From: an uncultured Phycisphaerae bacterium
GTDB lineage: Bacteria > Planctomycetota > Phycisphaerae > Sedimentisphaerales > Anaerohalosphaeraceae
Assembly (NCBI GenBank): GCA_937949545.1
Contig: CALEDR010000010.1
Coordinates: 1-40,504, forward strand
Length of the DNA stretch: 40,504 nucleotides
Direction of reading: 5' to 3'
Part shown: positions 1 through 40,504 of the stretch, one piece after another
Numbering within the stretch: position 1 is the stretch's first letter
Layout: each line of letters begins with the position of its first letter
Notes under the pieces: generated by a model
Seen by the model: only the letters and a program-made list of their open reading frames with translations
Databases searched by the model: none
What the model was told of the DNA's origin: nothing
Translations under genes and position numbers: made by a program

Positions 1-1
1 C

Positions 2-1006
2 AAAACAGCCGTCGGATTTACCGTCAGCACGGCCTTTTCGAAAATCATCGATTTGGGCACGGAGTTCGGGGTGAAAGCCGACCCGGACGGGATGGAGGTT
101 CACGTGATGGCCGGCAAGACGATGCTGATTTCGGGCACGGCTAAGACCTCCAAAACTCAGCTGGAAGTGCGGGAGGGGTTTGCCAAGGCCGTCAGTGCCG
201 CCGGTGCCGTGCAGGATATTGCTCTGAAGAAAGAGGCCTTTGTCCGTCGGCTTCAGCCGCAGACGCAGTTTGTCTGGAGGGGGCAGAATGTGAATCTGGC
301 GGATATTGTCGGCGGAGGCAATGGCTTCGGAACCGGACGTTTGAATGCCGGTATTGATTATCAGGGAACCATTGATTTGCTGGAGACGTTTACGTCTGCG
401 GAAGGGCCGAAAAATTATGTACCGGTTCGATCCAGTCTTTTTATCGACGGTGTTTTTATTCCGAACGGCCTGTCGCAGATTAACTCCAATGGATTGACGT
501 ATGAATTTGAGCCGACCAACGGCCGCTACTGGCTGGGTGTGCTCAACGGGGCTTGGCATCAGATTGCCCTGACGGTGAAAGTGCCTCGCCATCAGTTGCG
601 GCTGAACGGCAAAGAATACGGCACATCGGACAGCCCCGCCATTTATCTGAGCAGCAATCAGGGGGTCACATTCAATCTTCAGGCGATTCGTGAATATACA
701 AAGATGAATATCCGGCGGTTTACGGCCCTGTGCGGTCTTTCGGAAACGTACCGCGATTACTGGGAAATTATGAAACAGTACCCGCATTTTCCGCAGGAGC
801 CGACCGCTTCTTTTTATGTTCTGGTTGATGGGAAGGTCCGCTTTGTGCAGGAAAATATGACACCCGGCGAGCCGGCTCGGCAGATTGCCGTGGACATCGG
901 GCCCGAAGACCAGTTCCTGACCCTGGCAACCACGCAAGGCCGCGATAAAACCAATAACGGCGACTGGACAGTGTTTGCCGAACCGTTCCTCGAATTGCGG
1001 GAATAG
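2..1006 (+). CDS. FecR-domain protein with NPCBM-like C-terminal domain (5' end outside window)
   Basis: The reading frame is open from base 2, so the gene starts upstream of the window and 334 codons are visible. Near the start, GFTVSTAF is followed by DLGTEFGV, the signature end of a FecR domain; the VHVMAGK stretch after it continues that fold. The C-terminal two thirds, with a region around GVTFNLQAIR and then VLVDGKVRF and VDIGPEDQFLTLATTQG, resemble the NPCBM-like carbohydrate-binding domains that planctomycete FecR proteins carry. FecR proteins usually sit in the inner membrane and control a partner ECF sigma factor; that partner and the membrane segment would lie upstream. The gene ends 50 bp before a secreted LamG protein, which suggests it may regulate the surface-protein genes that follow. 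That regulatory link is inference. Confidence 0.8.
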   Translation, partial: KTAVGFTVSTAFSKIIDLGTEFGVKADPDGMEVHVMAGKTMLISGTAKTSKTQLEVREGFAKAVSAAGAVQDIALKKEAFVRRLQPQTQFVWRGQNVNLADIVGGGNGFGTGRLNAGIDYQGTIDLLETFTSAEGPKNYVPVRSSLFIDGVFIPNGLSQINSNGLTYEFEPTNGRYWLGVLNGAWHQIALTVKVPRHQLRLNGKEYGTSDSPAIYLSSNQGVTFNLQAIREYTKMNIRRFTALCGLSETYRDYWEIMKQYPHFPQEPTASFYVLVDGKVRFVQENMTPGEPARQIAVDIGPEDQFLTLATTQGRDKTNNGDWTVFAEPFLELRE

Positions 1007-1056
1007 AAATCGGAAAAATCATAATAATAACGGATACGTGCTGAAATGGAGGATGT

Positions 1057-3264
1057 ATGATGAAGCGAGGTCTGGCAATTCTTCTAGTAGGATTCTGGGG
1101 GATGTCCGCAGGGGCGTATGTCCCTTCCCTTCTGATCGATGATTTCAGCGGAAATTTGAGTGCCTACACACACACAGTGATTCTGGATGTCAATGGGGGA
1201 GCTTCCAACGTCAGCAGTTGGCAAATTGTCAATGGGCGTCTTCAGATTCAGACCACGAGCTATGACGGCATCGAACAGCATGCCTTCATTCGCAGCGGTC
1301 TGGCTCTTCAAGTCGGCGATGAACTCCAGGTCGATATTGTTCCCGAATATACGGGACAGCAGGATATCGGCCTGTATGTAGGCGGTACAGTCCCCCAGAC
1401 CGGTATCCGCCGGGATTACATCGCGATGTATCGCCGCAACAATGGCCAGTTGTTCTCCCGCGGTTTCGATGGAACCACCGAATATCCTTTGGCTGGAAAC
1501 TGGACGAATAATATCCCGATCGATACCCTGTTTATTGCGAGGGTGGCAGAAAACACGTATGAAGCGGGCTGGTACTATCAGGGAATTCGCAATGTTTTGG
1601 TAACCCGGACTCCCTCCTATGCAAATGCCGCTACCGTTGTTGGTTTCTATGCGGATATTCGTGCAACCGGCGATGTGGGTGTTGTGGACAATCTGCGGAT
1701 TGTCAGTACCCAGTTTTTCCCGCACAACCCCGATCCGGCTGACAAGGCAGCTCAGGTTGGCATTCCCTTTGGCACAACCGGAGATGTGGATGTGATGCTT
1801 CAGTGGAATGTCGGCTTGGATCCGAGCAATCGTTCCCAGATCAATCCGCTCATTAAAAAGCATTATATTTATCTCTCCAAAAACCAGAATACTGTAAATG
1901 ACCCAAATCTTTACTATGTCGCCGCCGTCAATCAGGTCGGCAGCAATCTGACCGCTTCGTATATTCCCGACCCGTTCCTGAAGGCCAGCGGCCAGTATTT
2001 CTGGAGGATCGAAGAAGGTCTTGATAACGGGCAAGGCGGTGTGTATCCGCCGGGTGAGCCGAATAATATTGTCGGCCCGACCTGGACATTTGAGACGATT
2101 AGCATGGAGCCGATTATCCAGACGCAGCCGGTTTCGACCTCGGTGCGTCTGGGGCAGTCGCTGTCTCCGGCATTCAGTGTTTCCGTGTTCAGCGTATCGC
2201 CTGTGAGCTATCAGTGGTACTACTCGACGGATGCTCAGATTGACGCTTCGGATACGCAGGTCGGCGGCAATTCCCCGACCCTGTCGGTTCTGAATGCTTC
2301 CGTATCCGATCAGGGGCATTATTACTGCCGCATCTGGAACGAGGCAACTCAAAGCGGCGGCGGTCCCAAGCCCGATGTTTATTCAAATGTGGTTTCTCTG
2401 ACGGTCGGACGGCTGGTGGCGGCTTATGACTTCGAAAACAATCTGAATGACGCCAGCGGGGAAGGCAACCACGGTCAGGCGTTTGACCTGTCGCTGCCGG
2501 ATCCAAGTCAGGCCGTTCCGGTCTTCACAACCGACCGCATTCAGGGAGGCTATGCCCTCCAGCTGAACGGCGTCGGTCAGTATGTGGATTTCGGGATGTC
2601 GGCTTATCCGAAAGCCGGACCGTTGGCGGGCGGTCTCGGCGGCGGACTGGATGAAGGCACCATCACCTGCTGGGTGAAGGCCGCCAAAGTCGGAGGACTT
2701 CTGTCCAACTACAATGACGGCACGACAACCGGCTTTGCAATGAGTCTGGAAGCCAGCGGCACGACGGCGGATGCCCGCATCAATGTTCGCGGGGAGGCAG
2801 CTGAAATCGTCACTGCTCAGGGGCGGCCTGGGATGACCGGCTTTGATATGCTCACCGACAATCAGTGGCATATGGTTACAGTGGTTTGGAAGGCGGGAAC
2901 AATCGGGCGGGTCTATGTGGACGGCGGAATTGCGGCGGAAGATACCACGCTCGGTACACCGGCTCTGTATGCGGCCTGGCAGCGAGGGGTTCTGCTGGGG
3001 GCGACCCGCACGATGGCCGATCGGAACGTGCTGACGAATTTCTACGGCGGCCTGATTGATGACCTGCGGGTGTACAACTACGCCTGGACGCCTGCGGAAG
3101 TCGCCGCCGCTTATACACAGGTAACCGGAAAGCCGGCCTGTGTGGACCCCAATTTTGACGGCAGCCAGTTTAATTTTGACAATTCGGCCTCCTCGTACTG
3201 CCGCATTGACCTGGCGGACCTGGCGGTCTTTGTTCAGAAGTGGCTGGCCAGCGGTCTGCAGTAA
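1057..3264 (+). CDS. Secreted modular protein: unknown N-terminal domain, Ig-like, LamG, dockerin-like tail
   Basis: A 735-aa exported protein. The start is supported by GGAGG at 1048-1052, 4 nt before the first of two adjacent ATGs, and by a signal peptide ending near residue 20. Modules in order: a domain of about 200 residues starting at LIDDFSG, shared with the next gene; a fibronectin-like stretch (about 223-345); an Ig-like domain (about 350-450) with the pattern SYQWYY then DQGHYYCRI; a LamG/concanavalin-like domain (about 455-690) with QWHMVTVVWK and a C-terminal DDLRVYNYAW; and a short tail with CRIDLADLAVFVQKWL. Such tails resemble one half of a dockerin and are frequent in planctomycete exoproteins. 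The role is probably cell-surface or polysaccharide binding. No catalytic residues are evident. Confidence 0.85.
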   Translation: MMKRGLAILLVGFWGMSAGAYVPSLLIDDFSGNLSAYTHTVILDVNGGASNVSSWQIVNGRLQIQTTSYDGIEQHAFIRSGLALQVGDELQVDIVPEYTGQQDIGLYVGGTVPQTGIRRDYIAMYRRNNGQLFSRGFDGTTEYPLAGNWTNNIPIDTLFIARVAENTYEAGWYYQGIRNVLVTRTPSYANAATVVGFYADIRATGDVGVVDNLRIVSTQFFPHNPDPADKAAQVGIPFGTTGDVDVMLQWNVGLDPSNRSQINPLIKKHYIYLSKNQNTVNDPNLYYVAAVNQVGSNLTASYIPDPFLKASGQYFWRIEEGLDNGQGGVYPPGEPNNIVGPTWTFETISMEPIIQTQPVSTSVRLGQSLSPAFSVSVFSVSPVSYQWYYSTDAQIDASDTQVGGNSPTLSVLNASVSDQGHYYCRIWNEATQSGGGPKPDVYSNVVSLTVGRLVAAYDFENNLNDASGEGNHGQAFDLSLPDPSQAVPVFTTDRIQGGYALQLNGVGQYVDFGMSAYPKAGPLAGGLGGGLDEGTITCWVKAAKVGGLLSNYNDGTTTGFAMSLEASGTTADARINVRGEAAEIVTAQGRPGMTGFDMLTDNQWHMVTVVWKAGTIGRVYVDGGIAAEDTTLGTPALYAAWQRGVLLGATRTMADRNVLTNFYGGLIDDLRVYNYAWTPAEVAAAYTQVTGKPACVDPNFDGSQFNFDNSASSYCRIDLADLAVFVQKWLASGLQ

Positions 3265-3396
3265 ACAGAGTATTTTCGCAGGGTCTCCTGCGGAGGGAGG
3301 CCCTGCTCGCCGCAAAAAAGTGTGAAGTGTGTTGTGTGTGAAGTGTTGGAGTGCAAAAGAAGTTTCAATGAACCCAATTTGTGGAGGATGTGAAAG

Positions 3397-4095
3397 ATGA
3401 AAAAAATGTCAGTTTTAGTCCTGATGGGGCTGATGAGCATCGCAGCCCAGGCCGTTCTGATCGATGACTTCAGCGGCAATTTGAGTGCCTATACAGGCAC
3501 AGTGATTCTGGATGCCAACGGCGGCGGTTCCAACGTCAGTACCTGGCAGATTGTCGATGGAACCCTGCAGATCAGCACCTCGACCTATGACGGCATTGAA
3601 CAGCACGCCTTCATCCGCAGCGGCTTGACCCTCGGTGTCGGATATGAACTGCAGGTTGATGTGGTGGTCGGGGCTGCCGGATCGCAGGATATCGGTCTTT
3701 ATGTGGGCGGCACAGTCCCTCAGACCGGTGTCCGAAGGGATTACATTGCAATGTATCGACGCAACAACGGCCAGTTGTTCTCCCGCGGTTTCGATGGAAC
3801 CACCGAATATCCTTTGGCTGGAAACTGGACGAATAATATCCCGATCGATACTCTGTTTATTGCCCGGGTGGAAGAAAACACGTATGAAGCGGGCTGGTAC
3901 TATCAGGGAACTCGCAATGTTCTGGTAACCCGAACACCCAACTATCCCAACGCTGCGACGGTGGTTGGTTTCTATGCCGATATTCGGGGAGCCGGTGTGG
4001 TCGGCAGTCTGGACAATCTGCGGATTTTTGTCCCGGAACCGGCGACGATGGCCCTGCTGGGACTGGGCGCCCTCTTGGCGGCTCGCAAACGCTAA
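3397..4095 (+). CDS. PEP-CTERM protein paralogous to the N-terminal domain of the preceding gene
   Basis: A 232-aa protein with a signal peptide (residues 1 to about 19) and a C-terminal PEP-CTERM sorting signal: VPEPAT, then a hydrophobic stretch LLGLGALLAA, then RKR. PEP-CTERM proteins are handled by exosortase and displayed at the surface. Residues about 20-210 are close to identical to residues 25-220 of the gene at 1057, including RRDYIAMYRRNNGQLFSRGF. The two genes therefore share one binding-type domain but attach it to different tails. The start is supported by a GGAGG at 3382-3386 shortly before ATG. The domain looks like a concanavalin-like beta-sandwich; I do not recognise a named family. 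Confidence 0.85.
   Translation: MKKMSVLVLMGLMSIAAQAVLIDDFSGNLSAYTGTVILDANGGGSNVSTWQIVDGTLQISTSTYDGIEQHAFIRSGLTLGVGYELQVDVVVGAAGSQDIGLYVGGTVPQTGVRRDYIAMYRRNNGQLFSRGFDGTTEYPLAGNWTNNIPIDTLFIARVEENTYEAGWYYQGTRNVLVTRTPNYPNAATVVGFYADIRGAGVVGSLDNLRIFVPEPATMALLGLGALLAARKR
3769..3851 (+). repeat. 83-bp block identical to 1444-1526
   Basis: This stretch of the PEP-CTERM gene is identical base for base to 1444-1526 of the preceding LamG gene, including third codon positions. The flanking coding sequence of the same shared domain differs at many synonymous sites. The abrupt change suggests local gene conversion between direct repeats about 2.3 kb apart, though very recent partial duplication is an alternative. 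Confidence 0.8.
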
Positions 4096-4124
4096 AAACG
4101 TTTTAGGATAAGAGGCAACATTCG

Positions 4125-4160
4125 GCTGCGGGCCGGGAACGGCCCGGTCCGCAGCTTTTT
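4125..4160 (+). terminator. Strong rho-independent terminator after PEP-CTERM gene
   Basis: Arms 4125-4137 and 4143-4155 pair over 13 bp with a single G-T wobble. The loop is 5 nt, and five T residues follow at 4156-4160. The hairpin lies 29 bp after the PEP-CTERM stop codon. Only 21 bp remain before the next start codon, so it may also act as an attenuator for the pseudopilin gene. Confidence 0.85.
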
Positions 4161-4181
4161 ATCAAACAGTTCAGGAGACAG

Positions 4182-5012
4182 ATGGTGGCAGGCACAATGA
4201 ACAAAAAGAACGGATTTACCCTCATTGAATTGCTGGTTGTGATTGCCATTATTGCTCTGTTATTGTCGATTATTATGCCGGCTTTGAGGATGGCTAAGGA
4301 GCAGGGCCGAAAAATTGTCTGCAAAAATAATCTCTCTCAGATCGGTAAAGCCGTCGAACTCTACGAAATGCAGTACGACTACAAGCGGTTTGTGATTCGA
4401 CAGGATGCCTCCCAAACCGATGATTACTGGATGGGCAAACTGGCTCCCTATTCCGATAATGTCTATTATTCCCAGCAGTACCAAGAGGGCAAAAAGATCG
4501 ATATGCTGCTTTGCCCCTCAGCACCCTATGGAAAATACCAGGCTGATCCGACGGGACCCTATGCCAACCCCTCCGGGCAATACGGAACAGCGACAATGCC
4601 CTGGTCCTGGGCGCGGTCGACCGGCCGATCGACCATCGGCAGCTACGGGATCAACGGCTGGGCGGGGCTGGATTATTATTACGAAAGCGACTCGATGTAT
4701 GCACCATACTTCTTTAAGAGCTGGATGGATATCTCGCCGACGGTGCCGCTGTTTGCCGACTGCGTCTGGACCATCGGCTGGCCGCGCGGCAATGACCTGC
4801 CGTCGGACACCTTGCAGGGTTCTGCCGCCGCCCAGCTGCCCGCCAACAGTGACAATATGCGGCGGTTCTGCATCGACCGGCACAGCAGACAAATCAATAT
4901 CATTTTCAGGGACCTGCATGCGGATACGATGAAGCTGGAGGTTTTGTGGACGCTGTCCTGGAGCCGGGGCTATCGTGTGCCCAGCCCGCTGCCTCGGCTT
5001 CCCAATAAGTAA
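4182..5012 (+). CDS. Type II-like pseudopilin with planctomycete-type C-terminus
   Basis: The N-terminus carries the prepilin motif [16 protein letters not shown], with the peptidase cleavage point after the glycine and the Glu at +5, followed by a hydrophobic helix ending [10 protein letters not shown]. The C-terminus has [20 protein letters not shown] and then LWTLSW, which matches the DUF1559-like pseudopilins that are greatly multiplied in planctomycetes. It would be inserted in the inner membrane and processed by a prepilin peptidase; its job in a secretion or surface structure is unknown. ATG 4182 has AGGAG at 4173-4177 at a short distance. ATG 4197 gives the more usual short leader ([11 protein letters not shown]) but sits far from the Shine-Dalgarno. 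No promoter fits between the upstream terminator and this start. Confidence 0.85.
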
Positions 5013-5062
5013 CAGAACAGCAAGCGGACAAAACAAGATTCGAGTAAACTGGGGGTGAATTG

Positions 5063-6613
5063 ATGCACCGTCGAACAATCACAAGCACCAAAAATGCTTT
5101 TCTCTACTGGGCTGTTTTGGGGGGAGTTGCCTCGCTGTGTATGGCGTTCCCGAGCGTAACCAAAATCGGCGATACGACTGTCGCGTCCAATGCAATGACG
5201 CTCAGCAGTCCGGCCACCTACGGCCAGGCCATCAACGGCCTTTCTTTTCAGCAGGAAGCACTGATGACTTTTAACGGCTGGCAGTATATCACCTATTACA
5301 ACAGCTCCCGTTACGTCTGTGTAGGACGCCGTCAGCTGCCCAACGGCTCCTGGCAGATTCTGACGCTGACGGATTATACACTCAGCACGACCTGGAATGC
5401 CCACAATACAATCTCGATGGGCATCTGTCCCAATGACGGAACGATTCATCTGTCGTTTGACCATCACAGTTCGACCCTGCGGTATCGTGTTTCTCAACCC
5501 GGTGCAGCGACAAACCCGGCTTCCGTGACCTGGAGTGCGTCGCTGTTCGGACCGGTTCGAAACACCCTCGAATCAGGTCAATCCTACTCTACGGTGACGT
5601 ATCCTCGGTTCTGGCCGACGCCGGACGGCAATCTGCAGTTTGGATACCGCATCGGCAGCTCCGGCAACGGGGACTGGGCGATTGTGGATTACAATGCGGC
5701 GACCAGGCAATGGACGAATACTCGAACGGTCATCGGCCGGACCGGCACCTATACGGACTCCCTTGGAAGCAGTACGGTTCGCAATCCTTATCTGAACGGC
5801 CCAATCGGCTATGGACCGGACGGCACGTTGCATCTGACCTGGACCTGGCGGGAAACGGCCGGCGGAGCCAATCACGATATTCTTTATGCCTGCAGCAAAG
5901 ACGGGGGATTCACCTGGTACAACAATGAGCCGGCCCGGGGGCTTCGAATCGGCACAGGGCCGCAGCCCATTCAGACGCTGCTCGGCTTGACCTGGGTGAA
6001 TGAGGGGCTCCAGATTGTCGGACGCTCCACCGGCAATTCCGCTACCCAGCAGTTAATCCTTCTGGATTCGCCGGGGATCCGGGTTGTTACGCTGGACCGC
6101 TATTACGGGATGATGAACCAGCAGGCCCAGGCCGTTGACCCGCGGGGCCGGATTCACACGGTGATGTTTCACTGCACACCGGAGACCTATCAGGGGTATA
6201 CCTGGAGTACCTGGGGGCCGCAAGGGGCTCGACGCTATTACCACTATTGGCGGGATTCCCAGGGCTTCTGGCGTCGCAATGAACTGCCCGGACAGGTCGG
6301 CAGCCGCCCCAAGCTGTTTATTCGCTCCAACGGCGATGCGTTTGTGATTTATCAGTCCCGGCGGACGGTCAATCCGACGGATACCGGCATTTACTTCATC
6401 GACGGCGACCTGACGATTCAGGCGGCCACGGCCGCCAATCAGTGGACGGATTGGCAGATTATCCATGTCGAGCCCGGCTATTTTCTCAATGAAGCCCTCG
6501 GCGACAAGACCCGTTTTGAACAGGGTGTTCTGTCCGTGATGATGCAGGAATCGCCCGTCTCGATCGGTGCGGCGACCAAACTGCGGGTTCTGGATTTTCA
6601 ACTTAACAATTAA
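5063..6613 (+). CDS. Secreted BNR_4-type beta-propeller protein, possible polysaccharide lyase or sialidase-like enzyme
   Basis: A 516-aa protein with a signal peptide (about residues 1-30, ending near SLCMA). Repeated blade-like elements include MGICPNDGTIHLSFDHH, GYGPDGTLHLTWTWR and CSKDGGFTWYNN, the last being a sialidase/Asp-box-like element. The layout fits the BNR repeat-containing family (BNR_4), some members of which are seven-bladed propeller lyases acting on uronic-acid-rich polysaccharides such as ulvan. The FDHHSSTLRYR segment is the most conserved-looking part and a candidate active-site region, but I cannot assign catalytic residues. ATG 5063 is preferred over the in-frame TTG at 5060 because it lies 4 nt after the GGGGGTGA block at 5051-5058. 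It lies 50 bp after the pseudopilin gene and is probably co-transcribed with it. Confidence 0.8.
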   Translation: MHRRTITSTKNAFLYWAVLGGVASLCMAFPSVTKIGDTTVASNAMTLSSPATYGQAINGLSFQQEALMTFNGWQYITYYNSSRYVCVGRRQLPNGSWQILTLTDYTLSTTWNAHNTISMGICPNDGTIHLSFDHHSSTLRYRVSQPGAATNPASVTWSASLFGPVRNTLESGQSYSTVTYPRFWPTPDGNLQFGYRIGSSGNGDWAIVDYNAATRQWTNTRTVIGRTGTYTDSLGSSTVRNPYLNGPIGYGPDGTLHLTWTWRETAGGANHDILYACSKDGGFTWYNNEPARGLRIGTGPQPIQTLLGLTWVNEGLQIVGRSTGNSATQQLILLDSPGIRVVTLDRYYGMMNQQAQAVDPRGRIHTVMFHCTPETYQGYTWSTWGPQGARRYYHYWRDSQGFWRRNELPGQVGSRPKLFIRSNGDAFVIYQSRRTVNPTDTGIYFIDGDLTIQAATAANQWTDWQIIHVEPGYFLNEALGDKTRFEQGVLSVMMQESPVSIGAATKLRVLDFQLNN

Positions 6614-6643
6614 GCGACTGATTGATTCTATGGGGGAAATTCT

Positions 6644-8512
6644 GTGAAGCAAATTCTGATGAATATTCTGACGATGGGGTTGGTGTTGACTGTCCCCTGT
6701 ACAGCGGCCGTTCGAGGGCCCTACGCGCCGGATGTCTATACGCTGCATCTGTATCATTTTGACGGAAATGCAAATGATGCTGTTTCGAGCAATCCCATTC
6801 ATTTAACGTCGGCTTACGGGGCAACGGTGACGGAACCGTCATATGAAGGATTCGGGACGGCCCTGAATACCTACGAGGGGTCTTCCAATACCTCTGCCAA
6901 TCAGCCGATTGCTTATGTAGATGAAGTGGCGATCAGCAATTTTGTCGGCCCGGACGGGGCGTTTACCTTCGAGGCCGTCGTCCGGCCCGTCGGGCAGATT
7001 CCCAACCACATGCAGATTATTTCCGGAGAGGATGACAGCGGACAGCCCGCCAGGGGCTGGCAGTTTCGGGTCAATCTCGGCGGTCAGCTGGAGTTTATCA
7101 AACTGACCGGTATGCAGGAGAATTTTACCGCCGCTTTGCCGACCGGCGGCGAGCACGCCTGGGCGCCGGGCCAATGGTTTCATGCCGCCGTGAGCTACAA
7201 TGGTCAGGAGAACACGGCCGGCAATCTGAAGGTTTACTGGACCCGGCTGGATTCCGGCGCCTCGGAGGCAAACCTGCTGGCTTCTTTTCAGATGTCGGCA
7301 GACCTCTCCCCGTCGGCGCAGATTGATTTTGCCGTCGGCAATGAGGGGCGGGATTTTTCCGGTGAAAACTTTGAAGGGTTGGTTGATGAAGTCCGCATCA
7401 GCTCCATCGCCCGCAGTCCGCAGGATATGCTTTTTATGCCGGGCACTCCGCCGCCGGTTATTGTAAGGCAGCCCTTCGATGTGCGTGTCAGAACGCCGAA
7501 CAGCGCCGTTTTCGAGGCGGTTTTTGAAAGCCAAACCGAACCGACGGCGGTTTGGTACTGCTCCGGACAATCCGGCGAGCTGCCGGTGGATACGGCAGGC
7601 AGCCGTATTCTTTCTGAAATCGTTTATGATGCTCAGACTCAGCACTATACTGCTCGGCTGCTGTTTACAGAAACTTTGATTTCGGATAGCGGCTTTTACT
7701 ATTGCAGAATAACAAACGCAAGCAATGTGCAGCGTTCCAGCTCTCCAGCCCGTCTGATAGTGGAGGGGCTGCTGGCGCACTGGACGCTGGATGCATCGGA
7801 TTATGCCGGCGGGGTGTATGTGGACGCTGTATCCGGACGTTCGGCATCGGTTTTTGGGATTCCGGTGTTTGCGGAGGGGGCGGACGGGCGTTTGATGGGT
7901 GCGGTCCAAATCGGTGCGGATTCGGGCTGGGCGGTGACGGAGCCGCTGGACCTGACGGGCGGAACGGGCGTGATGACACTCAGTCTGTGGGCCCAGCGGC
8001 CGTCGGGCCTGTCTTTGGGGTCGGATATTCAGATGGAGACTTGGCCGGAAGGGACGCTGGTGTCCGTTGCGGGAGGGTTGTCTTCGGAGGGCCGCTGGCA
8101 GCATGTTTGTGTGGTTTATACGGGCACCTCGGCCCGGGTTTATGTGGATGGTGTCTTTCGAACGGAAGGGGCGTATGTTTTGCCGATGGATACGACGGCA
8201 CAGCTGACGCTGGGCGTTGGGATAGGGGAGATGGAGAATTTTGAAGGTCGTCTGGATGATGTACGGATTTATAATTATGGGCTGAGCGAGGAGGAGGCGG
8301 CTCAGATTTATTATGAGATGACGGGGATGGGGGTCTGTCTGTTGGGTCACACGAGCGTGTATGATTTGACGGGCTCGGAAGGGTCGCCGGATTGTGTGGT
8401 GGACCTGTATGATTTGGCGGCGTTTGCCTCCGTCTGGCTGGAGGTATACACCCTGCCGGATTTGGCCGGCCTGGCTTCCGAGTGGAAAAAGACATTTTCA
8501 TATCCAAATTAG
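6644..8512 (+). CDS. Secreted LamG/Ig/LamG protein with dockerin-like tail
   Basis: A 622-aa exported protein starting at GTG with GGGGGAAA (6632-6639) upstream and a signal peptide ending near CTAA (about residue 22). Modules: a first LamG-like domain (about 30-265, opening LHLYHFDGNANDA and closing LVDEVRISSIARS), an Ig-like domain (about 270-375 with DSGFYYCRITNAS), a second LamG domain (about 378-565, closing RLDDVRIYNYGLS), and a C-terminal dockerin-like segment CVVDLYDLAAFASVWL. The build parallels the gene at 1057 but the N-terminal domain differs. It lies 30 bp downstream of the BNR_4 gene, so probably in the same transcript. Codon choice toward the 3' end is strongly G-rich and gives long antisense shadow frames. 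Confidence 0.85.
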   Translation: MKQILMNILTMGLVLTVPCTAAVRGPYAPDVYTLHLYHFDGNANDAVSSNPIHLTSAYGATVTEPSYEGFGTALNTYEGSSNTSANQPIAYVDEVAISNFVGPDGAFTFEAVVRPVGQIPNHMQIISGEDDSGQPARGWQFRVNLGGQLEFIKLTGMQENFTAALPTGGEHAWAPGQWFHAAVSYNGQENTAGNLKVYWTRLDSGASEANLLASFQMSADLSPSAQIDFAVGNEGRDFSGENFEGLVDEVRISSIARSPQDMLFMPGTPPPVIVRQPFDVRVRTPNSAVFEAVFESQTEPTAVWYCSGQSGELPVDTAGSRILSEIVYDAQTQHYTARLLFTETLISDSGFYYCRITNASNVQRSSSPARLIVEGLLAHWTLDASDYAGGVYVDAVSGRSASVFGIPVFAEGADGRLMGAVQIGADSGWAVTEPLDLTGGTGVMTLSLWAQRPSGLSLGSDIQMETWPEGTLVSVAGGLSSEGRWQHVCVVYTGTSARVYVDGVFRTEGAYVLPMDTTAQLTLGVGIGEMENFEGRLDDVRIYNYGLSEEEAAQIYYEMTGMGVCLLGHTSVYDLTGSEGSPDCVVDLYDLAAFASVWLEVYTLPDLAGLASEWKKTFSYPN

Positions 8513-8660
8513 TTTTTGGAGTCTGTTGATTTAGAACAGATTTGTAATTCTGAAAAAGTTAATTTGGATATTTTTTAAAAATCGGTCTTATGGGGGTTCA
8601 TTTCCTTTAAAAAAAACGTTTTTTTATTGACGACAGTCTTTTGTTGGAGTATAGTTTTGG
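8513..8660. other. First part of a 474-bp gene-free gap
   Basis: The gap 8513-8986 holds no convincing gene. This first part contains a weak hairpin (8522-8527 with 8535-8540, followed by TTT) that could end the surface-gene transcript. An A/T-rich tract follows, including a run of A, CG and a run of T at about 8609-8625, just before the promoter at 8627. The remainder of the gap is described under the RNA candidate. Confidence 0.6.
8609..8655 (+). promoter_or_regulatory. Near-consensus sigma-70 promoter with A/T-rich upstream element
   Basis: TTGACG at 8627-8632 and TATAGT at 8650-8655 are separated by exactly 17 bp, matching the housekeeping consensus at five of six positions each. The A- and T-tracts at 8609-8625 immediately upstream resemble an UP element. 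Transcription would start near 8661-8663. No open reading frame follows before a strong terminator, so the product is probably RNA or a regulated leader. Confidence 0.75.
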
Positions 8661-8923
8661 AGGTGGGAAAGAGCTGTTCGGTTCCTTCTAATAAGGGGTA
8701 AAAAGGAGGCTAAAGACAGAATACAAAGGTTTTTAGCCAGACAGGGCGGGCGGTTTCTCTGAGATATAGTTAAGGATCAGAGCAAATCGGCAAAAAAGCA
8801 GAGAAGCTTTGGCAAGTTCAAGAACAATAAGGGCTTGCTCGCAGTAATTATAAAAAGAGAGCAAATTTCTTCTCATCACCCTCCTCCGAAGCCAGATTCC
8901 TGTATGGGAGTCTGGCTTTTTTT
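8661..8923 (+). ncRNA. Candidate structured RNA (stand-alone RNA or leader of the NYN gene)
   Basis: Between the promoter at 8627-8655 and the terminator at 8890-8923 there is no convincing coding sequence but several perfect stems: 8708-8714 with 8732-8738, 8757-8762 with 8777-8782, and 8835-8840 with 8859-8864. The two ends can close the molecule: 8659-8663 pairs with 8883-8887, 8665-8667 with 8879-8881, and 8671-8673 with 8872-8874. This gives a multi-branched fold of about 230 nt followed by an independent terminator. I do not recognise a known family: the core motifs of SRP RNA, RNase P, tmRNA and common riboswitches are absent. A 6S-like role is conceivable from size and closing stem but the branching argues against it. 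A riboswitch controlling the gene at 8987 is the alternative. Confidence 0.55.
8890..8923 (+). terminator. Rho-independent terminator
   Basis: Arms 8890-8900 and 8907-8917 pair over 11 bp with one wobble around a 6-nt loop. Seven T residues follow, through 8923. It lies 63 bp upstream of the NYN-domain gene, so it either ends the RNA candidate or attenuates that gene. Confidence 0.85.
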
Positions 8924-8986
8924 CTTTATGGATATACAATGACGGTTTGGTGAGGCATATTGGTTGTTTCTTGAAGGGGTTTTTGG

Positions 8987-9823
8987 ATGTCAGGACAAGA
9001 CAATAGTTTGAAAGTAGGGGTCTATGTCGATGCTGCTTATGTGTATAAAAACGGCGGCCGGGGAATGCAGTACAATATTCTTCGGGAATTTTCCTGCCGA
9101 GAGGGGGCGCAGGTGATTCGTCTGAATGCCTACGTGAGTTTTGATGCAGACCGTGCGCATGAAGACGCCGTTTTTGGTGCCAATGCTAAAAAGTTCCATT
9201 CTTTTCTGCGGGACCTCGGCTACAAAGTGATTATCAAAGAGGTCAAGTGGTTTGTGGATGAAGAGACCGGTCAGCGGTTCGGCAAGGCCAATGCGGATAT
9301 GGATTTGGCAACCGACCTGCTGATTCAGTCCGAGCATCTGGACAAAATTGTGCTGGTGTCGGGTGACGGGGATTTTGTGAAGGTGGTTAATGCTGCTCAA
9401 AATCGCGGCTGCCGGGTTGAAGTGATCGGCTTTGACAATGTCTCCGGCCGACTCAAGGAGGAAGCAGACCAGTATTTCTCCGGCTATATGATTCCCAATC
9501 TGCTGCCGACCGACACAGAAATTCCCTGGGGACAGATTGGTTCGGTGGTGCGAGGGACATGCTCCTATTTCAACAAAGAAAAAGGATTCGGTTATCTTCG
9601 GTATTTGAAAGAAATCTCGCCGTATCTGTGGATAACGGATATTCAGCGTCCGGGAAGTCCGTATGGGATGGCCTATTTTCGGGCGGGCAGTCTGCAGAAT
9701 GCCGGCGGCGTCGAGCTGCCCAGCTACAATCATATCTTTGAGTTTGAACTGATGACCCCGCAGCGGGATGACCAGCTGCCGGTGGCCAACAATGTTCGGC
9801 TGATTTCGGTGATTCCTTATTGA
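8987..9823 (+). CDS. NYN-domain (PIN-like) putative ribonuclease with cold-shock-like C-terminal domain
   Basis: A 278-aa cytoplasmic protein. Residues about 8-165 form a NYN/LabA-type domain: VGVYVDAAYVY (Asp15), ANADMDLATDLL (Asp104, Asp106) and VSGDGDF (Asp127, Asp129) supply the acidic residues that bind metal in this PIN-like nuclease fold. Residues about 183-278 begin with GSVVRGTCSYFNKEKGFGYL, which resembles the RNP1 region of cold-shock/OB-fold RNA-binding domains. The protein therefore probably binds and cuts RNA; the substrate is unknown. GAAGGGG lies 7 nt before ATG. The gene sits alone, downstream of the candidate structured RNA and its terminator, and converges with the TonB receptor genes. 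Confidence 0.8.
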   Translation: MSGQDNSLKVGVYVDAAYVYKNGGRGMQYNILREFSCREGAQVIRLNAYVSFDADRAHEDAVFGANAKKFHSFLRDLGYKVIIKEVKWFVDEETGQRFGKANADMDLATDLLIQSEHLDKIVLVSGDGDFVKVVNAAQNRGCRVEVIGFDNVSGRLKEEADQYFSGYMIPNLLPTDTEIPWGQIGSVVRGTCSYFNKEKGFGYLRYLKEISPYLWITDIQRPGSPYGMAYFRAGSLQNAGGVELPSYNHIFEFELMTPQRDDQLPVANNVRLISVIPY

Positions 9824-9839
9824 CGGGCTCGGGAGTCTG

Positions 9840-12194
9840 TCAGAAGCGGCAGGTGACCGAACCGGAGACCGCCGTCGGCTGGATGCGGTAGTGTCCGGGC
9901 ATCTGGTCATCAAACCCGACGCGGCGCTTGTTCAGGTCCTTGTCAAAGAGGCCCAGCAGATTATAGCCGGTCAGATGAACGGTTGTGTTTTTGCTCCAGC
10001 GGTACTCCAGCCCCAAATTCAGATAGGCGCATGCCTTGAAGGGTTCCTTGAACGCCGTATCGTAGTCCCAGTTTCGGAACAGGTGATTGCGGTAGTCGGC
10101 CCAGTCCTGCCCGCCCGGATTAGCCCAAAGAATGGAAAGCGTGCTGAAGAGGGTGGTTTTCTCACTTACGGCGTATTCGGCCTGAAGTTTGGTGGAATGG
10201 TTGTACCAGTGGGCCAGGTCATTGCCGAAACCAAAAGGAGCTGTCGTGTACTGATTCCACCAAGTATAGACATCGGCCCAGTTGAATGTCGGAGCATCTG
10301 TAATGTTCAGCAGTTTGGTAAAACTGTGAGACAGATTCAGTTTCAGCCGTTCCTGCTGCCATCCGCCCTCCAGTTCAAAGCCCCACGTGCGCATCTTGCC
10401 GATGGTCTTGCTTCCCGTACCGCCGGGAGCCCCGGAGTTGACATTTTCATCCGGAATCTCGGCCAGTACATCGCGGAATTGGTACAAAAAGACCGAAACA
10501 CCGCCCCAAAGATGTTCATTATGCTGACGTTCATATCGCCATTCGAAAGCGTCCAATTTTTCCGAAGGGCTGTCCATGTTGTGGATATGCCTGTCAATCC
10601 ACATCTGGCCGGCACTGTTGGTCAAATGAGAACGAGACACCATAAACTTGAATGTGTCTTTGTCTGTCGGGGTGTAGGTCAGGGCCCCGCGGGGGGACAA
10701 TAAAGTATCTGTATAGGGATGCCAATCGGCCCGTCCGCCCAGAAACAGGGTCCACTGCGGATGGATGAGCCACTGATATTGGCTGAACAGCGCGTAGCTG
10801 TCGGTATTCCAGCGCGGCACATGCAGAGCCCCCCACCGCTGGTATTTGCCGAAGGGCTGGATGCTGATGGGCGTATCACCGAAGCGTTTGCCGAATTCCT
10901 CGTGCGACCATTGGCCGCCGAACGCCAGCGAGTGGTTCGGATGCGGATTCCACTGAGCCGTAATCCGCCCGACCCATTCATCTTCGGCAAAGGATTTCCA
11001 CAGAAATGCCCGCTCCCAGTTGTCATTGTCATTGGCGAAACGGTCAAAACTCAGTTCGTAGCGGACAGACCAATCGCTGCTGAGTTCCTGGTCGTAGGAT
11101 GCGGCCGCAGTGGCTTGAGAATAGGTCAGTCCGTCATCCGAGCTGACTCGCTCATCTCCCCACCATCGCAGAAAATCAATCCACTGGCCGCCCTGGGTCA
11201 GACGGGCCCACAGGTTCAGTCCGCCGTCGGTGTAGTGGCCGTACAGTTTCATTTTAGGCCGGTCAAACGGCATTTCATTAAGATTTTTAAACCAGGTTTT
11301 GATATATTCATCTCCCGGATAGCGTTTCCAGACAAATCCGGGCGGTCCGCCGCGCAGCCAGACCGGTTCTTTGGTGCCCAGCACGGTGGGCGAATCGGAG
11401 GCATCGGCTCCGTTGTACTGACTGGCACCGGCGTAAAAGAAGTATCCCTGGTCCGGACCGGTTCGCTTGCCGAATTTGTATTCGAGTGTGCCGAATTCCT
11501 CTACGAGTCCCCCGCGAACGGTTACCTGTTCTCCCTGGAACGTTGCGGCGCTGTCCGTAACAATGTGGATGACCATTGACTCAGCGCTGGGGCCGTAGAG
11601 AGCAGCGGCCGGACCTCGCAGGATGTCAATATGGTGAATGTCGGTCAACATCGGAAGGTCCAGTTCCGTGATGGCTCCGACATCGGTTTTTTCATTCATA
11701 ATTCGACCATTGACCAGCACCACAAACTTATTGCTCCGGTGCGCCAGAATCCCGCGAAGCCCGAGGGTTTTCGGATGCTCACTGGCGAACATCATCTGCA
11801 GGTTGGGTACGTACATTTCCAGCAGCTCATACAGACTGCGGGCCTGTGAGGTTTGAATCTGTCGGCGGGTGATGGTGGTTGTTGTATAGGGAGAAAGTCG
11901 GCGAGGTGTTTGTGTCAAAATGCCGGAGACAGGCAGGTCGGCTTCCGAACCATTGTCTTCTTGTCCAGAGGGGTCTTCGGCGGATGCGGCGGCGGAGGAG
12001 GTGTTTTCGGTCGGCTGTCCCTTCAGCAGGGCTAGTTCCTGCCGCAAGGCCGCCAGTTCGGCTCGAATCTGCTCGGCCTGGGCCTGTTTGTCCGATTCAG
12101 CGGCGCAAACAGGCAAACACAGAAGCATTCCTGCCAGCCCTGTCAGAATCCGCACAAGCATCCAAGGTTCTAATTGTTCACGCCGGTATTTCAT
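9840..12194 (-). CDS. TonB-dependent outer-membrane receptor (second of a tandem pair)
   Basis: A 784-aa outer-membrane protein. A signal peptide ends near CLPVCAA, then a short coiled coil (AEQIRAELAALRQELALL) and a low-complexity Ser/Glu linker. A plug domain follows (about residues 105-225) with TTTITRRQI, SLYELLEMYVPNLQ and IDILRGPAAALYGP. The rest is a long beta-barrel rich in aromatic alternating strands, ending in a terminal phenylalanine (CRF) as outer-membrane barrels do. It should import a siderophore, cobalamin or glycan using TonB energy; the substrate cannot be read from sequence, and no TonB, ExbB or SusD gene is present here. It begins 20 bp after the stop of its paralogue at 12215, so the two are very likely co-transcribed. 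Confidence 0.85.
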   Translation of the reverse strand: MKYRREQLEPWMLVRILTGLAGMLLCLPVCAAESDKQAQAEQIRAELAALRQELALLKGQPTENTSSAAASAEDPSGQEDNGSEADLPVSGILTQTPRRLSPYTTTTITRRQIQTSQARSLYELLEMYVPNLQMMFASEHPKTLGLRGILAHRSNKFVVLVNGRIMNEKTDVGAITELDLPMLTDIHHIDILRGPAAALYGPSAESMVIHIVTDSAATFQGEQVTVRGGLVEEFGTLEYKFGKRTGPDQGYFFYAGASQYNGADASDSPTVLGTKEPVWLRGGPPGFVWKRYPGDEYIKTWFKNLNEMPFDRPKMKLYGHYTDGGLNLWARLTQGGQWIDFLRWWGDERVSSDDGLTYSQATAAASYDQELSSDWSVRYELSFDRFANDNDNWERAFLWKSFAEDEWVGRITAQWNPHPNHSLAFGGQWSHEEFGKRFGDTPISIQPFGKYQRWGALHVPRWNTDSYALFSQYQWLIHPQWTLFLGGRADWHPYTDTLLSPRGALTYTPTDKDTFKFMVSRSHLTNSAGQMWIDRHIHNMDSPSEKLDAFEWRYERQHNEHLWGGVSVFLYQFRDVLAEIPDENVNSGAPGGTGSKTIGKMRTWGFELEGGWQQERLKLNLSHSFTKLLNITDAPTFNWADVYTWWNQYTTAPFGFGNDLAHWYNHSTKLQAEYAVSEKTTLFSTLSILWANPGGQDWADYRNHLFRNWDYDTAFKEPFKACAYLNLGLEYRWSKNTTVHLTGYNLLGLFDKDLNKRRVGFDDQMPGHYRIQPTAVSGSVTCRF

Positions 12195-12214
12195 CCCTTT
12201 TTCGCCTTTTCTCC

Positions 12215-14629
12215 TTAGAATCGATGCGTCAGCGTGACCCCGAACGAAACCGGCAAAATCCGATACCGCCCGGGCAGCTGCCGGTCAAAGCCGACTCGCC
12301 GCTTGTTCAATTCCTCATCCACCAGCCCCAGCAGGTTGTAGCCCGTAAAGGTCAAGGTTGTATTCGGGCTCCATTTGTATTCGGCCCCAAGGTTCAGATA
12401 AGCACTGGCCTTAAAGGGCTCTTCAAAGCCGGACAGATAATCCCAGTCCGGAAACATCTGGTCTCGATAATCGGCGGCATCCTGTCCGCCCGGCGAACCC
12501 CAGAGCACGCAAAGAGAGCCGTTCAGGAGCCATTTATCGTCGTATGGATATTCCGCCCGAACCTTGCTGGTATGATTGTGCCATTGGGCCAGGTCGTTTC
12601 CGACCCCGAAGGGGGCGGCGCTGTAGTTGTGCCACAAGATGCCCGGTTCACCTTTCATTTCAATCAGTTTGGTGAAGCTGTGAGACAAGTCGACTTTCAG
12701 TTTTTTCCCTTTCCAGCCGGCCTCCAGTTCCAGCCCCCAGAGTTTCATGTCCCCTACAACTTTGGTGCCGCTGCTGGTGCCGGTGGCCACTTCGGAGGTG
12801 TCCCCCAAAATACCGGGCATGTCGTAAAGGAAGACCGACCCTCCCATCCAAAGATTATCCGAATGCTGACGTTCATACCGTAATTCGTAGGCGTTCAGCC
12901 TGTCCACGGGGCTGGTTATATCCAGATAGTTGTAGTCAATCCACATCTGGGCGGCGGAATTGGTGCGAACGGAACGGGAGGCCATCAGTTTGATGGTGTC
13001 CTGTTGGCTCGGCGTCAGGATCAAAACCCCTCGCGGAGAAAACATCGTTTCCGTATAAGGATGCCAATCGATTCGGCTGCTGATAAACACCGTCATCAGA
13101 TCGTTGATATTCCATTGATATTCCCCAAAGAGGGCATATGTGTCTGTGCTCCACTGCGGCATATACCCGATCCAGTTGGCGGCTTCCGGATCCGTCCGGT
13201 TCGGCGGATAATGGAACATAAAGGGCTGGTTGCTGACCGCCGGTCCTGACAGCGACAGACCGAACCGTTCGTGAGACCATTCCGTCCCAAAGGCCAGCGA
13301 GTGGTTCTGGGCCGGATTCCACCGAGCTATAATCCGCCCGTAGATTTCATCCTCCGCATAGCGTTTCCGGAAAGTCGCCTGTTCAAAGTTTTCGTTTTCA
13401 TTGGTGAATCGGTCATAACTAAGGACATACCGCAGGGACCAATCGGAATTGATTTCCTGATCATAACTGGCCTGGATGGTGGCCTGTGAATAGACAATTC
13501 CTTCTTTGGAGAACATCCGAACATGCCACCAGTCCGTTCGAGGAAAATCGTGCCAGGCCGTAAAATCAATCCATTCACCCCCCTGAGTGTAGCGGGCCCA
13601 TAAATCAAATCCGCCCCGAGTATATTGGGCAAACAGTTTCATCTTCGGCCGTTCAAACGGCATTTGGTTGAGATTCTTGAACCAGTCCTTGACCTGTTCA
13701 TCCCCCTGATAAATCTTCCAGGTCCAGGTGGAGATGTCATCCAGAAGCCACATCGGCTCTTCTGTGCCGAAGACCATCGGAGAATCGGAAACATCCGCAC
13801 CGTCGTATTTGCTTGCACCGGCATACAGAAACAGACCGCTGTCCTCGCTGAGTTTGCGGCTGTGCTTGAATTCGCCGGTGGTGTAGCGTTCAACCGCGCC
13901 GGCCCGCAGCGTTGCCTCCTGCCCCTCAAAGGTTTTGTAGCTGTCTGTGACGATGTTGATGGTCATGGACAGCGCCCCGGGACCGTAGAGAGCGGAACTG
14001 GGCCCCCGCACAATATCAATGTGGTGAATATCCGTGAGCATCGGCAGGTCCAGTTCGGTGATGGCGCCTGAATCCGTCCGCTCATTCATAATGCGGCCGT
14101 TGACCAGCAGCAGAAACTTGTCATTTTGGTGTGCAATAATGCCGCGAAGCCCGACGGCACGGGTTCGCTCCCGTGCGAAGATGATTTGCAGGTTCGGCAC
14201 GTACATTTCGAGCAGTTCATAAAGACTTCGCGCCCCGCTGCGCCGAATTTGCTCTTGGGTGATGGTAGTGACAGTGGAAGGAGTCAGCCGCTGGGTGGTG
14301 TGGGTCAGGGAGGCGGCGGTGGGAAGGGTAATCTCCATCAGTTGTTCCAGCGGCAGTTCGAAAAGGTCCACGGTTCCTTCGCGGTCTGGTTCCTCGCGAC
14401 TCGGCGCGGCAGATGTCTGCCGTTCGGAGCCCTGGGGTTCAAGAGTTTGGAGCTGTTCTTCAAGGATTCGAATCCGCTCTTCAATTTGACGAATACGTTC
14501 CTGACGGCTAATCCCGGATGATTCATCCGTCTGGGATTGAACGACTGCACTGAAAGCCAACAAAAGAGCCGCCATCGCCCCCTGTCGAATTCCCTGCAAA
14601 GAAAAAGATTTCTGCCCTTGCCTTCTCAT
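12215..14629 (-). CDS. TonB-dependent outer-membrane receptor (first of a tandem pair)
   Basis: About 804 aa from the ATG at 14629. An in-frame GTG at 14677 would add 16 residues but has no good ribosome site, whereas the ATG has a purine-rich GAAAGAG just upstream and gives a normal signal peptide. A coiled coil (RQIEERIRILEEQLQTL) precedes a linker with ELPLEQLMEITLPTAA, a plug domain with TVTTITQEQIRRSG, SLYELLEMYVPNLQ and IDIVRGPSSALYGPG, and a beta-barrel ending THRF. It is a close paralogue of the next gene through plug and barrel, including the FNKDWFKNL-like and ELRYERQHS-like strands. The pair probably arose by tandem duplication and may take up related substrates. Confidence 0.85.
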   Translation of the reverse strand: MRRQGQKSFSLQGIRQGAMAALLLAFSAVVQSQTDESSGISRQERIRQIEERIRILEEQLQTLEPQGSERQTSAAPSREEPDREGTVDLFELPLEQLMEITLPTAASLTHTTQRLTPSTVTTITQEQIRRSGARSLYELLEMYVPNLQIIFARERTRAVGLRGIIAHQNDKFLLLVNGRIMNERTDSGAITELDLPMLTDIHHIDIVRGPSSALYGPGALSMTINIVTDSYKTFEGQEATLRAGAVERYTTGEFKHSRKLSEDSGLFLYAGASKYDGADVSDSPMVFGTEEPMWLLDDISTWTWKIYQGDEQVKDWFKNLNQMPFERPKMKLFAQYTRGGFDLWARYTQGGEWIDFTAWHDFPRTDWWHVRMFSKEGIVYSQATIQASYDQEINSDWSLRYVLSYDRFTNENENFEQATFRKRYAEDEIYGRIIARWNPAQNHSLAFGTEWSHERFGLSLSGPAVSNQPFMFHYPPNRTDPEAANWIGYMPQWSTDTYALFGEYQWNINDLMTVFISSRIDWHPYTETMFSPRGVLILTPSQQDTIKLMASRSVRTNSAAQMWIDYNYLDITSPVDRLNAYELRYERQHSDNLWMGGSVFLYDMPGILGDTSEVATGTSSGTKVVGDMKLWGLELEAGWKGKKLKVDLSHSFTKLIEMKGEPGILWHNYSAAPFGVGNDLAQWHNHTSKVRAEYPYDDKWLLNGSLCVLWGSPGGQDAADYRDQMFPDWDYLSGFEEPFKASAYLNLGAEYKWSPNTTLTFTGYNLLGLVDEELNKRRVGFDRQLPGRYRILPVSFGVTLTHRF

Positions 14630-14834
14630 ATTCTCTTTCAGATAATCCTGACAGACTTTTCGGAAATCGAATGACACGGCTTTATCGAAAATGCCTTTCG
14701 GATGGTTTGTAGGGGTTATATTTCCTGCAAGACTTAGCGGAGAATGCTTGCAAAATATCTTTTTCGGCTAAAATGAGTCCGATAACGCTTTTTCTTGGGC
14801 AGGGGTCTTTGTCTGAATCAAAGGGGATGTCTTT
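14630..14834. other. Divergent intergenic region between the TonB receptors and yjbQ
   Basis: About 205 bp separate the receptor start (-) from the YjbQ start (+), so both promoters should lie here. On the + strand TTGCAA at 14748-14753 and TAAAAT at 14769-14774 are only 15 bp apart, shorter than usual. I see no convincing -35/-10 pair for the - strand. Confidence 0.35.
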
Positions 14835-15245
14835 ATGAAAATTGTACGGCAGACAATTCCAGTATCTACACAAAACCGCTGCGAGATGCTCGACATCACT
14901 CCCGCCGTGGAAAAGATTGTGCGGGATAGTACGGTTCAGGACGGATATGTGACGGTTTATACCCCGCATACGACGGCCGGCATTACGATAAACGAAAATG
15001 CCGACCCGGACGTCGTGCACGATATTCTCTTGACTCTGGAGGCCTTGGTCCCGGCGCATCGGGCCGGCTATCAGCATTCAGAAGGCAACTCCGATGCCCA
15101 CGTCAAATCTTCTCTGGTGGGGTGCAGCGAGCGGATCCTTTTGGAAAAGGGCCGGCTGGTTCTCGGAACCTGGCAGGGGATTTATTTCTGTGAGTTCGAC
15201 GGCCCGCGCAGCCGCAAGGTGATTGTCCAGGTACTCGGAGAGTAA
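14835..15245 (+). CDS. yjbQ: YjbQ / UPF0047 family protein
   Basis: A 136-aa protein of full family length. The family core is present: TPHTTAGITINENADPDV, the His-rich RAGYQHSEGNSDAHVKSS, and the closing GTWQGIYFCEFDGPR. Family members are small trimeric cytoplasmic proteins; some have been reported to have weak thiamine-phosphate synthase activity, and the physiological role is unsettled. ATG is preceded by AAAGGGG at 14820-14826. It is followed 83 bp later by tRNA-Gly and is probably a single-gene unit. Confidence 0.9.
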   Translation: MKIVRQTIPVSTQNRCEMLDITPAVEKIVRDSTVQDGYVTVYTPHTTAGITINENADPDVVHDILLTLEALVPAHRAGYQHSEGNSDAHVKSSLVGCSERILLEKGRLVLGTWQGIYFCEFDGPRSRKVIVQVLGE

Positions 15246-15286
15246 AATCTGACTTATTTTCAAAAGCGTTTTTTGAGAAAAAACTC

Positions 15287-15317
15287 TTTACAAAACGTGC
15301 CTTTTGTTTTATGTAAT
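15287..15317 (+). promoter_or_regulatory. Probable tRNA-Gly promoter
   Basis: TTTACA at 15287-15292 acts as a -35, with TATGTA at 15310-15315 (17-bp spacing) or TGTAAT at 15312-15317 (19-bp spacing) as -10. Transcription would start about 6-10 nt before the tRNA. The sequence is close to, but not exactly, consensus. Confidence 0.5.
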
Positions 15318-15328
15318 AGGGCAATTAT

Positions 15329-15400
15329 GCGGGCGTAGCTCAGGGGTAGAGCGTCACGTTGCCAACGTGAATGTCGTGAGTTCAAATCTCATCGCCCGCT
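15329..15400 (+). tRNA. tRNA-Gly (anticodon GCC)
   Basis: The acceptor arms 15329-15335 and 15393-15399 pair perfectly over 7 bp, with discriminator T at 15400 and no encoded CCA. The D-arm (AGCTCAGGGGTAGAGC), a 5-bp anticodon stem around TTGCCAA (anticodon 15361-15363) and the T-arm with GTTCAAATC are all canonical. Confidence 0.97.
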
Positions 15401-15603
15401 TTGAGGCCGGAAGGCCTGAAGGTCTTATCGAAGACGGGGAAATCCGGTTAGATTTCCTAAATCATTTGTTGACATAGCTTTAGCGAGTTATCGGCTAACA
15501 CAATTTAGTCTGGCGCTGGTCGCTTAAGTGCTTGGAATCCTGCCGGAGCAGGAAGGATGGAACTTGAGGTCGGCGAAAGGATATTTCGGCGGCCGTTTTT
15601 GTT
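15401..15603 (+). ncRNA. Candidate structured RNA between tRNA-Gly and trigger factor
   Basis: No gene is visible, but perfect short hairpins run in series: 15404-15408 with 15413-15417 (loop GGAA), 15422-15426 with 15431-15435 (loop ATCG), 15438-15444 with 15451-15457 (6-nt loop) and 15538-15543 with 15548-15553 (loop CGGA). A longer-range pair joins 15482-15486 with 15520-15524. The block ends in an intrinsic terminator. It could be transcribed with the tRNA as a processed small RNA, or be a trigger-factor leader. TTGACA at 15469-15474 has no matching -10. The family is not recognised. Confidence 0.45.
15568..15603 (+). terminator. Intrinsic terminator upstream of trigger factor
   Basis: Arms 15568-15578 and 15584-15594 pair over 11 positions with one wobble and one G-G mismatch. 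The loop is 5 nt and a GTTTTTGTT tract follows. It separates the tRNA-Gly transcript from trigger factor. Confidence 0.65.
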
Positions 15604-15608
15604 ATAAG
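15600..15608 (+). promoter_or_regulatory. Possible extended -10 promoter of trigger factor
   Basis: TG-T-TATAAG at 15600-15608 fits an extended -10 element; no good -35 lies upstream. It would place the start near 15615, about 26 nt before the ATG, and would explain how tig is expressed just after a terminator. Confidence 0.4.
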
Positions 15609-15640
15609 AATAAGGGAAAAAACAACTTAGGAGTCCTCAA

Positions 15641-17185
15641 ATGACGGAAGAATCCAAGGATAATCAGCAAAACGAAAGTCAAACCGAGCAGTCCAAACCA
15701 AATGTTGTAAAAATAGAGGATATCGGCCCCTGTAAGAAAAAGGTTACCGTGGAAGTCCCCGAAGAGAAAATAAAAGCTCTTCTGGATGAAAAATATAAAG
15801 AACTTCGGCAGGATGTCATTATTCCGGGGTTTCGCAGGGGCCGGGCTCCTATCCGTTTACTCGAGAAACGGTTCGGCACCGATGTCCGCAATCAGGTGAA
15901 ACTCCAGCTGCTGGCCGAGTCCGCCGAGGCGGCTTTGAAGGACAATAAAGTGGACTACCTGGGCGATCCGGATATCAAGCACGAGGAAATCACGCTGCCG
16001 GACAGCGGGGCCCTTGTTTACAGTTTTGAAGTGGAAGTGCGGCCGGAATTTGATCTGCCCAATCTGGAAGGCATCGAAATCCGCAAGCCCAAAGTCGAAG
16101 TGACCGACGAGCGCATTCAGGAAGAAATTGAAGCCATGCGGAAACGTTCCGGGATGTGGGTGCCCAAAGAAGAGACCGTGGAAACGGGCGACCAGATTAT
16201 TGCGGATGTTGTGCTGCACGTGGAAGGCGAAGAGGGACAGGACAAACAGGACAGCATTGAAATCTTTGTCCGTGATCCCGGTTTTGTTGCCGGTGTTCCG
16301 GTCGAGGGGCTGACGGAGCTTCTCCGGGGGGCCAAACACGGCGATGAGCGTACCGTGACGGTGGAGGTACCCTCTACGTATTTCAATGAGCGCTTCCGCG
16401 GCAAAAAGGTTGACATTCGGATTGCCGTTAAAGAAGTCAAGATGCTCAAGCCCGCGGAACTGAACGAGGAATTTTTCAGCCGCTTCGGCGTCGGTACGCT
16501 TGATGAACTCAAAGGGCGGGTTCGGGATTATCTGGAAACCGCCTCGGAGCGGCAGGCCCGGGCAGCGATGGTGGACCAGGTTTATGCCTATCTGCAGAAG
16601 AACATCGATTTCGACCTGCCGGCGGATATGGCGGCTGACCAGTCTCTGGCTATCCTGCAGCGGCGCTATGTCAATCTGCTGATGCAGGGCGTTTCGAAAG
16701 AGGAAATCGAGCAGCAGATGGACCAGCTGCGGGCCAGCTCCGACCAGCAGGCCAAAGAACAGCTGAAGCTGTTTTTCATTATGAGCAGGATTGCCGACCA
16801 GTTCGGCATCGAAGTGACGGAAGAGGAAATCAACGGGCATATTGCGGCTGTGGCGGCCCAGCGAGGCCGGCGTCCGGAAAAGATGCGGGAGGAACTGGCT
16901 CGCGACGGTTCGCTGGCCCAGTTTGCTCTGCAGGTGCGCGAACAGAAGTGCATCGAAAAGATTCTCGAAAGAGCCAAAATCGTGGAGACCGAAGAGGTTC
17001 CCGCCCCTGCAGCAGAAGAGACCCACAAGCCCCGCAAGCGGGCGGCCAAGAAGGCGGAAGAAAAACACGAAGCCGCCGCTGAAAAAGAGGAAAAAGAAGC
17101 GGGGGAAAAGCCCAAGAGCCGTGAAGAAACTCAGGCCAAACGCAAACCCAAAGCCGCAAAAAAGGACCAGAAAGAGGAAAAGTAG
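15641..17185 (+). CDS. tig: Trigger factor (ribosome-associated chaperone, peptidyl-prolyl isomerase)
   Basis: A 514-aa protein. Residues about 22-135 are the ribosome-binding domain with the signature GFRRGRAPIRLLEKRFG, equivalent to the loop that docks on L23. An FKBP-like domain covers about 175-270 (VETGDQIIADVVL to RGKKVDIRIAVKEVK), and the helical chaperone arms follow (LNEEFFSRFGVGTLDELK onward). The last 60-65 residues are an unusual Lys/Glu/Ala-rich tail that extends the protein beyond the usual 430-450 aa. The TAGGAG at 15629-15634 lies 6 nt before ATG. It catches nascent chains at the ribosome exit and is followed by the two clpP genes, the common tig-clpP arrangement. The first 20 residues, before NVVKIEDIG, are an extra polar extension. 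Confidence 0.95.
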   Translation: MTEESKDNQQNESQTEQSKPNVVKIEDIGPCKKKVTVEVPEEKIKALLDEKYKELRQDVIIPGFRRGRAPIRLLEKRFGTDVRNQVKLQLLAESAEAALKDNKVDYLGDPDIKHEEITLPDSGALVYSFEVEVRPEFDLPNLEGIEIRKPKVEVTDERIQEEIEAMRKRSGMWVPKEETVETGDQIIADVVLHVEGEEGQDKQDSIEIFVRDPGFVAGVPVEGLTELLRGAKHGDERTVTVEVPSTYFNERFRGKKVDIRIAVKEVKMLKPAELNEEFFSRFGVGTLDELKGRVRDYLETASERQARAAMVDQVYAYLQKNIDFDLPADMAADQSLAILQRRYVNLLMQGVSKEEIEQQMDQLRASSDQQAKEQLKLFFIMSRIADQFGIEVTEEEINGHIAAVAAQRGRRPEKMREELARDGSLAQFALQVREQKCIEKILERAKIVETEEVPAPAAEETHKPRKRAAKKAEEKHEAAAEKEEKEAGEKPKSREETQAKRKPKAAKKDQKEEK

Positions 17186-17299
17186 GGCGGCGGATTGTCC
17201 GATATAGTCGTCATTCCGCCGGTCTTATGCGGCCGGCCGGAACGGTGTTCGTCCGATAGAAAAACAGCTGGAACCTTCAAAAACAAGAACAGGATGGAA

Positions 17300-17953
17300 A
17301 TGATGCTGTATCCGCTTAACCAGTCAGAACCCCAACGTCCCTTTGCTGTGGCCCCCCATCTTCAAGGGCCGGGTTATCAGCGCACCCGTGAAATGACGCT
17401 CGATGATCTGCTCCTGGAAAATCGAATTGTCTTTATGATCGGGGAAATTTCCTACCGGCTGGCTACTGAGGTCATTATGAAGCTGCTGTACCTGGACAAT
17501 CTGAAGCGCGGCGTGGAAATCAGCCTGTACATCAATTCTCCGGGCGGCAGCGTGGATGATACGATGGCTATCTATGATACGATGCGGTTTATCGGCTCTC
17601 CGGTGGCGACCTACTGCATCGGGCGGGCGCAGTCGGGGGCGGCGGTGATTCTGGCAGCGGGCACCAAGGGCCGGCGTTATGCCCTGCCGCACGCCAAGGT
17701 GATGCTTCATCAGCCCTGGGGCGGCGTCAGCGGTCAGGCGGCGGACATCAAAATCCAGGCCGAAGAGATTCTGAAGGCTAAAAAGATGATTAATGAAATT
17801 CTGGCTTTTCATACCGGTCAGCCCGTCGAGAAAATCGCGCAGGAAACCGAACGCGACAAGTACATGACCGCCCAGGAAGCCAAGGAATACGGCCTGATTG
17901 ATGATGTGCTTCAGGAGCATCCGGAAGAGAAAAAGCAGAAGCCGGTTCTCTGA
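17300..17953 (+). CDS. clpP: ATP-dependent Clp protease proteolytic subunit, paralogue 1
   Basis: 217 aa from ATG 17300, which has AGGA-GGA purines at 17291-17298; ATGs at 17294 and 17303 are also possible. The ClpP fold and catalytic triad are visible: Ser112 in GRAQSGAAV, His137 in [10 protein letters not shown] and Asp186 in [18 protein letters not shown]. The Ser neighbourhood (QSGAA) differs from the canonical ASMGA. ClpP forms tetradecameric chambers fed by ClpX or ClpA/ClpC. The gene follows trigger factor by 114 bp and precedes a second clpP by 28 bp. The two products may form a mixed barrel, as in other bacteria with two ClpPs. That is inference. No clpX lies in the window. Confidence 0.92.
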
Positions 17954-17981
17954 AATCTTTCCACTCATCCGTGAGGAAACT

Positions 17982-18626
17982 ATGCGAGTTAATCAGAATC
18001 TTGTCCCGATTGTAATCGAGAAAACCGGCCGCGGCGAGCGGGCCTATGACATCTTTTCTCGACTTCTGAAGGATCGAATTATCTTTTTGGGCGGCCAAAT
18101 TGAGGATGAAGTCGCTAACCTGATCATTGCTCAGATGCTCTTCTTGAGCAATGAAGATAGTGAGGCAGATATCCATTTTTATATCAACTCTCCCGGCGGA
18201 GTGATTACAGCCGGTCTGGCCATTTATGATACCATGCGGTTCCTGCGGTGCCCCGTGGCAACCTATTGTGTTGGTCAGGCTGCCAGCATGGGCGCGGTGC
18301 TTTTTGCCGGTGGAACGGCCGGAAAACGATTTATTCTGCCCAACAGCCGTGTGCTGCTTCATCAGCCCCTGATTTCGGGCGAGATGACCGGAGCGGCTAC
18401 CGATATCGAAATCGAGGCCAAGGAAATCCTGCGGCTGCGAACACGGCTTTATCAGATTTTGTCTTTTCATACCGGCAAGGCCCCGGAGCAGATCGAAAAA
18501 GACTGCGACCGAAATCTTTGGCTGGAGGCCCAAGAAGCTGTGGACTATGGCCTGGCAGATAAAATCCTTCAGAAAGCCCCGGCGGCGATGCCGAAGAGTC
18601 AATCGGAGTCAGACGAAACAGAATAA
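17982..18626 (+). CDS. clpP: ATP-dependent Clp protease proteolytic subunit, paralogue 2
   Basis: 214 aa from ATG 17982, with GAGGAA at 17973-17978. This is the more canonical ClpP: Ser102 in [10 protein letters not shown], His127 in [10 protein letters not shown] and Asp176 in [20 protein letters not shown]. The N-terminal [23 protein letters not shown] is typical of housekeeping ClpP, whose axial loops contact the unfoldase. It is encoded 28 bp after clpP paralogue 1 and 19 bp before a lipoprotein gene, so is part of the same operon. The C-terminal 15 residues are a polar Ser/Glu tail. Confidence 0.94.
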
Positions 18627-18645
18627 CCTGAGCAAGAGGGCTCTT

Positions 18646-19254
18646 ATGAATCCTCGGCGGGCAAGTGTGTTGGCTTGGACAGCAGCTCTTTGGATGGCTG
18701 GCTGCTCCGCCCCGCCTTCTCAAACCGCCCTCTGGCAGCAGCTTCGAGACCTTCAGGCCGCCAAGAACGACCTGGAAACCAAAGCCCAACGGCTGGAAGA
18801 AGAAAACCGTCAATTGTTCGAGCAGTGCAGCGCTCTTTCTTCCATCAATCCGGCAGTTCGTCTGTCTGCTCTCGACCGGATGATGCAGATTCGTTTGGCC
18901 AAAGGCACCGGTCTGACCGATGAGAATCGAGATGGCCAACCCGAAACCCTCCGCGTTCATCTGGAGCCGATCGACCAGGCCGGAGATGTTGTAAAGGTCC
19001 CGGGGCAGGTCCACGTTTCTCTCTGGCATTTGGATGTCTCTGCTCAAGAACATTTGCTGGGTGAGTGGACGGTGAAAGCGGAAGAACTGAAAACCAAATG
19101 GGGGCGTTCGTTGATGGGGGCCTACTATCGGCTGATGTGGAATGTCGAAGCGATTCTGCCCGAAAAGGCCGATGAACTGACTGTGAAAGTCGAATTTACG
19201 GATTATCTGACCGGCAAAGTTCTTCGGACCCAAAAACCCCTCCGCATTCGCTGA
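18646..19254 (+). CDS. Predicted lipoprotein with coiled coil and beta-sandwich-like C-terminus
   Basis: 202 aa from ATG 18646. The lipobox LWMAGC places the lipid-modified cysteine at residue 20. A coiled coil follows (about 25-65, with LRDLQAAKNDLETKAQRLEEENRQL), then a domain with the pattern VHLEPIDQAGDVVKVPGQV and VSLWHLDVSAQEHLLGEWTV, ending in VEFTDYLTGKVL. I do not recognise a named family. It is probably a periplasmic membrane-anchored protein. It follows clpP paralogue 2 by 19 bp and lies two genes before lnt, which would finish its acylation. A GAGGG (18636-18640) stands 5 nt before the start. Confidence 0.75.
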   Translation: MNPRRASVLAWTAALWMAGCSAPPSQTALWQQLRDLQAAKNDLETKAQRLEEENRQLFEQCSALSSINPAVRLSALDRMMQIRLAKGTGLTDENRDGQPETLRVHLEPIDQAGDVVKVPGQVHVSLWHLDVSAQEHLLGEWTVKAEELKTKWGRSLMGAYYRLMWNVEAILPEKADELTVKVEFTDYLTGKVLRTQKPLRIR

Positions 19255-19314
19255 GCGGGTTCTCATCTGCGGCCGGCGGGGTTCCGGCTTGAAAAACACG
19301 CCGCCGGCGGTAAG

Positions 19315-20283
19315 ATGTCCGGCATGCAAAACCTCCGAAATACCATTCTGTGCGGAGACTGTATTGAAATCCTGCGGAAGGTCCCTGAACCTTTTGCGGA
19401 TTTGATTTTTGCCGACCCGCCGTTCAATATCGGCTATCCGTATGACAAATACCGCGACCGGGTCGAAAAAAACCGGTATCTGGCCTGGACGCGCGACTGG
19501 GTGAGCGCCTGTCTGGGCGTGCTCAAGCCGACCGGCTCCTTCTATATTGCCATCGGCGACGATTATGCTGCGCATGTGCGGCTGATTGGAGAAGAACTGG
19601 GCCTGACGCTTCGCAACTGGATTATCTGGCATTATACCTTTGGTCAGCAGACCCGAAACAAATTCGCCCGCTCCCACACTCACATCTTTTACTTTGTAAA
19701 AAATCCAAAACAATTCACTTTCAACGACTGGGCTGTTCGAGTTCCTTCTGACCGTCAGTTGGTTTACAACGACAGGCGTGCCCAGTCCTGCGGCAAGCTG
19801 CCGGATGATGTATGGGATACCTATTCGCGTGTGTGCGGGACCTTTCGAGAACGGCAGGGCTGGCATCCCTGTCAGATGCCCGAACTCCTTCTGGCTCGGA
19901 TTATCTCCGCCAGCTCCAACCCCGGCGATTGTGTGCTGGACCCTTTCGTTGGTTCGGGTACGACGGCGGCCGCAGCATTTCAGCTTGGACGAGAGTATTG
20001 CGGGATTGATATTTCCGAGCAGTATGTTGAAAATACTCGAAGGCGTTTGGCTGACGTGAAAAAAAGCAGAACCTTCAGCGGTCTGTCGATGCATGAAATG
20101 CTGGAGTTGAAACGGCTCGTTTTCGAAATCAGCTGTTCTGCTGATGCCTATCGAACAAATGAAAAATTGCTGTCGCTTCTTTGCAGGCAGTTTGCGGTTC
20201 GAATGAACAACAGCAAGACATACAAGCCGGACCTGATTTTGCCGCTTCTTGCGGAGATATGTCCATGCCAGAGCCGAAAGTAA
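19315..20283 (+). CDS. DNA methyltransferase, beta-class N6-adenine (or N4-cytosine) type, without a partner nuclease
   Basis: A 322-aa protein. The catalytic motif DPPF is at residues 34-37 (IFADPPFNIGY) and precedes the AdoMet-binding motif DPFVGSGTT at 209-217 followed by EYCGIDIS. This order marks a beta-class amino-methyltransferase, and DPPF favours N6-adenine. The C-terminal ~80 residues after LADVKKSRTF are an extra helical region. No restriction endonuclease or specificity gene is adjacent, so it is an orphan enzyme, like those that regulate replication or expression. Its target sequence cannot be read here. The 3' end overlaps lnt by 19 bp, indicating translational coupling to a housekeeping operon. 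ATG 19324 is an alternative start. Confidence 0.88.
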   Translation: MSGMQNLRNTILCGDCIEILRKVPEPFADLIFADPPFNIGYPYDKYRDRVEKNRYLAWTRDWVSACLGVLKPTGSFYIAIGDDYAAHVRLIGEELGLTLRNWIIWHYTFGQQTRNKFARSHTHIFYFVKNPKQFTFNDWAVRVPSDRQLVYNDRRAQSCGKLPDDVWDTYSRVCGTFRERQGWHPCQMPELLLARIISASSNPGDCVLDPFVGSGTTAAAAFQLGREYCGIDISEQYVENTRRRLADVKKSRTFSGLSMHEMLELKRLVFEISCSADAYRTNEKLLSLLCRQFAVRMNNSKTYKPDLILPLLAEICPCQSRK

Positions 20284-21956
20284 AAACTTTTTTTGGGGCA
20301 GCGGGTTTACCGGCGCTCTCAGCGTGTTTGCTGACGATTTGTCAGGCGCCGTATGACCAGGCATGGGCGGCCTGGCTTGCCTGGGTGCCCTTTCTGCTGG
20401 CCTGCCGACCGCAGCTGTCCTTAAAGGTTCTTCTGCCTGCCGTTTACGGAATCTGGCTGGTGTATTGGTTGGTTAACCTCTGCTGGCTTGTCGGGGTGAC
20501 CTTTCCCGGCTATTTGGCTTTTTGTCTGGTGCAGGCCTGCTATGGGCCTGTTCTGGCCTTTGCCGTTCAGTTTGTCCGCCGGAAACAATGGCCGCTGACG
20601 CTTTCGGCTCCGCTGATTATGGTCGGAGCAGAGGCCTGGCAGAGCGTCCTGTTCACCGGTTTCAGCTGGTATTTTCTGGCTCACAGCCAGTACCGGAATC
20701 TGTCGATGATTCAAAGCTGCGATATTTTCGGCCAGTTGGGAATCTCGGTGCTGATTGCCGCCGTGAACGGTCTGGCGGCTGATATTTTGCTGGATGTTTT
20801 TTCTAATCAGTTTCGGAGGTTAGCCAATTTTATAAAAGCCGCAGGCGTCGGCCTGCTGCTGGGTCTGAATTGGTCATACGGCATCTATCAGCTCAATCAT
20901 GCTCAGCCGTTTTTATCGGACGGTCCGCTGGTAGGGGCTGTTCAGACCAATATTCCCTCCCATATAAAAGAACTCAGCGAAAACGGCCCGGCCATTCTTC
21001 AAACCCTCCTGGACTTGAGTGAACGCTGTTTCAGGGCTGGTGCCTGGATGGCGGCTTGGCCGGAAACAATGGTTTTGGCCTCCTTAAATCCGGACTATCT
21101 ATATTATCTTCCTCCGGAAAGTACAGCCCGTCAGTTTGACCGCCAAATCCGGCAGTTTGCGGAAGGCCGCGGCTATTTGCTGGTAGGAGCCCACGCTGTC
21201 CGCATCAGCACCTCCAGCGGTGAACCCGTTGTGGCCGACCAGTATAATACCGCTTTTCTGTATGAGCCGACCGGTCAGCAAAATCCAAGCCGGTATGATA
21301 AGATGCATCTGGTTCCGTTTGGCGAATACATTCCCTTCCGCCAAACCCTGCCGTGGCTGTATGGGATTATTCATCGGCTCAGCCCCTATGATTACGACTA
21401 TAATCTTACCCCCGGGCAAAAATACACCCGTTTTTCTATCGAGAAAGAAGGCCGACGATACAGTTTCGGTGTTCTGATTTGTTATGAAGATACCGATTCG
21501 ACCTTATGCCGGAAAATGGTTTTGGATAAGGAAGGCAAAAAAGCCGATTTTCTGGTCAATATCAGCAATGACGGCTGGTATGTTCGATACAAAGACGGCA
21601 ACGTGTTTCCGACGGTTGAACAGGCCCAGCGGATGGCAATCACGGTCTTTCGGTGTATCGAAAACCGGATTTCAATTCTTCGCAGCGTCAACACGGGTAT
21701 CAGTTGTTTGATTGACCCGATGGGCCGAATCCGGGACGATTACATCGCCGGCAGCCTTCCGAAAGAATCCGTCTTTCGCCAGGGGCCCCAGGCAGAAGGA
21801 TGGTTTGTGGACCGAATTGTGCTGGACAGTCGAATCTCGTTCTTTACCCGTTGGGGACGCCGACTGGATGGGCTTTTGGGAATTGCCTTTTTGGGGATTG
21901 TGTCGGCGGCTTTGGCGGATAAACTATTCGGGAGAAAAAAGGGGAATCCTGTATGA
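20265..21956 (+). CDS. lnt: Apolipoprotein N-acyltransferase
   Basis: 563 aa from ATG 20265, chosen because GGAG at 20253-20256 lies 8 nt upstream; ATG 20259 is too close to it. The N-terminal part has about seven membrane segments (LPALSACLLTI onward). The periplasmic nitrilase-like domain carries the Glu-Lys-Cys triad: Glu267 in WPETM, Lys346 in RYDKMHLVPFGEYIPFR and Cys406 in LICYED. A last hydrophobic segment (GLLGIAFLGIVSAALA) closes the protein. Lnt adds the third acyl chain to lipoproteins in the inner membrane. It overlaps the methyltransferase by 19 bp and the downstream HEAT lipoprotein by 4 bp (ATGA), so all three are translationally coupled. Predicted lipoproteins lie on both sides. 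Confidence 0.95.
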   Translation: MPEPKVKTFFGAAGLPALSACLLTICQAPYDQAWAAWLAWVPFLLACRPQLSLKVLLPAVYGIWLVYWLVNLCWLVGVTFPGYLAFCLVQACYGPVLAFAVQFVRRKQWPLTLSAPLIMVGAEAWQSVLFTGFSWYFLAHSQYRNLSMIQSCDIFGQLGISVLIAAVNGLAADILLDVFSNQFRRLANFIKAAGVGLLLGLNWSYGIYQLNHAQPFLSDGPLVGAVQTNIPSHIKELSENGPAILQTLLDLSERCFRAGAWMAAWPETMVLASLNPDYLYYLPPESTARQFDRQIRQFAEGRGYLLVGAHAVRISTSSGEPVVADQYNTAFLYEPTGQQNPSRYDKMHLVPFGEYIPFRQTLPWLYGIIHRLSPYDYDYNLTPGQKYTRFSIEKEGRRYSFGVLICYEDTDSTLCRKMVLDKEGKKADFLVNISNDGWYVRYKDGNVFPTVEQAQRMAITVFRCIENRISILRSVNTGISCLIDPMGRIRDDYIAGSLPKESVFRQGPQAEGWFVDRIVLDSRISFFTRWGRRLDGLLGIAFLGIVSAALADKLFGRKKGNPV

Positions 21957-22948
21957 GACGATGTGTCGAACTGGTTGGATTGTGGATGTGTGTTTTTGTG
22001 TGTGGATGCGACAGGGCGGCAGGGCCGGTGCAGGGGTCGAGAGATCAGACATCGCCGCAGGCCGTTCAGGTCCTTGTTCCGCAGGCCCTGAACATCATCA
22101 AAGAAGGGCTGGATCATCCCAATTCCTATATCCGTACGGCGGCCATTGAGATCGCCGCCCAGACACGGCAGGAGATGTTTCTGCCCCGCCTTATGCAGCT
22201 GGCCGATGACTCGAAGGTAACTGTTCGATTTGCCGCCCTTGTGGCAATGGGGGATATGCAGTGCACATCCTGCCGGCCGACCCTGCTGAAAAAACTTGAC
22301 GATGTCAATCCGAATGTGCGGATTGCCGCTGCTTACGGCCTCTCAAGGATTGGGGCCCTTGAGTACAGAGCTCGGATTCTGGAAGCCCTGAAAAATCCCA
22401 ATCCTACAGTGGCGGCCAACGCCGCTCTTCTGGTGGGGAAAATGGGGAAACGAGAGGATCTTCCGCTGCTTTGGGAACAGATGACCGCCGGCAATCCCCA
22501 TGAAAAAGTGCTTTTTCAGGCGGTCGAGTCTATGGCTCGTCTGCAGGACCCCAAGGTCTATCGGGATAAGATTTGGCCGCTGCTGATCAGCAAATATCAC
22601 GATGACCGACTTTGGGGAATCCGCTGTATGGGGGCGCTGGGGACGCCGGATGCCCGGACGGCGATTCAAACGATGCTTCAGGATGACGTGCTCGAGGTGC
22701 AGCTGGCGGCGGCGGAACAGCTGGGGGCGTTGGGAGACCGCTCCGGATTGTATGTGGTTCAGGACTATTTCAGACGCAGGCCGAATCTGGATGAGACAAC
22801 GGTGGCCAATCAGCTGGCGGTTTCCGTAATTGGGACGCTTCGGGAGCCGTCCTTGAATGGTCAGTTGTTCAAAGCGCTCTCGAGCAAATCTCCGATTGTG
22901 CGTCTGATGGCAGCCAAGTCGGTTCTTCTGCAGGAACAGAGCTTGTAA
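21953..22948 (+). CDS. HEAT-repeat lipoprotein
   Basis: A 331-aa protein sharing ATGA with the lnt stop. The N-terminus has a hydrophobic signal ending FVCGC, a plausible lipobox, with Cys at about residue 19. From about residue 45 onward it is built of HEAT/PBS-lyase-like helical repeats of about 30 residues, for example NSYIRTAAIEIAAQ, VTVRFAALVAMGDM, NVRIAAAYGLSRIGA, TVAANAALLVGKMG and LEVQLAAAEQLGALGD. Such repeats make protein-protein scaffolds. The partner is unknown. It is probably periplasmic and membrane-anchored. It is the last gene before a new promoter region. Confidence 0.8.
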   Translation: MRRCVELVGLWMCVFVCGCDRAAGPVQGSRDQTSPQAVQVLVPQALNIIKEGLDHPNSYIRTAAIEIAAQTRQEMFLPRLMQLADDSKVTVRFAALVAMGDMQCTSCRPTLLKKLDDVNPNVRIAAAYGLSRIGALEYRARILEALKNPNPTVAANAALLVGKMGKREDLPLLWEQMTAGNPHEKVLFQAVESMARLQDPKVYRDKIWPLLISKYHDDRLWGIRCMGALGTPDARTAIQTMLQDDVLEVQLAAAEQLGALGDRSGLYVVQDYFRRRPNLDETTVANQLAVSVIGTLREPSLNGQLFKALSSKSPIVRLMAAKSVLLQEQSL

Positions 22949-23104
22949 GTGGTTGTCATATAATGAGTTGTGCTTCTGTTTGTCCGGAGGGGTCTGCGGA
23001 AGTGCCTTTGGAATGTGCTGGAGGTTTCTGCCGGAAAAAGAAAAGGAGCGATCGGCGGTGCACAACTTTTGACGGAATAATATTTTAGACTCTGTAAAAT
23101 TGTC

Positions 23105-23133
23105 TTGACCTCTGAGGAATACCGACTTAAAAT
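23105..23133 (+). promoter_or_regulatory. Promoter of the mre operon
   Basis: TTGACC at 23105-23110 and TAAAAT at 23128-23133 are spaced by 17 bp, each five of six to consensus. The start would be near 23140, about 80 nt before the first gene. A second TTGACG at 23069-23074 with TAAAAT at 23095-23100 is too widely spaced (20 bp) to be convincing. Confidence 0.7.
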
Positions 23134-23221
23134 CCCGATATTTATTTGGTAATTTGTGTTTTTGGGTGCTGAAAAATGCCGCTCCGGCGGCGGTAAAATC
23201 GCTCAGGATACGGAGGTTACA

Positions 23222-24079
23222 TTGAGTCCATTAACAAAAATTTTAGTCATCTTATTATCCTTATTCGCCATCTTTCTGTGCGGGGCTATGGTGTCCTTTG
23301 TGGTCAATACCAACAATTACAAGGCCCTGTATGAACAACAGAAAAACCTGTACAGTGTCGCTCAGGCGGATGCAGCCAATCTGAACCGTCTGTACGATGA
23401 ACTGCAGAAGAAAATGAAGCTGCAGGAAGAACAGCTGCAGGAGAGAATTGCGGCGCTTCAGGCCCAGAATACCAAGCTGATCGCCGACTTGCAGAATGCA
23501 GAGCGCCAGAGTCAGGAGTATCAGGCCCGAGCCGACAGCTGGAAGGGGGTTTTGACAGGTTTTGAGCAAAGCATCCGCAGTTTGCAGGAGTCTCTCCGTC
23601 TGACGCAAAGCCAGCTGGATGAAGCCCGCGCGCAGGGCATTAAGGATGCACGGGAACTGAATCAGATTACCTCTGAACTGTATGAGAAGATTGTGCAGAT
23701 GGAAGCGCTGGAAGCTGACCGTCGTCGTCTTCTCGAGCAGAAAAAAGATCTGGAGACCAAACTGACCGGGACTTTGCCTGCCGCGACAGCCCCTGCGGCT
23801 GTGGTGACACCGGTTCCGGGACCGGCTCGTCCGGCTGCCCCGGCGGTGGTTGGGGCGGATATTCGCGGGCTGGTGACGGAAGTGCGTTCGAATATGGTTA
23901 CACTGTCGGTGGGGAGTTCGGACGGAGTTGAGAAGGATATGCGGTTTCACGTCACCCGGGGCGACCAGTTTTTGTGTGATGTGGTGATTACCCATGTAGA
24001 TATCAATCAGTCTGCCGGTGTGCTCGAACTGGTTCAGCAGACGCCGCGGGTGGGCGATACGGCGAGCACCAGACTATAA
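23222..24079 (+). CDS. Membrane-anchored coiled-coil protein of the mre operon
   Basis: The start is TTG at 23222: GGAGG at 23212-23216 lies 5 nt upstream, while earlier in-frame codons have no ribosome site. The 285-aa product has one membrane helix (ILVILLSLFAIFLCGAMVSFVV), a long coiled coil (about 40-175), a Pro/Ala linker with PAATAPAAVVTPVPG, and a C-terminal beta-rich domain of about 75 residues, with RGLVTEVRSNMVTLSVGSSDG and a closing TPRVGDTAS. The C-terminal domain resembles the beta-barrels found in MreC-like or flagellar assembly proteins, but I cannot name it. Its place directly before mreB suggests a role in cell-shape or envelope scaffolding (inference). Confidence 0.75.
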   Translation: MSPLTKILVILLSLFAIFLCGAMVSFVVNTNNYKALYEQQKNLYSVAQADAANLNRLYDELQKKMKLQEEQLQERIAALQAQNTKLIADLQNAERQSQEYQARADSWKGVLTGFEQSIRSLQESLRLTQSQLDEARAQGIKDARELNQITSELYEKIVQMEALEADRRRLLEQKKDLETKLTGTLPAATAPAAVVTPVPGPARPAAPAVVGADIRGLVTEVRSNMVTLSVGSSDGVEKDMRFHVTRGDQFLCDVVITHVDINQSAGVLELVQQTPRVGDTASTRL

Positions 24080-24092
24080 GAACGGATTGACT

Positions 24093-24251
24093 ATGGCCAA
24101 ACAGAATACAACTGCCGCAAACGATGTCTATACCGGAATCCTGGCTTTAGCGTGGCTGACGGTTTTTGCGACAGCGGTGTACGTATCGCTGACGTGCTGG
24201 TTCTATTACGGCAGCCAGATGTGGTCGTTTGCGGTCCAGGTGGTGCGATAG
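24093..24251 (+). CDS. Small membrane protein (52 aa)
   Basis: ATG 24093 lies 13 bp after the coiled-coil gene. After a polar start (MAKQNTTAANDVY) there is one hydrophobic segment, TGILALAWLTVFATAVYVSL, with an aromatic-rich tail (CWFYYGSQMW). No family is recognised. The short spacing on both sides and the membrane character make it a likely real member of the mre operon, possibly a partner of the coiled-coil membrane protein. The ribosome site is weak (ACGGA). Confidence 0.6.
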   Translation: MAKQNTTAANDVYTGILALAWLTVFATAVYVSLTCWFYYGSQMWSFAVQVVR

Positions 24252-24314
24252 CCCGCAGGATGCGCAGGTCCGCCGGCGGCGAGATGACGAATATCGGATT
24301 TGAAGGGAGTCATC

Positions 24315-25367
24315 GTGTTCGAGTCGATTGTGGGCTGGTTCAGCAAGGATATGGGCATAGACCTCGGAACGTGCAATACCCTGGTCTGTGTCCGCAATGA
24401 AGGAATCGTCCTCAACGAACCGTCGGTGGTTGCGGTCCGAAAAGGAACCAATATCGTCCTGAATAACGGAGAAGCCGTCGGTCTGGTAGCCAAAGAGATG
24501 CTCGGCAAGACCCCCGGCTCTATCAGTGCCATCCGCCCCCTCAAAGACGGTGTCATCAGCGATTTTGAAATCACCGAGGCGATGCTCAGTTATTTCATCC
24601 GCAAAGTGCACGGCCGCGGGCGGCTTTTGAGTCCCCGAATTGTGATTGCCGTGCCCAGCGGAATTACTGCTGTGGAGCGTCGGGCGGTGATTGAAAGTGC
24701 AATGCGGGCGGGGGCTCGCAAAGTATATCTGGTGGATGAGCCGATGGCTGCCGGCATCGGAGCGGGACTGCCAATTACCGAGCCGACGGCTTCGATGGTC
24801 GTCGATATCGGCGGCGGCACTACAGAAGTGGCGATTATGAGTCTGGCCGACATCAGCACCTGCGAATCGATTCGAATCGGGGGTGATGATTTCGATGAAG
24901 CCCTGATTAATCACCTCAAACGCACCTACAATCTGCTCATCGGAGAGGCCCGTGCCGAGCAGGTCAAGATTCAGATCGGTTCGGCAGCGCCGCTGGAGCA
25001 GGAGATGACCATGGAAGTGGCCGGACGCGATACCATCTCCGGCCTGCCGCGAAAAATTGTCATTACCAGCGAGGAAATCCGCGAGGCCTTCCGGGAGCCG
25101 ATTGCGGGCATCATCGAAACGGTGATGCGCACCCTCGAAAGGGCCGAGCCGGAACTGGCCGCCGATTTGATTGAAAACGGGGTGCATTTGTGCGGCGGTG
25201 GTTCGCTTCTGCGGGGGATGGATACGGTTCTGTCCAACGCCACGGGACTGAAAGTCGTCCATGCGGAGGACCCGCTCACCTGTGTGGCCCGCGGCACTAG
25301 TGTTTATCTGGAAAACCTCGAAATCTGGAAAGATGTTCTGGACGAAAGCGGCTATGGATGGGATTAG
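24315..25367 (+). CDS. mreB: Rod-shape determining protein MreB (actin homologue)
   Basis: 350 aa from GTG 24315, which has GGGAG at 24305-24309; the upstream TTG at 24300 has none. Nucleotide-binding motifs of the actin fold are present: MGIDLGTCNTLV (phosphate 1, with Cys where Ala is usual), VVDIGGGTTEVAIMSL (phosphate 2) and LCGGGSLLRGMD (adenosine). The N-terminal FESIVGWFSKD is a short amphipathic segment that could contact the membrane. MreB polymers direct lateral cell-wall synthesis together with MreC, MreD and PBP2, all encoded next in the same direction. Confidence 0.96.
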   Translation: MFESIVGWFSKDMGIDLGTCNTLVCVRNEGIVLNEPSVVAVRKGTNIVLNNGEAVGLVAKEMLGKTPGSISAIRPLKDGVISDFEITEAMLSYFIRKVHGRGRLLSPRIVIAVPSGITAVERRAVIESAMRAGARKVYLVDEPMAAGIGAGLPITEPTASMVVDIGGGTTEVAIMSLADISTCESIRIGGDDFDEALINHLKRTYNLLIGEARAEQVKIQIGSAAPLEQEMTMEVAGRDTISGLPRKIVITSEEIREAFREPIAGIIETVMRTLERAEPELAADLIENGVHLCGGGSLLRGMDTVLSNATGLKVVHAEDPLTCVARGTSVYLENLEIWKDVLDESGYGWD

Positions 25368-25410
25368 CCCGTCCGGGGCTGCAGTTGCAGCGGCTGACCG
25401 TTAGCAGGAT

Positions 25411-26241
25411 ATGGCCGTTAAGAAAAATCACCTATCACCGGGTCTGCTGTTTATAACCCTGCTCCTGGCAGGGTTTATTCTTCTTTGGCTGCCGCAGCGG
25501 ATAACCTGTCATTTGAATTTTCTATTTGTGTCTGTTTTTGACCCGGTTTTGTGTTTGGGTCGAACGTTTGAAGCAGGCAAGTTTCGCGCCGCCGCCGAAG
25601 GACAGACGGTGGATGCCGCCGAATATGAGCGGCTCTGGAAGGCCTATCAGAATCTGTCGGCTCAGTATCAGGCCCTGCATCGGGAATACGAGATATTGGC
25701 TCGGTTTCGGAAAGAAAAGCCGCTGCCCTGGGCGGGACTGGTGCTGGCCCCCGTAAGTTCCTCCGTCCGAGGCCTCCGACACGAACTGATTATCAGCCGC
25801 GGCAGCGATCACGGGTTGGCTCCCGGGCAGATGGTACTTTCCGAGAAGGGAGACAGTGTGCTCGGCATTGTTCAGGAGGTTTCAGCGCGTCTGTCACGGG
25901 TTCGGCTTCTGACGGATTCCTCCGTTACACTGGAGGTGCGGATTCGCCGCGAAGGGGCTGAACTGGAATATGTCGGGCGAATGTCGGGAGACGGCAAAAC
26001 CGGCTGCCGGATTCCGCTGCTGTCCCGGGATTATGATATTCGAGAAGGGGATGTGGTGTTTGCCGCACCGCAGCCGGGGGTTCTGGAAACCCCGCTGGTG
26101 GTCGGCCGGTGTGTTCGGGTGCGTCCCGATGAAGAGCATCCGCTTCTGTGGGATATTGCTGTTCGTCCGGTAGAGGATGCCTACGCCCAAAAAGTTGTGG
26201 CCGTAGCAGTACCCGCTCTTTCCCTGCCGAATACGCCATAA
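25411..26241 (+). CDS. mreC: Rod-shape determining protein MreC
   Basis: A 276-aa protein with one N-terminal membrane helix (LLFITLLLAGFILLWLP), a coiled coil (about 65-105, AAEYERLWKAYQNLSAQYQAL), and the two periplasmic beta-barrel domains typical of MreC (GLVLAPVSSSVRG, ISRGSDHGLAPGQMVLSEKG, GVLETPLVVGRC). It links the cytoplasmic MreB filament to PBP2. It starts at ATG with AGGA upstream, 43 bp after mreB, and is followed 11 bp later by mreD. Confidence 0.92.
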   Translation: MAVKKNHLSPGLLFITLLLAGFILLWLPQRITCHLNFLFVSVFDPVLCLGRTFEAGKFRAAAEGQTVDAAEYERLWKAYQNLSAQYQALHREYEILARFRKEKPLPWAGLVLAPVSSSVRGLRHELIISRGSDHGLAPGQMVLSEKGDSVLGIVQEVSARLSRVRLLTDSSVTLEVRIRREGAELEYVGRMSGDGKTGCRIPLLSRDYDIREGDVVFAAPQPGVLETPLVVGRCVRVRPDEEHPLLWDIAVRPVEDAYAQKVVAVAVPALSLPNTP

Positions 26242-26252
26242 GGGCTTTTTCT

Positions 26253-26780
26253 ATGCGCTGGTTTTGGTTTATACTGCTGACCCTTTTGACAGTGTTGCTG
26301 GAGGCCGGCAACCTGCTGAATCTGATTGCGTTCGGGTACGGTCAGGTTCGTCCGAGTCTCCTGCTGATTCTGCTGATTTTTGCGGCCCTGCGGGCCGAAC
26401 CGCTTGAGGCCGTGGGGCTTTCCTTTCTGCTGGGCTTTGCGGCGGATTTGTCCGGGGCGGTGGTGGGGCCCAATACCGTCTGCTGGGGGCTGGCCGGTTC
26501 ACTGCTCTGTCAGATGCAGGGAATTTTGAATGTCCGTTCTTCGATTTATCAGATTGCGGTCGTTTTGGTTTCCTCCCTGATTCTGATGGCGGTATCACAC
26601 GGTTTGGCGGTTTTAAAAACGGAACAGGCAGGGGTTCTGCCGATGCGGATCCTGCTGGGACGGGCTTTTTATACGGCGGCGGTCGTTCCGGTTTTGTGGC
26701 CGATGCTGGAGCGTTTGTGGCCCTTCCTGAAAAAACCGCAGCCGGGACGTTCTGCCGGGATACGGCTGGGCCATGTATAA
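26253..26780 (+). CDS. mreD: Rod-shape determining protein MreD
   Basis: 175 aa from ATG 26253. It is almost entirely hydrophobic, with about five membrane segments (WFILLTLLTVLLEAG, PSLLLILLIFAALRA, AVGLSFLLGFAADLSG and others), as expected for MreD, and sits between mreC and the PBP2 gene. The stop codon overlaps the PBP2 start by 8 bp, so translation is probably coupled. MreD has little sequence conservation, so the call rests on topology and position. Confidence 0.88.
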   Translation: MRWFWFILLTLLTVLLEAGNLLNLIAFGYGQVRPSLLLILLIFAALRAEPLEAVGLSFLLGFAADLSGAVVGPNTVCWGLAGSLLCQMQGILNVRSSIYQIAVVLVSSLILMAVSHGLAVLKTEQAGVLPMRILLGRAFYTAAVVPVLWPMLERLWPFLKKPQPGRSAGIRLGHV

Positions 26781-28926
26781 AATCAGACTATTCATCCTGA
26801 TTGTATTCTTTGCCGCTGCCGCTGTGATTTGTCTGGTTCGGCTGGCCAATCTGCAGCTCGTGCATTGTCAGGATTACCGCCAGGCGATTGCCGATAAGCA
26901 GATTCTGGAACCCCAGCCCCTGCCGACGATTCGGGGAAATATTCTCGACCGAAAAGGCGTCGTGCTGGCCAAGGATGTCCCGGTTTTTTATGCCTATGTC
27001 AATTATCGGCTTTGCCGGCTTCTGGATGAGCGTTTCTGGGAGGCTCAGATGCAGCGTCAGCGGCTTGACGAAACGGTATCTCCTCAGCGCCTCCGCTATG
27101 ATATTCAGGCACGTTTTTCGGAGGATTTCAGCCGGCTGAATCGGATTCTGGCTTTCGCAGAGCGGGTCGGTGCTTCCCGGGGGGAGGTTCTCCAGTCAAT
27201 TGAACGGATTAACAGCCGAATCTGGGAAATGGGATGCTATGTTTACTGGCGTCGGGTCAATCCCAACGGGACGCTGGACGACTACCGCCGTCAAAAAGAG
27301 GAAATCAGACCTGCGGAGGTGTTCGGGCTTCGCCTGGTGGAGATGCAGCAAACCTATCCGGTTTTTGAAATTCCTGCGGAACATCTGGTGGAGGCGCAGG
27401 CGGAGTTGAGCGGGCTCAAAGACGTTGAAATCCGCACACACGGCCAGCGTATTTACCCCAGACGCACGGCGGCCTGCCAGATTATCGGCTGGGTCGGACT
27501 GGTTCAGGAAGAAGAAAAAGAGCTCTTCAGCCAGGATGAATATCTGCGTTACCTGGAAGGAGAGGTCATCGGCAAAGCAGGAATCGAGCGGATGTGTGAA
27601 CCGATTCTTCGCGGACGCCGCGGAGAGGTCATTTATGACAAGGACGGCCGGCTGCTTCAGCGAAGAGAACCCCAATACGGACAAACAGTTCAGCTGACGC
27701 TGGATGTGGACCTTCAGGAGCGAATCGAAAAGTATCTTCAGCATCCGGACCTCCCGCCGGAGGTAGCTTCCGTTGTCAGCCGACGGGCCTCTGCCGTGGT
27801 GCTCGAGGCAGCCACGGGAGATATTCTGGCTATGGTGTCCACGCCCCAGTATGATTTGAACAAGGCCCGTCAGATCGCCGGGCGGCTCGTTTCGGACCCC
27901 AATACGCCGATGCGGCACAAGGCCCTCGAAGTCAATTATCCGCCGGGCTCAACCATCAAACCGCTGATTCTGCTTATCGGTCTGGAGGAGAAGAAGATTA
28001 CTCCCTATGAAATTATCTCCTGCCCGGCCCATTCACCTCCTTCAGGATGGCCCAGCTGTCTGGCCCAGACCCGTTTTTCCCGGATGGGGCACGACTGGCG
28101 ATGGGCCGATGAGGGCGGCAATATCGCTCGAAATGCCCTGCGCGGCAGCTGCAATATTTATTTTTCCCGTCTGGCGGACCGGATTGACAGCGGGGCGCTC
28201 CAGCGTTGGTTCTTTGAGTTGGGGTTCGGCAGACGGGTGCTGCCTGCTGTGGAATGGATTGACTCGAAAACAGGGGAACAATTGGTCTCCTGGGGGACAT
28301 TGCCGCAGGCACACGGGAGTATCGAATACGGCATTCAGCAGACGCCTTATACAAGCCTGGAGCAGATCCGGCCGATTCCCTCCAACCGGCAGTCGGAGAA
28401 GCGCTTCTGGGGAATTGGGCAGGGCAACCTTCGTGTCACGGTGCTGCAGGCGGCCAATGCTCTGGCGGCCGTGGTTCGCGGAGGAATCTACAAACCGCCC
28501 CGCCTGATTTATTTGGATGACGACCCCTTCAACCAGAAGCATCAGAAGATTCTGCCGATTTCCTCTCAGACCCTTTCGGTGGTTCGGGACGGCATGCGTG
28601 CGGCGGTCTATGAAGACGGCGGGACGGCTTACAGCACCTTTCTGGATTTTCCGCTTCGCAAAGAACTGAAGATTTACGGCAAGACGGGCTCAACGGAAAG
28701 CCCGGATATGGCCTGGTTTGAGTGTTTTGCGGAGGATTCGGCAGACCGCAGCATTGTGATTGTGGTGGCGGTGCCCGGCGGGCTTTCCGGATCCGGATAT
28801 GCGGCTCCGGTGGGCAGACAAATCCTTCAGTTTTGCTATGAAGCCGGCTATATCGGCGTGAAACCCGGAAATCCGGCATCTGCGAAGCATTCCGCCGGCC
28901 GAAGTGAGCAGGGGGCCAATCCATGA
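26773..28926 (+). CDS. mrdA: Penicillin-binding protein 2 (peptidoglycan D,D-transpeptidase)
   Basis: A 717-aa protein with an N-terminal membrane anchor (IRLFILIVFFAAAAVICLV) and a dimerisation domain opening with TIRGNILDRKGVVLA. The transpeptidase domain carries all three motifs: SxxK at 393-396 (PPGSTIKPL), SxN at 459-461 (GSCNIYF) and KTG at 637-639 (YGKTGSTE). It is longer than the usual ~630 aa; the surplus lies mainly in the region of residues 60-230 between the anchor-proximal motif and EGEVIGKAGIER. It cross-links lateral wall with the Mre complex. RodA, its usual polymerase partner, is not encoded next; the following gene, overlapping by ATGA, is a lipoprotein. Confidence 0.94.
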   Translation: MYKIRLFILIVFFAAAAVICLVRLANLQLVHCQDYRQAIADKQILEPQPLPTIRGNILDRKGVVLAKDVPVFYAYVNYRLCRLLDERFWEAQMQRQRLDETVSPQRLRYDIQARFSEDFSRLNRILAFAERVGASRGEVLQSIERINSRIWEMGCYVYWRRVNPNGTLDDYRRQKEEIRPAEVFGLRLVEMQQTYPVFEIPAEHLVEAQAELSGLKDVEIRTHGQRIYPRRTAACQIIGWVGLVQEEEKELFSQDEYLRYLEGEVIGKAGIERMCEPILRGRRGEVIYDKDGRLLQRREPQYGQTVQLTLDVDLQERIEKYLQHPDLPPEVASVVSRRASAVVLEAATGDILAMVSTPQYDLNKARQIAGRLVSDPNTPMRHKALEVNYPPGSTIKPLILLIGLEEKKITPYEIISCPAHSPPSGWPSCLAQTRFSRMGHDWRWADEGGNIARNALRGSCNIYFSRLADRIDSGALQRWFFELGFGRRVLPAVEWIDSKTGEQLVSWGTLPQAHGSIEYGIQQTPYTSLEQIRPIPSNRQSEKRFWGIGQGNLRVTVLQAANALAAVVRGGIYKPPRLIYLDDDPFNQKHQKILPISSQTLSVVRDGMRAAVYEDGGTAYSTFLDFPLRKELKIYGKTGSTESPDMAWFECFAEDSADRSIVIVVAVPGGLSGSGYAAPVGRQILQFCYEAGYIGVKPGNPASAKHSAGRSEQGANP

Positions 28927-29939
28927 TTCCTTGGTGGAAAAGACTTCCGGCTGCAATAGGACTGGCTGCTGTTTTGGTTTTGAGCGGCTGCGGATTGGAC
29001 GGCGGACCTCGGCCCCGCTGGGGATTTACGCCCAAACAGTATTACGGTGACCCCAATAATCTGGGGACACATTCCTACGGCTACGGCGGCCGAGAAGGAT
29101 TCGGCATCTTATATACCCTTCGCGGCGGCACCATCGACCCGGACCACCTTCGCGGAACAGCGGATCTGACCCGACATGCCTATCTGAAGGCGTATGCCGC
29201 TATCGTTAATGGACGAAGCCGGTTTCAGGTTGGTCCGGCCTTTGAATTGACGACCAATACGGTTCAGCTGACATACCCGTCAGACTGGATGCAGCGGCCT
29301 CGTTCTGAGCGGGAGAGGATTGCTTACGAGGCCGCCGTGATTATCGCACCGGCAGTGGCCTATCATTCCTCCGTGTGGCACGAGATGCTCACCTGGCAGG
29401 GCCTGCGTTTTGCCTTGATTGAGCCGGAACATGAGTCTGCTTTCTCCTGGGAGGATTTGTATTCCAACGCTCTCGGGGCTCATCTGGCCGTCCGGGCTAT
29501 CCGGAGCGGTGCGATGACGGTGCCTGATTATAACGAGGCCATGACGGAATTAATCCGACAGACGCTGGAGGAACTTCAGGTTGTCTCCCGTTCGCAGGCC
29601 CTTGCCTATTTGGAACGGATGCGGGGCAAATGGTTCACGGCGGACAAACTCCTCCGGCGCCAGATGGATATCGGGTTTGAAACCGGTCAGATTACTCCCT
29701 GTCGGATTCCGGGACTGACCGATCAGCCGCCTGTTTCGCTGCCCTGGCCCAATCTGGATGGACTTGAGCCCTACGGCCTTCGGGTGGTGTACACCCTCCA
29801 ATCTTCCTATCTTGAAGCAGGGGCTCTCAAGCGGCGAGCTGGAATTCAGGGACCGCTTGAACCGCTCGAACACTTCCCGCTGATTATGGAGTCCATCAAG
29901 AAAGAGGCCCGGGAAAAATACGGGTATCTTCTTGAGTGA
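28923..29939 (+). CDS. Lipoprotein, DUF4056-like
   Basis: A 338-aa protein sharing ATGA with the PBP2 gene stop. The lipobox LSGC places the lipid-modified cysteine at residue 23. The body resembles the DUF4056 family: PRWGFTPKQYYGDPNNLGTH near the N-terminus, GILYTLRGGTIDPDHLRG, then SVWHEMLTWQG, in which the His-Glu pair could bind metal, and SWEDLYSNALGAHLAVRA. The function of the family is unknown. Translational coupling to PBP2 suggests an envelope role. It converges with the frameshifted gene, whose 3' end is only 4 bp away, and no terminator hairpin separates them. Confidence 0.75.
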   Translation: MIPWWKRLPAAIGLAAVLVLSGCGLDGGPRPRWGFTPKQYYGDPNNLGTHSYGYGGREGFGILYTLRGGTIDPDHLRGTADLTRHAYLKAYAAIVNGRSRFQVGPAFELTTNTVQLTYPSDWMQRPRSERERIAYEAAVIIAPAVAYHSSVWHEMLTWQGLRFALIEPEHESAFSWEDLYSNALGAHLAVRAIRSGAMTVPDYNEAMTELIRQTLEELQVVSRSQALAYLERMRGKWFTADKLLRRQMDIGFETGQITPCRIPGLTDQPPVSLPWPNLDGLEPYGLRVVYTLQSSYLEAGALKRRAGIQGPLEPLEHFPLIMESIKKEAREKYGYLLE

Positions 29940-29943
29940 CCAC

Positions 29944-30326
29944 TCACGGGCAGGAAGAACTCGGTTCATATCCGCATTCGAGCCACTGTCCGGCCAAAGC
30001 ATCTAAATCTCTTATGTCTGTCCGGCAGTCCCTGTTCAGGTCGGCATAGGGATAAGAAGGACATCGGGGTTCATTGCGAAAGTGCGTCAAAACAACCCGG
30101 TCTGTCTCGTAGAGGATGTCAAACGTCCCTTCTTCGAAAGTTACCTCAGAAGCCGCATTGATAAAGCGGCCGCTGACATTGCCGGCTTCAATAATCACAA
30201 AGGAATCTTCGTAATTCGGTACATAACCGTCCAGCAGGTCCACATCGAGGTATCCGTCCAGAACGACCTGTCCGCCTTCCTGGGCTTGTGCGGTCAGCAC
30301 GGAATAGTCCCATGCGGAAGAGAGGA
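29944..30326 (-). pseudogene. C-terminal fragment of the frameshifted secreted protein, dockerin-like tail
   Basis: This frame holds the missing end of the gene at 30188-31648. Before the GTG at 30300 it already reads SSAWDYSV, then LTAQAQEGGQVVLDGYLDVD, which continues the upstream beta-rich domain naturally, while the original frame runs into Arg-rich nonsense. It ends with ADLNRDCRTDIRDLDALAGQWL, the same kind of dockerin-like tail seen at 3264 and 8512. Deleting one base in the ggaagagagg stretch at 30317-30326 would rejoin the frames. It has no ribosome site, so is unlikely to be an independent gene. Confidence 0.75.
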
Positions 30327-31648
30327 CCGCCGATACCGATTTTCAGCGTCCCGTTCGGCCCCTGAGAATAGTTGTAAATCACCTCCAGAAATTTCCACAG
30401 GCCGCTGACGCCGGGCATGACGGTGCCGCTTTCGTTGTCCACATCGGCTCGAATCCAGCCCCACCCCTCAAGAGTTCCTCCTTTCAGTACAATCGGATTG
30501 GCCAAACCGGTGTCATATTCGGCGGCAATCTGCCCTCCATCCATCCGAATCACACCATCCGGCAAGACGATAATTTGTTCCCCTGCCTCGTGATGGGCTG
30601 CCGAAAGGTCGGCAAAAAGGTCATTGTCCGGGTCATACGCCAGATAGATCAATCCCCGTCCGCCCGGTTTGTCGAAGGTTCCACCGACAGCCACCGAGCC
30701 CTGCAGGTCCGCCCATGACCCGTCGTAGATGTTCAATTCCCCGCGGCTGCCGGGATAAAGGGCAATGGCTGTATGTCCGGAATGAAGCAGCTTGGACCCG
30801 GTCAGGTTAATTGCGGCCGTGCCGCCCATTCCAAGATTCAGGCCGATGGCGTCCCACCAGGAGTTTTCAACGAGCAGCTCCGTTTGATGGGCTGTCCCAA
30901 CGACATCGATGACGGCCGAGGAACGGGCGTGCCGGGCCATTTCCAGATAGCCGAAATCCATCCGGGCTCCGTTGCTTAGCGTGACGGTTGTCTGGCCGTA
31001 AATGGACATCCCGAAGTAGCCGTCTACATACCATTCCGTGTCCTCTCCATCAACGAGAAAAGATGCTTTTCCATCGATGCCGCTCTGACCGTGCCCGTGT
31101 TCTAGAAGGGCCCCATCTGTCACGGAGACCTGCGCCGAGCCGAGCACGCCGTAAAAAAAGCCATGCCAGCCGTCATTTCGCCAGCCGCTCCAGAAGGTTT
31201 CCGGCCCGCTCAGACAAAGGGCTCCGACGGCTTGGGCATTGTCCGCAATCAGCATTTCGCCGCTGTAGATCCCTCCGCCCCGAATAGACAGGGAGCTGGA
31301 TTGCGTGTCGGCAAGAAAGAACGTGCGGTTGGAGTCATCTGCGGCATCCAGCAGATAAATATGACCGTTCAATAGCAGTGTCAAATCTGAACCGTCAATG
31401 GTCATTCGGTCGTGGGTATAGTCTGATTCGAACCAGACGGTGTAGGCACTCGGCAGCGTGAAGTAAACACAATCATCAGGTCCCGGTACCGCCGGCGGAT
31501 TCCAGTAGTCCGGCTGTCCCATTTCCCCGCCCGAAGGGGACGCCCAGTAGAAATCGCCGGAAAAACAAACCGAAGCAGTCAGCAGGAAAAATGTAAAAAG
31601 AAGGGCTTTCGCTTCATTTTCTGCCCTCCTTTGAATCAAAAAGCACAC
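30188..31648 (-). CDS. Secreted beta-repeat protein, frameshifted at the 3' end and probably also at the start
   Basis: The main part is a repetitive beta-rich extracellular protein with strand patterns such as AQVSVTDGALLEHGHG, TTVTLSNGARMDFGYLEMA and AAINLTGSKLLHSG, like autotransporter- or adhesin-type solenoids. After LKIGIGG the frame turns into Arg/Pro-rich nonsense, and the true C-terminus continues in the frame at 29944-30326. At the 5' end, an ideal AAAGGAGG (31625-31632) stands 7 nt from an ATG at 31617, but that ATG is out of frame and stops after 12 codons. One extra base after it would give a normal signal peptide (KALLFTFFLLTASVCFSG). The in-frame GTG at 31648 has no ribosome site. 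Either this is a pseudogene or the sequence has two base errors. Confidence 0.65.
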   Translation of the reverse strand: MCFLIQRRAENEAKALLFTFFLLTASVCFSGDFYWASPSGGEMGQPDYWNPPAVPGPDDCVYFTLPSAYTVWFESDYTHDRMTIDGSDLTLLLNGHIYLLDAADDSNRTFFLADTQSSSLSIRGGGIYSGEMLIADNAQAVGALCLSGPETFWSGWRNDGWHGFFYGVLGSAQVSVTDGALLEHGHGQSGIDGKASFLVDGEDTEWYVDGYFGMSIYGQTTVTLSNGARMDFGYLEMARHARSSAVIDVVGTAHQTELLVENSWWDAIGLNLGMGGTAAINLTGSKLLHSGHTAIALYPGSRGELNIYDGSWADLQGSVAVGGTFDKPGGRGLIYLAYDPDNDLFADLSAAHHEAGEQIIVLPDGVIRMDGGQIAAEYDTGLANPIVLKGGTLEGWGWIRADVDNESGTVMPGVSGLWKFLEVIYNYSQGPNGTLKIGIGGPLFRMGLFRADRTSPGRRTGRSGRIPRCGPAGRLCTELRRFLCDY

Positions 31649-31765
31649 TTTGCCGGTGCTGGCAGAAACGCTTGACTGTTTTCAGATGCTCATAAAGAGC
31701 GAGGGAGGAAAGGGGAAATCCGGCTGTTTCGGCCGAGTCCTCTTATACGCTCTTATAAAAAGAAT

Positions 31766-31794
31766 ATTTTCCAACAAAAAACCGCTTTTGTCAA
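31766..31794 (-). promoter_or_regulatory. Possible promoter of the frameshifted gene
   Basis: On the minus strand, TTGACA (31789-31794) and GAAAAT (31766-31771) are 17 bp apart. The start would be near 31759, giving a leader of about 140 nt before the ATG at 31617. The -35 is perfect and the -10 is weak. Confidence 0.4.
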
Positions 31795-31880
31795 AATAAA
31801 TCTGCCCAAAGTGGGATGGCCAAGGAACACCCGTGTCCCCTTTACGAGGGTTCGCTGAATGGCGGCCGGAGCGATGGGGA

Positions 31881-31952
31881 GTGAGTTTATGGACAATAGC
31901 TGTGGGGGGGCATCTGAAGACATTGCGGTTACGGAATGTCTCCAAAACTCAC
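31881..31952. repeat. Nested inverted repeat (possible structured RNA or operator)
   Basis: An 8-bp perfect outer stem (31881-31888 with 31945-31952) encloses a 7-bp perfect inner stem (31918-31924 with 31935-31941) around a 10-nt loop. No T-tract follows on either strand, so it does not look like a terminator. The direction of transcription, if any, is unknown. Confidence 0.5.
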
Positions 31953-32003
31953 AGGCCCTTAAAAAGAAAGACTTCCATATGCTGAGTGGAAAGGAAAGGC
32001 CCC

Positions 32004-32192
32004 ATGGATACCAAACCGACAGATTATTTTGAACAGATTGGACGCATGAAACAGAAACTGACAGGTATAAACAGCGGATCTGCGGGGTCCGATCGGCCCG
32101 TCAGGATGACGTCAATCGGATGCCGGCAGCGTGCCGGACAGCAGTCCAATCCAGTCTTAGCAGGTATGGTATTGCCGGTGTTGGATGGCTAA
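32004..32192 (+). CDS. Doubtful small protein or gene remnant (62 aa)
   Basis: ATG 32004 follows AAAGGAAAGG at 31990-31999. The first 23 residues (MDTKPTDYFEQIGRMKQKL and following) look protein-like. The rest is low in hydrophobic residues and runs through two inverted repeats. It could be the 5' remnant of a larger gene. No family is recognised. Confidence 0.2.
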   Translation: MDTKPTDYFEQIGRMKQKLTGINSGSAGSDRPVRMTSIGCRQRAGQQSNPVLAGMVLPVLDG

Positions 32193-32378
32193 GGGAACCA
32201 GAGGAGGCGGTATAGTTGTCCTGGGTATGACGAATCTGGTCGGACCCTGTGTATCTGAATACCATCCTAATTGATGATGCAGCTGTCGGGCGGCCAACGG
32301 GTTGGTATTCAAGTCAAACCATGCATCAGCTGCTGTGTTTTCTCCTTTCTAAAAAAGGACACACTTCAGGTTTTTTGA

Positions 32379-32408
32379 TTGCATATTTTCTTGAAAGTAT
32401 GGAATAAT
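32379..32408 (+). promoter_or_regulatory. Possible cas operon promoter
   Basis: TTGCAT (32379-32384) and AATAAT (32403-32408) are spaced by 18 bp and lie 23 bp before the cas3 start codon. The T-run at 32371-32376 just upstream may help. A competing TTGATT (32375-32380) has only a poor -10 at 17 bp. Confidence 0.4.
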
Positions 32409-32430
32409 AACGCTGAATGGAGGTGGACTT

Positions 32431-37012
<4,582 letters not shown>

Positions 37013-37042
37013 AGTTTTTTTGAAAGAAAAGGAGACTATATT

Positions 37043-37924
37043 ATGAGTAATGTCCTTCAAAATCGCTACGAGTTCGTGTATCTGTTCGATGTCGAAAACG
37101 GAAACCCAAACGGCGACCCGGATGCCGGCAATATGCCTCGTATCGATCCGGAGACCAGCTACGGGATTGTGACCGATGTGTGTTTAAAACGCAAGGTGCG
37201 GAACTATGTGCAAATGGTTCGAGAAGACCAGCCTCCGTACTGCATTTATGTGAAAGAAAAGGCCATTCTGACCAATCAGCAGAAAAGAGCATACGAGGCA
37301 TTAAAAATTGATAAGGGGAAAGCAGCGGCGGATGAGATTGAAAAGGCCAGATTGTGGATGTGTCACAACTTTTTTGACGTTCGAACATTCGGAGCAGTGA
37401 TGTCATTAAAGGAATACAATTGCGGTCAGGTACGGGGAGCGGTGCAGATGAATTTTGCTCGAAGCATTGATGTGATTTGTCCCCGTGAATTGACCATTAC
37501 ACGCATGGCAGTTGCTACAGAAAAGGAAGCAGAAAATCAATCCGGCGATAATCGGACGATGGGACGCAAAAACATCGTTCCTTACGCGCTGTATCGAACA
37601 GAAGGGTATATCTCCGCCAGTCTGGCAGAGCAAACCGGCTTTACAGAAGAGGACTTAGAATTGTTGTGGGAGGCCCTGATCAATATGTTTGATCATGATC
37701 ATTCCGCTGCACGCGGGAAGATGTGTGCACGCCGGTTGATTGTGTTCAAGCATGAAAGCAAAATTGGAAATGCTCCCGCTTACAAATTGTTTGACACGGT
37801 TCAAATCAAGCCGTGTGAGGGGAAACCGCCTCGCAGCTATGAGGATTACAGGGACAACATTACCGCTCCATCCGATGGTCCGCTGAGTGATTTTCGGGGG
37901 GTTACCGTGCAGAATCTTTTGTGA
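37043..37924 (+). CDS. cas7c: Cas7c, Cascade backbone subunit (Csd2)
   Basis: A 293-aa protein of the Csd2/Cas7 family: [23 protein letters not shown] (the family's N-terminal signature, written here in part), [23 protein letters not shown] and [16 protein letters not shown]. Several copies coat the crRNA spacer. AAAAGGAG at 37027-37034 lies 8 nt before ATG. A 13-bp gap separates it from the cas4 start. Confidence 0.95.
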
Positions 37925-37937
37925 TTCGGGATGTCTT

Positions 37938-38612
37938 ATGTATGCAGAAGCCGACTATCTTCCTCTTTCCGCCCTGCAGCATTGGGTATTCTGTCCGCGG
38001 CAGTGCGGGCTGATTCACCTGGAACAGGTCTGGAATGAAAATCGTCTGACGGCGGAAGGACGCATCATCCACCAGCGAGTCCACGAGATGTCAGATGAGC
38101 GCCGTTCCGACATTTATATTGTGCGGGGACTGAGGATTTATTCTTGCCGTCTCGGGCTGATCGGTCAGGCGGATGTGGTGGAGTTTCACAGGGCTCCGAC
38201 GGGGATTTCTCTGTCGGATGCCGAAGGAATGTGGCAGCCGTATCCGGTTGAGTACAAACGCGGCAGTCCAAAGATGGATGCCTGTGATGAGGTGCAGCTG
38301 TGCGCTCAGGCCATCTGTCTGGAGGAAATGTTGGGGATTGCCGTTCCGCTGGGAGCTTTTTTTTACGGTCGCCCGAGACGGCGGAAGGAAGTGGTTCTTA
38401 CGGACGAGCTGCGCAGGAAGACGGAAGAATCGGCGCACCAGCTGCATGAGATGTTTCAACGGGGGCGTACCCCCGGTGCTTCTTACGAGAAAAAATGCCG
38501 GGCCTGTTCTTTGTACAATCAATGTCTCCCCAAAACGACCGGCAAAAAAAAGAACATTGAGCATTATCTTCAGATGGCCTATGAACTGCCCCGGGAGGAG
38601 ATGATTCCATGA
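37938..38612 (+). CDS. cas4: Cas4, iron-sulfur RecB-like nuclease of spacer acquisition
   Basis: 224 aa from ATG 37938. Cysteines Cys19/Cys23 (FCPRQCG) and Cys187, Cys190 and Cys196 (CRACSLYNQC) fit the 4Fe-4S cluster of Cas4. RecB-type nuclease motifs are visible: GQADVVEF, PVEYKRG and QLCAQAICLEEML. Cas4 trims prespacers and fixes PAM orientation with Cas1-Cas2. The stop overlaps the cas1 start by ATGA. Confidence 0.95.
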   Translation: MYAEADYLPLSALQHWVFCPRQCGLIHLEQVWNENRLTAEGRIIHQRVHEMSDERRSDIYIVRGLRIYSCRLGLIGQADVVEFHRAPTGISLSDAEGMWQPYPVEYKRGSPKMDACDEVQLCAQAICLEEMLGIAVPLGAFFYGRPRRRKEVVLTDELRRKTEESAHQLHEMFQRGRTPGASYEKKCRACSLYNQCLPKTTGKKKNIEHYLQMAYELPREEMIP

Positions 38613-39640
38613 AACAGCTCCTCAATACCTTGTTTGTCACAACACAAGGCGCCTATCTGGCCAAAAACGGCGATACGGTCGAAATTCTGCATGAACAGCA
38701 GACAAAGCTGCGTGTGCCGATTCATACCCTCGGAAGCATTGTCTGTTTCGGGAATGTTGCCTGCAGCCCGTTTTTGATGGGGCTGTGTGCCGAACATAAT
38801 GTTCCTTTGTCGTTTCTGACTGAGAACGGGCACTTTCTCGCACGGGTACACGGTCCCGTTTCCGGCAATGTTCTGTTGAGGAAAGAGCAGTACCGCCGCT
38901 CGGATGACCTGAAGGCCAGTTCAGAAATTGCCCGTTCTATTGTTTCGGCTAAAATCGCCAACACCCGCATTGTCCTGCTCAGAGCACTCCGTGACCGACC
39001 GCAGGCGGAAGGTCGGGAGAAGATTCAGAATGCTTTGGCGGAGATGGGGCAAAATCTGGAGAATTTGAAGCGCCTCAGTGTTCTGGAGGAAATCCGCGGA
39101 CTTGAAGGCATGGCGGCCAACACTTATTTCAGCTGTTTTGACTGCCTGATTACAGCCAATAAGAATGCCTTCTTTTTTTCGCAGCGGAGTCGGCGTCCCC
39201 CTTTGGACCCCGTCAATGCGCTCCTTTCTTTTTTGTATACCCTGTTGGTGCATGATATTCGCGCAGCCCTTGAAGGGGTGGGACTGGATCCGGCCGTTGG
39301 GTTTTTGCACCGAGATCGGCCCGGCAGACCCGGACTGGCCTTGGATATGATGGAAGAATTGCGGGCTTATCTGGCGGACCGTCTGACGTTGTCGCTGATT
39401 AATCGGCAGCAGGTGAGTCCCGAAGGGTTTCAAAAGACGGAATCGGGTGCTGTTGTGATGGATGAGCAAACCCGAAAAACTGTATTGGTTGCCTGGCAGA
39501 AGCGAAAACAGGAGGAAATTATCCATCCTTTCCTTCAGGAAAAGATACAGATTGGTCTGCTTCCTTATGTTCAGGCTTTGTTGATGGCCCGGTTTCTGCG
39601 CGGGGATTTAGACGGGTACCCTCCATTTTTGTGGAGATGA
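38609..39640 (+). CDS. cas1: Cas1, CRISPR spacer integrase (type I-C)
   Basis: A 343-aa protein with the metal-binding residues of Cas1: Glu166 (LEGMAANTYF), His234 (FLHRDRPGRPG) and Asp246 with Glu249/Glu250 (ALDMMEELR). The N-terminal domain opens LLNTLFVTTQGAYLAKNG, as in type I-C Cas1. It integrates new spacers at the leader end together with Cas2. It overlaps cas4 by 4 bp and is followed 21 bp later by cas2. Confidence 0.97.
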   Translation: MKQLLNTLFVTTQGAYLAKNGDTVEILHEQQTKLRVPIHTLGSIVCFGNVACSPFLMGLCAEHNVPLSFLTENGHFLARVHGPVSGNVLLRKEQYRRSDDLKASSEIARSIVSAKIANTRIVLLRALRDRPQAEGREKIQNALAEMGQNLENLKRLSVLEEIRGLEGMAANTYFSCFDCLITANKNAFFFSQRSRRPPLDPVNALLSFLYTLLVHDIRAALEGVGLDPAVGFLHRDRPGRPGLALDMMEELRAYLADRLTLSLINRQQVSPEGFQKTESGAVVMDEQTRKTVLVAWQKRKQEEIIHPFLQEKIQIGLLPYVQALLMARFLRGDLDGYPPFLWR

Positions 39641-39661
39641 CCATTCGGAGACATAGATCGT

Positions 39662-39952
39662 ATGATGGTGTTGGTGACGTATGATGTAAACACGGAAACG
39701 CCGGCTGCTCAGAAACGATTGCGTCAGGTGGCGAAAATTTGTGAAAATCGGGGTCAGCGGGTTCAGAATTCCGTGTTTGAATGTCTGGTTGAACCGGCTC
39801 AATGGGTAGAACTCAGGCAAAAGCTGATTGATTCGATTGACCCGGCTAAAGACAGCCTGCGGTTTTATTTTCTTGGGAGCAGTTGGAAGCGAAGAGTGGA
39901 ACACGTTGGGGCTAAGCCCGGATACGATCCGCAGGGGCCTTTGATTGTGTGA
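39662..39952 (+). CDS. cas2: Cas2, spacer acquisition subunit
   Basis: A 96-aa ferredoxin-fold protein: MMVLVTYDVNT with the conserved Asp8 after the first strand, RLRQVAKICENRGQRVQNSVFEC, and SLRFYFLGSSWKRRVEH. It bridges two Cas1 dimers. A GGAGA (39646-39650) is upstream, though 11 nt from ATG. It is the last cas gene, directly before the leader. Confidence 0.97.
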   Translation: MMVLVTYDVNTETPAAQKRLRQVAKICENRGQRVQNSVFECLVEPAQWVELRQKLIDSIDPAKDSLRFYFLGSSWKRRVEHVGAKPGYDPQGPLIV

Positions 39953-40139
39953 TCTGCTGAACGCGAACGTCAAGCGGACATGAAAAGTCCGACAGGTTCG
40001 CGAATGTTGTAAGCGGTTCTTTGGCAAGTAGATACGGAAATTTAGGTTTTAAATAGGAGCCCGATGCCCTGAAATCCTGCATAGGTTCGCGGAATCTCAT
40101 CGCTATCTCTTTTGGAGTAAAGAGGATAGCGTTTATACG
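39953..40139 (+). promoter_or_regulatory. CRISPR leader region
   Basis: The 187 bp between cas2 and the first repeat. A hairpin follows cas2: 39962-39968 pairs with 39996-40002 and, inside it, 39975-39979 with 39987-39991, with no T-tract. A 9-bp direct repeat (AGGTTCGCG) occurs at 39994-40002 and 40083-40091. A weak promoter, TTGTAA (40007-40012) and TAGATA (40029-40034) 16 bp apart, could drive pre-crRNA. A strong inverted repeat sits next to the first repeat. Confidence 0.7.
40101..40131 (+). repeat. Leader-end inverted repeat 8 bp before the first CRISPR repeat
   Basis: 40101-40107 pairs with 40125-40131 and 40108-40112 with 40119-40123, leaving one bulged G at 40124 and a 6-nt loop. This gives 12 bp of stem. 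It lies exactly where leader-anchoring signals for Cas1-Cas2 are expected. Confidence 0.65.
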
Positions 40140-40504
40140 GTCGCCCGCTTCACGCGGGCGTGGATTGAAACTAAATCTGTTTGCGGCAATTCATCCGCCA
40201 AAAAAGTCGCCCGCTTCACGCGGGCGTGGATTGAAACTAACTCCTGCAATGCGTTATCTATGCAATAAACTGCGTCGCCCGCTTCACGCGGGCGTGGATT
40301 GAAACACAGCGGACAAACAATTCGGGCCGATGAGGCAGAAGTCGCCCGCTTCACGCGGGCGTGGATTGAAACATTCCACGCATGACTGCAAGTTATCCAC
40401 AGGTTAGTCGCCCGCTTCACGCGGGCGTGGATTGAAACGGGTAGGGTTGACCGGAAATCGTCGATTGTAGGCGTCGCCCGCTTCACGCGGGCGTGGATTG
40501 AAAC
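40140..40504 (+). CRISPR. CRISPR array, type I-C, six identical 32-bp repeats visible
   Basis: Repeats lie at 40140-40171, 40206-40237, 40274-40305, 40341-40372, 40407-40438 and 40473-40504, with no differences. Each begins GTCGCCCGCTTCACGCGGGC and ends GTGGATTGAAAC. The repeat forms a 7-bp hairpin (CGCCCGC / GCGGGCG, loop TTCAC) for Cas5c cleavage and ends in the classic ATTGAAAC handle. The five spacers are 34, 36, 35, 34 and 34 bp. The last repeat ends at the window edge, so the array probably continues. The leader and cas2 lie upstream, so the newest spacer should be the first. Confidence 0.98.

Follow-up and report, generated by a model that had tools for sequence, protein, structure and literature searches.

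Several described groups of bacterial small RNA (sRNA) bear some resemblance to the locus reported here. The LhrC sRNAs of Listeria, as far as they are set out in PMC4132741, are present as five copies of 111-114 nt, with a UCCC/CU-rich motif that blocks translation initiation and with Hfq being dispensable. In Bacillus subtilis RoxS, FsrA and CsfG all have C-rich regions, and FsrA and RoxS are described as using theirs on targets in the account given in PMC8216469. Sigma-28-dependent sRNAs that derive from UTRs are reported from E. coli (UhpU, MotR, FliX and FlgO; so described in PMC10578931), and sibling sRNAs within one genome feature in the reports on Neisseria (PMC5362039, PMC9973317). 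No paper on the small RNAs of planctomycetes or of Phycisphaerae came up in searches of an open-access library.

The window, a stretch of 40,504 nucleotides from an uncultured Phycisphaerae bacterium, very probably carries the gene of a stand-alone sRNA, belonging to a family that spans an order and has no model in Rfam. A sigma-70-type promoter, TTGACG-17-TATAGT, starts on the + strand at 8627, has a 17 bp spacer and ends at 8655, with an A/T-rich tract immediately 5' (about 8608-8626). An earlier note on this DNA had called the promoter near-consensus, which is borne out by agreement at 10 of 12 consensus positions, and by eye both promoter and 17-bp spacing are kept in three relatives, with TTGACG in G004 and G003 and TTGACC in G001. 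Between 8000 and 10000 three promoter-like sites were found against 1.5 expected, with one other, on the minus strand, also agreeing at 10 of 12 positions. The intrinsic terminator (8888-8923, + strand), likewise proposed before, consists of a hairpin of 14 pairs (8888-8919) and a T-run, and is by far the longest of the three such terminator-like sites found, against 2.8 expected. From the -10 box and the terminator a + strand transcript of about 262 nt (8661-8923) is predicted, with RNA polymerase starting near 8661 and presumably stopping near 8920. The stretch had been described as free of reading frames, and indeed 8655-8922 contains no + strand ORF that reaches 50 aa. The 262-nt RNA, terminator included, has a folding energy of -84.3 kcal/mol (z -3.9), and none of 200 shuffles folds as low. 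A gene for an NYN-domain protein (PF01936; window 8987-9823) follows the RNA in this genome (G000) and in G001, G003 and G004; for G002 the contig breaks off about 0.2 kb past the RNA, too early for the NYN gene to be judged, and a different gene lies upstream. Within the genus the NYN-domain protein shows unusual conservation (90-99% identity in G001, G003 and G004), and the LamG-domain protein encoded on the opposite flank of the RNA has 58-67% identity in G001 and G003.

The earlier note could fit the RNA to no known family and had proposed a search with Rfam covariance models. At gathering score Rfam 15 gave nothing in the window beyond a tRNA at 15329, a permissive search of 8560-8990 gave chance-level matches only, and of eight sibling loci seven gave no match and the eighth (L109) only a tRNA. 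The RNA, likened to 6S in size by the note, is not 6S RNA (RF00013), which has no match in the window and whose one match in the genome, at 55.7 bits, sits on another contig (C11). The suggestion of a stand-alone regulatory RNA agrees with its own promoter, its own terminator, the lack of a frame and the sister copies found elsewhere.

It is these sister copies that show which part of the RNA is under constraint. A DNA search with 8655-8922 found matches in 45 of 59 relatives (own genome counted), near full-length only in G004 (87%) and G003 (71%) and elsewhere with the 3' end alone, and 30 of the 45 matching genomes have two or more match places. Most of the RNA body evolves quickly and the constraint sits in the last ~60 nt, which are made up of UCAUCACCCUCCUCC and, directly after it, the terminator hairpin. 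That these 60 nt are multi-copy had been missed by the earlier reader, whose stress on a branched structure was misplaced, the invariant part being a seed, TCATCACCCTCCTCC (8873-8887, + strand), just 5' of the terminator. This seed is common to all three copies of the genome, and in an alignment of 44 copies (alignment A1) the module reads TCATCACCCTCCTCCGAAGCCAG, followed by the rest of the hairpin and the T-run, with the sequence 5' of it unrelated. The module has sharp borders, unrelated leaders and three copies in the own genome, which the covariance model of A1 finds at 80, 76 and 72 bits, the next match there, at 20 bits, being the window hairpin read on the reverse strand.

Within A1 98% of the hairpin cells pair, four of the 13 pairs are changed on both sides against 1.4 in shuffles (5 of 500 shuffles reach four), and the covariation score of the hairpin is reached by none of 500 shuffles. 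Unique seed sites in the loci number 170, and 24 of them are without the usual GAAGCCAG/GGAGCCAG stem; for 21 of these exceptions the printed folds have another hairpin that begins no more than 2 nt after the seed (e.g. L272, L273, L276, L282, L316, L368), with no replacement hairpin in L139, L160 and L163. L375 and L379 have no T-run after the seed, and the seed of L367 sits inside a long ORF. As the hairpin is compensated or replaced whilst the 15-nt seed stays, what is conserved is sequence in the seed and structure in the hairpin. The extraction pattern fixes most letters of the seed, so values of 100% seed conservation arise partly by selection, with the covariance-model scans and the counts of replaced hairpins depending less on it. 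Ten loci that failed the seed/terminator pattern were left out of the 94 copies extracted, and at least four of them (L267, L272, L273, L282) have the seed in front of a different hairpin; outside the genus the numbers of copies per genome are minima. The nucleotide preceding the seed mostly belongs to a CTTT, in 60 of the 94 copies and in 46 of 47 sigma-28-like copies.

Among the genomes searched the family is found strongly only in one order of Phycisphaerae. When 248 sampled genomes of the class were scanned with the covariance model 45 matched at E <= 0.01 and 38 below 1e-6, all 38 strong matches belonging to the order of the window, which has at least 46 members in the sample, and the rest being weak; a scan of 392 genomes of the phylum gave seven at E <= 1e-5, again all of the same order, with both scans run under stricter filters. 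In named genomes at least 114 stretches carry the pattern CATCACCCTCCTCCGNNGCCNG. Of the 80 matches listed 73 have planctomycete names (Planctomycetota, Planctomycetes, Phycisphaerae, Phycisphaerales, Sedimentisphaerales, Anaerohalosphaeraceae and the like), the other seven being Nealsonbacteria, Aenigmatarchaeota (2), Xanthobacteraceae, Pseudomonas, Eubacteriales and an unnamed bacterium. Plasmid records gave no match to the module. The contig named Nealsonbacteria (Patescibacteria; L079) has two module copies with different hairpins, one of them tail-to-tail with a Y1_Tnp transposase gene. On a contig named Aenigmatarchaeota (L109) two modules flank a tRNA, and by eye a CsrA-like ORF lies beside an archaeal-type ArgRS; this contig is perhaps chimeric or misbinned. 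G011 has the module in tandem, with about 200-250 bp between the copies (L083/L378 and L115/L252).

Whilst the 3' end is shared, the promoters are not. Promoters of the sigma-28-like form TAAAG-N17/18-CGAT precede 87 of 133 copies, these being the copies with at least 140 nt upstream and the terminator pattern, in the last 140 nt of which the motif AAAG-N12-18-CGAT was sought; shuffles gave 2.1 (maximum 6, 200 runs), although they preserve base composition only, as do those of the other-promoter, antisense-frame and seed-access tests, and related copies are not independent. In a control region further upstream the same motif was found in two of 132. Of the 87 spacers 67 have a length of 18 and 15 a length of 17, and the median distance from the end of CGAT to the seed is 60 nt. 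The motif resembles the sigma-28 consensus, that of E. coli, with 1-2 nt more spacing. A FliA/WhiG-type sigma factor is over the curated cut-off in 55 of the 59 relatives, with three such genes in the own genome. Among the four without one (G022, G037, G042, G046), G037 has one copy, with a sigma-70-like promoter, and G042 and G046 have no strong copy of the module. The fourth, G022, which is 68% complete, has a sigma-28-like copy and no FliA match over the cut-off, which speaks against the sigma-28 link unless the sigma gene lies in the missing part of the genome.

Other promoters were found amongst the 46 copies without the sigma-28-like motif. Nine have an ECF-like AAAC/GAAC-N14-18-CGTY, against 0.8 in shuffles (maximum 4), and 15 have a sigma-70-like pair in 280 nt, against 3.4 in shuffles (maximum 9). 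Altogether 94 copies in 55 genomes were classed, with at least one sigma-28-like promoter among the extracted copies in 46 of the 55. The six genomes of the genus have three copies apiece, made up of a single sigma-28-like one, one with the TTCTTC ahead of the seed that marks the window type, and a third of another kind. For the window type the sigma-70 promoter is clear in G000, G001, G003 and G004 and weaker in G005, with none found in G002. In the third copy an ECF-like CGTC can be made out by eye in G002 and G005, the remaining four genomes having no more than a degenerate form. The window copy, with its sigma-70-type promoter, lacks the sigma-28-type promoter of sigma-28-dependent sRNAs. 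The sigma-28-like copy of the own genome is flanked by the end of a secretin-like gene and by a panB-like gene (names by eye), and in this genome the sigma-28-like motif occurs at 24 places against 19 for a control pattern, giving no clear regulon. A TAAAG-N17-CGATA at G000:C30:80156-80182 is situated about 0.2 kb 5' of the best FliA/WhiG gene (G000:C30:80386-81051), and is possibly a self-regulated promoter.

The seed itself is the complement of a textbook translation start. The reverse complement of CUUUUCAUCACCCUCCUCC is GGAGG-AGGGUG-AUG-AAA-AG, that is a Shine-Dalgarno (SD) sequence, a 6-nt spacer, a start codon and a Lys codon, and the seed resembles the tail of the own 16S rRNA, GGATCACCTCCTTTCT, with one extra C. 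A C-rich motif complementary to the SD, CCCUCCUCC, lies within the seed (alignment A1), and further features of trans-acting C-rich sRNAs, namely an own promoter, an intrinsic terminator and no ORF, are found at the level of sequence. Hfq had no match in 59 genomes, in a search to which five of 14 controls respond. The SD-AUG complement, the lack of an Hfq match and the lack of a gene on the opposite strand together make Hfq-independent pairing with translation starts the best reading, and this predicted mechanism of action is a likely one. In the 46 sigma-28-like copies the seed is on average 0.66 unpaired, the same as in shuffles, and no selection for an open or a closed seed was seen in them.

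In a search for targets, exact complements, GGAGGAGGGTGATG, were found in the own genome only in the three sRNA genes, and allowing up to three mismatches gave 343 sites where the reversed pattern gave 194, a difference to be expected of an SD-like pattern; of 17 two-mismatch places read, two open a frame of at least 60 aa at an ATG with the SD in place. With GGAGGNNNGTGATGAAAA, allowing up to one mismatch in 37 genomes and counted by eye, there were 34 non-self hits in 30 genomes with the module and six in seven without a strong match, which is no enrichment. Sixteen of the 21 non-self loci of GGAGGNNNGTGATGAAAA that were read start a frame with a signal-peptide-like N-terminus (by eye), although the pattern itself favours such starts. 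One candidate target is a PEP-CTERM gene, for which GGAGG(A/T)AAGTGATGAAAA is kept in G000, G001, G004 and G005; the candidate site is not kept in the orthologue of G003, which reads GGAGGAAAAGATGAAAA instead, and G002 gives only a weak partial match to the protein.

The reading that we favour, with a probability of roughly 0.6, is that these are trans-acting, Hfq-independent sibling sRNAs which share a 3' seed and block translation initiation under different sigma factors. The 3' seed UCAUCACCCUCCUCC would pair with the region from Shine-Dalgarno to start codon of target mRNAs, and this pairing would block ribosome binding without Hfq. The siblings would put the same seed under different sigma factors, which from the promoter motifs are expected to be the housekeeping factor for the window copy, a sigma-28-like one for the second and perhaps an ECF-like one for the third, with the differing leaders possibly tuning expression or access to the seed. 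Against this reading count the absence of target enrichment, the candidate site that G003 does not keep, a seed no more accessible than in shuffles and only 0.34 unpaired in the window RNA, and the sigma-28-like copy of G022.

The long head of the window copy holds the internal stems listed in the earlier note. Head hairpin 1 (8708-8738, + strand; 10 bp), with the stem 8708-8717/8729-8738, is unchanged in G004 and nearly so in G003, with no covariation. Head hairpin 2 (8749-8791, + strand), taken from the folds of four sequences, re-forms with different pairs through compensatory changes in G004, G003 and G001. A small hairpin-like motif, ACTTTGGCAAGTT (8804-8821, + strand), forms a 6-bp hairpin in those three and is weak in the window, and the stem 8835-8840/8859-8864 is present in the window and G004, is not found in G003 and is absent from the predicted fold. 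Of the three stems first listed, 8708/8732 is kept (G004, G003), 8757/8777 is compensated and 8835/8859 is kept in G004 and not in G003, and the compensatory changes suggested as a check are found in 8749-8791 but not in 8708-8738. A stem closing the two ends of the RNA had also been proposed. No other leader stretch of the window RNA pairs as strongly with the seed region as do the first 25 nt. These are G-rich, however, and when they are shuffled with only base composition preserved the same strength is reached in 26% of cases for the window, 51% for G004 and 28% for G003, and a closing stem that sequesters the seed was rejected as unsupported beyond base composition. The head may, on modelled folds, gate access to the seed, which is 0.34 unpaired in the predicted window RNA, with the gating stem being no better than base composition predicts.

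It could be argued that the structured head of ~200 nt has a function of its own, as a sensor or protein decoy, with the 3' module being a shared end only. Long heads are kept in four species of the genus (total RNA about 254-325 nt), with compensatory changes in one hairpin and a fold z of -3.1 to -4.0 across the four, terminator included; in RNAalifold one pair of the heads is changed on both sides and the covariation term is slightly unfavourable, for an alignment of 3-4 sequences that is too shallow for statistics. Yet the head diverges fast, the DNA search matched only the 3' end beyond G004 and G003, and the leaders of siblings that share this end are short, with a median of 54.5 nt in the 46 sigma-28-like copies, all of which makes such a function improbable. 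Somewhat less so, although still unlikely, is that the 3' module is a tag for a protein, without any pairing of the seed to mRNA starts, the binder being for example a KH-domain or cold-shock protein with a stabilising effect on RNA 3' ends. A tag would account for 15 invariant nucleotides without a visible target set, and for the module also ending phage genes and occurring in late regions of phage contigs, but a protein site would have no need for an optimally spaced complement of a translation start or for likeness to the 16S tail.

Two explanations tied to the neighbouring sequence fare worse. The earlier note had offered a riboswitch-like leader of the NYN gene, and a cis-acting leader (riboswitch or attenuator) is suggested by the gene starting at 8987, 63 bp downstream, and also following in G001, G003 and G004. 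However, G005 has no NYN gene within 1.5 kb downstream, so the position before this gene is not constant, each genome of the genus has two siblings elsewhere, and the RNA has its own terminator, which belongs to the shared module, making a leader very improbable. The minus strand reads SD-ATG at the seed, and in the window an ORF of 68 aa covers it, so that the RNA might be conceived of as a type I antitoxin, antisense to a small gene on the minus strand that starts exactly at the seed complement. Over 132 copies, however, this frame has a median of 11.5 codons against 12 in shuffles, with at least 30 codons in 23% of copies against 15% of shuffles; as frame lengths are those of shuffles an opposite-strand small ORF is refuted as a general explanation of the seed, and an antitoxin in the window is hardly credible.

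The module is also carried by phages. There are 13 viral contigs with TCATCACCCTCCTCCGNNGCC, in 12 of which a terminator-like pattern follows, and several viral contigs have the module inside an ORF (L366, L367 and L374 among them). A tyrosine integrase (PF00589) lies about 245-365 bp upstream of the module on the same strand in L364, L365, L371 and L372, the same layout is found in L060, a contig of a planctomycete MAG, and in L362 and L369 the integrase is about 1 kb downstream. Use as a phage attachment site is usual for tRNA and tmRNA genes (PMC4383910). By analogy the attachment site of some phages may be the 3' end of the sRNA gene, whilst others would keep the module for what its RNA does. 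A lysogen having the module at either end of the prophage was not seen, and searches of an open-access library gave no recognised description of phage integration into sRNA genes.

It is tempting, although speculative and rather doubtful as a whole, to picture an Hfq-less planctomycete order running a broad translation brake, in which one invariant 15-nt seed, complementary to a generic translation start and nearly identical to the 16S tail, is placed through siblings on several sigma classes (housekeeping, sigma-28-like, ECF-like) and phages carry the seed, partly using the gene 3' end as attachment site. Whatever becomes of that picture, the family is order-wide and easily recognised, with a fixed seed and several promoter types, and it offers a way to test how sRNAs that act by base pairing manage without Hfq, and whether a single seed matching a generic translation start is capable of specific regulation. 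If the phage reading is true, an sRNA gene joins the landing sites of phage integrases.

Amongst known systems LhrC, as portrayed in PMC4132741, is similar in being multicopy, in having a C-rich motif that acts at the SD and in having no need of Hfq. It differs in that its copies are, in the same account, almost identical over their full length with three redundant motifs, whereas the copies of the window family have only the 3' end in common, differ in their promoters and match no Rfam model. RoxS, FsrA and CsfG are comparable as several sRNAs of one genome with C-rich regions (within what PMC8216469 relates), but no sequence relation to them was found and the window family has a longer, invariant seed of 15 nt directly before the terminator. 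With the sigma-28 sRNAs of E. coli the family shares sigma-28-like promoters, although its members are separate genes and the window copy itself is sigma-70-like. The Neisseria sRNAs can be likened to it by one trait alone, as portrayed in PMC5362039 and PMC9973317, that of being siblings within one genome.
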